Of a stretch of DNA of 64,000 nucleotides, positions 1-64,000 are shown piece after piece. Below the pieces are notes generated by a model. The model had not been told where the DNA came from and did not search any database. It was given only the letters and a program-made list of their open reading frames with translations. Source of the DNA: an uncultured SAR86 cluster bacterium. GTDB taxonomy: Bacteria > Pseudomonadota > Gammaproteobacteria > Magnimaribacterales > AG-339-G14. The translations under genes and the position numbers were made by a program. The stretch is from positions 1 through 64,000 of the forward strand of contig CACPDB010000003.1 in the NCBI GenBank assembly GCA_902632605.1. The letters run 5' to 3'. Position 1 is the first letter of the stretch, and each line of letters starts with the position of its first letter.

Positions 1-92
1 TACTTAATATCGAGAATTAAATTTTTCATTTACATTTTTAGAGTATCATTTCGTAAGATATATAAATTTTTGAGAAATAAATAATTACATTC

Positions 93-1315
93 ATGAGTTT
101 ATCAACTTCAGAAAAATTAGAAATATTAAAACGCGGGGTTGAAGAAATAATCCCCGAAAAGGTTTAGAAAAAAAATTAAAAAAAAATAAACCTTTAATCA
201 TCAAAGCTGGATTTGATCCAACTGCTCCGGATTTACACTTAGGTCATACGGTCTTAATTAACAAATTAAAACAATTTCAAGATCTTGGTCATAAGGTTAT
301 CTTCTTGATAGGAGATTTCACCGGAATGATAGGCGATCCCTCTGGTGTTAGTGAAACGCGTCCAATTTTAACAGTAGAGCAACTTAAGAAGAATTCTGAA
401 ACATACCAAGAACAAATTTTTAAAATCTTGGATAAGAATAAAACAAAAATTGAGTTTAATTCCTCATGGTTTAAGAAAATGACAAGTGCAGAGCTTATAA
501 ATCTAAGCTCAAAGATGACAGTTGCTCGAATGCTGGAAAGAGATGATTTCAGTAAAAGATATAAAGGGAATAAACCCATCTCAATTCATGAATTTATATA
601 TCCTCTTGTACAAGGATATGATTCTTATGAGCTCAAAGCAGATATAGAGCTTGGCGGAACCGATCAAAAGTTTAATCTATTAGTTGGTAGAGATATTCAA
701 AAATCGTTTGGTATGGAAGAGCAAATCATTATCACTTTACCAATCTTAGAAGGGACTGATGGCGTGAAGAAAATGTCAAAATCTTTAAACAATTACATTG
801 GCCTTCAAGAAAATCCCAATGATATGTTTGGTAAAATCATGTCTATATCTGACGATCTAATGTGGCGATACTTTGATTTGTTGAGTTTTAAGACATCAAC
901 AGAAATTAAAGAAATAAAGAAAAAAACTGAAAAAGGATTGAACCCCATGGAAGCAAAAAAAATGCTCTCTTCTGAAATCGTGACAAGATTTCATGGCGAA
1001 GAAAAAGCAAACCTTGCTGAAAAAGAATTTACAAATAGATTTTCAAAGGGAAATGATCCCACAGAAATTAAATTTATACAGTTATCCATAAAAGCATCTT
1101 CAATTTCGATTGTTGATTTATTATCCAGCGAGAAACTAGGAGGCGATAAGCTTTGCAAAAGCAAATCAGAAGCTAGGAGAATGATCTCTCAAGGAGCCGT
1201 TAAAATAGATGGAAATAAGATTTCAGATGATGCTATTTTGGTCCAAAACCCTTCTGAAAACACCTACCAGGTAGGTAAGCTCAAGCACTTAAAAATAAAG
1301 CTTAAAAAAGCATAA
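93..1315 (+). pseudogene. tyrS: tyrosyl-tRNA synthetase, reading frame broken near the 5' end
   Basis: This gene encodes the enzyme that charges tRNA-Tyr. A frame opening at ATG 93 reads MSLSTSEKLEILKRG and so on, but stops at TAG 165-167. The rest of the protein continues in the -1 frame from base 161 ([12 protein letters not shown]...) to the stop at 1315. One extra A in the run at 157-160 would join the two into about 407 residues, the usual length for this TyrS type. In the joined protein the class I signature HLGHT falls at about residues 49-53 and KMSKS at about 227-231, and an RNA-binding S4 domain ([16 protein letters not shown]) lies at the C-terminus. An ATG at 305 would start a product lacking HLGHT, so it cannot be a working start. 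Because tyrS is normally essential, a sequencing or assembly error in the A-run is likelier than a dead gene. Ribosomal slippage at AAAAG is a weaker alternative. Identity is sure; only the state of the frame is uncertain. Confidence 0.9.
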
Positions 1316-1322
1316 ATCTCCT

Positions 1323-1351
1323 CTTTCTTATTATTAAAAGCCATGTATAAT
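1323..1351 (+). promoter_or_regulatory. probable rRNA operon promoter
   Basis: A perfect -10 hexamer TATAAT at 1346-1351 is followed directly by a C/G-rich discriminator (CGCACG), the pattern of stringently controlled rRNA promoters. The -35 position 17 bp upstream (about 1323-1328) is T-rich and a poor match to TTGACA. The promoter lies about 170 bp before the 16S gene and just before the conserved leader elements. Confidence 0.55.
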
Positions 1352-1384
1352 CGCACGCTCGTGCCTACGAAAAATAGGTTCGGG

Positions 1385-1397
1385 TGTTCTTTAAAAA
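1385..1397 (+). promoter_or_regulatory. boxA antitermination element in the rRNA leader
   Basis: TGTTCTTTAAAAA matches the boxA sequence bound by NusB and NusE to prevent premature termination in rRNA operons. It is followed by a segment (AATTCGTGCGGGCACT) resembling the conserved leader of enterobacterial rrn operons. A second copy precedes the 23S gene. Confidence 0.65.
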
Positions 1398-1522
1398 CTT
1401 TAAACAAGTAATTCGTGCGGGCACTTACCATTTAAATAAAGGTTAGTGTCAATTTTTAGATTATCGAAATTCGATAGTCACCCATTTTTTATTATTTTTT
1501 TTAAAAAATAATCGTTTAATTT

Positions 1523-3054
<1,532 letters not shown>

Positions 3055-3131
3055 AACAAATTACACGACTTTTATTGTGAGTGTCCGTTCGAATTACTTG
3101 TCTTGCTATTTTCATAGGAAAATAAGTGATG

Positions 3132-3143
3132 TGTTCTTTAAAA
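3132..3143 (+). promoter_or_regulatory. boxA antitermination element before the 23S gene
   Basis: TGTTCTTTAAAA in the 16S-23S spacer repeats the leader boxA, as in other proteobacterial rRNA operons, and should reload the NusB/NusE antitermination complex before the 23S gene. Confidence 0.6.
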
Positions 3144-3157
3144 GTATTGTTGATCCA

Positions 3158-3241
3158 GTAACTAAATTTTTTTAGTTACGACACTAATAATTAATGTTAT
3201 CAATTATTAGTGCACCAAGTTTTAAGATAATTATCTTAAAA
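3158..3241 (+). repeat. three tandem strong hairpins in the 16S-23S spacer
   Basis: Three perfect inverted repeats follow one another. 3158-3179 has GTAACTAAA paired with TTTAGTTAC around a T4 loop. 3182-3212 has CACTAATAATT paired with AATTATTAGTG around a 9-nt loop. 3220-3241 is a 22-nt perfect palindrome centred on TAATTA. They sit where many gammaproteobacteria carry tRNA-Ile and tRNA-Ala, which are absent here. A role in folding or processing of the precursor is inferred. Confidence 0.7.
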
Positions 3242-3281
3242 TGCTAATGGCAAATTTTGGCGCTTATTATTCGAAAGACTT

Positions 3282-3303
3282 AACTTTATTAATTTAAAGT
3301 ATT
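3282..3303 (+). other. 5' arm of the 23S precursor processing stem
   Basis: This 22-nt stretch is the reverse complement, with one mismatch, of 6209-6230 just after the 23S gene. Pairing would close a long stem around the 23S rRNA, the classic RNase III target. Confidence 0.7.
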
Positions 3304-3304
3304 T

Positions 3305-6208
<2,904 letters not shown>

Positions 6209-6230
6209 AATACTTTATATTAATAAAGTT
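6209..6230 (+). other. 3' arm of the 23S precursor processing stem
   Basis: Complementary over 22 nt with one mismatch to 3282-3303 before the 23S gene. The inner flanks 3299-3311 and 6201-6213 can also pair with two mismatches, forming the usual terminal helix of 23S rRNA. Confidence 0.7.
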
Positions 6231-6280
6231 TAATAACGCTAAAATTAAACAAAGGATCTACAATACAAAAACTAGAATTT

Positions 6281-6397
6281 TGCCCGATGACATTAGCAAG
6301 TGTGTCCCACCTGATTCCATCCCGAACTCAGAAGTGAAACCACTTAGCGCCGATGGTAGTGTGGTTCGTCCATGTGAGAGTAGGACATCGTCGGGCT
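6281..6397 (+). rRNA. rrf: 5S ribosomal RNA
   Basis: TGCCCGATGAC pairs with the 3' end ACATCGTCGGGC, and the core CCGAACTCAGAAGTGAAAC and GCGCCGATGGTAGTGTGG are standard, for about 117 nt. It lies about 70 bp after the 23S gene, whose spacer holds no tRNA. The convergent coaW stop codon begins two bases past the 5S end, and I see no intrinsic terminator between them. Confidence 0.95.
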
Positions 6398-6398
6398 T

Positions 6399-7205
6399 CT
6401 AGCTAGCTTCTAGTGCACCAATTGCAGTAGCGAATTCTCCATCTTTCAAAAAGATAACTTCTAAACCAGAATATTCTATCCATCTTTTAAGGACTTCCTT
6501 ATACAAGGAATAATTCGGAGATCTCCCCACAACAACTACTTTGTCTAAGTTCGCGGCAATTGCTGTAGTTGCGGCCAAACGAGCTATGTTCGTGGAAACA
6601 AGATAAATAATAGACCTACAAATATCTTCTTTTTCCAATTTATTAATCATATCCAAGTTTCCAAGATGAACAGCGATACTATCTTCAGGAAGGGAGCCAA
6701 TAGGACCAGAAATAACATCTTTTAAAACATAATCTCCAATTTGACTTCCTTTTTTAGATAACTCGTCTATTTCTAAAGGGTCATCAACTTGCGCAGCTAA
6801 TTTACAAAGCCCTCTAATAGTACCTCCGCCTAAGCCACTACCTCCAAGATGAGTTGAGATTTCATTTTCGTATCCAACACATGCTGTTCCTGATCCACAA
6901 CTTAAGACAAGAAAATTAGAGTCTAGTCCTGACAGATACTTGGCTCCAGTAGCTATGGAATTTATCTCATTTTTTTTTAAAACTTTTAATCCATCAAAAT
7001 TTTCGGGAAGATCCAGATGTTTACCTCCTGTAACGCAAATATTTCTAATAACAGAATTCTTTTGCAAATCTTTTATTATGTTATTGAAGGATAAATGAAT
7101 ATTTTTTTCACTACTCAAAGATTTATAAGTAACCGAACCGCCAGATTTGATTGCGATATCAGAATTTGTAATTCCGAAATCAACGCCGACATCAATTTCA
7201 TTCAT
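6399..7205 (-). CDS. coaW: type II pantothenate kinase
   Basis: Phosphorylates pantothenate in the first step of coenzyme A synthesis. The 268-residue protein has the ASKHA fold of the Staphylococcus/eukaryotic (fumble) PanK family. A phosphate-binding N-terminus GVDFGITNSDIAIK covers residues 7-20, a likely catalytic Glu is at residue 80 (KKNE), and glycine loops LSCGSGTACV and GGSGLGGGTIRGL lie at about 101-133. The C-terminal KDGEFATAIGALEAS matches the family's NGAFSGAIGAL end. It is the last gene of a five-gene minus-strand operon, 12 bp after the 2OG oxygenase gene. Most gammaproteobacteria use CoaA or CoaX, so a type II enzyme is notable. The family is read from alignment with the remembered S. 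aureus sequence. Confidence 0.85.
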   Translation of the reverse strand: MNEIDVGVDFGITNSDIAIKSGGSVTYKSLSSEKNIHLSFNNIIKDLQKNSVIRNICVTGGKHLDLPENFDGLKVLKKNEINSIATGAKYLSGLDSNFLVLSCGSGTACVGYENEISTHLGGSGLGGGTIRGLCKLAAQVDDPLEIDELSKKGSQIGDYVLKDVISGPIGSLPEDSIAVHLGNLDMINKLEKEDICRSIIYLVSTNIARLAATTAIAANLDKVVVVGRSPNYSLYKEVLKRWIEYSGLEVIFLKDGEFATAIGALEAS

Positions 7206-7217
7206 AAGAATAATTTC

Positions 7218-7817
7218 CTATTTGAATAAAGAACTTAAAAAATGTCTTAATTTGTGAGTTTTTACGTTTTTTCTATAAACATAATTCATTTGTATAGATT
7301 GTCTTTTGCCTTCAAAAGGTAAAAATCCATGAAAACAATTTTCAGTCACTTTAAACGCAACAACACTCCCCAAAGTTGCAGGAATTTCTTTTATGAAGTC
7401 ATCGAGGTTTTCTTTACTCTTCAACATTCTCAACTTTCCAGTTTCATATTCCCAAGATTCGTTAAGATATAAAAGAAGTGTAATTATTTTAGATTTTGAA
7501 TCTGTGTGAATCTTTCCATCTTTTTTTCTGGAATAACCTCTTAATGTAGTAACTATTTCAGAATTAGATAGGTCAACATTTAGTTTTTCCTCAAGGATAG
7601 CTTTCATTTCTTGACTTTCAAGATCGGAAATTATTTTTTTAATACTTTCCTTAAGATTAATAGCAGATGGAGGAATGCTTCCACCGCTTTTGATATCCGG
7701 AAAATCTCTTGCTAAATCAGTACGATATTGGTTATCTAAAAGACAATTATCAAGAGAAAAGAATGGAAAATGAGTTTTATCTACCTCAACACTTTGAAGT
7801 TTATTGAAATCTATCAA
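7218..7817 (-). CDS. 2-oxoglutarate/Fe(II)-dependent oxygenase family protein
   Basis: A 199-residue protein with the double-stranded beta-helix pattern of 2OG-Fe(II) oxygenases. The iron ligands are His104 and Asp106 (KIHTDSKSK) and His163 (NCFHGFLPF), and Arg172 (EGKRQSIQMNYV) should bind the 2-oxoglutarate carboxylate. The motif resembles the prolyl-hydroxylase-like Oxy_3 group, which can act on small molecules, sugars or proteins; the substrate here is unknown. The gene lies 20 bp after the di-iron protein gene and 12 bp before coaW, so it is almost certainly cotranscribed with them. Whether it works in series with the di-iron protein is inference. Confidence 0.8.
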   Translation of the reverse strand: MIDFNKLQSVEVDKTHFPFFSLDNCLLDNQYRTDLARDFPDIKSGGSIPPSAINLKESIKKIISDLESQEMKAILEEKLNVDLSNSEIVTTLRGYSRKKDGKIHTDSKSKIITLLLYLNESWEYETGKLRMLKSKENLDDFIKEIPATLGSVVAFKVTENCFHGFLPFEGKRQSIQMNYVYRKNVKTHKLRHFLSSLFK

Positions 7818-7837
7818 AGCGGTGAGGTTAAGATAAA

Positions 7838-8992
7838 TTAATGATTGTGGAACATTTCCTTAATAACTTCAGCTTGTTCTTCTGCTTGAGTTTCAATCTC
7901 ACCTGAAGATTCTAAAGGTTTGGAAATTTCAGCCCAATCTATTTCAAAATCACTCGGAGCAACTTCGTACTCTAATAAGCCTAACTCATCATAAAGAGGG
8001 CGAACAGATTCTGTTAAGAGTCCAATTTTTTTCAAGTTAGGCATCACTCTATTAAATAATAGACCCCTAAAGTCATCATTGACACCAGATTTTAGAATTG
8101 CTTCTCTTGCTTCTTGTTCTGAGTAACCGAAGAATTTCTTACCCAATTCATAATTTTGGATTCTATCTCTCATAATTACACATGCTTCATAAGCAAATCT
8201 AGCTCGGTCTTCAATCTCATCTTCAGATAAAGTTTTGTTGAAATCTTCTAAGTAATTGATACCAAATGTTACATGTCTTGCTTCGTCACGAATCACATAA
8301 TGGGTTAAGTCTCTAAGCAAAGGACAACTAGTACTCATTTTTGTAGATTGAAAAGCAGCGAGAGCTAAGCCTTCAATGATTATTTGCATTGCAATAAATT
8401 TCAAGTCCCATCTAGGATCAGTTAAACCTTTATCTAAGAGGGCTTTAAGACTTGGTGAAATAGGGTAAGACATTCCCATTACATCTTGTAAGTATCTGTT
8501 GAATACTTCTACGTGCCTAGCTTCATCAAAACATTGAGATGCAGCATATAATTTCGCTTGATAGGTAGGTGCACAAGATACAAGTTGGGAAGCAACCAAA
8601 AGTGCTCCTTGCTCTCCATGTAAGAATTGGCTTAAGCCCCATGCAGAAGCATGCCAACTTACTTCCCTTTTTTCATCTTCTGACATGTCATTGTACTCAG
8701 GGTAAACATTTCCCAAATCGTCAAACTCGGGTTTTACTGGAAGATCACCACGTTTAATGTGTTTAGACCAATCAAGATCTATTGATCCATTCCAATTTAG
8801 CTCTTTTCCTAATTCGTATAGCCTTTTGATTCTGTTATCGGCAACAGTGTAATCCCAGTTATAAGATCCAGTTAATGGGGTGTTGAAAATTTCTCTAACA
8901 TCTTCAACATGCTCTGAAGTCATACGATCTTCAATATCATCAAACTCCTGAAATCCAGGAGGTCCTTCTACGTTTGTAATTTTCATATTCAA
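7838..8992 (-). CDS. ferritin-like di-iron carboxylate protein (putative oxygenase)
   Basis: A 384-residue mostly helical protein with a complete di-iron ligand set in evenly spaced helices: Glu127 (HGEQGA), Glu157 and His160 (DEARHVEVF), Glu207 (IIEGLA), Glu237 and His240 (DEARHVTFG). This E-ExxH-E-ExxH arrangement is that of ribonucleotide reductase R2, bacterial monooxygenase and AurF-like enzymes, so the protein probably binds two irons (or Mn/Fe) and activates oxygen or peroxide. There is no signal peptide, so it should be cytoplasmic. It sits 31 bp after the CobT-like gene and 20 bp before a 2OG-Fe(II) oxygenase gene. The substrate is unknown. The metal site is well supported; the reaction is not. 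Confidence 0.8.
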   Translation of the reverse strand: MNMKITNVEGPPGFQEFDDIEDRMTSEHVEDVREIFNTPLTGSYNWDYTVADNRIKRLYELGKELNWNGSIDLDWSKHIKRGDLPVKPEFDDLGNVYPEYNDMSEDEKREVSWHASAWGLSQFLHGEQGALLVASQLVSCAPTYQAKLYAASQCFDEARHVEVFNRYLQDVMGMSYPISPSLKALLDKGLTDPRWDLKFIAMQIIIEGLALAAFQSTKMSTSCPLLRDLTHYVIRDEARHVTFGINYLEDFNKTLSEDEIEDRARFAYEACVIMRDRIQNYELGKKFFGYSEQEAREAILKSGVNDDFRGLLFNRVMPNLKKIGLLTESVRPLYDELGLLEYEVAPSDFEIDWAEISKPLESSGEIETQAEEQAEVIKEMFHNH

Positions 8993-9023
8993 ATTATAAG
9001 CTTGTTTTTAAGAATTCGAAACC

Positions 9024-10775
9024 TTATTTCTCTTGAAATAGGTCTGTTAATTGCTCCAACATAACGTTGCCAAGTTCCTCAGCTCTGTGGATAGTTACTG
9101 CTTTTTTATAATATTTTGTAACATCATGCCCAATCCCTATTGCTATTAACTCTAGCTCTGTTCTGTTTTCAATTTCAGAAATCACCTGTTTTAGATGGTT
9201 ATCCAAGTAACTTGTTGAATTAGTTGATAAGGTGCTATCGTCCACAGGGGCACCATCAGAAATAACCATAAGAATTTTTCTTTGTTCAGGTCTTTTCATC
9301 AATCTCGAAGAAGCCCATACAAGAGCTTCGCCATCAACATTTTCTTTAAGTAGACCTTCTCGAAGCATCAAACCTAGATTTTTTTTAGCTCTTCTCCAAG
9401 CTAGGTCTGCAGGTTTGAATATAATATGTCTCAAGTCATTAAGTCTGCCAGGAGAACTTGGTTTTCCACATTCAAGCCAAAGCTTTCTACTATCTCCTCC
9501 TTTCCAATGTTTTGTTGTAAAACCAAGGATTTCAGTTTTGATATTACATTTATCTAAAGTTGACCCAATAATGTCAGCAGATATTGCCGCAGTAGTCATT
9601 GATCTTCCTCTCATTGACCCGGAGCTATCAACCAACATAGTTAAAACAGTATCTTTGAAAGATGTCTCTTTTTCTGTTTTGAAACTTAGGGGTGTTAATG
9701 GATCTGTAATGATTTTATGCAATTTAGAAGAATCCAAAATACCTTCTTCTTTATCGAACTCCCATGAACGTCTTTGTTGGGCTAGAAGCAATCTTTGCAA
9801 TCTATTTGCTAATTTTGCTATTACAGATTTTGAGGGGTCAATCAATTGATCCAATCTATCTCTCAACCTTTTTAATTCTTCTGAAGAGCACAAGTTATCT
9901 GCATCTACGACTTCATCAAAATCTCTACAAAAAACCTTATATTCTTGATTTTGATTAAGAGCAATTAATTCTTCTAGTTTTGATCTGTTTTCAACCCAAT
10001 CTTCTGTATCATCAACATCTCCTTCTTCAATTTCGAAGTCTTCGATTTCAGTTTCACTTTCATCATCTACTTCCGATGAATCATCGTCCGGCTGTTCCTC
10101 TTGTTCTTGATCGGAAGAACCTTCTTCTTCGTTATCTTCATTTTCTTCTTCACTATCAGATTTAGGTTCTTCTTGCTCGGGTTCTTCGAATTCAAAACCT
10201 AATTTTTTAAATAAAGTGATTAAATACTCATTAAATTTTTCCTTATCTGTTAGATGTTTTCCTGCTAACTTAAAATCCGACTCCACTTCAGAAAGAGCTT
10301 TTTCCCAAGGTTTTAAGAACACCTCCTCCAGTTTGTCATTTTTTTGTTTTAAAAGTTTATTTTTTAAACTTATCTCAACAGCTATTTTTAATGCATCTTG
10401 CTTGCTTTCAATCGCTTGTTGAGAAAGTTTTTTTAAAAATAAATTCCTGAGGTTTTGCTTTACTCCCAAAAACTCTTTCGAACCTAATATCTCTGACCTT
10501 ATGGCTTCAAAATCCTTTAAGAGAAAATCCAGTTCAGAAATTCCTGTTTTTTTGAAGGGCTTTTCAATTAATTTATATTTTTGCAACAGAGCTTGTCTGT
10601 CTGCATCTCCTCTGGAAAGTTGAATGGATTCAATATTGTCTTGAAAATTGTGTCCGGGTTCAGCGACTTGCTGAAGATAATTTATGTCTAGGTTTAGATC
10701 TTTATCTTTAGATAGTGCTCTACTGGAAGCATTAATTACATCTTTTACGTTTTGTTCGGTAGATTTTTGACTCAA
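9024..10775 (-). CDS. CobT-like VWA-domain protein (orphan cobaltochelatase subunit homologue)
   Basis: A 583-residue protein with the CobT plan: a helical N-terminus (about 1-190), a very acidic Glu/Asp-rich linker (about 196-258), and a C-terminal von Willebrand A domain with the MIDAS motif DSSGS at 383-387 and a later conserved [10 protein letters not shown]. In aerobic cobalamin synthesis CobT pairs with the AAA+ protein CobS to drive the CobN chelatase. Here the CobS-like gene is directly upstream, with a 4-bp ATGA overlap, but no cobN or other cobalamin gene is in view. The neighbours are iron enzymes. MoxR/VWA pairs elsewhere mature metalloenzymes (NorQ/NorD) or reactivate Rubisco (CbbQ/CbbO), so a chaperone role for the neighbouring di-iron protein is my inference. 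Confidence 0.85.
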
Positions 10776-11758
10776 GCTTGTTCAACTAAATTTAAAATAG
10801 AATCGCTAGTTTCTGCATCAAAGCACCTTTGGAAGTACTCTGCAATTATTGATTTTTCAGTTTCATCACATTTATTCAAGAAACTTAATTCAAATGAATT
10901 TCCTATATCATCAAAGATAGAATAGTTCTCAGCCCAACTAATAACAGTTCTTGGAGACATCAGGTTAGAAATATCTCCGTTTTTGAAACCTTCTCTAGTT
11001 AAATTGGCAAGTGAAATCATTGCTTTTACGGTAGATTGACCTTTTTTGTTATTAAGGTCTTTAACTTTTGAAAGGATAACTTTAAGCTCCAAATCTTCAG
11101 AAAGATAGTTAAGAGGCGAAACAATATGCCATCTATCCATTTGACCTTGATTAATTTGTTGGGTCCCATGGTATAAACCCGTACTGTCTCCCAAACCAAC
11201 TGTGTTTGCCGTAGCAAAAAGTCTAAAGTAAGGATGAGGGGTGAGAACTCTATTTTGATCTAATAACGTAAGTTTACCTTCAACTTCTAAAACTCTTTGG
11301 ATGACAAACATTACATCTGGTCTGCCGGCATCATACTCATCAAATACCAAAGCAACAGGATTTTGGATAGCCCAAGGCAAAATGCCTTCTTGAAATTTTG
11401 TTATCTGTTTACTATCTTCAATAGCAATTACATCTTTACCCAATAAATCTATTCTGCTGATATGACTATCTAAATTGATTCGAATGCAAGGCCAATTTAA
11501 TCTTGCTGCTACTTGCTCAATGTGTGTAGATTTTCCTGAGCCATGAAGTCCTTGAACCATAACTCTTCGATTATTTTGAAAGCCGGCAAGAATAGAAAGA
11601 GTAGTTGCTTTGTCAAAACAGTAATCAGCATCCAACTTTGGAACATATTCGTTATTCTCTGAAAAGGAATCTACTTTTAAATTAGAATCTATTTCAAAGG
11701 TATCTTTGACCTTAACATTTGCATCTGGCTCTTGGATTGAAAAATTATTGAATTTCAT
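10772..11758 (-). CDS. CobS-like AAA+ ATPase (MoxR family)
   Basis: A 328-residue AAA+ protein close to CobS. It has a Walker A motif GLHGSGKST (70-78), a Walker B motif VALVFDEYD (135-143), a sensor region [13 protein letters not shown] with the CobS-typical [17 protein letters not shown] after it, and [11 protein letters not shown] near the C-terminus. It should form a hexamer working with the CobT-like partner, whose gene overlaps its stop by 4 bp. It is the first gene of the five-gene operon and has its own promoter at 11788-11815. The family is clear; the client protein is not. Cobalt insertion seems unlikely without cobN nearby. Confidence 0.87.
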
Positions 11759-11787
11759 ATATTTGATGGTCTTAAAAGTGAATGAAC

Positions 11788-11815
11788 ATTATCCTTTTTT
11801 AAAAAAAAACAGCAA
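11788..11815 (-). promoter_or_regulatory. probable promoter of the cobS-like operon
   Basis: On the minus strand, TTGCTG (11810-11815) is followed after 16 bp by GATAAT (11788-11793). Transcription would start about 20 nt before the CobS-like start codon. The spacer is a T-run followed by an A-run, which may be bent. Confidence 0.5.
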
Positions 11816-11872
11816 GAAAATATACATTTTTGAGTTAACTTGCCTTAGACTTGCCTCTTTAAAATTTAACTT

Positions 11873-12655
11873 ATGACTATTGTAGATGACATTTGGGAGG
11901 AGATTCTCAAAGAAAGTAAAAATAAAATTTCCTTAGAACCAGAGTCGAAAAGTCTTTTTCACGAAAAGATTTTATCTTGTAGCGGCTTAGAAAATTCTTT
12001 GTCGGCAAAGCTTGCTGATGACTTAGCTACAAAAGAATATTCGTCTGAAATTTTGAGAGATAAGTTTAATGAGGTTTTTTCTAATATAGATTTTTTAGAA
12101 AAAGCTGTCATTGACTTGAAGGCGGTAAAGGAGAGAGATCCTGCATCAAGCGGATTCGTATTTACATTATTATTTTCAAAGGGATTTGCTGCATTACAAG
12201 CTCACAGAATCGCAAATTATTTTATGAAAGCAAAACAAGAAGTCTTTGCATATTTCATTCAAAGCAGAAGTTCTGCCATATATGAGGTAGATATTCATCC
12301 AAAAGCAGAAATAGGATATGGAGTGATGCTTGATCATGCAACTGGAATTGTCATTGGAGAGACCTCGGTAATAGAAAATGATGTGTCAATATTTCAAGGC
12401 GTTACTCTCGGAGGAACAGGAAAAGAAACTGGAGATAGACATCCAAAAGTTCGTGAAGGAGTTTTGATTAGCTCAGCAGCACAAATTCTAGGCAATGTAG
12501 AGATTGGAAAGGGTGCTAAAGTTGCTGCCGGCAGTGTAGTTCTTTCGAACGTAGAGCCAAACACTACAGTAGCTGGAGTGCCAGCAATAGTTGTTGGTAA
12601 ACCATCTTCTGAAAAACCAGCAGCAGATGTTGATCATACTATTGAAGAGGCTTAA
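11873..12655 (+). CDS. cysE: serine O-acetyltransferase
   Basis: Acetylates L-serine with acetyl-CoA to give O-acetylserine, the committed step of cysteine synthesis. The 260-residue protein has a helical N-terminal domain with AHRIANYF at about 107-114, then a left-handed beta-helix with the signature DHATGIVIGETSVI and GVTLGGTGKETGDRHP, ending GVPAIVVGKP. The acidic tail after it is short. The start ATG at 11873 fits the CysE N-terminus, though no Shine-Dalgarno site is visible. It is followed after 3 bp by tesB, with which it is probably cotranscribed. Confidence 0.95.
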   Translation: MTIVDDIWEEILKESKNKISLEPESKSLFHEKILSCSGLENSLSAKLADDLATKEYSSEILRDKFNEVFSNIDFLEKAVIDLKAVKERDPASSGFVFTLLFSKGFAALQAHRIANYFMKAKQEVFAYFIQSRSSAIYEVDIHPKAEIGYGVMLDHATGIVIGETSVIENDVSIFQGVTLGGTGKETGDRHPKVREGVLISSAAQILGNVEIGKGAKVAAGSVVLSNVEPNTTVAGVPAIVVGKPSSEKPAADVDHTIEEA

Positions 12656-12658
12656 ATC

Positions 12659-13534
12659 ATGTCAACACAAAAAAGTTTAGATGACTTGGTACAAACTCTA
12701 AACCTCGAAAGGCTTGAGGAAAATCTATATCGAGGCGAATGCGAGAAAACTGCCTGGGGAAGAGTTTTTGGCGGACAAGTTCTCGGCCAATCTCTCAGTG
12801 CTGCCTACAATACAATAGAAGAAAAAAGGTATGCTCATTCCTTTCATGCATATTTCTTGAGACCAGGCAGGATTGATATTCCAATAGTCTATAACGTCGT
12901 GAGAATTCGAGATGGCGGAAGTTTTACTACAAGAACTGTTGACGCAATTCAAAACGGTGAAGTCATATTCAACATGATTGTGTCTTTTCAAATTGATGAA
13001 GGAGGATTTGAACATCAATTCGATATGCCAGAAGTACCTGGACCAAACGATTTGCAGAGTGAAAGAGAACTTAGAGAATCAATGATTGACGAAATACCAA
13101 AAGAGTTCAGAGATGGTTTTCTTAGAGAGAAAGCCGTTGAACTTCGAACTGTGGAACAATATAGTCCTTTGAATTCAGAAAAGAAACCACCTTATAAGCA
13201 CACTTGGATGAAAGCCAACGGCAAGCTACCAGATGATATCTTGGTTCATCAAAATATTTTAGCTTATGCATCAGATTTTGGTCTCTTAAGTACCGCTCAA
13301 CTTCCACATGGTATCAGTTGGGGAGGAATGAACAGAAGAGTAATGTCTGCAAGCATAGATCATGCAATGTGGTTTCACAGACCTTTCAGAGCTGATGAAT
13401 GGCTCTTATATGTTACAGACAGTCCTAGTGCTAGTAATGCTAAAGGCTTCAACAGGGGAACAGTTTATACAGAAGATGGAAAGTTGGTAGCGTCCGCCAT
13501 TCAAGAAGGCCTCATGAGGCAAATAAAAAAATAA
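12659..13534 (+). CDS. tesB: acyl-CoA thioesterase II
   Basis: Hydrolyses medium- and long-chain acyl-CoA to the free acid and CoA. The 291-residue double hot-dog protein follows E. coli TesB throughout: VFGGQVLGQSL, SFHAYFLRPG, RDGGSFTTRTVDAIQNG, YASDFGLL, SIDHAMWFHRPF and AIQEGLMR. The Asp (YASD) and Gln (IQEG) of the catalytic triad are in place, and the third position is Ser (ASID) where E. coli has Thr. The gene begins 3 bp after cysE and ends 6 bp from the convergent gltD stop. Confidence 0.95.
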   Translation: MSTQKSLDDLVQTLNLERLEENLYRGECEKTAWGRVFGGQVLGQSLSAAYNTIEEKRYAHSFHAYFLRPGRIDIPIVYNVVRIRDGGSFTTRTVDAIQNGEVIFNMIVSFQIDEGGFEHQFDMPEVPGPNDLQSERELRESMIDEIPKEFRDGFLREKAVELRTVEQYSPLNSEKKPPYKHTWMKANGKLPDDILVHQNILAYASDFGLLSTAQLPHGISWGGMNRRVMSASIDHAMWFHRPFRADEWLLYVTDSPSASNAKGFNRGTVYTEDGKLVASAIQEGLMRQIKK

Positions 13535-13540
13535 AAAAAA

Positions 13541-14992
13541 CTAGATAAGAGTGGTAGTCCCCATAATTTTTTTATCTATTTCTCGAGCTGCAGCTCGTCC
13601 TTCATTGATAGCCCAGACGACTAAAGACTGACCTCTACGACAGTCACCAGCTGCAAAAACTTTAGGGTGGGAAGTTTGGTGGATATTGTGTTCTGCCTTA
13701 AAGTTAGACCTTTCATCTAATTCCAGCTTTAATTTTTTATTTAGATAATCTTCAGGTCCAAGAAATCCCATAGCTAGTAGGATCAAATCAGCCTTCCAAA
13801 TTTGCTCTGTGCCTTTAATTTCATTGAAATCTTTATCAACCTTTACAGTTTTTATTCCAGTGAGCTTTCCATTTTTGTCTCTTAAAAACTCTTTCCCAGA
13901 AACAGAATATTCTCTTGGATCTTTCCCGAATACCTCTCTTGATTCTTCATGACCATAATCAACTTTATAAACTCTAGGAAAAATAGGCCAAGGGTTAGTA
14001 TCTAACCTTTCTTTAGGTAGTTCAGGAAGTATTTCAAAATTTGTAAGACTTTTACAGCCATGTCTTAGTGATGTACCCAGACAGTCGTTACCAGTATCTC
14101 CTCCACCGATAACAATGACATCCTTATTTTTTGCACTAATAAAACTATCGTCGTTTAAATCACTATCTAAAAGACTTTTAGTATTTTGACCCAAAAACTC
14201 CATGGCGAAATAGACGCCTTCGCCATCTCTATTTGTTATGGGTAAATCTCTTGGCTTAGTTGCCCCTGTGGTTAGCAAAACAATATCATTCTCCTTAATA
14301 AGTTTTTCCATTGATATTGAATTTTTTCCTTTTCCCCCAACATCGCAATTGGTGTGAAATTTTATTCCTTCTTCTTCCATGATATCTACACGCATGTCGA
14401 TGATGGACTTATCAAGCTTCATATTTGGAATTCCATACATCATGAGACCACCAATTCTATCTGCTCTTTCGTATACATTTATAGAGTGACCTACGCTATT
14501 AAGCTGTTGAGCAGCTGATAGACCTGCAGGACCCGAACCTACAATGGCTATTTTTTTGTCCGTTCTTGTATTGGGAATAACTGGCTTAATCCAACCTGAT
14601 TCAATACCTTTATCAGCAATTGCAAATTCTAAATTCTTTATTGTCACGGGAGTTTCTGTAATGCCTAAAACACATGCTCCCTCGCAAACAGCAGGACAAA
14701 CTCTTCCTGTTACTTCCGGAAAATTATTGGTTTTCATTAATCTCGAAAAAGCTTCTTCCCATTTTTCGTTATAGACAAGGTCGTTCCATTCGGGGATTAG
14801 ATTGTAGACTGGACAACCCTCATTAGACTGACAAAAAGGAACTCCACAATCCATACATCTTGAAGCTTGGGTCTCAAGACCTTCATCTTCATGAGGGGTG
14901 TATATTTCCTTGAAGTCCAAAATCCTTTCTTTCGGCGGCCTATATGGTTCGACGGATCTCTGAAATTCCTTAAATCCAGTAGGCTTACCCAT
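13541..14992 (-). CDS. gltD: glutamate synthase (NADPH) small subunit
   Basis: Passes electrons from NADPH through FAD and iron-sulfur clusters to the large subunit for glutamate formation. The 483-residue protein has an N-terminal cysteine region (CMDCGVPFCQ, GCPVYN, CPAVCEGAC) for 4Fe-4S clusters, an FAD loop VGSGPAGLSAAQQL at about 150-163, and an NADPH loop VIGGGDTGNDC. GCRRGQSLVVWAINEGRAAA lies near the C-terminus, as in other GltD proteins. The start overlaps the gltB stop by 8 bp, which suggests translational coupling and equal subunit yield. Confidence 0.96.
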   Translation of the reverse strand: MGKPTGFKEFQRSVEPYRPPKERILDFKEIYTPHEDEGLETQASRCMDCGVPFCQSNEGCPVYNLIPEWNDLVYNEKWEEAFSRLMKTNNFPEVTGRVCPAVCEGACVLGITETPVTIKNLEFAIADKGIESGWIKPVIPNTRTDKKIAIVGSGPAGLSAAQQLNSVGHSINVYERADRIGGLMMYGIPNMKLDKSIIDMRVDIMEEEGIKFHTNCDVGGKGKNSISMEKLIKENDIVLLTTGATKPRDLPITNRDGEGVYFAMEFLGQNTKSLLDSDLNDDSFISAKNKDVIVIGGGDTGNDCLGTSLRHGCKSLTNFEILPELPKERLDTNPWPIFPRVYKVDYGHEESREVFGKDPREYSVSGKEFLRDKNGKLTGIKTVKVDKDFNEIKGTEQIWKADLILLAMGFLGPEDYLNKKLKLELDERSNFKAEHNIHQTSHPKVFAAGDCRRGQSLVVWAINEGRAAAREIDKKIMGTTTLI

Positions 14993-17900
14993 TTGAGACC
15001 TCTTTCTTATTAGATGCCATTTCCAATAGAACTCTTTTGTAGTCAGTAGGCATTACTTTAACAAAATGTTTTATTTCTTCTTCCCAATTACTAAGAATTT
15101 TTTTAGCTATTTCAGAACCAGTATACTTACGATGATTCGTAACAAGTCGAACCAGCTCTTTGATATCTTTTTGTTCCTCTACGTTCTCCAATTCGAAAGT
15201 ATCAGTATTACATTTTGAAGGAAACGACTTTTCTGGATCATATACGTAAGCTTCTCCTCCACTCATACCTGCACCAAAATTTCTTCCTGTTGGTCCTAGA
15301 ATAACTGCTTTACCGCCAGTCATATACTCACAACCATGGTCACCAATTCCCTCAACAACAACTTCTGCGCCACTATTTCTGACACAAAATCTTTCTGCGG
15401 CTATACCACGGAAATAAGCCTCACCTTTAGTCGCTCCGTAAAGAGCTACGTTTCCTAGAAGAATATTTTCTTCAGCTTTGAAAGAACTTTCCTTAGGAGG
15501 ATAAATAATTAGTTTCCCGCCAGATAAACCTTTTCCGACAAAGTCATTAGCGTCACCTTCTAGTTCAATGCAGACTCCTTTTACTAACCAAGCAGCTAGA
15601 CTTTGACCTGCTGAACCATGAAGCTTTATCTTTAAGGTATCTTCTGGCAATCCGGCATCTTCCCAAATTTTGGTCACTTCATTGGAAAGCATGGTTCCTA
15701 CAACTCTGTTTGTATTTACTATCTTTGATTCTATAGTTGTTCGTTTTTTATTCTTGATAGCATCTCGAGCTTTTCTTATGAGGACTTTATCTAATGCTTT
15801 ATCTAAACCATGATCTTGTTTGATGGTGTTATAAACCTCAGTATTTTCAAATATTTTCTCTGCAGGTTTTAAAATATTTGAGAAGTCTAAACCTCTTTTT
15901 TTCCAGTGATCTATGGCATCGTCAGCTTGCAAGCAATCAACTCTGCCAATCATATCGTTCACAGTCCTGAATCCCATTTTGGCCATAATATTTCTAAGAT
16001 CTTTTGCCACCATGAATAAATAGTTGACTACATGCTCGGGCTTGCCTTTGAATTTTTTTCTTAATTCTTCATCTTGGGTCGCTATGCCCACTGGACAAGT
16101 ATTTAGATGACATTTTCTCATCATGATGCAGCCAAGTGTTACTAATGGCGCAGTAGCAAAACCAAATTCTTCAGCACCTAGCAAAGCTGCTATGGCAACA
16201 TCACGCCCTGTTTTAATTTGTCCATCTGTTTGAAGAACCACTCTTGAACGTAGATTATTCATAACTAGTGTCTGATGAGTTTCTGCCACACCTAATTCCC
16301 ATGGCAAACCTGCATGTTTAATTGAAGTTAGTGGAGAGGCGCCTGTTCCGCCATCATGACCTGCAATTACAAGATGATCTGTTTTAGCTTTAACAACACC
16401 CGATGCAATTGTTCCAACTCCTATCTCAGAAACTAGTTTTACGCTTATTCTCGAGGACCTGTTAGCATTTTTAAGGTCATGGATAAGTTGGGCCATGTCT
16501 TCTATTGAATAGATGTCGTGGTGCGGAGGCGGACTAATTAAACCAACTCCTGGGGTTGAATGCCTTATTTTGGCGATATATTCATCAACTTTCTTTCCGG
16601 GAAGTTCTCCGCCTTCACCAGGTTTTGCTCCTTGGGAAATTTTTATCTGGATTTCATCGGAATTTGTTAGGTAATGCATGGTTACACCAAATCTTCCTGA
16701 AGCAACTTGTTTTATTGCAGATCTTTTTGAAATTCCATCTTCAAGTGGCTTAAATCTTATTGGGTCTTCTCCACCTTCGCCTGTATTTGATTTTCCGCCT
16801 AGTTCGTTCATTGCTATTGCTAAAGATTCATGAGATTCAGTAGATATAGACCCTAAACTCATGGCACCAGTAGCAAATCTTTTAACTATTTCCTTTTCTG
16901 ACTCAACTTCGTCTAAATCGATGGACTTATTTTTTGATGCAAACTTCAATAGACCTCTTAAAGCACTATTTCGGGTTGTGTTTTCATTAGCATGTTTTGC
17001 AAAATCCCAATAAGCTCCTTCGTTATTTGACCAGGATGCAAGTTGAAGAGTTGAAATGGTTTTAGGATCCCACATATGCGAATCACCTCCATTTCTCCAG
17101 TGAAAATCACCATTATTACCGAGAATAGAAACATTACTTTTTTCGTCAGGGAACCCCAAATCATGCCTTCTTTTGGCCTCTCTCGCTAAGCCATCGAAAC
17201 CGATTCCTTGTACACGACTTGCTGTACCGGGAAAGCTCTTTTCGATAATTTCTTCGGAGAGTCCTACGGCTTCAAAAATTTGTGCTCCCTTATAAGACTG
17301 CAAAGTAGAAATTCCCATTTTAGCCATTACTTTCATCATTCCTTTTTTGACAGCTTTTTTGTAAGCAAAAACTATGTCGTCATATTTTTTTAGTTCAGTT
17401 GCTTTCAACATTCCATCTTCTTTTGCTTGCCAAAGCGATTCAAAAGCTAGATAGGGATTTATTGCATCTGCACCGTATCCGAATAAGAGACAGTGATGAT
17501 GAACTTCTCGAGCTTCTCCTGTTTCTATTACCAAGCCAATTCTTGTTCTTTTTTGGCTTTTCACTAAATGGTGATGGACAGTCGAGCAAGCAACCAAAGC
17601 GCTTATAGCAATCAAATCTCTATTAACTGATTTATCTGATAAGACAATAAATGAGTAACCATCAGCTATAGCCGCGTCAGCTTTTTTACAGATTGATGTA
17701 AGAGCATACTTCAAGCCTTTATTGCCTAATTTTTTTTCATAAGTTATGTCAATTTTTTTTGTTTTCCATCCTCTGGTATTGAGAGTTTTGATTGCTTCTA
17801 ACTCAGCATTAGAAATAATCGGGGACTTAAGTCTCAATCTGTGAGCATTTTCTGGAACGGATGATAGTAAATTTCCTTCCGGACCTATTAAGCATTCAAG

Positions 17901-19550
17901 AGACATGATTACTTCTTCTCTTATTGAATCAATAGCTGGATTGGTAACTTGTGCAAAAAGTTGCTTAAAATAATCATAAATAAGTCTTGGCTTATCCGAT
18001 AAGCAGGCAAGGGCAGCATCATTGCCCATAGAACCTAGAGGATCCCTAAGTTCTGAAACCAAAGGCATGAGCATAAATTGCATAGTTTCCGTTGTATAAC
18101 CAAATGATTTCATTCTTTTGATAAGGTCTTTATTGATGACCTTTTTATTTTTCTCTGGCTTTACAATCTTCTCAAGATCAACAATTTGGTCAGAAATCCA
18201 TTTTCCATAGGGCTTTGAGTTACATATTTCGGATTTAAGTTCTTCATCTGGAATCATTCTCCCTTCTTCAAAATCAATGAGAAACATTTTTCCAGGTTGC
18301 AATCTACCCTTCAGGAGAACATCTTGAGGATCAACGTCTAAGACTCCCACTTCAGAAGCCATTATTACCTTGTCTTTTTTAGTTACATAAAATCTACTGG
18401 GACGAAGACCATTTCTATCTAAAACTGCTCCAGCACATTTGCCATCAGTAAAGCAGATGGAAGCGGGACCATCCCAAGGTTCCATTGATGCTGAGGAATA
18501 TTCGTAAAAATCTTTCTTTATTTTTGGCATATTTACATCTGATTGCCATGCCTCGGGAATCATCATCATTACAGATTCTTTCAAACTCCTCCCATTCATA
18601 ATTAGAAACTCTAGAACATTGTCGAAACTTCCTGAATCAGTACAGTCGGGCTCGCAAATTGGGAATAACTGTTTAAGTTTTTTTCCATAAATTTCACTTT
18701 CAGCAACTCCTTGCCTTGCCTTCATTGCATTCATATTTCCTTTTAGAGTATTAATCTCCCCGTTGTGGCACATAAATCTATTTGGCTGTGCTCTATCCCA
18801 AGAGGGGAAGGTATTAGTGCTAAATCTCGAATGCACCATCGCCAAATGTGTTTGATAATCTTTATGCATTAGGTCTGGATAAAAAGGAAATAGTTGGGCA
18901 GGAGTTAACATACCTTTATAAGTAATAACTTTTGAAGAAAGACTACAAGCGAAAAACATTTCATTTTGTTTTATTTCATCATTACCCTTAATTTGATGTG
19001 TAAATTTCTTTCTTGATAAAAAAAGTAGCTTTTCGAAATCTTCAGGACTTTGATTTTCTGAGGCGCCTACAAAAAGTTGCTCAATAAAAGGTTGAGCATC
19101 TCTAGAAGCAGGACCAACATCGGCTTTATCTGCGTCAATTGGAACCTCTCTCCAGCCGATGAATTTAAGTTTTTCTGTTTTTAAAACTTTCTCAATGAGT
19201 GTTTTACATTTTTGTCTATATTTTTTTTGTTGAGGTAAAAAAATGTTACCTACTGCATAGAAGTCTTTATTGGGTAAAACAAAGCTTAACTTTTTAGCTT
19301 CTTCTTGAAAGAACTTATCTGGTAAGGCCATCAAAATACCCGCTCCATCGCCAGTATTTTCTTCAAATCCACATCCGCCCCGATGGTCCATTCTTGAATT
19401 AATGATGTAGGCATCTTCCATGATTTCTCTCGACGGAATGCCCTTAATGTTTGCAACAAGACCGACACCGCAAGAATCCTTCTCGAATTGCGGATCGTAA
19501 AGCCCTATTTTAGAGGGGCGTTTAATATTTTTTAATCTATCAGCACACAT
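14985..19550 (-). CDS. gltB: glutamate synthase (NADPH) large subunit
   Basis: Makes two glutamates from glutamine and 2-oxoglutarate (GOGAT). The 1521-residue protein has an N-terminal class II glutaminase domain whose nucleophile is Cys27 (KDSCGVGLVANI), so a propeptide of 26 residues is presumably removed. A central domain follows, then the FMN-binding synthase domain with the 3Fe-4S cysteines in CIMMRKCHLNTCPVG, and a C-terminal GXGXG beta-helix (GGKLIIYPP, GGKAVILGPTGRNFGAGMSGG). The length is typical. It leads the gltBD operon behind a repeat-bearing promoter (19568-19650). Regulation by nitrogen status is likely from the shared boxes with the PII gene, but inferred. Confidence 0.97.
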   Translation of the reverse strand: MCADRLKNIKRPSKIGLYDPQFEKDSCGVGLVANIKGIPSREIMEDAYIINSRMDHRGGCGFEENTGDGAGILMALPDKFFQEEAKKLSFVLPNKDFYAVGNIFLPQQKKYRQKCKTLIEKVLKTEKLKFIGWREVPIDADKADVGPASRDAQPFIEQLFVGASENQSPEDFEKLLFLSRKKFTHQIKGNDEIKQNEMFFACSLSSKVITYKGMLTPAQLFPFYPDLMHKDYQTHLAMVHSRFSTNTFPSWDRAQPNRFMCHNGEINTLKGNMNAMKARQGVAESEIYGKKLKQLFPICEPDCTDSGSFDNVLEFLIMNGRSLKESVMMMIPEAWQSDVNMPKIKKDFYEYSSASMEPWDGPASICFTDGKCAGAVLDRNGLRPSRFYVTKKDKVIMASEVGVLDVDPQDVLLKGRLQPGKMFLIDFEEGRMIPDEELKSEICNSKPYGKWISDQIVDLEKIVKPEKNKKVINKDLIKRMKSFGYTTETMQFMLMPLVSELRDPLGSMGNDAALACLSDKPRLIYDYFKQLFAQVTNPAIDSIREEVIMSLECLIGPEGNLLSSVPENAHRLRLKSPIISNAELEAIKTLNTRGWKTKKIDITYEKKLGNKGLKYALTSICKKADAAIADGYSFIVLSDKSVNRDLIAISALVACSTVHHHLVKSQKRTRIGLVIETGEAREVHHHCLLFGYGADAINPYLAFESLWQAKEDGMLKATELKKYDDIVFAYKKAVKKGMMKVMAKMGISTLQSYKGAQIFEAVGLSEEIIEKSFPGTASRVQGIGFDGLAREAKRRHDLGFPDEKSNVSILGNNGDFHWRNGGDSHMWDPKTISTLQLASWSNNEGAYWDFAKHANENTTRNSALRGLLKFASKNKSIDLDEVESEKEIVKRFATGAMSLGSISTESHESLAIAMNELGGKSNTGEGGEDPIRFKPLEDGISKRSAIKQVASGRFGVTMHYLTNSDEIQIKISQGAKPGEGGELPGKKVDEYIAKIRHSTPGVGLISPPPHHDIYSIEDMAQLIHDLKNANRSSRISVKLVSEIGVGTIASGVVKAKTDHLVIAGHDGGTGASPLTSIKHAGLPWELGVAETHQTLVMNNLRSRVVLQTDGQIKTGRDVAIAALLGAEEFGFATAPLVTLGCIMMRKCHLNTCPVGIATQDEELRKKFKGKPEHVVNYLFMVAKDLRNIMAKMGFRTVNDMIGRVDCLQADDAIDHWKKRGLDFSNILKPAEKIFENTEVYNTIKQDHGLDKALDKVLIRKARDAIKNKKRTTIESKIVNTNRVVGTMLSNEVTKIWEDAGLPEDTLKIKLHGSAGQSLAAWLVKGVCIELEGDANDFVGKGLSGGKLIIYPPKESSFKAEENILLGNVALYGATKGEAYFRGIAAERFCVRNSGAEVVVEGIGDHGCEYMTGGKAVILGPTGRNFGAGMSGGEAYVYDPEKSFPSKCNTDTFELENVEEQKDIKELVRLVTNHRKYTGSEIAKKILSNWEEEIKHFVKVMPTDYKRVLLEMASNKKEVSNG

Positions 19551-19567
19551 TACCTACATCTCTATTA

Positions 19568-19595
19568 GTAATATGTCCTTTTAACGCATGGACAA
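19568..19595 (-). promoter_or_regulatory. probable gltB promoter
   Basis: Minus strand: TTGTCC (19590-19595), a 16-bp spacer, and TATTAC (19568-19573), about 18 bp before the gltB start codon. The -35 hexamer lies inside the loop and arm of the first small palindrome, and a TAAAAGGA box sits 2 bp upstream of the -10, so a bound protein or hairpin would touch the polymerase site. Confidence 0.45.
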
Positions 19596-19650
19596 TGCGT
19601 CACTTTTAAGGCATGTGATATGCCTCACTTTTAAGGCATGTGATATGCCT
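19576..19650 (-). repeat. three-unit 25-bp repeat of small palindromes upstream of gltB
   Basis: Three units of exactly 25 bp. Each has an 8-bp box (TAAAAGTG, or TAAAAGGA in the unit nearest gltB, read on the minus strand) and a 17-bp palindrome with 6-bp arms. Palindromes are at 19584-19600, 19609-19625 and 19634-19650; boxes are at 19576-19583, 19601-19608 and 19626-19633. The unit nearest gltB has arms ACGCAT/ATGCGT where the others have AGGCAT/ATGCCT, a paired change that keeps the symmetry. This looks like an operator or activator array. Confidence 0.75.
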
Positions 19651-19719
19651 CCATACAGGATGTAGAAAATTTATCAGAAAAGACTATAAAATTTTGCACC
19701 AAAATAGTGCATATAACAA

Positions 19720-20811
19720 TTATGAATAAGAGAATGTTTTATTGATAACTTTTGATATTAATTTTTTATCTTTTACTTTTTGAATTTTAGCTCTTCCAAT
19801 TTTTTCTATCGTAATGAAGTTAATGATACCTTTATCTTTTTTCTTATCAGACTCCATAAGTTTAATTAAAGAATTAGCATCTATCTTTTTTTTCAAAGAA
19901 GTTCGAATACCTAGTTTTACAAGAAGATTTTTTATTCTTGCAATTTCCAGATTACTTAGATCAGAAATATTTTCTGATAAATTTGACGCAGCCAACATTC
20001 CTAAAGCTACAGCTTCACCATGAGTATAGAGCTTATTTTCCCCTGCAGTTTCAATAGCATGTCCGAAAGTATGTCCGAAATTTAAAATTGCTCTAAGACC
20101 TTTTTCTTTTTCGTCTTCTGAAACAACTTTAGCTTTAATTTCAATTGATTTTTTTATTGCATATTCAATTGACGAAATTTTAAGCTTCTTCAGATTGATA
20201 GCATTTTTCTCAATCCAAGAGAAAAATTTATTATCTAAAATAATTCCATGTTTAATTACTTCAACAAGACCACAAAGAACCTCTTTTTTTGGCAGACTCT
20301 TCAATGTTGAGCTATCAACAATTACCAAAGAAGGCTGATAAAAAGCTCCAATCATATTTTTAAAACCTTTATGATTTACACCTGTTTTGCCTCCGATACT
20401 TGCATCTACCTGTGCTAAGAGAGTAGTAGGCAAAAGTAAAAATTCTACTCCTCTGAGATAGGTTGCACTTATAAATCCTGCTACGTCACAAGTTATCCCT
20501 CCTCCTAAACCTATTACCAAACAATCTCTTCCAAGTTTTTTATTCAGCATGAAATCATAAATTTTTGAAACATAGGTAAGATTTTTATTTTTTTCGGAAG
20601 CAAAAATTTTTTTCTCAACAATTCTTTTTGGAAAACTCGATTTAAGATTCTTTTTTAAATCTTCAATCGTTTTTTCTGGAACATTTTTATCAATTATTAA
20701 GAAAATTTCTCTTTTATGTGCAATAGGATCAAAATCAAATTTTCTTGAAAGTCCCTCACCAATAAAAATTTCATAATTTTTTGAAGTAGTTTTGACAGCT
20801 ATCTTTTTCAT
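19720..20811 (-). CDS. aroB: 3-dehydroquinate synthase
   Basis: Converts DAHP to 3-dehydroquinate, the second step of the shikimate pathway, using NAD and a divalent metal. The 363-residue protein has the NAD loop GLGGGITCDVAGFISATYLRG at about 100-120, the lysine-rich segment GGKTGVN, and metal-binding HGEAVALGM and FGHTFGHAIE. Its ATG overlaps the aroK stop by 4 bp, giving an aroK-aroB operon. It precedes gltB on the same strand after a 169-bp gap, the order seen in Pseudomonas. Confidence 0.96.
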   Translation of the reverse strand: MKKIAVKTTSKNYEIFIGEGLSRKFDFDPIAHKREIFLIIDKNVPEKTIEDLKKNLKSSFPKRIVEKKIFASEKNKNLTYVSKIYDFMLNKKLGRDCLVIGLGGGITCDVAGFISATYLRGVEFLLLPTTLLAQVDASIGGKTGVNHKGFKNMIGAFYQPSLVIVDSSTLKSLPKKEVLCGLVEVIKHGIILDNKFFSWIEKNAINLKKLKISSIEYAIKKSIEIKAKVVSEDEKEKGLRAILNFGHTFGHAIETAGENKLYTHGEAVALGMLAASNLSENISDLSNLEIARIKNLLVKLGIRTSLKKKIDANSLIKLMESDKKKDKGIINFITIEKIGRAKIQKVKDKKLISKVINKTFSYS

Positions 20812-21311
20812 GTATTTTTTATAATTTGTTCAACTATCTCCTCATTAGTTTTGTTATCCATTTCAATTTCATACCTCGAAACATTCTCGTAATAAGGCAA
20901 TCTTTTTTTATAAAGTTCCCTTAAAGTTTTAAAATTATCGCCCTTATTCAATAGAGGCCTTTTATCACTGTCTTTGGTTCTTTCTAATTGTCTCTTTACA
21001 GATGAATTTAGAAAAAAAACATTCTTTTCATTTTCGAGCAATAATCTATTCTTCTCCCTTTCGACAATACCTCCTCCCGTTGCTATGACAGCAATTTGGG
21101 CTGTTAATGTCTCTTCAAGAACCTTAACTTCTAAATCTCTAAAATAACTTTCTCCTTTTGAATTAAAAATTTCTTTGATTTTTGTTCCTTCTTGGATTTC
21201 AATTAATTTATCCGTATCGATAAATTTAAAATCAATTTTTTTTGCTAAGATTTTCCCTATGCTCGATTTACCAGACCCCATAGGACCAATTAAAACTATC
21301 CTCATAATCAA
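20808..21311 (-). CDS. aroK: shikimate kinase
   Basis: Phosphorylates shikimate with ATP. The 167-residue P-loop kinase has Walker A GPMGSGKSS at about residues 9-17, the shikimate-binding ESYFRDLE, ATGGGIV, and the lid RTKDSDKRPLL. Start choice is between MIMRIV at 21311 and the internal Met two codons later; the latter gives the usual MRIVLIGP beginning. It overlaps aroB by 4 bp and is divergent from ponA with only 40 bp between the start codons. Confidence 0.95.
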   Translation of the reverse strand: MIMRIVLIGPMGSGKSSIGKILAKKIDFKFIDTDKLIEIQEGTKIKEIFNSKGESYFRDLEVKVLEETLTAQIAVIATGGGIVEREKNRLLLENEKNVFFLNSSVKRQLERTKDSDKRPLLNKGDNFKTLRELYKKRLPYYENVSRYEIEMDNKTNEEIVEQIIKNT

Positions 21312-21351
21312 CTTCTTAGACTAAAATATCTTGATTAGTTTACCTTAAAAG

Positions 21352-23748
21352 ATGCTTTATCTATTTAAAACAAAACTCTTTTATTTCCTTTTAGTAGTAA
21401 TCCTGCTGCCAATACAAATTACTTTAGGAATTTATTTATATTTTGCACCAGAAATTCCTTCTTCATCAGAGGTAGCGTCTGTTGAGTTGCAAGTTCCTCT
21501 AAAAATTTTTACTAAAGATGGAAAGCTTATCGGTGAATTTGGAGAGATTCATCGGACAAAATTAAAGTTTGATGAGATTCCAGATACATTTGTTAAAGCA
21601 TTCTTAGCAGCAGAGGATAGCGATTATTTCAATCATACAGGTGTAGATATCCTAAGTTTGGTTCGAGCTGCTTATCAATTTTTGAGAGAAGGTGAAATCG
21701 TAAGCGGTGGTGGGACTATAACTATGCAAGTTGCAAGGAATTATGTTCTCACCAAAGAAAGAACCTTTGAGAGAAAATTAAAAGAAATCTATACCGCATT
21801 GAAGATAGATTTCTCTTTTACTAAAGAAGAAATATTTGAGCTTTATGTAAATCAAATTTTTTTGGGGAATAGAGCTTATGGCATCAAGGCAGCTGCAGAA
21901 ATTTATTATGATAAAAATTTAGAAGATCTTAATCTTGCACAATATGCAATGATAGCTGCCCTCCCAAAAGCGCCATCTAGAATCAATCCTCTTGTAAATC
22001 CAAGAAGAGCAATTAATAGAAGGAACTATGTATTAAAAAGAATGCTTGCTTTGGAATTTATTGATCAAACACAATTTGATGTTGCATCCAGTGCTCCTAT
22101 AACAGCTTCATTTTCTGGAATCTCTTCCGAAGTTGAAGCTGATTATTTAGCTGAGGAAATAAGAAAATACATTATTCAGAATTATGGTCTTTCCGCTTAT
22201 AAGGATGGTTATCAAGTTTTTTCTACAATAGATTCAAGATATCAGAAAGCTGCAAGAAATGCTGTAGAAGAGGGAATTGAAGATTATGAAGAAAGACACG
22301 GATTTGAAAAACCTGAAAATCACGAGTATCTATTGCCTAAGAGCTTCAAAAATAGATCTGAATTTTTTTACGCTTTCTCCTATGACCCATTTTCTTATTT
22401 AGATAAATTTGGAATCGAGCTTGAAGCTAAGAATCCTTTTAACAAAGCCATGGAGTTTCTTGAAAGACAAGCGGAGTTCAAAAATTTTAAACCCACGATT
22501 TTAATTTCTGTTGAAGATAAAAGATTATTAACTCTAGATAAGGAGGGGAAAATAGATAATATTCTTCTAACGAACTTAAAAAAATCAATAAGACCTAGGA
22601 TAAACGAAAACAGGAAAGATAAAAAATTAACGAATTTTTCTGATTTTTTTGAAAGCGGAGATCTTATTTGGCTTTCAAAAGATGACATGGAGAGCAATTC
22701 AATTACCCTATCAATTCATCCAAAAGTTCAATCTGCTTTAGTAAGCTTAAATCCTTCTTCCGGAGAAATTTTAGCCTTAGTTGGAGGTTATAATTTCCGA
22801 AATAGTCAATTTAATCGAGCCATACAAGCCAAGCCTCAACTCGGTTCAAATTTTAAGCCATTTTTATATGCAGCTGCATTCGAAAATGGATTCAGTCCAG
22901 CTTCAATAATTGTCGATTCACCGCTGGTATTTGATGATCGAAATTTAGAGGAAATATGGAGACCAAGAAATGCAAGTGGGAAATTTTACGGCCCAACGAG
23001 ACTCAGAGAAGCTCTTGTACAGTCTAGAAATGTTGTGAGTGTAAAACTTCTTCAGGAAGTTTCCATTAAAGATGCCAAGGAATCATTGGAAAAATTTGGT
23101 TTCCTCAAAGAGGAGTTGCCTAATGATTTGTCTTTAGCTCTGGGTTCTTATGGAGCAAGCCCAATCAAAAATGCAGAGTTGTTTTCTATCTTTGCAAATG
23201 GAGGAAAAAAAGTTGTTCCTTACTACATTGATAGAATTCTTTTTCCAGATGGAAATGAAATTAATTTTTCAGAAGAAAAGAAATCTAATACTGGAGATTA
23301 TTTATCCCAATGGTTTGGAGCTGATGAAGGGAAAGAAGGTAATTTCAGCATAGATCCTAGGATTGCTTTCATGATAAATGATATTTTGAAAGAAGCTGCG
23401 CAAAGGGGCACGGGAAGAAAAATCAATGAATTAGGAAGAAAAGATTTTGCGGCTAAGACGGGAACATCTAATGATGCAGAAAGTACTTGGTTTACGGGTT
23501 TTAATGAAAATATTTTAACCACTGTCTGGTTTGGATATGACAATCCATCTAGTCTAGGCAATAATGAATTTGGCAGTACTACTTCATTACCGATTTGGCT
23601 TAACTTCAAAAAACAAATCATCGATAAAATTCCAGAAGGGAAATTCAAAAAGCCCTCAGGTTTAATAGCAAGAAAGATAAATTTAGAAACGGGAGAACTT
23701 GCGAAACCAGAAGATGAACGGGTTAAGTTTGAGCTTTTTCTTAATTAG
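21352..23748 (+). CDS. mrcA: penicillin-binding protein 1A
   Basis: Bifunctional peptidoglycan glycosyltransferase and transpeptidase of the inner membrane. The 798-residue protein has one N-terminal membrane anchor (about residues 8-30), then a GT51 domain with catalytic Glu88 (AAEDSDYFNH) and GGGTITMQVARN. An OB-like insert follows, then the transpeptidase domain with Ser499-x-x-Lys502 (GSNFKPF), SRN and Lys702-Thr-Gly-Thr. This is the ponA/mrcA class, divergent from aroK as in other gammaproteobacteria, but the pilMNOPQ genes that usually separate them are missing. Its stop overlaps that of convergent slmA by 8 bp. Confidence 0.95.
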   Translation: MLYLFKTKLFYFLLVVILLPIQITLGIYLYFAPEIPSSSEVASVELQVPLKIFTKDGKLIGEFGEIHRTKLKFDEIPDTFVKAFLAAEDSDYFNHTGVDILSLVRAAYQFLREGEIVSGGGTITMQVARNYVLTKERTFERKLKEIYTALKIDFSFTKEEIFELYVNQIFLGNRAYGIKAAAEIYYDKNLEDLNLAQYAMIAALPKAPSRINPLVNPRRAINRRNYVLKRMLALEFIDQTQFDVASSAPITASFSGISSEVEADYLAEEIRKYIIQNYGLSAYKDGYQVFSTIDSRYQKAARNAVEEGIEDYEERHGFEKPENHEYLLPKSFKNRSEFFYAFSYDPFSYLDKFGIELEAKNPFNKAMEFLERQAEFKNFKPTILISVEDKRLLTLDKEGKIDNILLTNLKKSIRPRINENRKDKKLTNFSDFFESGDLIWLSKDDMESNSITLSIHPKVQSALVSLNPSSGEILALVGGYNFRNSQFNRAIQAKPQLGSNFKPFLYAAAFENGFSPASIIVDSPLVFDDRNLEEIWRPRNASGKFYGPTRLREALVQSRNVVSVKLLQEVSIKDAKESLEKFGFLKEELPNDLSLALGSYGASPIKNAELFSIFANGGKKVVPYYIDRILFPDGNEINFSEEKKSNTGDYLSQWFGADEGKEGNFSIDPRIAFMINDILKEAAQRGTGRKINELGRKDFAAKTGTSNDAESTWFTGFNENILTTVWFGYDNPSSLGNNEFGSTTSLPIWLNFKKQIIDKIPEGKFKKPSGLIARKINLETGELAKPEDERVKFELFLN

Positions 23749-24325
23749 CGAAAATAGCTTTTTTTAGGAAGTTCCACTGATCTTCCCAGGATTCGCTTAA
23801 ATCTTTTTTGAACTTGCTTCTCACAAAAGATTGAATTTGTCCTTCTAGACAGGACAGTAGTAGGTCGCATGAAGCGGCTAAGTTTAAATTCAGCTTTTTC
23901 TTAGTTGTTCTCTCATATTCCTGGAGTGACTGCCTTATTTCTATGTTTATTTTCTCAAAACAGTTGGAAACTTTATCTATTATTTTGACTTCATCTGCTG
24001 TGAACACTTCTCGAGTAAGAATCCTTGAAAAACCCTTGTTAGTTTCGCAAAACTTCAAAACTAGAGCAATCAATTGTCCCGGAAAATCTTCTGGTTTGGA
24101 TTCCTCTTTCATAACCTTAATTCTCGTGAAGATACTTTCCTCAAAAAAATCCACTAACTCTTCAAAGATTTTTCTTTTGCTTGGAAAGTGTTTATAAATT
24201 GCCGCTTCAGTTATTTCCGATCTTTTAGCCAATTCAGCAGTTGTAATTTTCAATAAATCTCTTTCTTCGAGCATTGCGGCAAGAGATTGCATTATTATCA
24301 ATTTGCGTTGTTTTTTCTTTTCCAT
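23741..24325 (-). CDS. slmA: nucleoid occlusion factor, TetR family
   Basis: A 194-residue TetR-type protein matching SlmA, which binds chromosomal sites and blocks FtsZ ring assembly over the nucleoid. The N-terminal helix-turn-helix reads ITTAELAKRSEITEAAIYKHF followed by PSKRKIFEELVDF, and the C-terminal part keeps the SlmA phrase CLEGQIQSFVRSKFK. It begins directly after the argB stop (no spacer), in the order algC-argB-slmA, so it is probably cotranscribed. A generic TetR repressor is the alternative, but similarity to SlmA runs through the whole length. Confidence 0.85.
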   Translation of the reverse strand: MEKKKQRKLIIMQSLAAMLEERDLLKITTAELAKRSEITEAAIYKHFPSKRKIFEELVDFFEESIFTRIKVMKEESKPEDFPGQLIALVLKFCETNKGFSRILTREVFTADEVKIIDKVSNCFEKINIEIRQSLQEYERTTKKKLNLNLAASCDLLLSCLEGQIQSFVRSKFKKDLSESWEDQWNFLKKAIFAN

Positions 24326-25186
24326 TTACTTACTTATCCAAGTGCCAACTCCTTTGTCGGTTAAGAGCTCAATTAAAACAGAGTGAGGAACTCGACCATC
24401 GACAATATGAGCATTTTTTACACCCTTTTCGAGACAATCAATTGCTCCGGTCAATTTAGGATACATTCCCCCTTTAATATTTTTTTTATTTTTTAAGACT
24501 CTTTTTGCTTCTTTTAAACTCATTGTAGATATTTTTTTTCCTTCAAGATCTTTTACACCTGAAATATCTGTAAGCAAAATTATTTTTTCTGCTTTTAAGG
24601 ATGCTGCAACCGAACAAGCCGCAAAGTCTCCATTTATATTCATTGGCTCTGCTTTCGAAGTCCACCCCACAGGAGAAATTACAGGAATTTTACCTGCCTC
24701 CAATGATGTCATTATTTTTTTCTTATCAATACTTTTTACAAAACCAACTTCGCCAAGATTTTTTTTAGTGTCTTTTTTTGCGTTAATTGGAGAGTTTTTA
24801 CTGCCTACCAGTCTACTTGTTTTGCCTCCCCAGAACCGAATAAGGTCTGAAATATCTTTATTGATTTTGTTATCAAGAACCTTTTGAACAATGTCGATCA
24901 TTTCCAATGTGGTTTTTCTAATGCCATCTTTGAATTCAAACTTTATGTTATTTTTTTTTAGCTCAAAATCTATTTGAGGTCCTCCTCCATGAACTAGAAT
25001 TGGATGAATACCAACTGTTTTCATAAGCACTAAATCTCTTGCAAAGTTTTTTTGTAAAACTTCATTTTCCATAGCATTTCCGCCATATTTTATGACAACA
25101 ACTTTATTATTAAATTTTCTTATGTATGGAAGTGCTTCAGTTAAAACTTTTGATATGTTTATAGCGTTTTTTTCAGAGATACTCAT
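24326..25186 (-). CDS. argB: acetylglutamate kinase
   Basis: Phosphorylates N-acetylglutamate in arginine synthesis. The 286-residue amino-acid kinase has VVIKYGGNAM at about 27-36, VHGGGPQID, GGKTSRLVG, the substrate loop VGFVKSID, NINGDFAACSVAA and GGMYPKLTGA. Its first base is the last base of the algC stop, so the two are tightly coupled. The neighbouring PII gene product regulates ArgB in some bacteria; an N-terminal arginine-sensing helix is not obvious here. Confidence 0.96.
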   Translation of the reverse strand: MSISEKNAINISKVLTEALPYIRKFNNKVVVIKYGGNAMENEVLQKNFARDLVLMKTVGIHPILVHGGGPQIDFELKKNNIKFEFKDGIRKTTLEMIDIVQKVLDNKINKDISDLIRFWGGKTSRLVGSKNSPINAKKDTKKNLGEVGFVKSIDKKKIMTSLEAGKIPVISPVGWTSKAEPMNINGDFAACSVAASLKAEKIILLTDISGVKDLEGKKISTMSLKEAKRVLKNKKNIKGGMYPKLTGAIDCLEKGVKNAHIVDGRVPHSVLIELLTDKGVGTWISK

Positions 25187-26559
25187 TAGAAATCTAATTT
25201 CAAATCAATTTCTATTTTAGACAAAATCTCTTTGAAATAATTTTTTATTTCCAATAAGTCACTTTCTGTTTTTCCCTCAAATCTCAAAACAAGATTTGGC
25301 GAAGTATTCGAAGCTCTAACCAGTCCCCATGAGTTTTCGTTTTCAAGTCTGATTCCATCTATGTCTATCAATACATATTCAGAAGAGTTTATTAAAGTTT
25401 TAAGCTCATCAATTACTTTAAATTTGTCTTCTTCAGGAACTTTTAAATTTATTTCAGGCGTAGAGAAATGCTTTGGATAAGAGTTAAAAGCTTCATGAGG
25501 TGTAAATTTACTATTAGATAAAACTTCTATCATTCTCAATGCAGAATAAATGCCATCATCGAACCCATACCAGTCGTCATTAAAGAAGATATGCCCACTC
25601 ATCTCTCCGCCTAACAGAGCATTAGTTTCGATAATTTTTGACTTTATATATGAATGTCCAGTTCGTGACATTATTGGAGTTCCATTAAAATTTTTTATTA
25701 CTTTCTCTAGATTAGTTGAGCACTTGACATCAAAGACAATACTTCCTTTTGATTTCTTTCTTAATAAGTCCTCTGCCAGAAGCATCATATAAGTATCTGG
25801 AAAAATTATGTTTCCCTTGTTGTCTATCAAACCGACTCTATCACCGTCGCCATCAAGAGCAATTCCTAAATCAGAATTTGTTTCCAAAACCTTTTTTTGT
25901 AAATCTTTTAAGTTTTTTGGATTGCTAGGATCAGGATGATGATTGGGAAAATTTCCATTAACTTCAGAATAAAGCTCAATAACATCTAATCCAAGAAGTT
26001 TAAAAGCTTGTGGAGCAATCACTCCCCCAACGCCATTCCCACAATCGAGACAAACCTTTAGCTTTGAATTTATGCTTATTTTTTCTTTGAGTTCTTTTAG
26101 ATAATCGTCCTTTATTTCTAGCAAAGTTAATTGACCTGCGCCATCCATAAAACTTTCTTCTTCAATTATTAACTTTATTTTTTTTATTTTTTCATTAGTC
26201 ATTGATTTCTTGTCAATGACAATTTTTAAGCCATTGTAGTTTTTTGGATTATGACTTCCGGTAAGCATCACGCCATCAGAGATCTTTGTCTTAAAAGTAG
26301 AAAAATAGAGAAGTGGTGTTGGTACCTCACCAATGTCAACAACATCACATCCCGAAGACATCACTCCTTTTTGAAATTGACCTAAAAGCCTAGGACCGGA
26401 AATTCTTCCGTCTCTAGCTGTCAAAACAGATGTTCTTCCTTCAGCAAGGATAAAAGTTCCTATGGCTTTTCCAATCTGAAATATTCCTTCTTCAGTGAGC
26501 GTTTTATCTACGATTCCTCTAATATCGTATGCTCGGAAAATTTCAGAATTAACTTTCAT
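25186..26559 (-). CDS. algC: phosphomannomutase/phosphoglucomutase
   Basis: Interconverts hexose 1- and 6-phosphates for LPS and other envelope sugars. The 457-residue protein has the four-domain mutase plan: start FRAYDIRGIVDKTL, phosphoserine loop LTGSHNPKNYNGLK, metal-binding ALDGDGDRVGLID, sugar-binding GGEMSGHIFFND, and C-terminal RASNTSPNLVLRFEG. The AlgC/ManB type, followed by argB, is the Pseudomonas arrangement. It is divergent from ilvE with 37 bp between start codons. Confidence 0.93.
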   Translation of the reverse strand: MKVNSEIFRAYDIRGIVDKTLTEEGIFQIGKAIGTFILAEGRTSVLTARDGRISGPRLLGQFQKGVMSSGCDVVDIGEVPTPLLYFSTFKTKISDGVMLTGSHNPKNYNGLKIVIDKKSMTNEKIKKIKLIIEEESFMDGAGQLTLLEIKDDYLKELKEKISINSKLKVCLDCGNGVGGVIAPQAFKLLGLDVIELYSEVNGNFPNHHPDPSNPKNLKDLQKKVLETNSDLGIALDGDGDRVGLIDNKGNIIFPDTYMMLLAEDLLRKKSKGSIVFDVKCSTNLEKVIKNFNGTPIMSRTGHSYIKSKIIETNALLGGEMSGHIFFNDDWYGFDDGIYSALRMIEVLSNSKFTPHEAFNSYPKHFSTPEINLKVPEEDKFKVIDELKTLINSSEYVLIDIDGIRLENENSWGLVRASNTSPNLVLRFEGKTESDLLEIKNYFKEILSKIEIDLKLDF

Positions 26560-26596
26560 ATTAGTTTATCCACTTTATAATGAATTTTTTTTTATT

Positions 26597-27520
26597 ATGA
26601 CAACTTTGGCAGAAAAAAAAGGTTTTATCTGGTTTGACGGCAAGATTGTAAATTCAGAGGAAGCCAATGTACATGTTTTAACTCACACCTTGCATTATGG
26701 TCTTGGGGTTTTCGAAGGAGTTAGAGCATACGAAACACCAGAAGGTACAAAGATATTTCGGCTGAAAGATCATACTGAAAGGTTATTTTCATCTGCTCAA
26801 GCAGTTGACTTAGAAATTCCCTTTTCCAAAGAAGAAATTAATCAGGCTCAAATAGAAATTGTTAAGTTAAATAGCTTAAAAGAGGCTTACATCAGACCAA
26901 TGTGTTTTTATGGTTCAGGCAGTTTAGGTTTAAGAGCAGACGATTTAAAAGTTCATACAATAGTTGCCGCATGGGAGTGGCCAAGTTACATGGCTCCAGA
27001 GGTTTTTGAGCAGGGAATTAAGGTAAAGATATCCTCTTACAGAAGAGAGCGAGGCAATTTAGTTTCTAGATCTAAAGTAAATGGTAATTATGTGAAGTCT
27101 ATGATGGCACTAAAAGAAGCACTTAAAGAAGGCTTTGACGAAGCTCTTTTATTAGATTCTGAAAATTTCATATCAGAAGGTTCGGGAGAAAATCTTTTTG
27201 CTATAAAAAATAATGAACTCTTTACTCCAAATTTGGAGGCTTCTTTAGATGGAATAACAAGGAAAGCAATAATCTCTCTCGCAGAAGAGATGGGCATGAG
27301 GGTAAATGTTGCTGACTTAACTGAAGAAGACATTTTATCTGCTCAGGAACTTTTTTTTACAGGGACAGCAGCGGAAGTTGTTCCAATTACTCAAGTGAAT
27401 AATCAAAAGATTGGCTCTGGCAAGAGAGGAAAGGTAACAGAAATTCTTCAGAAAAATTATTTTGACCAAGTTAGAGGAAAAAGATCTTCTTTTCCCGAAT
27501 GGCATACTCTGGTTAGCTAA
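26597..27520 (+). CDS. ilvE: branched-chain amino acid aminotransferase
   Basis: Last step of isoleucine, leucine and valine synthesis, a PLP enzyme of fold type IV. I chose ATG 26597 (MTTLAEKKGFIWFDGK) over an upstream in-frame start, since the extra 34 residues would run back into the divergent algC gene and have no family counterpart. The resulting protein has 307 residues with the PLP lysine at about Lys160 (SRSKVNGNYV), HTLHYGLGVFEGVRAY near the N-terminus, and SEGSGENLF and FFTGTAAEVVPI further on. The downstream gene starts 9 bp later. Confidence 0.95.
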   Translation: MTTLAEKKGFIWFDGKIVNSEEANVHVLTHTLHYGLGVFEGVRAYETPEGTKIFRLKDHTERLFSSAQAVDLEIPFSKEEINQAQIEIVKLNSLKEAYIRPMCFYGSGSLGLRADDLKVHTIVAAWEWPSYMAPEVFEQGIKVKISSYRRERGNLVSRSKVNGNYVKSMMALKEALKEGFDEALLLDSENFISEGSGENLFAIKNNELFTPNLEASLDGITRKAIISLAEEMGMRVNVADLTEEDILSAQELFFTGTAAEVVPITQVNNQKIGSGKRGKVTEILQKNYFDQVRGKRSSFPEWHTLVS

Positions 27521-27529
27521 GGGATAAAC

Positions 27530-28777
27530 TTGAAAAAACTTAAGATTGCTTTTCTGAGCTATAGAAGCAAACCTTTTTCAGGTGGTCAGGGTATTTATGT
27601 TAAGTATCTTTCTAAGGCACTTTATGATCTTGGGCATGAGATAGTTGTTTTCTCAGGACCGCCTTATCCTGATTTGGACCCAAAAATTAAGTTGGTGAAA
27701 ATTCCAAGTTTGGGTCTCTATGAAAAAAAGAGTAAGTTTTATGATGTAAATCCAATGAAGCTGCTTAACCCTATAAATTTATTCGAGTGGTTAAGTGTAA
27801 ATTCTGGAGGTTTTCCTGAGCCATATACCTTTGGTAAGAGAATAAAAAAAATTCTCAAGCAAAATCTACATGAATATGATGTTATTCACGATAACCAAAG
27901 TCTTGCGTATGAGTTACTTTTTTTTCAAAAGAAAAAACCCCTAGTTACAACAATTCATCATCCCATATCGTTAGATCTTGCTTATCAGCTGCAAAGTACA
28001 AATGATATTTTCTTAAAACTTCTTATGAGGCGTTGGCATTCTTTTCTTGTTATGCAGAAATTTGTTGCAAAAAGACTAAAAAAAATTGTGGTCCCTTCCA
28101 ACTCATCAATGGATGACATAAAAAACGAGTTTTATGTGGAAAAGAACAAAATGGAAAGAGTGATGAATGGAATAGATCTCAATGTCTTTTACCCAGATTC
28201 AAAAATACAAAAAATTCCCTTCAAACTTGTAACTGTAGCAAGTGCAGATGTTCCTCTTAAAGGTTTAGATTATCTTTTAAAAGCTTTATCTGATCTGGCA
28301 GAAGTTTACTCAGATATCTCTTTATCTATTATTGGAGAGCAAAAGAAAGGCGGACACACTGAAAGATTGATAAAAAAACTAAATTTAGAAAAAAGAGTTA
28401 ATTTTTTATCAAATCTTTCTCAAGAAGATTTAAGAAAAACTTATTGTGAAGCTGAACTAGCTATAATTCCTTCCTTGTATGAAGGCTTTGGATTTGCAGC
28501 AATTGAAGCAATGGCTTGTGGAGTTCCTTTAATCTCATCTTCTGGAGGAGCACTTCCTGAGGTAATCAAAGACACCGGAATTATTATTCCACCAAAAAAT
28601 GTTAAAGAGATTTATAATTCAGTTGATTTTCTTTTGTCTTCTCCTCATAGTGCCAAAAAATTAGCTGAAAAAGGACTTCAAAGAGCTAATTCTAAATTTG
28701 CATGGGCGGCAATAGCAAAAAAATTAGAAAAGGTTTATTACAAAGAAATAGAAATTCATAAGCATGCAAACAATTGA
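27530..28777 (+). CDS. glycosyltransferase family 4 (GT-B fold)
   Basis: A 415-residue glycosyltransferase. The N-terminal Rossmann half opens KIAFLSYRSKPFSGGQGIYV, and the C-terminal half has the family 4 donor-site motif EGFGFAAIEAMACGVP (an E-x7-E pair) and SSGGALPEVI. It probably moves a nucleotide-activated sugar onto a lipid or carbohydrate acceptor at the inner face of the inner membrane. The start is TTG at 27530, 9 bp after ilvE, with no ATG nearby. It leads a small group: this gene, a methyltransferase overlapping by 14 bp, and an alpha-toroid protein overlapping that by 29 bp. In Pseudomonas the LPS core genes follow ilvE, so an envelope role is plausible, but donor and acceptor are unknown. 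Confidence 0.85.
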   Translation: MKKLKIAFLSYRSKPFSGGQGIYVKYLSKALYDLGHEIVVFSGPPYPDLDPKIKLVKIPSLGLYEKKSKFYDVNPMKLLNPINLFEWLSVNSGGFPEPYTFGKRIKKILKQNLHEYDVIHDNQSLAYELLFFQKKKPLVTTIHHPISLDLAYQLQSTNDIFLKLLMRRWHSFLVMQKFVAKRLKKIVVPSNSSMDDIKNEFYVEKNKMERVMNGIDLNVFYPDSKIQKIPFKLVTVASADVPLKGLDYLLKALSDLAEVYSDISLSIIGEQKKGGHTERLIKKLNLEKRVNFLSNLSQEDLRKTYCEAELAIIPSLYEGFGFAAIEAMACGVPLISSSGGALPEVIKDTGIIIPPKNVKEIYNSVDFLLSSPHSAKKLAEKGLQRANSKFAWAAIAKKLEKVYYKEIEIHKHANN

Positions 28778-29468
28778 TATAGATTATTTAAATCCAAAAA
28801 AAGGCTCAAAAATTTTAGATTTGGGCTGCGGTCAAGGACGACACTGTTTTGGAGCATACATGTTTGCAGATGCTGACGTTTTTGGTTTTGACATGAGTCA
28901 TGAGGATGTAATCAAAGCAAAAGAAAACTTTAAAGATTTTGATGAATCATCTGCAAAAAAGAGCTGTTCATTTGGCGTGACTGATGCAAGAGAACTTCCT
29001 TTTGATAACAATTCTTTTGATTATGTAATTTGCTCTGAAGTTTTGGAACACATAATTGATTTTGAATTAGTTATAGAAGAAATTGAAAGAGTTTTAAAAC
29101 CTGGCGGAATGTTTGCTGCAAGTGTTCCCAAATATCTTCCGGAGTGGATCTGTTGGAAGTTAAGCAAAGCTTACCAAGAGATGCCAGGAGGGCATGTCAG
29201 AATTTTTAGATACCAACATTTCAAAAAATCAATCGAAAAGAGAGGATTTTCTTTTTTAAAAAGACATTGGAACCATGCTCTTCATTCTCCTTACTGGTGG
29301 TTGCAATGTTTGTTTTGGGAGACCAAAGAATCGTCTTGGGTCATAAAAAAATATCATGACTTTTTAGTGTGGGACATGATGAAGAAACCTTTTTTGACAA
29401 AGGTGCTAGAATTCGTCCTTCAACCAATAATAGCTAAAAGTGTCGTTGCATATTTCAAAAAAAAATAA
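28764..29468 (+). CDS. class I SAM-dependent methyltransferase (type 11)
   Basis: A 234-residue methyltransferase with motif I ILDLGCGQGRHC at about residues 18-29, an acidic residue after the second strand (FGFDMS), DARELPFDNNSFDYVICSEVLEHI, and the VLKPGGMFAASVPKY post-motif. A Trp- and aromatic-rich C-terminal half (HWNHALHSPYWWLQCLFWET) may form the acceptor pocket or associate with membrane. It overlaps the glycosyltransferase gene by 14 bp and the next gene by 29 bp, which implies coupled translation and a joint pathway. The substrate is unknown. Confidence 0.82.
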   Translation: MQTIDIDYLNPKKGSKILDLGCGQGRHCFGAYMFADADVFGFDMSHEDVIKAKENFKDFDESSAKKSCSFGVTDARELPFDNNSFDYVICSEVLEHIIDFELVIEEIERVLKPGGMFAASVPKYLPEWICWKLSKAYQEMPGGHVRIFRYQHFKKSIEKRGFSFLKRHWNHALHSPYWWLQCLFWETKESSWVIKKYHDFLVWDMMKKPFLTKVLEFVLQPIIAKSVVAYFKKK

Positions 29469-30465
29469 TTCTAAAAGTATTTTCGATAAGACGATTTATA
29501 TAAATTTCGCTAAGTATATTTTGTCTTGTCAGGATTCAGAAGGCGGTATTCGCTGGGAGCCTGATTCAAAACTTGATCCCTGGGATCATATTGAGTCAGC
29601 TATGGGTTTAGACGTTATGGGGTTTGAAGCTGAATCTAAAAGAGCATATGACTGGTTGAGAACTAACCAGGAAAGAGATGGTTCTTGGCCATCAATTTTT
29701 TATTCTCCCGAACAAAATAAATTAAAAGAAACTAACTTCAGTTCTTATATAGCTGTAGGAATGTGGCACCACTTTACAAATTTTAATGATAAGGATTTCT
29801 TGTATGAATTTTGGCCAGTTTTGGATGCAGCCATAGAATTTACTCTTGCAGCTCAAACAGAACATGGAGATTTTTTTTGGGCAAAAGATGATAAAAATTG
29901 GCTGGATGACTCTCTCAAAACCGGATGCTCATCAATTTACATGAGTCTCTTTTGTTACAAAAAAATTGCAAAAGAAATAAATAAGCAGGATAGAGTTTCA
30001 GATATTCAACTAAATAACTTAAAAGATTGTTTAAGAAGCAAATCTTTTAGATTCGACAGAAACTGGGAAAGTAAAGAGCGATATAGTATGGATTGGTACT
30101 ACCCAGTATTATCTGGAGTCTTCACAGAATCAGAGTCAATACAAATAATTAAAGATAAATGGGATGAATTTGTTGTTGAAGAGTTGGGTTGTAAGTGTGT
30201 AAAGGAAGAGCCCTGGGTAACTGCAGCCGAATCTTCAGAATTAGTTTTGGCATTGAATAAAATTGGTTTAAAAACTGAAGCAGAAAAAATATTACAAGAT
30301 ACTTTCAATCTAATGGATGATGATGGTCTCTTATGGACAGGATATGTTTATCAAGATAAAAAATATTGGCCTATTGAAAAACCTAGCTGGACAATGGGAG
30401 CCGCGATTCTTGCAGGAAATTCAATAAACAAATTCAGTCCGTCGGGAAACTTTTTTAAATTTTAA
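29440..30465 (+). CDS. alpha/alpha-toroid (prenyltransferase/terpene cyclase-like) protein, function unknown
   Basis: A protein of about 341 residues with spaced motifs of the alpha6/alpha6 toroid superfamily: QDSEGGIRWEP, QERDGSWPS (a QW-type motif as in squalene-hopene cyclases), TEHGDFFWAKD, and DDDGLLWTGYVY near the end. No DDxxD or DXDD catalytic motif of prenyl synthases or cyclases is evident, so it may bind glycan or lipid, or act as a glycosidase-like enzyme. The start is uncertain: GTG 29440 or TTG 29446, both inside the end of the methyltransferase gene. Its stop is 1 bp from the stop of a convergent methyltransferase. I do not recognise a characterised homologue. Confidence 0.65.
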   Translation: MSLHISKKNNSKSIFDKTIYINFAKYILSCQDSEGGIRWEPDSKLDPWDHIESAMGLDVMGFEAESKRAYDWLRTNQERDGSWPSIFYSPEQNKLKETNFSSYIAVGMWHHFTNFNDKDFLYEFWPVLDAAIEFTLAAQTEHGDFFWAKDDKNWLDDSLKTGCSSIYMSLFCYKKIAKEINKQDRVSDIQLNNLKDCLRSKSFRFDRNWESKERYSMDWYYPVLSGVFTESESIQIIKDKWDEFVVEELGCKCVKEEPWVTAAESSELVLALNKIGLKTEAEKILQDTFNLMDDDGLLWTGYVYQDKKYWPIEKPSWTMGAAILAGNSINKFSPSGNFFKF

Positions 30466-30466
30466 G

Positions 30467-31060
30467 TTAAATCTTTTTTAAGATTCCTAAGGTTTCATAA
30501 ATACCAAGATCTTCAAACTGTTTAGATTTTTGAGCTTCAGAGTAAATTTCAAAAGGAGGTCTTCCACCATCCTGAGGATTAGGAAAAACGTCATGTATTA
30601 CAAGAAGACCACCAGAGCATATTTTATCCTTCCAAGAATTATAATCACTTAAAGCAGCCTCAAGAGAGTGACCACCATCAATAAATAATAGGCTTATTAA
30701 TTCCGAAAATGTTTTAGATGCTTCAGAGGATTTATTTAAAATTGGAATAATGTATTTAGCTAAATTTGAAGAGCTTAAATTTTTTAAAAATTCAGGCAAA
30801 GTATTGAATTTTTCCATTCTTCTGTCATAAAGATCTTCATCGTGATATTCCTCACCAAGCTGATGTTCTTCAGAACCTGTATGATGATCAACTGTATAAA
30901 TAAGTCCATCAATTTTTTTGGCAACAAGAGCAAAGTTTAATGTTGATTTACCGCAGTAAGTTCCAATTTCTAAAACTGGACCCAGGTGGTGGACATTTAG
31001 AAACAATTCTTGTAATTTTTTAGCTTCTTTATCGCTTAAAAAGCCTTTTACATCTATCAC
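30467..31060 (-). CDS. class I SAM-dependent methyltransferase (type 24)
   Basis: A 197-residue protein with VLEIGTYCGKSTLNFA at about residues 29-44, an acidic turn VDHHTGSEEHQ, and LFIDGGHSLEAALSDYNSWKD with HDVFPNPQDGGRPP. These are marks of the Methyltransf_24 group, which includes sugar and antibiotic O-methyltransferases such as the CmcI type. It is convergent with the toroid gene (1 bp apart) and divergent from the hydrolase gene with 15 bp between starts. Being wedged in, it probably shares the biology of the glycosyltransferase group. The substrate is unknown. Confidence 0.8.
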   Translation of the reverse strand: MIDVKGFLSDKEAKKLQELFLNVHHLGPVLEIGTYCGKSTLNFALVAKKIDGLIYTVDHHTGSEEHQLGEEYHDEDLYDRRMEKFNTLPEFLKNLSSSNLAKYIIPILNKSSEASKTFSELISLLFIDGGHSLEAALSDYNSWKDKICSGGLLVIHDVFPNPQDGGRPPFEIYSEAQKSKQFEDLGIYETLGILKKI

Positions 31061-31075
31061 TAATAAATAATATCA

Positions 31076-31993
31076 ATGGATATAGCAAAAAGAAAAGAAG
31101 TTGAAATATACAGAAATATTTTTTCATATATATTTTTGGAAGGTCAAAACAAAGATAAAAATATTTTTTTCTTTCATGCCACAGGTTTTAACGCTGAAAC
31201 TTATATACCCTTTTTTTTAACATTAAATGAATTACTTGAAAATCAATATTCAATTTATGCCTTAGACCAAAGGGGCCATGGGCTTTCTAAAGCGAATGCA
31301 GTTCCATCAGAATTGTCCTCTTGGAATACTTATTTTATAGACGGTAATAACTTTCTTAGTAAGTTCTCATCGTCTGAAAATATTCTAATGGGTCACTCTA
31401 TGGGAGGAGTCGTAGCTGCAAGATTAGCTTATGACTTTGAAGAAAAAGTAAGTAAAAGCATTCTTATTGATCCTGTTCTTCAACCTCAAAGTTTAAAATT
31501 ACAAATTCCTTTTTTTAATATTTCAAATAAAACATTTATTTCATTATTAAGTTTTTTTAAAAAGAATCGCGCGAGTGAGATGATTAGTAATGCAAAAAAA
31601 AGAAGATCGATATTTGCTGATAAAGAAGAGATTTTTAAACATTATCAGGGAAGGGGTGCATTTACGAATTGGCCAGAAGAATCTTTAAAAGCATACATTA
31701 ATGGAGGCGTTAGGACAGAAAACAATCAAATAAAGCTTTCTTGTGATCCTGAATGGGAGGCAAAAACCTTTGCAGTTTCATATGCTGCAAGAACAAACTT
31801 TATTAAAAAATTAAATAAAAAAACTTATGTCCCTTATGCATCAAATGCCTCAACACTTTCTCCTCAGGTAAGAGATTTGCTTTCAAGCAACCCGAATTAT
31901 TTTTTTGAAAAAATAGATGGCAGCCATTTTTTTCCAATGGAAGAAAAAGATTTAATATGTGGCAAAATTTCAAATTTCATAGATACATTATGA
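31076..31993 (+). CDS. alpha/beta hydrolase
   Basis: A 305-residue alpha/beta hydrolase with the oxyanion segment FFHATGFNAETY, DQRGHGLSKA, a nucleophile elbow GHSMGG (Ser at about 109), DPVLQP where an acid can lie, and a late His in KIDGSHFFPMEE. The triad is therefore complete. Possible activities include esterase or thioesterase; no specific one is supported. Its TGA overlaps the panB ATG by 4 bp (ATGA), so it is translationally coupled to pantothenate synthesis. Confidence 0.8.
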   Translation: MDIAKRKEVEIYRNIFSYIFLEGQNKDKNIFFFHATGFNAETYIPFFLTLNELLENQYSIYALDQRGHGLSKANAVPSELSSWNTYFIDGNNFLSKFSSSENILMGHSMGGVVAARLAYDFEEKVSKSILIDPVLQPQSLKLQIPFFNISNKTFISLLSFFKKNRASEMISNAKKRRSIFADKEEIFKHYQGRGAFTNWPEESLKAYINGGVRTENNQIKLSCDPEWEAKTFAVSYAARTNFIKKLNKKTYVPYASNASTLSPQVRDLLSSNPNYFFEKIDGSHFFPMEEKDLICGKISNFIDTL

Positions 31994-32787
31994 CCAATAG
32001 CATAACCATTGAAGACTTAAGAAATCATAAGAAGAAAAAAACTAAATTTGCATGTCTAACTGCATACGATGCCTCTTTATCTAAGTTAATATCTGAAGCG
32101 GGGGTAGAGTTAATTTTAGTTGGAGATTCGCTCGGTATGGTTGTACAAGGTCACGATTCAACTATACCTGTTTCTATGGAAGACCTGCTTTATCATCTGA
32201 GATGCGTAAAAAGGGGAAACATAAAAAGTCACGTAATGGCAGATATGCCATTTATGAGTTATGCAACCGAAAACCTTGCTTACGATAATGCCATGCGTTT
32301 GATGCAAGCCGGAGCTAATTCCGTAAAAGTTGAGGGAGGCGAATGGATTTTAAAAACGACTGAGCTCTTATCTCAAAGAGGAATTCCAGTATGTGCTCAT
32401 TTGGGCCTTACTCCTCAATCAATTAATAGATTAGGAGGGTATCGTGTTCAAGGTAGAGATCTCGACGATAAAAATAGAATTTTATCTGAAGCAAAGCAAC
32501 TTGAAGATGCAGGAGCAGAGATGATTCTTTTAGAATGCGTCCCTGCAATTTTAGCAGAGGAAATATCGTCTTCTCTCACAGTTCCAACAATTGGTATCGG
32601 AGCGGGCTCGGCTACAGATGGTCAGATAATGGTTTGTTACGATGTAATTGGAGCCTATTCTTGGGAGAACCAACCTAAGTTTGTAAAAAATTTCATGAAT
32701 GAAGCGAACTCTATTTCTGAAGCTTTCGAAGCTTATGTCTCAGAGGTTAAAAATTTGAATTTTCCCTCTGCTGAAAATTCTTTTTGA
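31990..32787 (+). CDS. panB: 3-methyl-2-oxobutanoate hydroxymethyltransferase
   Basis: Adds a hydroxymethyl group from methylene-tetrahydrofolate to ketoisovalerate, the first step to pantoate. I start it at ATG 31990 (MTNSITIEDLRNHKKKK), which overlaps the hydrolase stop as ATGA. An earlier in-frame ATG at 31957 adds 11 unrelated residues. The 265-residue protein has LTAYDASLSKL, GDSLGMVVQGHDSTIPVS, ADMPFMSY, VKVEGG, AHLGLTPQS, and GIGAGSATDGQIMVCYD. panC follows 12 bp later. Confidence 0.96.
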   Translation: MTNSITIEDLRNHKKKKTKFACLTAYDASLSKLISEAGVELILVGDSLGMVVQGHDSTIPVSMEDLLYHLRCVKRGNIKSHVMADMPFMSYATENLAYDNAMRLMQAGANSVKVEGGEWILKTTELLSQRGIPVCAHLGLTPQSINRLGGYRVQGRDLDDKNRILSEAKQLEDAGAEMILLECVPAILAEEISSSLTVPTIGIGAGSATDGQIMVCYDVIGAYSWENQPKFVKNFMNEANSISEAFEAYVSEVKNLNFPSAENSF

Positions 32788-32799
32788 AAAAGGATTTTA

Positions 32800-33609
32800 A
32801 TGGAAGTTATTAAGTCCACTCAAGAGATTAAATCTATTAATTTTGATTCTCCATTTGCTTTCGTTCCTACTATGGGAAACCTTCATGAAGGTCATTTATC
32901 TTTAGTCAAATATGGAATAAAAAATTACTCCGAAGTAATTACCTCAATTTTTATAAATCCTTTGCAATTTGGAAAAAATGAAGATTTTTCAAGCTACCCA
33001 ATAACAATTTCTCAAGACATTCAACTTTTAGAAAGATTGGGTTGTAACTATTTGTTTATTCCAGAGATAAATTTTGCTGAAAATCTAAATATTATTGAAC
33101 CTAAATTTTCAGATGTACTGTGTGGCTTATCAAGACCCACCCATTTCCATGGAGTATTAACAATAATCGATAAGTTCTTGAGAATTATCAAACCGAATGC
33201 TTGTTTATTAGGGCTTAAAGACTATCAGCAACAACTGATCATAAAAGAATTTGTTAAACGAAAAAAAATTAAAACAGATATCATTTCACTACCTACGGTG
33301 AGAGAAAAATTTGGATTAGCAATGTCATCTAGAAACAATTATCTCTCAGATGAAGATAAAAAATTTTGTGGGAAGATTTATTCCTGTATTAAAAATTTGG
33401 CAGCTTCTTTGAAAATAACTCCTGTAGAAGTTTTGAAAACAGAAGCTAAAGATTTTTTGTTAGACGCAGGCTTTGAAATTGATTATTTGGAAATTGTTGA
33501 TGCAAAAAATCTATCTCCTATAACAAAAAAAACAGACAAAATTTTAATAGCAGCCGCAGTAATTTATAAGAAAGTCAGACTGATAGACAATATAGTGGTC
33601 TCTCTATAA
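32800..33609 (+). CDS. panC: pantothenate synthetase
   Basis: Joins pantoate and beta-alanine with ATP to form pantothenate. The 269-residue protein has VPTMGNLHEGHLSLV (nucleotidyl-transferase HxGH site), SIFINPLQFGKNEDFSSYP, SRPTHFHGVLT, LGLKDYQQQL where most PanC proteins read FGEKDYQQ, and AMSSRNNYLS, ending RLIDNI. It is slightly shorter than E. coli PanC (283). It follows panB closely and overlaps the stop of the convergent acyltransferase gene by 6 bp. No panD (beta-alanine supply) lies in the window. Confidence 0.95.
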   Translation: MEVIKSTQEIKSINFDSPFAFVPTMGNLHEGHLSLVKYGIKNYSEVITSIFINPLQFGKNEDFSSYPITISQDIQLLERLGCNYLFIPEINFAENLNIIEPKFSDVLCGLSRPTHFHGVLTIIDKFLRIIKPNACLLGLKDYQQQLIIKEFVKRKKIKTDIISLPTVREKFGLAMSSRNNYLSDEDKKFCGKIYSCIKNLAASLKITPVEVLKTEAKDFLLDAGFEIDYLEIVDAKNLSPITKKTDKILIAAAVIYKKVRLIDNIVVSL

Positions 33610-34488
33610 CCAATACTCTCTTAGTGCATCATCTGGGTAAAATTTATCTTCACCTTCTGGACGATTCTTAAATCTTCTGTGTATCCAGTAATATTCCTTC
33701 TTATAAGTCCGGGCAAAATTTTCTATTGCAGAATTAATAATTCTTAAATCATCTTCAAAATCTAATCCTCCTAGCATCAATTCCTTTATATCTGCTAGAT
33801 AGGACCCATTCTCTTTGACCATAGTCAACAAAAATACTTTGCAGTTTGTTCTTTTGACTAACACCGAAGGAAAAACAACAGTTAAAGCTTTATGATTAAA
33901 AAAATCTATAAAGATTGAATTTTTGAAGCCATAATCTTGATCTGGAGCATAGAGGACAGATTCACCCTCACTTAGACTTTCAAGAAGCCTTTTACCTTCA
34001 TTTGGTAAAAAAATTTTATCCACAAATTTGTTTCTTCCATCCGTCATTATTTTATCCCAAAGTTTATTTTCTGCAGATCTATGCATCCCATTTACTTTTA
34101 GAAAAAGCGATGGAGCTCTTACAACAAAATCCACATTGGCAGTATGCGGAACAAGTAAGAGATTATTAGAGTTTTTAATTGCTTCTATTTTTTTTTCAAA
34201 TTCATCAATATTTATAATCTTTTTTTTAAATTTTTTATCTGACCAATAGTAAGAATTACATATTTCGAAAATAGCTTGTCCTATTCTAGTAAAATTGTCT
34301 CTTGCAAGCTTTTCTACTTCTCTTTTATTCATATCTGGAAAGCACTTGTGTATATTCCAGGCAACAACTTTTCTTCTTTTCTTTAAAACTTTATATAAAA
34401 GCTTACCCAGAAGCTTTCCAAGTAACATTTGAAATTTAAACGGAATAAGACTTAAAAGTCGGAGAAAAATTTTTAAAAAGTTTTCCAT
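33604..34488 (-). CDS. lysophospholipid/lipid A acyltransferase (LpxL/HtrB family)
   Basis: A 294-residue inner-membrane acyltransferase with one N-terminal hydrophobic helix (about 8-32), the catalytic His115-x4-Asp120 (HTANVD), APDQDYGFKNSIFIDFF, a proline-containing strand VVFPSVLVKRTNCKV, and the C-terminal YYWIHRRFKNRPEGED. These are hallmarks of the late acyltransferases that add secondary acyl chains to lipid A. It is divergent from waaA, the Kdo transferase whose product is the usual substrate, with 64 bp between starts. Whether it is LpxL- or LpxM-like cannot be told. Confidence 0.87.
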   Translation of the reverse strand: MENFLKIFLRLLSLIPFKFQMLLGKLLGKLLYKVLKKRRKVVAWNIHKCFPDMNKREVEKLARDNFTRIGQAIFEICNSYYWSDKKFKKKIINIDEFEKKIEAIKNSNNLLLVPHTANVDFVVRAPSLFLKVNGMHRSAENKLWDKIMTDGRNKFVDKIFLPNEGKRLLESLSEGESVLYAPDQDYGFKNSIFIDFFNHKALTVVFPSVLVKRTNCKVFLLTMVKENGSYLADIKELMLGGLDFEDDLRIINSAIENFARTYKKEYYWIHRRFKNRPEGEDKFYPDDALREYWL

Positions 34489-34552
34489 TTGGTAATGATT
34501 ATACTTTTAACGATTTGCTTATTCATAGTACAAATAAGAAAATCATTATTAG

Positions 34553-35782
34553 ATGAGGATTTATAATTTAATTTTTAAAACAATTTTTCCTTTAATATTT
34601 TTGAGGAGCATTCTTAAGTCTTTAAGATTTGGCGAAAACTTATCACGAATTCTTGAAAAGCTCTCTTTTTATGAAGTTGAAAATAGTTCTAAAGCAATTA
34701 TTCATATCCATGCCGTATCTGTAGGTGAAGTTCTAGCTAGTAGAAAATTTGTCAAAGAAATTCAAGGAAGATTTCCAAATCATCAAATACTAATAACCTG
34801 TAGCACTCAAACTGGTTCAGCCACCATCAAAAGACTTTATGGAAATTCGGTGTTTCACAAATATATGCCTTTTGATTTGAAAATCTGCATAAACCGTTTT
34901 TTAAAAATTTGGAATCCGGAAATTACCTTCATTTTAGAAACAGAAATATGGCCCAACTTTATCAATATTCTAAATAAGCAACATAGAAAAGTCTTTTTGG
35001 TAAATGGAAGAATGTCAGAAAAATCTTTTAAAAGATACAAATCTATTTTACCTATTCTTGATGGAGTTTTCTCTAAATTGGATTTTACCATTTGCCAAGG
35101 AACTCAAGATCAAGAAAGGTTTATAAATCTTGGTGTGAATAAAGATAGAATTAAAAAAGACTTTTCCTTTAAGTTTGATTCCATCACTCTATCGAATGAA
35201 AAAAAACAATATAAAGATAATTTAGAGAAAAAATTGATTATTTGCGCTAGTACTCATGAACCTGAAGAAAAAACTCTAGTTGAAGCTTTTGAAATGCTTA
35301 ATAATGAAAATATTATTTTGGTTCTTGCTCCAAGACACCCCGAAAGAATTTCAAAAATTTACAAAGAACTAATATATTCTGGGTTAAATCCATCTTTATT
35401 TTCTAAAAATGAATTTAAAATAGATTATTCAAACAAAATAAACTTAATTGATGAAATTGGATATTTAGAAAATTTATTTTCTTTAGGAAATATTGCTTTC
35501 ATAGGAGGGAGCTTGATTCCTAGAGGAGGTCAAAATTTCTTAGAGGCAGTAAAGTTTTCCCTTCCGATATCGTCTGGAAAAAGTTTTTATAATTTTCAGG
35601 AAATTGCAGAAGACCTAATATCTTTGGGGATTCTAGAAGTTGGTAACTCAGCTGAAGAAATCAAAGATATTTGGGAAAAGCAATTGTCTTTTGCATCAAG
35701 TAAAATTTTCAAGAAAACAAATGATTATTTAAAAGAAAGACAAGGATCATCCGCAAGAGCATTTGAACATCTTCCTTTATAA
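34553..35782 (+). CDS. waaA: 3-deoxy-D-manno-octulosonic acid transferase
   Basis: Attaches Kdo to lipid IVA to begin the LPS inner core. The 409-residue GT-B enzyme has IHIHAVSVGEVLA, the family phrase LETEIWPNF, LVNGRMSEKSFKRYK, CASTHEPEEKTLVEAF, VLAPRHPERISK and FIGGSLIPRGGQNFLEA. The N-terminal hydrophobic stretch acts as a membrane anchor. It is divergent from the LpxL-family gene, a functional pairing for lipid A-Kdo assembly. Confidence 0.94.
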   Translation: MRIYNLIFKTIFPLIFLRSILKSLRFGENLSRILEKLSFYEVENSSKAIIHIHAVSVGEVLASRKFVKEIQGRFPNHQILITCSTQTGSATIKRLYGNSVFHKYMPFDLKICINRFLKIWNPEITFILETEIWPNFINILNKQHRKVFLVNGRMSEKSFKRYKSILPILDGVFSKLDFTICQGTQDQERFINLGVNKDRIKKDFSFKFDSITLSNEKKQYKDNLEKKLIICASTHEPEEKTLVEAFEMLNNENIILVLAPRHPERISKIYKELIYSGLNPSLFSKNEFKIDYSNKINLIDEIGYLENLFSLGNIAFIGGSLIPRGGQNFLEAVKFSLPISSGKSFYNFQEIAEDLISLGILEVGNSAEEIKDIWEKQLSFASSKIFKKTNDYLKERQGSSARAFEHLPL

Positions 35783-35815
35783 CTTTAGTTAAGGTTGTCT
35801 TTGATACTTCCAAAT

Positions 35816-37829
<2,014 letters not shown>

Positions 37830-37878
37830 CTTTATCTCCCTTTGTAGACTAATTATCCTAAAATAAAACCAAAAAAAC

Positions 37879-38787
37879 ATGAAGAAAGCAATTTCTATTT
37901 TAGGACCAACGCATTGTGGAAAAACCGAGCTTGCGATAGAAATTAATAAACTTTTTCCATCAAAAATAATTAGCGTCGACTCTGTTCAGGTATACAAGGG
38001 AGCAAATATTGGTAGCAGCAAACCTGTTCAAGAGATCTTAGATGAGACTCATCATGCGTTAATAAATACTTTAGACCTAGAGGATGACTTTTCGGTAAAA
38101 GACTTTCTTAATGAAATAACTTTTGAATTAAAAGGGTGCATGGAAAATCTATTATTTGTCGGAGGAACCATGATGTACTTTTATTCTCTATTTAATGGAA
38201 TATCAAAATTACCAGAAAAGAATTTTGAATTAAGAAAAAAAATTGAAGATAAGGCTAAAAATGAAGGTTGGAAATCAATGCATGAAAGACTTGATAAAAT
38301 TGACCCTGACGCGGCAAAGATGATAAGAGATACCGATTCTCAAAGAATACTCAGAGCACTGGAAGTAAATCTACTTTCCAAAATAACTTTTAGTAAGCTC
38401 AAGAATTTCAAAGAAAAAAGTGTGATAGATGATTATCAGAAATTCACCTTTGCTATCGTTCCTAGGTGCAAAAAAACCTTTAAAAATCAATTAAAAGAAA
38501 GATTTGCAAAAATGCTTGAATTAGGACTAGTTGAAGAAACAAAAACTATCTTGGAACTTAGTAGTGAAAAAAAGGTAAAAGTTCTTGAAACAGTAGGCTA
38601 TAAACAAGTAGTAGATTTTATAAAAGATAGAATTTCTTATGAAGAAATGATCGAGTTAGCCACTAATGCAACTTATCAGCTAGCAAAAAGACAAATAACT
38701 TGGCTTAAAAAATTCAATTTGGATAGGACATTTTTTTCAGATGAAGATGATAAGGTTATGAAGATTCTATCTATCATTAAAAATTGA
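37879..38787 (+). CDS. miaA: tRNA dimethylallyltransferase
   Basis: Adds a dimethylallyl group to A37 of tRNAs reading UNN codons. The 302-residue P-loop protein has GPTHCGKTELAIE (usually GPTASGKT), SVDSVQVYKGANIGSSKP, VGGTMMYFYSLFNG, DTDSQRILRALEV and the C-terminal LAKRQITWLKKF. It is slightly shorter than E. coli MiaA (316). In most gammaproteobacteria hfq and hflX come next; here hflK follows after 36 bp and both are missing. Confidence 0.94.
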   Translation: MKKAISILGPTHCGKTELAIEINKLFPSKIISVDSVQVYKGANIGSSKPVQEILDETHHALINTLDLEDDFSVKDFLNEITFELKGCMENLLFVGGTMMYFYSLFNGISKLPEKNFELRKKIEDKAKNEGWKSMHERLDKIDPDAAKMIRDTDSQRILRALEVNLLSKITFSKLKNFKEKSVIDDYQKFTFAIVPRCKKTFKNQLKERFAKMLELGLVEETKTILELSSEKKVKVLETVGYKQVVDFIKDRISYEEMIELATNATYQLAKRQITWLKKFNLDRTFFSDEDDKVMKILSIIKN

Positions 38788-38823
38788 ATTCCATTATTTC
38801 TATTAACAACTTAAAATAATCAT

Positions 38824-39966
38824 ATGTCATGGAACGATCAAGGAAATAACAATGGTTCAAGAGATCCGTGGGGCAGAAATAACAATCCCCCGCCAGATAT
38901 TGATGAACTTATAAAAAAATTTAGGGCGCAAATTAATTCAATCTTCGGAGGCAACCCAGGAGGTGGCGATGGAGGTTTAAAAAAAATATTACCTTCGGTT
39001 TTAATCGCAGTAATACTTTTGTACTCTGCATTCGGTATTTATACAGTGGATGCTCAAGAAGAAGCTGTCATTTTGAGATTTGGAAAATATTCAACTACCA
39101 AAGGACCTGGAATTCATTGGAACCCCCCACTCATCGATAACAGATTTATTGTAAATACCGAGAAACTATTTACTCACACCACTAATTCTTCAATGCTTAC
39201 AAAAGATGAAAATATAGTGAACGTTGAGGTTGCAGTTCAATACAAACGCTCCAATCCGGTATTTTTTCTTTTAGAAGCTTCAGCTCCTGAAGACAGTTTA
39301 GCTCAAGCTTCTGAAGCAGAATTAAGACATGTAGTTGGAAGCACCACTATGGACAGCACCTTAACAGTAGGAAGGGAGCAAATAGCCATGGATGTTAAGT
39401 CTAGATTGCAAACTAGATTGGATACTTACAAAACTGGAATTGAAGTCGTGGCAGTATCAATCAGAGAATCTAGACCTCCAGATGCAGTAAAAGAAGCTTT
39501 TGACGACGTGGTAAAGGCGAGAGAAGACGAAGTTAGGCTTAGAAACGAAGCTGAGACTTACGCAAATGAGGTTGTGCCAATAGCGAGGGGTGAAGCCAAA
39601 AGAGCCGTCGAAGATGCTGAAGGATATAAACAAAAAGTAATATCTGAAGCCGAAGGTGAGGCATCGAGATTTGATCAACTGCTTGTTGAATATTCAAAAT
39701 CTCCTGAAGTTACTAGACAAAGATTATATTTAGATGCTGTTCAGTCTGTTATGAATAGCAGTACCAAAGTAATGATTGATGTAAAAGAGGGCAATAACAT
39801 TTTGTATTTACCTTTAGACCAAATTGCTGCAGCTTCACTAGATCCTAACAGACGATCAAGAGAAGAAGCTTCCTCTTCTTCAACACCAACTACACTTGGG
39901 TCAGACATTCAAGAGATTACTGACCGAGTTATCGAAGAATTAAGAAGAAGACAGGATCGAAGGTAA
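38824..39966 (+). CDS. hflK: FtsH protease modulator HflK
   Basis: Membrane SPFH/band-7 protein that forms, with HflC, a large periplasm-facing cage around the FtsH protease. The 380-residue protein has the typical Gly/Asn-rich cytoplasmic N-terminus (MSWNDQGNNNGSRDPWG), one transmembrane helix (about 58-80), the SPFH domain, a long charged coiled region (EAKRAVEDAEGYKQKVISEAEGE), and a polar tail ending EELRRRQDRR. hflC starts 1 bp after its stop. Confidence 0.94.
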   Translation: MSWNDQGNNNGSRDPWGRNNNPPPDIDELIKKFRAQINSIFGGNPGGGDGGLKKILPSVLIAVILLYSAFGIYTVDAQEEAVILRFGKYSTTKGPGIHWNPPLIDNRFIVNTEKLFTHTTNSSMLTKDENIVNVEVAVQYKRSNPVFFLLEASAPEDSLAQASEAELRHVVGSTTMDSTLTVGREQIAMDVKSRLQTRLDTYKTGIEVVAVSIRESRPPDAVKEAFDDVVKAREDEVRLRNEAETYANEVVPIARGEAKRAVEDAEGYKQKVISEAEGEASRFDQLLVEYSKSPEVTRQRLYLDAVQSVMNSSTKVMIDVKEGNNILYLPLDQIAAASLDPNRRSREEASSSSTPTTLGSDIQEITDRVIEELRRRQDRR

Positions 39967-39967
39967 C

Positions 39968-40852
39968 ATGAAATCATTGAATCTAAATATAGGAATTATT
40001 GCTCTTATAATCATAGTCATTCTTAGCAATGTCATTTATATAGTTAATGACAAACAAACCGCAATTTTGCTCAGATTTGGTGAAATTGTAGAGCCAGAAA
40101 TTAATCCAGGCCTCCACTTTAAAGTGCCTATTTATCACACAGTTAAAAAATTCGACTCAAGAGTCCTGACTTTAGATGCGCTACCGCAGCCTTATTTTAC
40201 TGCCGAAAAGAAAAGACTTATTGTTGACGCTTTCGTCAAGTGGCGTATTACAAATAATGAACAATTCTATATAACTTCGTCTGGTGGACAGCTAAGTGCA
40301 ATGAGAACTTTGTTGACCCAAAGAGTGGATGAAGGTCTCAGGAACCAATTTGGTACTAGAACTGTCCAAGAAGTAGTGTCAGGTGAAAGGGACGAGTTAA
40401 TGAATATTTTAACTACCGATTTAAATACTGTAGCAGGTGGGGAACTGGGTATTGAAGTCTTAGACGTAAGAGTTAAAAAAATCGAATTACCCACAGAAGT
40501 AAATGAATCTGTCTACAATAGAATGAGAACCGAACGAGAGAGACTTGCCCAAGAACTTCGTGCACAAGGTACAGAAATTGCAGAAGGTATTAGAGCAAAT
40601 GCAGATCGTGAAAGAACAATTATTCTTGCTGAAGCATATAAAAAAGCAGAAGAACTTAGAGGAAATGGTGATGCCAAAGCTACTGGTATCTATGCCGATG
40701 CCTATAACAAGGATCCAGAATTTTATGAGTTCACTAGAAGTTTAAAAGCTTATCAATCTACCTTTGAAAATAAATCTGATGTACTTCTCATTGATCCAGA
40801 CAGCGATTTCTTCAAGTATCTAGATAGCTCCAAAGGAAAAAAATCTGAATAA
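39968..40852 (+). CDS. hflC: FtsH protease modulator HflC
   Basis: Partner of HflK in the FtsH supercomplex. The 294-residue protein has an N-terminal transmembrane helix (about 7-26), then the SPFH domain (VNDKQTAILLRFGEIVEPE, KVPIYHTVKKFDSRVLTLDA), the helical stretch YKKAEELRGNGDAKATGIYA, and the C-terminal YEFTRSLKAYQSTF typical of HflC. It is cotranscribed with hflK and precedes hisZ by 5 bp, the order hflK-hflC-hisZ-purA of Pseudomonas. Confidence 0.94.
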   Translation: MKSLNLNIGIIALIIIVILSNVIYIVNDKQTAILLRFGEIVEPEINPGLHFKVPIYHTVKKFDSRVLTLDALPQPYFTAEKKRLIVDAFVKWRITNNEQFYITSSGGQLSAMRTLLTQRVDEGLRNQFGTRTVQEVVSGERDELMNILTTDLNTVAGGELGIEVLDVRVKKIELPTEVNESVYNRMRTERERLAQELRAQGTEIAEGIRANADRERTIILAEAYKKAEELRGNGDAKATGIYADAYNKDPEFYEFTRSLKAYQSTFENKSDVLLIDPDSDFFKYLDSSKGKKSE

Positions 40853-40857
40853 AAATA

Positions 40858-41811
40858 ATGTCTACTTTCAACTCCGGCCTTCCAGATGGAACGGAAGATT
40901 TTGTAGGTGTTAAAGCCAAGGAGCTTGAAAAGCTCCGCACACTTTTTCTAAATTACTTTAACAAGAACAATTGCGAACTCGTTATACCCTCTCTGATTGA
41001 ATTTTCTGAGGTTATAGGTGGAGACGCCAATGCATCACTTAAGGATTACGCTTACAGCTTTTCTGATGAAAATCTTAAAAATATCTCGATAAGGCCTGAC
41101 ATCTCTCAACAAATAGCTAGAATTGATCTTCAACAAGGTACCAAGGATAAAAAGAAATACTGTTACTTTGGAGAAACTCTAAGAAAAACCAAGGACTCAC
41201 TTACAAAATCAAAAATCGCATACAAAACAGGTGTAGAAATCTTTGGAAAAATTTCAATTGCAGACGAAGTAGATCTTATAAAACTTTTGTTACTTAGTTT
41301 AAAAAAAGCTGGGAAATATAAAATGACTATATCGTTAGGCAGAACAGAGCCTTTGACAGAAATTTTGAACGGCCTCGCGCTATCGCATAACGATAACAGA
41401 AGACTAAAAAAAATTATCGCATCTAAGTCTAAAACAGATTTGGAAGAATTTTTCAATTCAAAAAACTTGAATAATAGAAGTCTATCGGAGATTAAAAACT
41501 TAATGGAAGTTAATGGCAAAATTGAATGTCTCAAATTCTTGAAGAAACATAAAAATAAAGTTTTTCAGAATTCTGCAAGGAAAATAGAAAAAATAATTAA
41601 AAATTTACCAGCTTCAGTAGACTACCATTTAGATTTTTCTGATTTTCCAGGATTTGATTATCACACCGGTTTGGTATTTTCATTGCATGTTTTTGGATTC
41701 GGTTTTTCCATTGCAAAAGGAGGACAATATAAAAGCATACAAAATAATATTGTTCGAGAGGCAATTGGATTTGATGTTAATGTTTCTTCACTTACCAAGT
41801 TGAATAATTAA
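40858..41811 (+). CDS. hisZ: ATP phosphoribosyltransferase regulatory subunit
   Basis: Histidyl-tRNA synthetase-like protein that has lost tRNA charging and regulates the short HisG in histidine synthesis. The 317-residue protein has class II synthetase-like motif 2 segments (LPDGTEDFVG, SIRPDISQQIARID, YCYFGETLRK) and a degenerate C-terminus (FDYHTGLVFSLHVFGFGFSIAKGGQYKS) without the anticodon domain. It is shorter than the Pseudomonas protein (about 390). Its place between hflC and purA supports the call. It predicts a short-type HisG elsewhere in the genome. Confidence 0.88.
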   Translation: MSTFNSGLPDGTEDFVGVKAKELEKLRTLFLNYFNKNNCELVIPSLIEFSEVIGGDANASLKDYAYSFSDENLKNISIRPDISQQIARIDLQQGTKDKKKYCYFGETLRKTKDSLTKSKIAYKTGVEIFGKISIADEVDLIKLLLLSLKKAGKYKMTISLGRTEPLTEILNGLALSHNDNRRLKKIIASKSKTDLEEFFNSKNLNNRSLSEIKNLMEVNGKIECLKFLKKHKNKVFQNSARKIEKIIKNLPASVDYHLDFSDFPGFDYHTGLVFSLHVFGFGFSIAKGGQYKSIQNNIVREAIGFDVNVSSLTKLNN

Positions 41812-41813
41812 AA

Positions 41814-43088
41814 ATGACTTTAATGAATACAGCTATTTTGGGATTGCAATGGGGCGATGAAGGGAAAGGAAAGATTGTAAATTTTTTAGCAGGTAATTTC
41901 GGCGCTGCTTGTAGATATCAAGGCGGTCATAATGCTGGTCATACACTAATTGTAGATGGAAAAAAAATAGTACTACATTTACTACCCTCGTCAATTTGCC
42001 ATGAAGATTCTTTATCTCTAATCGGAAAAGGCGTGGTGATTTGCTATGACGCTCTTTTTTCAGAAATAGATGAAATTGGCAACATTACTCCTGGCATAAC
42101 TGATAGATTAAAAATTAGCCCTGCTTGTGTTTTGATTCAACCTTACCATCAACTGATAGACCTTTATAAAGAAAAATCTAACAGTCAAAAAACCATAGGC
42201 ACTACTTTAAGGGGCATAGGACCAGCATATGAAGATAAAGTCGCTAGAAGGGCAATAAGAGTTGTTGATACTCTTAATGAGAATCAACTTAAGCCATTGT
42301 TAGAAGAAACTTTGGACTTTTACAATTTTACAATCGAGAAATTCTTTGGCAAAGAAGGTTTGTCTTTGGATAAGCTGATGGATGAAAACCTTGCTTATGG
42401 TGAAAAAGTAAAACCAATGTTGGCTGATGTGTCTATGCTGATAAAAAAAATCAATTCAGAAGAAAAGTCGGTTTTATTTGAAGGGGCTCAGGGAGCTTTG
42501 TTAGATATCGATCAGGGAACCTACCCATTTGTTACTTCAAGCAATTGTTCACCTTCTGGCATAGCAGCTGGGGCAGGCTGTGGACCTCTAGATGTAGAAA
42601 ATATATTAGGAGTGGTGAAAGCATATGTAACCCGAGTTGGAGAAGGACCAATGCCAACCGAAATTTATGATGAGCTTGGAGAATATATTGCAAAAACTGG
42701 AGGTGAGGTTGGCGCAACAACTGGCAGACCAAGAAGGTGCGGTTGGTTTGATGCAGTCCTAATGAAAAGGATTATCCAGACAAATAGTATCTCAGGACTT
42801 TGTCTCACGAAGATTGATGTGTTGGATGGTCTTGAAGAAATAAAAATCTGCAAGGCATATGACAAAGATAATAAAGACTCTGTTTTTGGCGAGTGTATGA
42901 ACCTAGATACAGTAGAACCTATTTATGAAACTCTTTCAGGTTGGCAATCTCCAACAAAAAATATTACCAAATATGATGAATTACCAGAAGAGGCCAAAGA
43001 TTTTGTATCTTATTTGGAAGATATTTGCGAAGTTCCTGTAAAGATAATATCTACTGGACCGGATGACCAAAGCACAATAGTTAGATAA
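41814..43088 (+). CDS. purA: adenylosuccinate synthetase
   Basis: Condenses IMP and aspartate with GTP, the first dedicated step to AMP. The 424-residue protein has the GTP loop GLQWGDEGKGKIVN at about 10-23, QGGHNAGHTL, the IMP segment GTTLRGIGPAYEDKVARR, LFEGAQGALLDIDQGTYPFVTSSN, and VGEGPMPTE with TGRPRRCGWFDAVLMK. Start may be MTLMN at 41814 or the internal Met three codons on. The gene starts 2 bp after hisZ and ends 1 bp from the convergent nusB stop. Confidence 0.97.
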   Translation: MTLMNTAILGLQWGDEGKGKIVNFLAGNFGAACRYQGGHNAGHTLIVDGKKIVLHLLPSSICHEDSLSLIGKGVVICYDALFSEIDEIGNITPGITDRLKISPACVLIQPYHQLIDLYKEKSNSQKTIGTTLRGIGPAYEDKVARRAIRVVDTLNENQLKPLLEETLDFYNFTIEKFFGKEGLSLDKLMDENLAYGEKVKPMLADVSMLIKKINSEEKSVLFEGAQGALLDIDQGTYPFVTSSNCSPSGIAAGAGCGPLDVENILGVVKAYVTRVGEGPMPTEIYDELGEYIAKTGGEVGATTGRPRRCGWFDAVLMKRIIQTNSISGLCLTKIDVLDGLEEIKICKAYDKDNKDSVFGECMNLDTVEPIYETLSGWQSPTKNITKYDELPEEAKDFVSYLEDICEVPVKIISTGPDDQSTIVR

Positions 43089-43089
43089 T

Positions 43090-43488
43090 TTAGCTTTCCT
43101 TAATTGCCTTATCTAAAATAGCATTGACAAATTTATGACTTGAATTTTGTCCAAATTTTTTTGCCAGCTTTATTGCCTCATTGATGATGATTGGCTCATC
43201 CAATTGAGATAAAGAAATTTCATACAAAGCCAAATACAAAATTGATAGCTCGATCTCTCCTATTCTTGAAGAAGGGATGTTCGAAAATTTTTCTATAGTT
43301 TCTGTAAATTCTTTTTTCAAGACTTTTATATCCTTGATGATTTCACTAACTTTGTCTGTATTTAAATTTTTTTGATTTTGTTTTAGTTCTTTTAAAACTT
43401 TTGTATTGGAGTCTCCAGTAATATTCTTTTGATAAAGAGTTTGGATTACCAATTCTCTTGTTTTGGTTGGCGAAGGATTATTTTTCAC
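43090..43488 (-). CDS. nusB: transcription antitermination factor NusB
   Basis: All-helical protein that binds boxA with NusE in rRNA antitermination. The 132-residue protein has TRELVIQTLYQKNITG at the start, IPSSRIGEIELSILYLALYEI in the middle, and the signature PIIINEAIKLAKKFG with SHKFVNAILDKAIK at the end. It overlaps ribH by 11 bp and is the last gene of the riboflavin cluster. thiL and pgpA, which usually follow it, are about 10 kb away on the other strand. Confidence 0.92.
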   Translation of the reverse strand: MKNNPSPTKTRELVIQTLYQKNITGDSNTKVLKELKQNQKNLNTDKVSEIIKDIKVLKKEFTETIEKFSNIPSSRIGEIELSILYLALYEISLSQLDEPIIINEAIKLAKKFGQNSSHKFVNAILDKAIKES

Positions 43489-43936
43489 TTAATTTTTTAA
43501 GAGTATCTAAAACATTAAGGGCAGATATCGCATATTCAGTACCCTTGTAAGCCGCTCTTTCTATTGCTTCAGTTTCATTATTCGTTGTTAGTACACCAAA
43601 AATAATGGGAGTATTTTTGTTTAAAGATGTTTCCAAAACTTTATCGCTGATACTTTGAGAAATAATTTCAAAATGTGGGGTTTCTCCTTTTATTATGCAG
43701 CCCAGTAAAATAATCGCATCAAATCTTTCACAAAGAGATTGTGCTATGAAGGGAAGCTCATAAGCTCCAGGAACAGTAAATGATTTATTTTCTATGTTGG
43801 AGTTATTCAAGGTTGATAGGCAATCTTTAAGCATCGGCTCTATTATTTCTTGATTCCAATAAGTACTCACGACTGCAAGTTTGGTTTGGCTCAAATCTGA
43901 GGTTGGCTTTTTAATGTCAATCTTTGTGGTTTTCAT
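43478..43936 (-). CDS. ribH: 6,7-dimethyl-8-ribityllumazine synthase
   Basis: Penultimate step of riboflavin synthesis, condensing the aminouracil with the butanone phosphate. The 152-residue protein has AVVSTYWNQEIIE, FTVPGAYELPFIAQSL, ILLGCIIKGETPHFEII (the catalytic His in PHFE), PIIFGVLTTNNETEAIERA, and KGTEYAISALNV. It forms an icosahedral or pentameric shell in relatives. It overlaps ribBA by 4 bp and nusB by 11 bp. The enzyme that consumes its product, riboflavin synthase, is not in the cluster. Confidence 0.94.
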   Translation of the reverse strand: MKTTKIDIKKPTSDLSQTKLAVVSTYWNQEIIEPMLKDCLSTLNNSNIENKSFTVPGAYELPFIAQSLCERFDAIILLGCIIKGETPHFEIISQSISDKVLETSLNKNTPIIFGVLTTNNETEAIERAAYKGTEYAISALNVLDTLKKLSEK

Positions 43937-45024
43937 TTGTTAACGTATTCTGTAACTTCTAAATCAAATCCTGACAAAGATGGATATCTAACCTCCGAAC
44001 CCATTAATTTGATTTTTTTTACTCCTAGGTCTCTTAGAATTTGAGAACCGATTCCTATCCTCCTGGGATCATTATTTGGAATAGTTTTCCTTTTCTTTTT
44101 AGAGGCATTTATGTCATGGAACTCATTTTCTTTGTTATTTTCTCCATCAATGAGCAAGATTATTCCTTTGCCTACTTCGTTAATTTTTTTCATTGCATCA
44201 GAGACAGACCACCTTGCACCAAACTCATTAATATTCAACAAGTCATGATAGAAATTACTTTGTTGAACTCTTACTAAAGTTGGGCTGTTTTTAGTAATTT
44301 TTCCCTTTTGCAAAACTAAGTGAGTTTCATCGAAGATTAGATCTTTATACATAATAAGATTGAACTTTCCATATTCAGTTTTGACTACCTTTTTATCAAT
44401 CTTTTCAACAGTTTTTTCATTCAAAATTCTATAATTTATTAGGTCAGCAATGGTTCCGATTTTAAGACCATGTTTTTTACTAAAATCAATCAAGGCTTTT
44501 TTACGTGCCATAGTCCCATCTTCGTTCATTACCTCGCACATTACTGCAGATTCTGTAAATCCTGCTAATCTGCATAAATCCGTACTACCTTCTGTATGAC
44601 CTGTTCTAGATAAGACGCCACCTGGCACCGCTCTTACCGGGAAAACATGACCAGGAGAGACAATATCATTGGCTTTGGCTTTTGCTTTTGAAGCAACAGA
44701 AATCGTCCTAGCCCGATCAGCAGCTGAAATTCCAGTAGTTATCCCAGATGCAGCTTCAATAGAGATTGTAAAGCCTGTGCCATGACCGCTTTTATTATCA
44801 TTTACCATTTGATTCAAATTCAAAGCTTCACATTTGCTTTGGCTCATTGCTAGACAAATCAAACCTCTTGCATGCTTTGCCATAAAATTTATTTTTTCTG
44901 AAGTTACTTTTTCACCAGCAAGAATAAGGTCTCCTTCATTTTCTCGATCTTCATCATCCATTAAAAGAACCATATTGCCTTTTTTTATTTCAGAGATTAG
45001 TTCTTCAGCGCCATTCAAATCCAT
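43933..45024 (-). CDS. ribB: 3,4-dihydroxy-2-butanone-4-phosphate synthase with degenerate GTP cyclohydrolase II-like domain
   Basis: A 363-residue two-domain protein. The N-terminal RibB domain (about 1-200) is intact: [36 protein letters not shown] and [11 protein letters not shown]. The C-terminal part resembles GTP cyclohydrolase II ([30 protein letters not shown]) but lacks the three zinc cysteines of the SECLTGD/RCDCG region, having [12 protein letters not shown] instead. It is therefore the RibBX hybrid type known in Proteobacteria, where only the butanone phosphate synthase is active, and a true ribA is expected elsewhere. It starts 2 bp after ribD. Confidence 0.9.
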
Positions 45025-45026
45025 TT

Positions 45027-46130
45027 TTATTTTTTCCGTAAAACTATTTTTTTATCTTTGCCGATATTGATTTCATCAACTATATCGAATTGCTTGCTTT
45101 CAAAAAAGTTTATTTTTTTTTGACCGCCGTAAAAGTATGAAGCTTTATCTTCTAGCCTATCTGGCGAGAGGTAAAAAACATACTCATCAATTAAGTTTTT
45201 GTCTCCAAAACTTCCTAATAATGCCGGACCTGATTCGATCAAAATATTATTTATATTTTCCTTTGAGAGTCTCTCAATGAAGTTAACCGGGTCTATATGA
45301 CTTTTATTTGAACTACACTTCATTATAGAAATATCTTTAAGGTTATTAGAAAATTTAGGCAACTTTTTTTTGGTAGTTACAACTACTTTCTTACCTGGCA
45401 AATGGAAGAAAGGAGCAGTCCAATCCAGGGAGAGATCTTTTGAAAAAACATATCTACTAGGCTGAATAAATTTTTTGTTGGATACAATTTTTTTTTGTCT
45501 AACATTCAAGGAGGGCTTATCAGCGTTTATGGTTCCAGCTCCTGTTACAATAATATCTGCCTCAGCTCTTAAAAACTGAACATCTTTTCTAGCTTGTTCT
45601 CCAGTTATCCATTTTCTTCTGCCCGATACAAAAACAGACTTCTGATCGCTAGACATTGCTATTTTTGCCCTTACTAAAGGTTTCTTGAGTTTTGCTTTAT
45701 GAAAAAAAGCTCTGTTTAAAGATAGGCAATCTTCATGATTTAAATTTTCAACTTCATAACCAGCTTGTTCGAGAATGTTCAATCCACTTTGGGTTGGATC
45801 TTCGCATCCAACAATTATTTTTTTGAAGTTGTATTTTTTAAGTTCGTTTACGCAGGCACCCGTTTTACCTTTTTTGCTGCACGGCTCAAGAGAGATGTAA
45901 ATCTTACTTCCAGAAAGCTTGGAGAGATAAGAAGTTTTGTATTTTCTTTTGACATCATTGATAGCATTTATTTCAGCATGAGAGCCGCCAAAGCTTTCAT
46001 AAAAACCCTGACCAATTATTTTGTTATTTTTGACTATTACGCAGCCAACGTTAACTCCCGGCTTCGTATTGTATTTTCCCTTTAAGGCGAGAGCGACAGT
46101 TTTAGAAATAAAGTGAAAGTCATTCATCAC
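45027..46130 (-). CDS. ribD: bifunctional diaminohydroxyphosphoribosylaminopyrimidine deaminase/reductase
   Basis: Second and third steps of riboflavin synthesis. The 367-residue protein has an N-terminal cytidine-deaminase-like domain with zinc-binding HAEINA at about residues 50-55 and SLEPCSKKGKTGAC (His is usual after PCS, here Lys). A RibD_C reductase domain follows, with VRAKIAMSSDQK, GAGTINADKPSLNVR and LIESGPALLGSF. It overlaps nrdR by 11 bp and is followed after 2 bp by ribBA. The place between them, often held by riboflavin synthase, is empty. Confidence 0.93.
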   Translation of the reverse strand: MMNDFHFISKTVALALKGKYNTKPGVNVGCVIVKNNKIIGQGFYESFGGSHAEINAINDVKRKYKTSYLSKLSGSKIYISLEPCSKKGKTGACVNELKKYNFKKIIVGCEDPTQSGLNILEQAGYEVENLNHEDCLSLNRAFFHKAKLKKPLVRAKIAMSSDQKSVFVSGRRKWITGEQARKDVQFLRAEADIIVTGAGTINADKPSLNVRQKKIVSNKKFIQPSRYVFSKDLSLDWTAPFFHLPGKKVVVTTKKKLPKFSNNLKDISIMKCSSNKSHIDPVNFIERLSKENINNILIESGPALLGSFGDKNLIDEYVFYLSPDRLEDKASYFYGGQKKINFFESKQFDIVDEINIGKDKKIVLRKK

Positions 46131-46572
46131 TCAATTTTTTTACTTCTTCGCTAAATTCATTAGGATCTTGAAAGCTTCTATAAACCGAGGCAAATCTTAC
46201 GAAAGCAACTTCATCCAATACTTTCAAATGTCGCATTACTGCCTCTCCAACTTGTTTGGACTCAATTTCTCTTTCTCCTAAATCTCTTATTTCTTTTTTT
46301 ATGGTCTCTATCAAGGTTTGGAACTGCTCATCACTAACAGGGCGTTTTTCCAGAGACCTGGCAATACCCTCTCTAATTTTCGTTTCATCAAAAGGAACTC
46401 TAGATTTATCCTGCTTGATGATCTTGGGCATTACAAGCTCACCGACTTCAAAGGTAGTCCATCTTTCTCCGCATTTTAGACACTCCCGCCTTCTCCTTAT
46501 TTCACTACCTTCAGTAACTAGGCGTGAGTCAATCACCTTGCTTTCTTCAAAGGTGCAGTAAGGACAATGCAT
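46120..46572 (-). CDS. nrdR: transcriptional repressor NrdR
   Basis: Zinc-ribbon and ATP-cone repressor of ribonucleotide reductase genes. The 150-residue protein has cysteines at 3 and 6 (MHCPYC) and 31 and 34 (CLKCGERW), the arginine-rich SEIRRRRE, and an ATP-cone (PKIIKQDKSRVPFDETKI). It lies 3 bp after glyA and overlaps ribD by 11 bp, the usual glyA-nrdR-ribD order. Its own targets (nrd genes) are not in this window. Confidence 0.96.
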   Translation of the reverse strand: MHCPYCTFEESKVIDSRLVTEGSEIRRRRECLKCGERWTTFEVGELVMPKIIKQDKSRVPFDETKIREGIARSLEKRPVSDEQFQTLIETIKKEIRDLGEREIESKQVGEAVMRHLKVLDEVAFVRFASVYRSFQDPNEFSEEVKKLSDE

Positions 46573-46575
46573 TAT

Positions 46576-47832
46576 TTATTGAGAGTAGACGGGAAAGTTA
46601 CTACAAAGATCTTTAACTTCATCTTTAATTTCAGAAATTATATTTTTGTCATTAAGATTTTTAATGATCTTTGTGATCCAATCAGCTACCTGGGAAACTT
46701 CATCTTCTTTAAAACCTCTTCTGGTGACAGCAGGAGTGCCAACTCTGATTCCTGATGTTACGAAGGGGGATTTTGGGTCATTGGGAACAGAATTTTTATT
46801 CACCGTAATAAATGCCTCTCCAAGAGCAGCCTCTAGTTCCTTTCCGGTGACTTCGTTCTTAATTAAGTTTACTAAAAACATGTGATTTGAAGTTCCATTA
46901 GAGACTATATCGATATCATTTGCCATAAATCTTTCACTCATTTTTTTTGCGTTTGAAAGTATTTGCTGTTGATAGGTTTTGAAATCATCTTCCATAGCTT
47001 CTTTAAAACAAACTGCTTTAGCAGCTATTACATGCATTAGGGGACCTCCTTGAGAACCAGGAAATAAAGCTGAATTGAGTTTTTTATGTAAATCCTCATT
47101 TGGTCCTGCAAGAATTAAACCGCCTCTTGGACCAACTAAAGTTTTATGCGTGGTGGTTGTGACAACATCTGCATGAGGAAACGGGTTAGGGTATAGACCG
47201 GCAGCAACAAGACCTGAAACATGGGAAATATCTGCCAATAAATAAGCATCAATTGATTTAGCTATTTCTTTAAATTTAGCCCAATCTAGAATTCCTGAAA
47301 AAGCAGAGAACCCACAAATGATTAATTTTGGCTTGTGTTCTTTAGCTAAAGCTTCCACTTGTGCATAGTCTATGTCTCCAGTTTCTGGATCGATACCATA
47401 ACTGTAAGACTCATAAATCTTTCCAGAAAAATTTACTTTTGAGCCATGAGTTAGATGCCCGCCATGATCGAGACTCATACCTAAAATTTTATCTCCCGCA
47501 TTTAAGAGAGCCAAAAAAACTGCAGCATTTGCACTAGCCCCAGAATGCGGTTGAACATTGGCAAAGTCAGCTTTGAATAATTCTTTAGCACGATCTATCG
47601 CGAGTTGTTCGGCAATATCGACAAATTCACAACCGCCGTAATATCTCTTTCCGGGATAACCTTCGGCATATTTATTCGTAAGTATGGAACCTTGAGCTTC
47701 CAAGATTCTAGGCGAGGCATAGTTTTCAGATGCTATGAGCTCAATATGTTGTTCCTGTCTAACGCGCTCTTTTTCTAGTGCCTGCCAGAGATCGTCATCA
47801 AAGGATTTTATAGATAAATTATTTCCGTACAT
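46576..47832 (-). CDS. glyA: serine hydroxymethyltransferase
   Basis: PLP enzyme converting serine and tetrahydrofolate to glycine and methylene-tetrahydrofolate, which also feeds the panB reaction. The 418-residue protein has [20 protein letters not shown], the [16 protein letters not shown] segment, [26 protein letters not shown] and the PLP lysine in [15 protein letters not shown]. It leads the minus-strand run glyA-nrdR-ribD-ribBA-ribH-nusB, and 47 bp separate its start from the nth stop. Confidence 0.97.
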
Positions 47833-47879
47833 AGATTTGAGAAATTAAAAACAAAATTATACTCCTCATCTCAATAATT

Positions 47880-48533
47880 TTAAGCTTTAAGAGTTTTAAT
47901 TTTACTTTTTCTATTAGGATATAAACTTTTGCACATAAAGCATATTGTGCCATCACATCCTCGAGCAGTGCAGAAAGTCCGTCCATAAAAAATAATTTGC
48001 AAATGCAAGTCTCGCCAATTCATTTCATCAAATATTTCTTTCAAATCTTCTTCTGTTTTTTTAACAGATTTTCCATTGGTCAGTCCCCAACGCTGAGCAA
48101 GGCGATGAATGTGAGTGTCCACAGGGAAAGCAGGTTTTTTAAAATATTCACTTACTACAACAGAGGCAGTTTTATGACCAACCCCAGGTAACTTTTCAAG
48201 ATCAGCCAAATCTTTAGGCACTCTGCCGGCGTATTCATTTATGAGTATTTCCGATGTAGCAATAATTGCTTTGGCTTTTTTTGGAGCCAGACCGCAGGTT
48301 TTTATTAAATCGTAAACTTTTTCTTCCCCTAGCTTCAGCATGCTTTCCGCAGAGGAGGCAAGTTTGAAAAGCTCTTTGGTAACTATATTGACTCTTTTAT
48401 CAGTCGTTTGAGCACTTAAAAGGACAGCTATAAGTAATGTAAAAGCATTTTTATGATTTAGAGGAGCTTTTGGGTTGGGAAAAAGTTCATTGAGTTTTTT
48501 TTCAATAAATAAAGCTCTTTCTTTTTTATTCAT
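47880..48533 (-). CDS. nth: endonuclease III
   Basis: DNA glycosylase/AP lyase that removes oxidised pyrimidines. The 217-residue protein has the helix-hairpin-helix LPGVGHKTASVV with the catalytic Lys, and the catalytic Asp in VDTHIHRLAQRWGL. The C-terminal iron-sulfur cysteines are spaced C-x4-C-x4-C-x2-C (FCTARGCDGTICFMC), shorter than the classical C-x6-C-x2-C-x5-C of E. coli, so the cluster loop is a variant. It has a short basic tail. It is in the same direction as glyA but 47 bp upstream, and its neighbour on the other side is the divergent receptor gene. Confidence 0.92.
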   Translation of the reverse strand: MNKKERALFIEKKLNELFPNPKAPLNHKNAFTLLIAVLLSAQTTDKRVNIVTKELFKLASSAESMLKLGEEKVYDLIKTCGLAPKKAKAIIATSEILINEYAGRVPKDLADLEKLPGVGHKTASVVVSEYFKKPAFPVDTHIHRLAQRWGLTNGKSVKKTEEDLKEIFDEMNWRDLHLQIIFYGRTFCTARGCDGTICFMCKSLYPNRKSKIKTLKA

Positions 48534-48605
48534 GGTCTCAATTATTTTGATTTATAACTATTTTAGCGAGTTTTCTTCAACGGAGATTTTTTTCTTTCTA
48601 AGGAC

Positions 48606-48633
48606 TTGCAGTACTTGCAAAATTAGGTATTAT
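48606..48633 (+). promoter_or_regulatory. probable promoter of the TonB-dependent receptor gene
   Basis: TTGCAG (48606-48611), a 16-bp spacer, and TATTAT (48628-48633). The predicted start leaves a leader of about 115 nt. That leader holds an inverted repeat, AAGCGAA at 48667-48673 and TTCGCTT at 48692-48698, which could regulate or stabilise the mRNA. No other feature is seen in 48534-48754. Confidence 0.5.
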
Positions 48634-48739
48634 CGATTGCTATAGGGGGAGAATCCTTAAGCATATAAGCGAAAGTTATTAAAATTTTCCGTTCGCTTTA
48701 AGATTTGGAATTCTTCACATTAAATACTTTTAACTCATT

Positions 48740-48748
48740 AGGGGAGGA
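48740..48748 (+). promoter_or_regulatory. strong ribosome binding site of the receptor gene
   Basis: AGGGGAGGA ends 6 bp before the ATG at 48755. It is the clearest Shine-Dalgarno sequence in the window, where most genes have weak ones, and suggests high expression of the receptor. Confidence 0.6.
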
Positions 48749-48754
48749 TTCTAA

Positions 48755-51700
48755 ATGAGTAAATTCTTAAAAATTAGCTTGGCTACAGCTGCAACAGCTT
48801 TGTTGTCTGTTTCTGCATTTGCTCAAGCGACTATTGAGGAAGTAATTGTTACAGCACAAAGAACTGAGCAAAGTTTGCAAGATGTTCCAATTGCGGTATC
48901 GGCTTTTACTGATGAAATTTTAAGCGAACGTCAAATTGAGTTCGCTAGTGATATTCAACTTCAAGTGCCAGGACTAAGTTATTCTGCCAATGCATTTAGT
49001 GGCGGTGGATTCGCTATTCGTGGTGTATCGAACTTTGCTACAGCAGCAAGTGCAGATGCCGGGGTTGAATTACATGTTAATGGTATGCCTGTAGGCGCTA
49101 CTTCTACTAATGAACAAGGCTTCTTAGACTTGGCTCGAATTGAGGTTTTACGTGGACCTCAGGGTACATTATTTGGAAGAAACTCTACTGGTGGTGTTGT
49201 TAACTTAATTACAGCTAGACCTGACTTAGATGCTTTTGAAGGAAATGTAAAAATTCAAGCCGGTTCTGATAACTACCAAAATCTTGAAATGATGTTGAAT
49301 ATTCCAATATCCGATGAATTGGGTATGAGAATTGCTTATACAAATTTCGAGAAAGATGGAGTTACAAAAAACTTATACTCTTTAGCAAGCGGTGAATTTG
49401 ATGACAGAGGATCCTATCAATGGCGAGCTACTTTTCAGTGGGAACCAAGAGATTCTTCAACGCTGACTTTAATCCACAATGCCTTTGATGAGGAATCAAA
49501 CAGATCTCAGATTAATGGAGTATTCTGTGATACTGGTGCTAACTTAGTTCAAGGTTGTGTAATGGGTGGTAAACAAACGTTTAATCCTATCCACCCTATG
49601 TCTAACGGATCTACTCTCCCTGGTCTTTTAGGTGGAACTTTAGGATTTTACGTACCGAGCACTTTAACTAACGGTACTGCCGGTGGAACTGCTACTTATG
49701 CACCTACAGGTCTTCCACAAGATACAGGAACTGTTCCTCAGGAATTTTTCCAAGCCAATGCATGGGCAGCTCCAAGACATTCGGCTCAAGAATCTAACTC
49801 GCAACTTATTTTTGAAGAAGACTTTGATAACGGATCGCTTACATTCACATACAACAACAAAAGAAGACAGTTTTATCGTGATACCTCTTCTCTATCCAGT
49901 GAAGGAAGTGGTGTGAGATGGAGTGCTGCGGTTCAAGCTTTACCAATTTACTCAACTACTCAAGGAAACGAAGGTTTGCCTTTGGGTTTCAGTAATTCCG
50001 AAATTTCACCTCAATGTGCTATTGCGGAATTTAAAGCAGGTATTTTCTGTCCAAATGGAGAAGGTGTAAGGGGTAATCACATCTTACCGGTTTCTGGTGA
50101 TGCTTCGAAACAGGATGCTAAAGGATCCGTATACGAAATTAAGTATGTATCCGATTTAGATGGCATGTTTAACTTCTTGGTTGGTGGTATCAACATATCT
50201 CAAGATACTTTTTCTTTCTACGATGTTTATGCATCAGGTATTACTTTAAATGCACTTAGTTTGCCTTCTGCAATTTCTACATCAACAAGACAAACCTTTA
50301 GAGGGTTGATTACATGTGCTTCTTTAGGAGCTACTAATTGTGCTTCTACTTTAGGACTTGATGCAACTACGGCAACTGTTACCGCAGCTACTGGTAATGC
50401 AGTTTTAGCAACAATGGCGCCTGCAGTTGCTGCTTACGCTGCTGCTGGAATCAATACTACTGCTGCAGCTGTTGCTCACGATATGGTTTCAAGAATTGAT
50501 GGGTTATATACTGAGTTTTTCCATAACACTACGGAATCATATAAGTTAGACTCATCAGCGATTTTTACTGAGTTTTATTTTGATGTTGCAGATAATCACA
50601 AATTAACTGCAGGTTTGAGATACAACGAAGATACCAAATCGGTATCGGTGAACTCTACTTTTTATAAAGTACCTTTGCTTTCCGCATGGTCTACAGCCTC
50701 TGCTAATGCTTGTGGTATTCAAGCTAACGGTACTCCAGGGTCTTACAATATGACTACTGGCGTAGAGAACATTGCACAATGTTTCACTTCCAATGGAATT
50801 TCACTTCCTGATGGAAAACAAGCCAACACGAAAGGTCAGACTGTAGGTCAAATTCCTACTGCTACTGGACTTGGAAACACCAATGGTTCACAAATTTTTG
50901 GAACTTTGCCAGCAAACAATGCTGACTACACATCATTTGGTGTCAGCCCAATTAAAGACTTCAACGAAACTACAGGTCGTTTAGTTTGGGATTGGCAGAT
51001 CAATGACGATACGCTTTTCTATGCAAGTTATTCAAAAGGATTTAAAGGAGGTGGATTTAACCCGCCATTTAACGCGGCGCAATTCCCGAATACTCCTTTT
51101 GCTTTTGAAAGCACAAGTGTGGATGCTATAGAATTTGGGGTGAAAGCTTCTGTTCCTGAAGAAGGAATCGTTGCCAACGCTTCAATTTATTACTACGACT
51201 TTACTAATTATCACATTGGGGTAATTAGAAACGAGACTGCGATTAACACAGGTATGCCTTTGGAAACTATGGGTGCTGAGCTAGAGTTTTACTTAGCTCC
51301 ACCAAGTCTTCCTGGCTTATCGTTTAACATGATGTTCAGTTACCAAACTTCTGAAGTTGGTAACTTCTCCATGATTAATCCGCATGATTTAGGTGGTCAC
51401 TATCGTAAGCAAGCTTCCACTGGAAGCATGGACGGTTACACAGACTGGCATGTCGCGAAAAATCAAACTGCAAACTCGTTCTTGTTGAACAAAGATGCTT
51501 TTGGTTACATGTACGGAAGAATTCTTGATGTACAGTTAACTCAAGGCGCCGCAGTCGCAGCGTCTGCCGCTGGTGGTGGAAATGCTGCTGCACAAGCGAC
51601 AGCTGGTGCTAATGCTATCGCTGGTATTAGAGCTGCCAACGAGATTGCATTTGCTTTAACTTGTGATGCAGTCGGTGATTGTGGTAGCGGAAAAACCGCA

Positions 51701-52459
51701 CTTACTTCTGCAGATCTTGTAAACATTATTCCATTTGAAATGAGCTCCGCTGCCGAAGGTTACGGAAACTTGGGTGGTGTATGTCACTTTATGACTGCTG
51801 TTGGTGGACCTAATACTTGTTTACCAGCTGCTGGTGGTGGAACTGCTTCTAGCGTTCTAGTCTACTCTCCTGTAGCTAATGCTACTAACACCGCTGGACC
51901 AACTGGAACATTGCTTCCATCAATTGTTGTTAGAGGATCAGGTGCAGCGCTTCAAACAGGTGGTGTTTGTAAATTATTCAAAGCCATGACTGATCATGCT
52001 GCTGTGGGTGGTGCTAATGCGCTCTCCATAGGGGCAAATGAAGTATGTTTAGGTACAGCTACTGCTACTGGTAAGTGGTTAAGTTCTGGACTTGAACAAG
52101 ATCTTTCTGGTAATGAAATGCCTTTTGCAGACATGACATTATCAATGGGTCTTGCATACACTTTTCAGACTAACAATTTAGAAGTTACTCCTAGATTGGA
52201 TTACTACTATCAAAGCGAAGCATACTCAAGTATCTTCAACATTGAGACTTCCAAAATCCCTGCTTGGGATGAGTGGAACTTCTCACTTCTAGTAGTGCCA
52301 ACTGATGGTGACTGGAATATTAGACTTTGGGCACAAAACCTTACCGATGACAGAAATATTACTGGAACCGGTGTAGGTAACTCCTCTGTAGGTCATACAG
52401 CTTCAGTGTGGGTTAGAGAGCCAAGGTCATTTGGTATGAGTTTTGGAATTGGTTTCTAA
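48755..52459 (+). CDS. TonB-dependent outer-membrane receptor, very large, with cysteine-paired loops
   Basis: A 1234-residue receptor. The signal peptide (1-23, cut after SAFA) is followed by a TonB-box-like IEEVIVTAQRTEQ, a plug domain (about 40-170: DVPIAVSAF, FAIRGVSNF, EVLRGPQGTLFGRNSTGGVVNLIT), and a 22-strand barrel ending in phenylalanine (FGMSFGIGF). It is several hundred residues longer than usual because of inserts rich in Gly, Ala, Thr and Ser, some of which carry close cysteine pairs (FCDTGANLVQGC, QCAIAEFKAGIFC, TCASLGATNC, TCDAVGDC, VCHFMTAVGGPNTC). The early plug matches the IEEVIVTAQ class common in marine bacteria. The substrate is unknown. It has its own promoter, strong RBS and terminator. 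Confidence 0.93.
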   Translation: MSKFLKISLATAATALLSVSAFAQATIEEVIVTAQRTEQSLQDVPIAVSAFTDEILSERQIEFASDIQLQVPGLSYSANAFSGGGFAIRGVSNFATAASADAGVELHVNGMPVGATSTNEQGFLDLARIEVLRGPQGTLFGRNSTGGVVNLITARPDLDAFEGNVKIQAGSDNYQNLEMMLNIPISDELGMRIAYTNFEKDGVTKNLYSLASGEFDDRGSYQWRATFQWEPRDSSTLTLIHNAFDEESNRSQINGVFCDTGANLVQGCVMGGKQTFNPIHPMSNGSTLPGLLGGTLGFYVPSTLTNGTAGGTATYAPTGLPQDTGTVPQEFFQANAWAAPRHSAQESNSQLIFEEDFDNGSLTFTYNNKRRQFYRDTSSLSSEGSGVRWSAAVQALPIYSTTQGNEGLPLGFSNSEISPQCAIAEFKAGIFCPNGEGVRGNHILPVSGDASKQDAKGSVYEIKYVSDLDGMFNFLVGGINISQDTFSFYDVYASGITLNALSLPSAISTSTRQTFRGLITCASLGATNCASTLGLDATTATVTAATGNAVLATMAPAVAAYAAAGINTTAAAVAHDMVSRIDGLYTEFFHNTTESYKLDSSAIFTEFYFDVADNHKLTAGLRYNEDTKSVSVNSTFYKVPLLSAWSTASANACGIQANGTPGSYNMTTGVENIAQCFTSNGISLPDGKQANTKGQTVGQIPTATGLGNTNGSQIFGTLPANNADYTSFGVSPIKDFNETTGRLVWDWQINDDTLFYASYSKGFKGGGFNPPFNAAQFPNTPFAFESTSVDAIEFGVKASVPEEGIVANASIYYYDFTNYHIGVIRNETAINTGMPLETMGAELEFYLAPPSLPGLSFNMMFSYQTSEVGNFSMINPHDLGGHYRKQASTGSMDGYTDWHVAKNQTANSFLLNKDAFGYMYGRILDVQLTQGAAVAASAAGGGNAAAQATAGANAIAGIRAANEIAFALTCDAVGDCGSGKTALTSADLVNIIPFEMSSAAEGYGNLGGVCHFMTAVGGPNTCLPAAGGGTASSVLVYSPVANATNTAGPTGTLLPSIVVRGSGAALQTGGVCKLFKAMTDHAAVGGANALSIGANEVCLGTATATGKWLSSGLEQDLSGNEMPFADMTLSMGLAYTFQTNNLEVTPRLDYYYQSEAYSSIFNIETSKIPAWDEWNFSLLVVPTDGDWNIRLWAQNLTDDRNITGTGVGNSSVGHTASVWVREPRSFGMSFGIGF

Positions 52460-52473
52460 AAATCATACTTAAC

Positions 52474-52507
52474 CAAAAAAACCCCTGCAGCTGCAGGGGT
52501 TTTTTTT
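52474..52507 (+). terminator. intrinsic terminator after the receptor gene
   Basis: ACCCCTGCAG and CTGCAGGGGT form a perfect 10-bp palindromic stem at 52481-52500, with an A-run before and eight Ts after, 15 bp past the receptor stop. Because the flanks are A-run and T-run it could act in both directions. It is the only textbook terminator I see in the window. Confidence 0.92.
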
Positions 52508-52565
52508 AATAGTAATAACCTTAATTAATCTTTATAATCATCAGTCTACAAAAATAGGAGATTTT

Positions 52566-53759
52566 ATGAGAAATGTAGTAATAGTCGATAGCGTCCGTAC
52601 CGGATTAGCTAAGTCTTTTAGAGGGGGATTCAACCAAACTCGTGCTGATGATATGACCGCACATTTAGTTAATGCTCTATTAGAAAGAAATCCAGGTTTA
52701 GATCCTTCTATGGTTGAGGATATGATTCTTGGTTGTGGTGCTCCGGAAGGAGCTCAAGGACATAATATTGCTAGAAATGTAGCAGTATTGTCAAAGTTAC
52801 CAATCGAAGTTGGTGGAACTACCGTGAATCGATATTGTTCTTCTGGTTTGCAAACAGTTGCAATGGCTGCAACTCAGGTCCAAAGTGGATTTTCCGATTG
52901 CATCATGGCAGGTGGAGTTGAGTCAATATCCACCACGCAAGGAAATACAAATATGCATATGTATGTTAATGAAAAATTGGCAGCTGATGTGCCAGGTATT
53001 TATCATGCAATGGGACAAACTGCAGAATGCGTTGCGAAGCGTTATAACGTGACTAGAGAAGCTCAAGACGAATATGCTTTATCAAGTCAACAGCGAACTG
53101 CTGCAGCTCAAGAAGCAGGTTACTACGACGATGAGATTGTTCCGATGGATACCGTTATGAAATTGGTAAACAAAGAATCTGGAGAAGAAAAAGATGTTGA
53201 AGTTACTGTAGATCGTGATGACTGCAATCGTCCAGAAACAACCATTGAAGGCCTTTCTTCTTTGAAACCAGTTTTTGATCCTGAAAACGGTTCAGTAACA
53301 GCTGGAAACTCTTCGCAATTGTCAGATGGTGCTTCAGTCACTCTTGTAATGAGTGAAGAAAAAGCTAAAGAATTGGGTTTAACTCCAAAACTTTACTTTA
53401 GAGGTTTTACAGTAGTTGGTTGTCAGCCAGATGAAATGGGAATTGGTCCTGTTTATTCAATACCTAAGCTTCTAAAATCTGCCAACCTTAAGATGGAAGA
53501 CATTGACCTATGGGAGCTCAATGAAGCCTTCGCTTCTCAAGTTGTTTATATAAGAGATAAACTTGGCTTGCCAAGTGAAAAGCTTAATGTCAATGGTGGC
53601 TCTATTTCAATCGGACATCCTTTTGGTATGACTGGTTCTAGACAAGTAGGACATGTAGCTAGAGAGTTGAACAGAAGAGGTGGAAAATATGGCATCGTCA
53701 CCATGTGTGTCGGTGGAGGTATGGGAGCGACTGGGCTTTTTGAAGCCTATAATTCTTAA
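52566..53759 (+). CDS. acetyl-CoA C-acyltransferase (thiolase)
   Basis: A 397-residue thiolase that joins or cleaves acyl-CoA and acetyl-CoA. The nucleophile is Cys91 (VNRYCSSGLQTVAMAA), and the C-terminal motifs NVNGGSISIGHPFGMTGSR (His) and CVGGGMGATGLF (second Cys) are intact, with the acidic ELNEAFASQ before them. It begins RTGLAKSFRGGFNQTRADDM, the FadA/biosynthetic acetyltransferase type; whether degradative or biosynthetic cannot be decided. It stands alone between the receptor terminator and thiL. AGGAG-like bases just before the ATG give a fair RBS. Confidence 0.93.
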   Translation: MRNVVIVDSVRTGLAKSFRGGFNQTRADDMTAHLVNALLERNPGLDPSMVEDMILGCGAPEGAQGHNIARNVAVLSKLPIEVGGTTVNRYCSSGLQTVAMAATQVQSGFSDCIMAGGVESISTTQGNTNMHMYVNEKLAADVPGIYHAMGQTAECVAKRYNVTREAQDEYALSSQQRTAAAQEAGYYDDEIVPMDTVMKLVNKESGEEKDVEVTVDRDDCNRPETTIEGLSSLKPVFDPENGSVTAGNSSQLSDGASVTLVMSEEKAKELGLTPKLYFRGFTVVGCQPDEMGIGPVYSIPKLLKSANLKMEDIDLWELNEAFASQVVYIRDKLGLPSEKLNVNGGSISIGHPFGMTGSRQVGHVARELNRRGGKYGIVTMCVGGGMGATGLFEAYNS

Positions 53760-53777
53760 TAATTTATCCGGTTCTCT

Positions 53778-54728
53778 ATGAAAGAATCGGATGAATTCTT
53801 AATTCTACAAAAATATTTTAAAGACTTGGGGAGTCGATACAACGACTCCTCAGGTATTTTGATTGGACCAGGAGACGATGCAGGACTTTTCTCTGCCAAA
53901 AAAACCGAGCTAATTTTTTCAACTGATGTCTCAAACTCAAATATTCATTTTCCTAAATCATTAGAACCCGAGCTGATTGCTTATAGAGCATGTTGCGTGG
54001 CTGCTAGCGACATTCCTGCTTGCGGGGGAACTCTTAAGTGGCTGTCCATCACTTTGGTATCACCAACGAATAATATCGATTGGATAAAAAAATTTGCTAA
54101 AGGGTTAAAGCTTTTTACTAAGGATTACAAAGTACCTGTTATTGGGGGAGATTTGATCAAAGGAAGAGAATGTTCAGTTTCAGTTGGAGTTTGTGGTGAA
54201 GTAAATAAAAAAGATTTCCTTTCGCGAGAAGGTGCACAAGAAGATGATTTAATTTTTATAAGCGGTACGTTAGGCGAAGCTAGACTAGGATTAGAAGTTT
54301 TAAGCTCTAAAAAAAAGAAATTATCTAAAGAGGAAAAAAAATATCTTAAAAGATTTTTAAAACCCAAGGTACAAACTTTACTTGGTCAAAATTTACAAAA
54401 TATCGCAACCAGTTGCATAGATATTTCAGATGGCTTGTTGAGTGACTTAGGGCACATTTGTAATCAAAGCAACAAAGGAGCTGAGATTAATATTGGATTA
54501 ATTCCTTATGCAGGACTTTTAGAAGAGGCACTCACTTGGGGCGATGACTATGAACTCTGCTTCACTGTGCCACAAAGAAAAGAAAAAAAAATCAACGATT
54601 TAGCTAAAAACCTAAAGATTAAAATTAATAACATTGGCAAAATCACTAAGACAAAAGGAATCAAAATCTATAATGAAGAGAAAAGGGTATATTTAAAACA
54701 AAAAGGTTATAACCATTTTAAAAAATGA
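53778..54728 (+). CDS. thiL: thiamine-monophosphate kinase
   Basis: Phosphorylates thiamine monophosphate to the active diphosphate. The 316-residue protein has GPGDDAGLFS at about 28-37, LIFSTDVSNSNIHFP, VAASDIPACGG, VIGGDLIKGRE, DISDGLLSDLGHI and TWGDDYELCFTV, all metal or nucleotide sites of the family. pgpA overlaps its stop by 4 bp. In most relatives thiL-pgpA follow nusB; here nusB ends at 43090 on the opposite strand, so the pair has been moved. Confidence 0.93.
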   Translation: MKESDEFLILQKYFKDLGSRYNDSSGILIGPGDDAGLFSAKKTELIFSTDVSNSNIHFPKSLEPELIAYRACCVAASDIPACGGTLKWLSITLVSPTNNIDWIKKFAKGLKLFTKDYKVPVIGGDLIKGRECSVSVGVCGEVNKKDFLSREGAQEDDLIFISGTLGEARLGLEVLSSKKKKLSKEEKKYLKRFLKPKVQTLLGQNLQNIATSCIDISDGLLSDLGHICNQSNKGAEINIGLIPYAGLLEEALTWGDDYELCFTVPQRKEKKINDLAKNLKIKINNIGKITKTKGIKIYNEEKRVYLKQKGYNHFKK

Positions 54729-55249
54729 ATGATTTCCCAAATTTAAATAAAATTTCTCACTTGATAGTCACTTTTTTTGGATTAGGGTTGCTACCCATAG
54801 CTCCGGGAACTTGGGGCTCAATAGCAGCTTTAATTTTATTTTGTATGTTCGTATATGTGCAATTAAGTTATTTTCTTTTTTTTCTCATATTTTTAGGACT
54901 AACCGTTGTCGCAATCTTTGCATGCAACCAAGCAACCAGAGGATTGTCTGAAAAAGATCATAAAACTATCGTAATCGATGAAGTTGCGGGAGCTTGGATG
55001 GCTTTTTTATTCTTGCCTTTGTTGGGAGTCTATGACTTTGCTTCGGTAAGGTGGGAAAAAGAAAGTTTTATTGCTGCAATAATATTAATAGTTTTTTTTA
55101 GGTTTTTTGATATTTTAAAACCTCATCCAATTTCTTATGTAGATAAAAAATTTAAGTCAGGATTTGGAGTAGTTTTAGACGACTTAATTGCAGGAGTCTT
55201 TGCTGGCTTGACCTTACTGGGTGGAAATTTTTTTATTAAGTTCTTCTAA
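54725..55249 (+). CDS. pgpA: phosphatidylglycerophosphatase A
   Basis: Inner-membrane phosphatase making phosphatidylglycerol from its phosphate. The 174-residue protein has GLGLLPIAPGTWGS at the start, two to four hydrophobic helices, KTIVIDEVAGAWMAF with the catalytic acidic residues, and RFFDILKPHPISYVDKKF with GFGVVLDDLIAGVFAG near the end. It is coupled to thiL by a 4-bp overlap, and its last 36 bp run across the end of the convergent dxs gene. Confidence 0.92.
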   Translation: MNDFPNLNKISHLIVTFFGLGLLPIAPGTWGSIAALILFCMFVYVQLSYFLFFLIFLGLTVVAIFACNQATRGLSEKDHKTIVIDEVAGAWMAFLFLPLLGVYDFASVRWEKESFIAAIILIVFFRFFDILKPHPISYVDKKFKSGFGVVLDDLIAGVFAGLTLLGGNFFIKFF

Positions 55250-57109
55250 GTTCAATTCCAAAGAAAGTTTCCTAATTATTTCTTTTTTAGTTAATCCCGC
55301 TGCTTCCCTTTGGTCCGATTGATTACCCACTATTGGAAATTCGTCCGGAATACCAAAAATTTTTAGTTTTTCTGAAAAACCTATTGTTGATAGAAACTCA
55401 TTTACTGCCGAACCTGCACCGCCTGATATTACGTTTTCCTCAATGGAAATCAGATGTTTGCAGTTCTTCGCATATTTTTTTATGAGTTCTTCATCAAGAG
55501 GTTTTATAAATCTCATATCTATCAAAGAGCAGTTCAATTCATCCATAATATCTAATGATAAGTCCAGTACGTTTCCAAAAGAGAAAATGACAATTTCTGA
55601 ATCTACATCATTAATAACTTTAGCTTTTCCTATTTTAAGGCAATCAAAGTTTTTAGAAATTTCTGCTCCTGGTCCTTCACCTCTTGGATAACGTATTGCT
55701 GCTGGACCTTGGTAGTTATATCCAGTGGAAAGCATTTTCCAGCACTCTGCTTCATCAGAGGGGTTCATGATTATCATATTCGGTATACATCTAAGAAATG
55801 AAACATCAAAGATACCTGCATGAGTTGCCCCGTCTCCTCCAACGAACCCAGCTCGATCAATGGCTAAGGTTACATCTAAATTTTGTAGAGTAACGTCGTG
55901 AATAAGTTGATCATAGGCCCTTTGTAGAAAAGTAGAGTAAATGGCTAGAATAGGTTTTTTACCTTCTTTAGCCAGACCAGCAGCAAAAGTCATACTGTGT
56001 TGTTCAGCAATTGCAACATCAAAAAACTTTTCTGGATATTTTTCTGCAAACTCATTCATTCCAGAACCTTCAGACATAGCTGGAGTTATAGCAAATAAGT
56101 TTTTATCTCCGGTTTCTACTTTGCTACAAAGCCATTCTCCAAAAACTGCAGAATATTTTGTCCCATTGGACTTTTTATTTTCAGGCTCAATCTTATTTAG
56201 GGCATGAAAGGTTATTGGTTTTTCCTCAGCAGGTTCAAAACCTTTTCCTTTTTGTGTGATTAGGTGAAGAAGTTTTGGACCCTTTAAATCTTTAAGGTTG
56301 TTGAGGGTTCTTATAATTTCATTTAAATTATGACCGCCCATAGGACCTATATAGTTAAATCCTAACTCTTCAAAAAGAGTACCGGGAGCTAACATACCCT
56401 TAAAATGAGTTTCAGCTCTTTTAGCAAAACTCTTGGCAGATGGGATAAATCTTAAAGCTGTTTTGCCTCCCTCTCTAATAGACGAATAAAGTTTGCTCGC
56501 CCAAATCCTCGCTAAGTAATTTGAGAAGCCTCCAACATTTCTAGAAATTGACATATTGTTATCATTCAATATAACTAAAATATCTGAGTCTAAAGAACCT
56601 GCATGAGCAAGCGCTTCATAAGCCATGCCTGCTGTCATTGCACCATCACCAATTATGGCTACATGTTTTTTTTCAGGACTAGCAATAGACATTCCTAGTG
56701 CTGCACTGATAGAAGTACTTGAATGCCCTGCTCCAAAAGAGTCGTATTCACTTTCCTCAATATTAGTGAAGGGATGCAAACCTCCTTTTGATCTAATTGT
56801 TTGTATGTCTTTTTTTCTTCCAGTTAAAATTTTATGAGGATAAGTTTGATGACCTACATCCCAGATTAAATTATCTTCAGGCGTGTTAAATACGTAATGT
56901 AATGCAATGGTGAGCTCTATCACTCCTAGACCAGCTCCAAAATGACCTCCGCTTTGAGCAACCGAATATATTAGGAATTCTCTTAATTCATCAGCAAGCT
57001 GGTTGAGTTCTTTTTTTGAAAGGTTTTTTAAATCAGCAGGATAATTTACTTCATCAAGCAAAGGAGTGCTGGGACAAGAGGATGGAATTTCAAAATAAGT
57101 TTTGGTCAT
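55214..57109 (-). CDS. dxs: 1-deoxy-D-xylulose-5-phosphate synthase
   Basis: Thiamine-diphosphate enzyme that condenses pyruvate and glyceraldehyde 3-phosphate, the entry to isoprenoids by the MEP pathway and also to vitamins B1 and B6. The 631-residue protein has HQTYPHKILTGR, FGAGHSSTSISAALG, the ThDP site GDGAMTAGMAYEALAHAG with NDNNMSIS, AIAEQHSMTFAAGLA and DRAGFVGGDGATHAG. Its start overlaps the ispA stop by 4 bp. It is the last gene of an operon beginning with an efflux pump. Confidence 0.97.
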   Translation of the reverse strand: MTKTYFEIPSSCPSTPLLDEVNYPADLKNLSKKELNQLADELREFLIYSVAQSGGHFGAGLGVIELTIALHYVFNTPEDNLIWDVGHQTYPHKILTGRKKDIQTIRSKGGLHPFTNIEESEYDSFGAGHSSTSISAALGMSIASPEKKHVAIIGDGAMTAGMAYEALAHAGSLDSDILVILNDNNMSISRNVGGFSNYLARIWASKLYSSIREGGKTALRFIPSAKSFAKRAETHFKGMLAPGTLFEELGFNYIGPMGGHNLNEIIRTLNNLKDLKGPKLLHLITQKGKGFEPAEEKPITFHALNKIEPENKKSNGTKYSAVFGEWLCSKVETGDKNLFAITPAMSEGSGMNEFAEKYPEKFFDVAIAEQHSMTFAAGLAKEGKKPILAIYSTFLQRAYDQLIHDVTLQNLDVTLAIDRAGFVGGDGATHAGIFDVSFLRCIPNMIIMNPSDEAECWKMLSTGYNYQGPAAIRYPRGEGPGAEISKNFDCLKIGKAKVINDVDSEIVIFSFGNVLDLSLDIMDELNCSLIDMRFIKPLDEELIKKYAKNCKHLISIEENVISGGAGSAVNEFLSTIGFSEKLKIFGIPDEFPIVGNQSDQREAAGLTKKEIIRKLSLELNLEELNKKISTQ

Positions 57110-58026
57110 TTGTTCCTTAAGATAATGAATTTCGAGAGCTTGATTAAATTATCAGTATTATAGGGGAGCTTATTTAATATTTTTAAAGCTTCTGAGCATA
57201 ATTTTTCTGCCCTCAATTGAGAAGCTTCTAATCCTATGATTGCCGGATAGGTAGCTTTATTATGTCTAGAATCTGAATTTATGGGCTTACCAATTGTATT
57301 TTCATCTCCAAGGATATCCAAAATATCATCCTTGATTTGAAAAGCTAAGCCAAATTTCTTTGCAAAATCCAAAAAAGCTTTTAAGTGTTTTTTAGGCAAA
57401 TCTTTTTTTAGGATACAAATTGACTCTACACAAGCCTCTATAAGTTTTCCTGTTTTTAGATAATGAATTTCGTCTAAGTCATCAATATTAATATTTTTTC
57501 CTTCTGCATCTATATCTCTACTTTGTCCTTCTACCATGCCTTTTGGTCCGCAAGCTTTTGCAAAAAGATTAATTATTTTAAGTTTTTGTTCAGGCATTAA
57601 TCGTTCATCTTTTATCGTTGTTAAGACCTCAAGAGCGAGAGGTTGAATTGCATCTCCGGCTAGTATGGCTGTTGCTTCATCAAATTTTTTATGACATGAG
57701 AGCTTGCCTCTTCTGTAATCGTCATCATCCATAGATGGTAAATCATCATGTATGAGGGAATAACAATGAATTAATTCTCCTGAGGCTGCCATCAAATCAA
57801 TGGTTTTTTTACTTACATCTACATCTAAAGTTTCAGCCATTAATAAAACAAGCTGAGGTCTGATTCTCTTACCTCCGTTAAGGACAGAATAATGAATAGC
57901 CTTAGAAATTTTGGAGAGGTTTTTAGGAGGAAGAGACTGAAGAATGGCTTTGTCTATTCTTTTTAAATTTTTGTCTAAAAAGGGTAGGTCTTTTAGATCT
58001 AATGCTTCTAGATTATTTATCATCAA
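57106..58026 (-). CDS. ispA: (2E,6E)-farnesyl diphosphate synthase
   Basis: Makes farnesyl diphosphate by adding isopentenyl units to an allylic primer. The 306-residue protein has GGKRIRPQLV, the first aspartate-rich motif DDLPSMDDDDYRRG, KKFDEATAILAGDAIQPLA, and the second motif FQIKDDILDILGD. It overlaps xseB by 14 bp and dxs by 4 bp, the conserved xseB-ispA-dxs order. Confidence 0.95.
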   Translation of the reverse strand: MMINNLEALDLKDLPFLDKNLKRIDKAILQSLPPKNLSKISKAIHYSVLNGGKRIRPQLVLLMAETLDVDVSKKTIDLMAASGELIHCYSLIHDDLPSMDDDDYRRGKLSCHKKFDEATAILAGDAIQPLALEVLTTIKDERLMPEQKLKIINLFAKACGPKGMVEGQSRDIDAEGKNINIDDLDEIHYLKTGKLIEACVESICILKKDLPKKHLKAFLDFAKKFGLAFQIKDDILDILGDENTIGKPINSDSRHNKATYPAIIGLEASQLRAEKLCSEALKILNKLPYNTDNLIKLSKFIILRNK

Positions 58027-58255
58027 AATCTTCTAGATCAAGCGTGCCATCATCTTTTTCTAAAAGCTTTTGAATTTTCAATTCAGCTTTGGTGAGAAGT
58101 TCCTGACAGTGTTTAGTTAATTTAACTCCTTCTTCAAAAGTCTTTATTGATTCATTTAAAGGTAACTCACCGTCTTCAAGCTCTTCAATAATATTTTCTA
58201 GTTTTGCTAAAGATTTTTCAAAATCTAAACTTTTTTCTTTGGACTTATCGTTCAC
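58013..58255 (-). CDS. xseB: exodeoxyribonuclease VII small subunit
   Basis: Small helical subunit that binds the large subunit XseA of the single-strand exonuclease. The 80-residue protein has the family core LDFEKSLAKLENIIEELEDG followed by ELPLNESIKTFEEGVKLTKHCQ, with an acidic tail (DGTLDLEDFDD). It overlaps the RND permease gene by 11 bp and ispA by 14 bp. xseA is not in the window, as is usual. Confidence 0.93.
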   Translation of the reverse strand: MNDKSKEKSLDFEKSLAKLENIIEELEDGELPLNESIKTFEEGVKLTKHCQELLTKAELKIQKLLEKDDGTLDLEDFDDK

Positions 58256-61200
58256 TTGCTATCCTTGTAAATGTATTTTTTAAGTTAATAAAAGTGTTTC
58301 TAATAGTTACAGGTAGCATAAGCCAACAAGGAGTTAAGAACAAGGTTATTGCTGAAGCAAAGGTTAGGCCACAAACGACGGCAAATGACATGGGTTGCCA
58401 CCACTCAGAAACCCTTCCACCAATCTCAACATTCCTTTGATAAAAATCTACGCCAATTCCTGAGGCTAATGGCAATAAACCAATTACGGTGGTTGCTGTA
58501 GTTAAAATGATAGGTCTCAGTCTTTGAGCAGCAGTTCTAACGACTATTTGGTCTCTTGATAAATTTGGATTTTCTTTTGAAATAACATTATAAGTATCAA
58601 CGAGTACAATGTTATTGTTTACAACAATCCCAGCCAAGGCAATGACTCCTAAACTGGTAAATAGTGCACTTGATATTTGTTGGGTAACTAAATAACCTAA
58701 TTGAACACCAGCCGTTGATAAAATAACAGCAGATACAATTATAAATACTTGATAAAAACTATTAAGTTGGACCATTAATAAAATAGACATCAAAAATATC
58801 CCAACTATAAATGCAAATAAGAAGAACGCTGCATTTGCATCAGACTCTGCTTGTTGTCCTCCAAATCTAAACTGCAGACGCTCATACTCATTATTATCTG
58901 CTATCCACTGCTCAATTTTTGGAATCACATCTTCTACTAAAGCTCCTTTTTGATATTCTGCTGCAACGGTGAAAGCTCTTTCTCCAGAAACCCTTCGGAT
59001 TGAAGGAGGAATGTAAGCTGGCACAACTTCTACAAAACTGCTCAGAGGAGCTTGTCCAAATCTTGTGTTAACTGTTAGATCACTGAACTGATCCAATCTT
59101 CTTTGGTCGGCTGGAAATCTAACTCTAATGTCAACTTCTTCATCCAGATCTGTAGGTCTATATTCTCCTACTTTCACTCCGGCTGTCATAAATTGTATAG
59201 CAGCACCTATGTCTTGAGTTGTTACACCAAATTGTTTTGCTTTTTCTTTATCAATTTTGATAGTCCATTTAAGAAGATTTGTTGGAATAGTGTTATAAAC
59301 ATTTTTTGCACCTGGCACAAAATCTTTCATGTAGTTTGTCAAAGCTATGGTCGCGTCAGTGACCATATCGAAATCTTTACCAAATACATCTATTTCGATA
59401 GGAGAGTCTGTTGGTGGACCATTTTCTCTAATTTTTGCGTTTACCACTAGTCCAGGAATATCTTGAGTTTTCTCTATAAGCTCGTCATATACTTCCCAAC
59501 CTGAGCGTTGTAAGTCTTTTTCAAAAGGCATTTCAATAAATATAGTTCCAATTTCATCTGAATTACCTCTATCTCTTGGATCTCCAACCCCATTCATGTT
59601 TAAGGAGATAGAGTTGGGGCCAGGAATACTTAAAACTATATTTTCTATTTCTTTTAAGAAGCCGAGTTTTTCTAATTCACCAAAACTTCCTCTACCTTCA
59701 ATTTTTACCTCCATCTCAATTGGTTCTTCTTCAATAAAAAATCTACTTCCGGGAGCATGTTGAGAATACAAAAGAAAAATGGTCGTGACAGTTAGTAAGA
59801 CAAAAACTATAAACTTCCCTGGAGACTGAATAACCTTGGTCAAAGCTCTTGCATATAACCCTGTAATGCCATCTATTTCAGTAGGATCTCCATTTTCAAG
59901 AATACTGGCATTCTCTAAAGTTCTGGACTTTCTAATTCCTAAATTTCCAAATCTAGATCCAATTGCTGGAGTAAAGACTAATGCATATAAAATAGATCCC
60001 AGCAAAACAATGAATAATGTAACTATCATCGGCCTTAAAAATTGTCCTGAAACACCTGGCATAAAAAACATAGGGACAAATATTGATAGTGTTGTTCCGA
60101 TAGAAATTGTCACAGGCCAAAACATTCTTTTTGCAGAAAACTTATAAGCTTCTATTCTATTTAAGCCTTCAGCCATTTTCCTGTCAGCATATTCAACAAC
60201 GACAACACAACCATCAATTAACATGCCTAAAGATATTAAAAGACCAAAACAAACCATAAAGTTAAAACTATAATCAATTGCAGCTAAAAAAATTGAAGCA
60301 AAAAGAAAGCAGGTAGGAATTGCCATAGCAACCATTGTTGAAGATCTTAAACCCATTGTTCCAACCACAATCGTCATTACTAGAATTAAAGCTGTAAGAA
60401 TGTTTCCTCCAAGCTCACCGACCATCATTGTGGACCAACCAGTTCTGTCTTGGGTGATGATTACTTCAACTCCGTTTGGTAAATTAGGACGAAATTCATT
60501 CAGAACAAAATTAACTTTTTTTGCTGCTACAACCTCTTTAGCATCTTGTCTTTTCATCACTGATAAAGTCACAGCATCTTTGCCATTAACTCTAGAAAAG
60601 GAATCTCTATCTTTAAACGTTTTTCTTAGAGTAACTAAATCTTTAAGAGTAATTACTTTTCCATCATTCTCAATGATTGGAATATTCTCTACATCGGTCA
60701 CGTCCTCAAAAACAGAAGGGACTAAAACAGAAAACTTACCTGTGGATGACCTTAAATCGCCTGCAGGAATTGCTCTATTTGCGTCTCCAATCGCATTGTA
60801 AAGATCTCTCGGAGATACGTTGTAGCTTTCTAATTTAGTTTTATCGATAGTAGCTTCCAAAAGGTCATCAGGAACACCTCTTAAATCAGCTTCTAAAACC
60901 TCTGGGATGGTTTCAACTGCTGTTTGAAGTTCCCTAGCAAAAGCTAGAAGTTCTCTTCTGTTAGAAGAACTAGAAATGAGGTTTATATCCAATATTGGAT
61001 ACTCATCTAGAGTGAATTCTTTTACAACAGGTTCATCAGATTCTGAAGGTAACTCCTGTTTAACCTCATCAATAATATCTTTAACATCTTTTACAGCTTC
61101 ATCTTTAGAGTATTCAACTGGGAATTCTAAAATAACATAAGACATGCTTTGCCTACTGTAAGATTGAATATCTACTAGTTCATCGACAGTTTTTAATTTT

Positions 61201-61409
61201 TGCTCTAAAGGTTTGGTTAAAAGTCTTTCTGCATCCTGAGCAGAAACACCATCATAGTATGTTGAAATAAATACATATGGGATATTGATATCGGAATAGG
61301 CAGAAGCAGGGAGCTGAATGATAGAAGTAAATCCCCAAACCAATACAAAGGTTAAGAATGTGAACGTAGCTTTATAACGATCTACAAAAAAATCAATTAA
61401 TGTTTTCAT
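58245..61409 (-). CDS. RND efflux transporter permease subunit
   Basis: A 1054-residue proton-driven inner-membrane transporter of the AcrB superfamily with 12 predicted membrane helices in two halves and two large periplasmic loops. The first helix (about 12-32) is followed by YYDGVSAQDAERLLTKPLEQ, and the TM4 motif is GLLISLGMLIDGCVVVVEYADR with one of the two usual aspartates. The TM10 motif ALAGIVVNNNIVLVDTYN lacks the lysine of AcrB, which places it in a divergent branch of unknown substrate. It overlaps the fusion-protein gene by 17 bp and xseB by 11 bp. No outer-membrane TolC partner is next to it. Confidence 0.92.
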   Translation of the reverse strand: MKTLIDFFVDRYKATFTFLTFVLVWGFTSIIQLPASAYSDINIPYVFISTYYDGVSAQDAERLLTKPLEQKLKTVDELVDIQSYSRQSMSYVILEFPVEYSKDEAVKDVKDIIDEVKQELPSESDEPVVKEFTLDEYPILDINLISSSSNRRELLAFARELQTAVETIPEVLEADLRGVPDDLLEATIDKTKLESYNVSPRDLYNAIGDANRAIPAGDLRSSTGKFSVLVPSVFEDVTDVENIPIIENDGKVITLKDLVTLRKTFKDRDSFSRVNGKDAVTLSVMKRQDAKEVVAAKKVNFVLNEFRPNLPNGVEVIITQDRTGWSTMMVGELGGNILTALILVMTIVVGTMGLRSSTMVAMAIPTCFLFASIFLAAIDYSFNFMVCFGLLISLGMLIDGCVVVVEYADRKMAEGLNRIEAYKFSAKRMFWPVTISIGTTLSIFVPMFFMPGVSGQFLRPMIVTLFIVLLGSILYALVFTPAIGSRFGNLGIRKSRTLENASILENGDPTEIDGITGLYARALTKVIQSPGKFIVFVLLTVTTIFLLYSQHAPGSRFFIEEEPIEMEVKIEGRGSFGELEKLGFLKEIENIVLSIPGPNSISLNMNGVGDPRDRGNSDEIGTIFIEMPFEKDLQRSGWEVYDELIEKTQDIPGLVVNAKIRENGPPTDSPIEIDVFGKDFDMVTDATIALTNYMKDFVPGAKNVYNTIPTNLLKWTIKIDKEKAKQFGVTTQDIGAAIQFMTAGVKVGEYRPTDLDEEVDIRVRFPADQRRLDQFSDLTVNTRFGQAPLSSFVEVVPAYIPPSIRRVSGERAFTVAAEYQKGALVEDVIPKIEQWIADNNEYERLQFRFGGQQAESDANAAFFLFAFIVGIFLMSILLMVQLNSFYQVFIIVSAVILSTAGVQLGYLVTQQISSALFTSLGVIALAGIVVNNNIVLVDTYNVISKENPNLSRDQIVVRTAAQRLRPIILTTATTVIGLLPLASGIGVDFYQRNVEIGGRVSEWWQPMSFAVVCGLTFASAITLFLTPCWLMLPVTIRNTFINLKNTFTRIASER

Positions 61410-62448
61410 CCGTGTTCATTCGATAGTCAATTGCGATATCCACTTTCTGGTTATTGTTGACGTAGTCTTGACCAACAGTGATGATTCTAGAATTAAAAGG
61501 AAGACCGGTTACCCAAACACCCTTTTCGGTATCTTGGATAATTTCAACAGTGTAAAATTCAACAAGATTTTCTTTATTAACAACTCTTACCCCAATATTA
61601 CCTGCTTCATCTAATCTAAGAATTGATAATGGGACAATATGAGCGGGTTCAGGAGTAGCAGATACAATAACCTTGGCTGTTTGACCATCTTTGATCCTAC
61701 CAAGTGGATTTGGGATTGAAATTTCAATATCAAAAGTATGCATCATTTCATCTGCGGAGGATGATATGAAAGTAATTTGACCTTGAAACACTTGACCATC
61801 ATTTGTAATTACTTTTACGCCACTATCTTTTGTTAAATCTAAAAGTTCATCTTCAGAAATATCTCCCGTAATCATCATTGGGTCTAAATCCAAAAGAGTT
61901 GCACAAGTTGATCCGCGATTTAAAAAATCTCCAACATCTAAATCAATTTTATCCACTACGCCATCAAATGGCGCTTTGATAGAAGCATAATCTAATTCTA
62001 GCTTGGCTCTTTCATAGTTAGATTTCGCATTCTGGAGCTGTTTTGATGAATATAACTCTTCATTAAAAAGTTTTTTTGCTGAATTAAAATCAAGCAAGGC
62101 TTTGTCAAAATTGGCTTGCCTTTCGGCGACAAATAAAGAGCAAATAACTTCACCTTTTTTTACTAAAGTTCCTTGAGCAATCGGTAAGTCAATAATTTTT
62201 CCTGAAGTTTCTGATTTAATTGATACTTTCTTATCAGCTTTAGTAAAACCCTTTACCACTATTTCTTTAGAAAAATTTTTTGCTTTTTGATCGATGACCC
62301 TTACTACGGCATCTTTTTTTTCAATTAACGCCGGCGGAGCTGGTTCTTCTACAAATAATCCAGAGACCATCCATATGATTGCAAATCCAATAAAGATTGA
62401 TGCCCATTCTAAGTTGGATCTTGTTAGAGCCTTTGAAACAATATTCAT
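61393..62448 (-). CDS. RND efflux periplasmic adaptor (membrane fusion protein)
   Basis: A 351-residue HlyD/AcrA-type adaptor. An N-terminal membrane anchor (about 14-33) precedes a lipoyl/biotinyl hairpin domain (GKIIDLPIAQGTLVKKGEVIC, then KAPFDGVVDKIDLDVGDFLNRG), a short coiled hairpin between them, a beta-barrel domain, and a membrane-proximal domain ending VDIAIDYRMN. It pairs with the overlapping RND permease gene and leads this operon from the promoter at 62468-62496. Confidence 0.9.
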   Translation of the reverse strand: MNIVSKALTRSNLEWASIFIGFAIIWMVSGLFVEEPAPPALIEKKDAVVRVIDQKAKNFSKEIVVKGFTKADKKVSIKSETSGKIIDLPIAQGTLVKKGEVICSLFVAERQANFDKALLDFNSAKKLFNEELYSSKQLQNAKSNYERAKLELDYASIKAPFDGVVDKIDLDVGDFLNRGSTCATLLDLDPMMITGDISEDELLDLTKDSGVKVITNDGQVFQGQITFISSSADEMMHTFDIEISIPNPLGRIKDGQTAKVIVSATPEPAHIVPLSILRLDEAGNIGVRVVNKENLVEFYTVEIIQDTEKGVWVTGLPFNSRIITVGQDYVNNNQKVDIAIDYRMNTDENIN

Positions 62449-62467
62449 TTATTAATTCCGTTCTTTT

Positions 62468-62496
62468 TATATAGTGGCGAGGGGCGATTATATCAA
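62468..62496 (-). promoter_or_regulatory. promoter of the efflux/isoprenoid operon
   Basis: Minus strand: TTGATA (62491-62496), 17-bp spacer, TATATA (62468-62473), about 20 bp before the fusion-protein start codon. The spacer is unusually GC-rich for this genome (ATCGCCCCTCGCCAC) and could be an operator. It lies entirely in the 55-bp gap after the lambda P-like gene. Confidence 0.6.
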
Positions 62497-62503
62497 GGAA
62501 AAT

Positions 62504-63103
62504 CTATAAATATTTCTTTTTTATCTTCTCCAGCCTTAATTTTTGTAAGTCACTTGAAAGGGGCTTTTCCTCTTTAGATTCTTCTTTGATTTCAGGCAAA
62601 AGGAGCAGATCTTCCTTGAATTCACTTTCTTCTAATACTTCCTCATAGGCCTCTAGGAATTCCTTTTTGATATCAAACTCAGACTCTGTTTTTAACCTAT
62701 ACCAACCTACTTTTGCACCAGTGTGATAAACAAATGGATGGGACCAATTAAAATCTAAAGGATTTGTCTCTCCCAAAGAGCTTGCTTCAATGTAAGCACT
62801 ATTTGAAGAAGGGATATTTTGTTCAAGAAGTTTAAGTTCTTTAATTTGATTTAAAACTGCACTCAGAGACGGTAGATATTTTGAAGTCTCTATGATTTTA
62901 TCTATTGCTCTGAATACTATCTCATTTTGATATTTTTCTAGCTTTGCGAGCCAAAGTTGCTTAGCTAAGGATAAGGTCTCCTCATCAGGAAATGCTTTAT
63001 GAAATTGATTGTGAAAAGTGATTTCTAATTCAGCAAAAATCAGATTAATGAGTTCTACCTGGTTTTTAGGTATTTTAATTTTTGAAGTTAACTGCCCACT
63101 CAT
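62504..63103 (-). CDS. lambda replication protein P-like protein
   Basis: A 199-residue protein resembling the phage lambda P family of DnaB helicase loaders. The N-terminal helical part LIFAELEITFHNQFHKAFPD with LAKQLWLAKLEKY and KYLPSLSAVLNQI matches the family's pattern (F.aL...F..., W, P.P..F). The C-terminal part has WSHPFVYHTGAKVGWYRL, also typical of chromosomal members. It is not a phage remnant by context: no phage gene is near. The ATG at 63103 overlaps the end of the DnaT-like gene by 29 bp, so the two are coupled. A role in replication restart or helicase loading is inferred from family. Confidence 0.65.
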   Translation of the reverse strand: MSGQLTSKIKIPKNQVELINLIFAELEITFHNQFHKAFPDEETLSLAKQLWLAKLEKYQNEIVFRAIDKIIETSKYLPSLSAVLNQIKELKLLEQNIPSSNSAYIEASSLGETNPLDFNWSHPFVYHTGAKVGWYRLKTESEFDIKKEFLEAYEEVLEESEFKEDLLLLPEIKEESKEEKPLSSDLQKLRLEKIKKKYL

Positions 63104-64000
63104 GATCTTTTAATCTTGATAATACATTTTTTGTATTCCCATGTTTAGCTTTCCATTTGAACTTTACGTGTTGGATAAATTTCGAATTCCAACAATTACG
63201 CATTTCTTTCGTCTCAAGCCAATATAATTTAAATTCTGGTATTTGAGACACGGCAAAAATTTTATCTATTTTTGCTAAACTCAATACATCATAACAATCT
63301 TCTGAGGGTTCCCAATCTTTTTTCATTCTAGTTGGTTTCTTCACTATAGATATCAAATTTTGATACCTGACCCATTGATTTTTAATATGATTCAGAAATT
63401 TAGTATTCCAAGAATCAGAAGCTGTATTCCTTTCACTCCAATATAAAATGAATTCTGGTAATGCATCGATGATAAATTTTTCGTCTATTTCGGCATGTTT
63501 TAATATTTGTAATGCCTCTTTTGATGGCTTCCAATTTTTTTGAATTGGTTTCATTTTAGATGCTTTATTTAAATTTTCTTCTTCAGTTCTCCATTCTTTT
63601 AAAAGATATTTGAGAAACTTATAGTCCCAAGAAAAGCTTTTATCCTTTCGATCAGACCAATAAGCTCTGAATTCAGGAAGTTTATTTTTAATGAAGTCCT
63701 CTGAAACGCCTAGGCTTTTGGCTTCTTTCAAGATGTTGTTTGAAGGAAAATATCCTCTGGAAATATTTTGCTTTCTTTCCGGAATAGTTTCCTCATTTTT
63801 GGATTTTAGACAGAAAGTCTCTGCGGATGACTCTTCGATTAACTTCAGTTTAAGAAGTTTCTTTAGAACTTTATGAATTTCCTCTTCCTCAAAAAACGAA
63901 AGTTTGTCAATTAGAGTAGCGAGGTTTTGTTTTTTTTCAGCTTTAAATATTTGAAGAATAATTGCTTCTTTGAGACCAATGCTGTAAGCAATTTCTTTAT
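63075..64000 (-). CDS. DnaT-like multi-domain protein, 5' end beyond the window
   Basis: The frame ending at TAA 63075 stays open to base 64000, so the gene enters from outside. The TTG at 63731 that would start a 218-residue product is internal. Visible parts in order: a winged-helix-like N-terminus (KEIAYSIGLKEAIILQIF, then HKVLKKLLKLKLIEE), and three copies of a domain of about 55 residues, each with a W/F-x-PS start, a PEF-x-x-YW core and W-x-x-KF/K-W end, at about 63755-63591, 63533-63372 and 63314-63153. The copies match the DnaT/PriB-type primosome DNA-binding domain. This predicts single-strand DNA binding. The downstream gene resembles a helicase loader. Confidence 0.75.
   Translation of the reverse strand, partial: KEIAYSIGLKEAIILQIFKAEKKQNLATLIDKLSFFEEEEIHKVLKKLLKLKLIEESSAETFCLKSKNEETIPERKQNISRGYFPSNNILKEAKSLGVSEDFIKNKLPEFRAYWSDRKDKSFSWDYKFLKYLLKEWRTEEENLNKASKMKPIQKNWKPSKEALQILKHAEIDEKFIIDALPEFILYWSERNTASDSWNTKFLNHIKNQWVRYQNLISIVKKPTRMKKDWEPSEDCYDVLSLAKIDKIFAVSQIPEFKLYWLETKEMRNCWNSKFIQHVKFKWKAKHGNTKNVLSRLKDHEWAVNFKN

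What the first reader, a model, noticed from the sequence alone, without database searches (positions are those of the whole stretch)
62504..64000. Chromosomal DnaT-like plus lambda P-like pair, a possible cellular helicase-loading system
A protein with a winged-helix-like start and three tandem DnaT-type domains overlaps by 29 bp the gene for a lambda P-like protein. DnaT and P proteins both act at the DnaB helicase, in restart and loading respectively. The setting has housekeeping genes only and no phage genes. The pair may be a stable cellular loader that stands in for DnaC, with the three DnaT domains covering more single-stranded DNA than the single one of E. coli.
Basis: partly seen in the sequence, partly recalled or inferred. 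Interest (0 to 1): 0.65.

Follow-up and report, generated by a model that had tools for sequence, protein, structure and literature searches.

The report
Phage-derived helicase-loader pair of marine bacteria
The two overlapping genes are a phage-derived (DopC/DopE-type) helicase-loader pair in a SAR86 marine bacterium that lacks the usual loaders DciA and DnaC; the kind of system is known, but in two sister families the loader body has been lost and what looks like its helicase-docking tail now ends the partner protein.

Summary
Window 62504-63103(-) encodes a lambda P-like protein of 199 aa. Window 63075-64000(-), with its start at 64031, encodes a protein with a winged-helix-like start and three DnaT domains. 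They overlap by 29 bp. The genome is a SAR86-cluster gammaproteobacterium. The missing 5' side is aroG, nadE, scpA, scpB; no phage genes. The order sample lacks DciA (0/75) and DnaC-type loaders (0/75). The P-like gene is in 55/57 genomes of two SAR86 families, at a conserved chromosomal place.

This is not a new kind of system: it fits the domesticated DopC/DopE pair (Brezellec 2017). Three DnaT domains are the common state in relatives (Pseudohongiella, OM182, Litorivivens). The ssDNA-footprint idea has no support.

Beyond the finding: two other SAR86 families keep the DnaT gene at the same place but have no P-like gene. Their DnaT protein ends in a tail matching the C-terminal helix of the P-like protein, in lambda P tentatively the part that docks on the DnaB linker helix. 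A 10-gene tree makes these two independent losses (AU p 1.7e-46). Elsewhere the second half of the P domain is lost but the tail kept. I infer that the DnaB-docking tail is the essential core.

The parts
62504..63103 (-). dopE-like gene, lambda P-type helicase loader, 199 aa
62636..63055 (-). stretch matching Pfam Phage_lambda_P (profile 1-149 of 162)
62507..62563 (-). C-terminal tail helix of DopE (PLSSDLQKLRLEKIKKKYL), aligned with the lambda P C-terminus
   Evidence: structural role from PMC6391071
63075..64000 (-). dopC-like gene, part inside the window (full gene 63075-64031 on the contig, 318 aa)
63075..63103 (-). 29-bp overlap of the two genes
63807..63998 (-). winged-helix-like domain of DopC (residues 12-75)
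   Evidence: weak E-values
63573..63767 (-). DnaT domain 1
   Evidence: 55.4 bits
63357..63548 (-). DnaT domain 2
   Evidence: 85 bits
63132..63329 (-). DnaT domain 3
   Evidence: 79.3 bits
63093..63122 (-). conserved C-terminal motif of DopC (around RLKDHEWAV; relatives end ..DRSWA..)

Best explanation
The two genes are a domesticated phage replication module (DopC/DopE) that recruits and loads the replicative helicase DnaB on the chromosome in place of DciA or DnaC. Proposed mechanism: DopC binds DNA through its winged helix and its DnaT repeats and recruits DopE or the DopE-DnaB complex (inferred). DopE binds DnaB as lambda P does: its C-terminal helix docks on the linker/docking-helix (LH-DH) module while its helical body wedges between helicase C-terminal domains and opens the ring (inferred from homology). 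Shown here: presence, architecture, P fold, vertical inheritance at one place, absence of the known loaders. Further inference from losses in relatives: the docking tail is the indispensable part.
For: P fold and full-length alignment with lambda P including its tail. One copy in 55/57 genomes of f1+f2, in the same gene order in the 20 loci mapped. DciA 0/75; strong DnaC/IstB 0/75. In a 370-genome class sample DciA is missing from 11 of 19 genomes with a DopE match against 48 of 351 without; of the 8 with DciA, three loci were read and two look like phage or prophage. The same multi-DnaT gene precedes the P-like gene in Pseudohongiella, OM182 and Litorivivens, once next to dnaB itself (L133). 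In phage-like loci a one-DnaT-domain protein overlaps or abuts a P gene (L188, L211, L213). f3 and f4 lack DopE, yet 15 of 15 of their DopC C-termini outscore all 411 other SAR86 C-termini on a DopE-tail profile.
Against: No biochemistry. The absence of DciA and DnaC rests on profile searches of draft genomes. A second, unknown loader is not excluded. f3 and f4 live without the P body, so either it is dispensable or these families load DnaB otherwise. Assignment of the tail to the lambda P docking helix is called tentative by the structure's own authors, though later work names LH-DH as the P site.
Confidence: 0.78

Rival explanations
1. A replication-restart module: DopC acts as a DnaT-like partner of PriA and DopE reloads DnaB at stalled forks only, while loading at oriC is done by DnaA alone or by an unknown factor.
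For: The DnaT domain is named after a restart protein, and E. coli DnaT works in restart (general knowledge).
Against: No oriC loader of a known kind is left in these genomes. Related phage modules initiate at an origin (lambda O/P).
Confidence: 0.13
2. A recent prophage remnant with no cellular role.
For: Phage ancestry of both genes.
Against: No phage genes within the 19 kb read; same gene order in all four SAR86 families; one copy in 55 of 57 genomes of f1+f2.
Confidence: 0.02
3. The f3/f4 DopC tail is a convergent lysine-rich C-terminus, not the DopE tail.
For: The match is only about 11-18 residues long.
Against: All 15 score above all 411 background C-termini (max 2.0; f3 9.5-15.9, f4 3.7-16.1), and DopC of f1/f2 scores at most -3.5. 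With the wider training sets one f4 tail falls inside the background. f3 tails look most like f1 DopE, f4 tails more like f2 DopE.
Confidence: 0.15

Closest known systems
DopC/DopE (Brezellec et al. 2017, Genome Biol Evol, doi 10.1093/gbe/evx111; text not held, abstract recalled; cited in PMC13326638)
   Same: lambda P-derived gene with a partner gene, chromosomal, in bacteria without DciA and DnaC/I
   Different: SAR86 host; reduced forms in sister families (P body lost, tail on DopC). Whether the 2017 set held SAR86 or these forms could not be checked.
Phage lambda O/P and related phage modules
   Same: P fold over nearly full length; DNA-binding partner gene directly upstream and overlapping or abutting
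   Different: chromosomal and vertically inherited; partner carries several DnaT domains
E. coli DnaT-DnaC
   Same: DnaT domain next to a helicase loader
   Different: DnaC is an AAA+ ATPase, DopE is not; E. coli DnaT has one DnaT domain and the partner here has three
DciA
   Same: by inference the same job and the same LH-DH site on DnaB (PMC9912922)
   Different: unrelated protein; absent from the order sample

Membership tests
DopC/DopE | lambda P homologue encoded on the chromosome, outside prophages | tested here: met
DopC/DopE | host lacks DciA and DnaC/I | tested here: met
   own genome and order: (draft genomes)
DopC/DopE | partner gene dopC beside dopE, derived from lambda O | tested here: inconclusive
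   adjacent overlapping partner present; a PHROG 'replication initiation protein' matches at 1.2e-7; derivation from lambda O itself not tested
DopC/DopE | direct sequence match to the proteins named dopC/dopE in 2017 | not tested
   paper not held; Cellvibrionales relatives serve as stand-ins
DopC/DopE | loads DnaB at oriC | not testable with these tools
   needs biochemistry or genetics
Phage_lambda_P (PF06992) | profile and fold match | tested here: met
   (at the cut-off)
DnaT domain (PF17948) | domain over curated cut-off | tested here: met
DnaC/DnaI | AAA+ ATPase domain | tested here: not met
   no such domain in either protein

The most novel reading that the evidence does not exclude
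In two SAR86 families the lambda P-type loader was lost twice independently and only its DnaB-docking tail survives, fused to the DnaT-repeat protein. This would be a one-protein helicase loader without a ring-opening body, which implies that docking on the LH-DH module plus a DNA-binding scaffold is enough.
Probability: 0.55. Interest if true: 0.72.

Novelty: new member of a known kind. Interest (0 to 1): 0.5.

Why it matters
How replicative helicases are loaded in the bacteria that lack DciA and DnaC is little tested. SAR86 is an abundant marine group, and it gives a natural reduction series: full pair; P domain cut in half; only the tail left on the partner. If the tail binds DnaB, this separates recruitment from ring opening, a question that matters for all bacterial loaders.

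Tried and rejected
Prophage remnant: rejected. Three DnaT domains as a special gain: rejected. One shared origin of the DopE-less state in f3 and f4: rejected on ten genes; the DopC tree alone agrees but does not reject it (p 0.22). The 2017 paper was not held, nor was SAR86 found discussed with loaders. PDB sequence searches with the profiles gave no significant hit, so the fold search was used. A first tail profile trained on non-SAR86 tails separated poorly; a second still had DopE copies in its background; the clean version is. DnaB of SAR86 was not located.

Full report
Observation. The lambda P-like protein scores 25.6 bits with Pfam Phage_lambda_P and 54.1 bits with PHROG 109, 'P-like helicase loader'. 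Its AlphaFold model best matches phage lambda P in complex with E. coli DnaB (9oa1, TM about 0.6 over nearly all residues). The partner has three DnaT domains after a winged-helix-like start (the fold match is weak in E-value). Its true start lies 31 bases outside the window (ATG at contig position 64031), beside the stop codon of aroG.

Setting. Upstream come aroG, nadE, scpA, scpB, rluB, ubiG and pntA; downstream come an RND membrane-fusion protein, an RND pump and ispA (names given from my reading of the sequences). No phage genes were seen. The genome has 1.22 Mb and is 92.6% complete. Named relatives with up to 93% identity in the P-like protein are SAR86 cluster bacteria.

Loaders. DciA is absent from the own genome and from 75 of 75 genomes of the order, which fall into four families here called f1 (the window's own) to f4. 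A strong DnaC/IstB match is absent from the same 75; the own-genome hits to that family are weak (best 28.6 bits) and were not examined further. A profile of the P-like protein finds one clear copy in 55 of 57 genomes of f1 and f2. The two misses, G018 and G042, lack the DnaT gene too, so assembly gaps are likely.

Wider distribution. In named genomes the P-like gene occurs in Pseudohongiella, OM182, Litorivivens and other Cellvibrionales and Pseudomonadales. In most of them the gene upstream has three DnaT domains. So three is the common state, not an addition in this window; f2 and f4 have two. Six read loci have the P-like gene without a DnaT neighbour (L093, L096, L102, L105, L112, L132). 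In a sample of 370 genomes of the class, DciA is missing from 11 of 19 genomes with a P-like match and from 48 of 351 without (counted). Of the 8 with both, only three loci were read: one lies by an integrase-like gene and one in a phage-like setting. DnaT was searched only in genomes with a P-like match or without DciA, so its exclusivity with DciA was not fully tested.

Origin. Phage lambda has O directly before P, and so has Pseudomonas phage PAJU2. In phage-like loci a protein with one DnaT domain overlaps or abuts a P gene (L188, L211, L213). This fits domestication of a phage replication module, as proposed for DopC/DopE.

Reduction series. Families f3 (10 genomes) and f4 (8 genomes) have no P-like gene. 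The multi-DnaT gene is found in 9 of 10 and 6 of 8, at the same place in the eight loci mapped, with only 3-57 bases to the next gene. Its C-terminus resembles the DopE C-terminus: f3 ...KLENLKKKHHI, f4 ...TLTNLREKYKI, against f2 DopE ...LLEKLRKKYNL. On a profile of the last 11 residues of f2 DopE, all 15 f3/f4 proteins outscore all 411 other SAR86 C-termini; with wider training one f4 protein drops into the background. In SAR86 genus g5 (f2) and in G077 the P-like protein is cut to 140-169 aa, losing the second half of the domain but keeping the tail. In G217 a winged-helix-like start, the first half of P and a tail form one 385-aa protein without DnaT domains.

Two losses. Ten neighbouring genes (3455 columns) group f1 with f3 and f2 with f4, support 100/100. 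Holding f3 and f4 together is rejected (p 1.7e-46). The DopC tree, rooted on relatives, has the same order but on its own does not reject one origin (p 0.22). The f3/f4 question arose from the DopE absence; a first one-gene tree already showed the split before the test was run. f3 tails resemble f1 DopE tails most, and f4 tails resemble f2 tails somewhat more than f1 tails, as two separate events would give.

Mechanism. In the DnaB-P structure, each P sends a lasso that places a helix against the DnaB linker helix; the authors call the sequence assignment tentative, with cross-links from the P C-terminus to DnaB (PMC6391071). The LH-DH module is described as the shared site of DnaC, DciA and P (PMC9912922). 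The DopE tail aligns with the lambda P C-terminus. I infer that the tail docks DnaB and that selection keeps this part when the rest is lost. Not shown: any binding, loading or essential role.

Known or new. The pair belongs to the DopC/DopE kind. I recall the 2017 abstract (genes derived from lambda O and P, renamed dopC and dopE); the paper itself was not held. A 2026 paper names DopE as a loader family and cites it. The 2016 DciA paper had noted the Cellvibrionales as an order lacking both loaders. The tail fusions may be new; I could not check them against the 2017 text.

Noticed in passing
L184 1462-1968: P-like protein of 169 aa behind a three-DnaT gene in a 1.5-Mb genome (G077); second half of the P domain lost, tail kept.
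   Followed up: partly
L187 751-1905: One 385-aa protein: winged-helix-like start, first half of the P domain, tail; no DnaT domain; next to a sigma-factor gene (G217, no DciA match).
   Followed up: partly
L207-L210: Viral contigs coding for two-DnaT proteins ending in a DRSWA-like motif, with no P-like gene found in the stretch held; possibly phages that borrow the host DopE.
   Followed up: no
L133 2416-5974: The pair lies directly beside dnaB and rplI; in L132 the P-like gene lies near an rpsF-like gene.
   Followed up: no
L093, L096, L102, L105, L112, L132: P-like gene without a neighbouring DnaT gene.
   Followed up: no
L096: Record titled Klebsiella pneumoniae MAG, but its neighbours match those of other environmental Gammaproteobacteria loci; probably a wrong label.
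   Followed up: no
L002 9160-10773: nadE beside aroG is present in f1 and f3 and absent there in f2 and f4, matching the tree split.
   Followed up: partly
L194 556-2079: dnaT-dnaC pair of the E. coli kind in a genome without a DciA match (G373).
   Followed up: no
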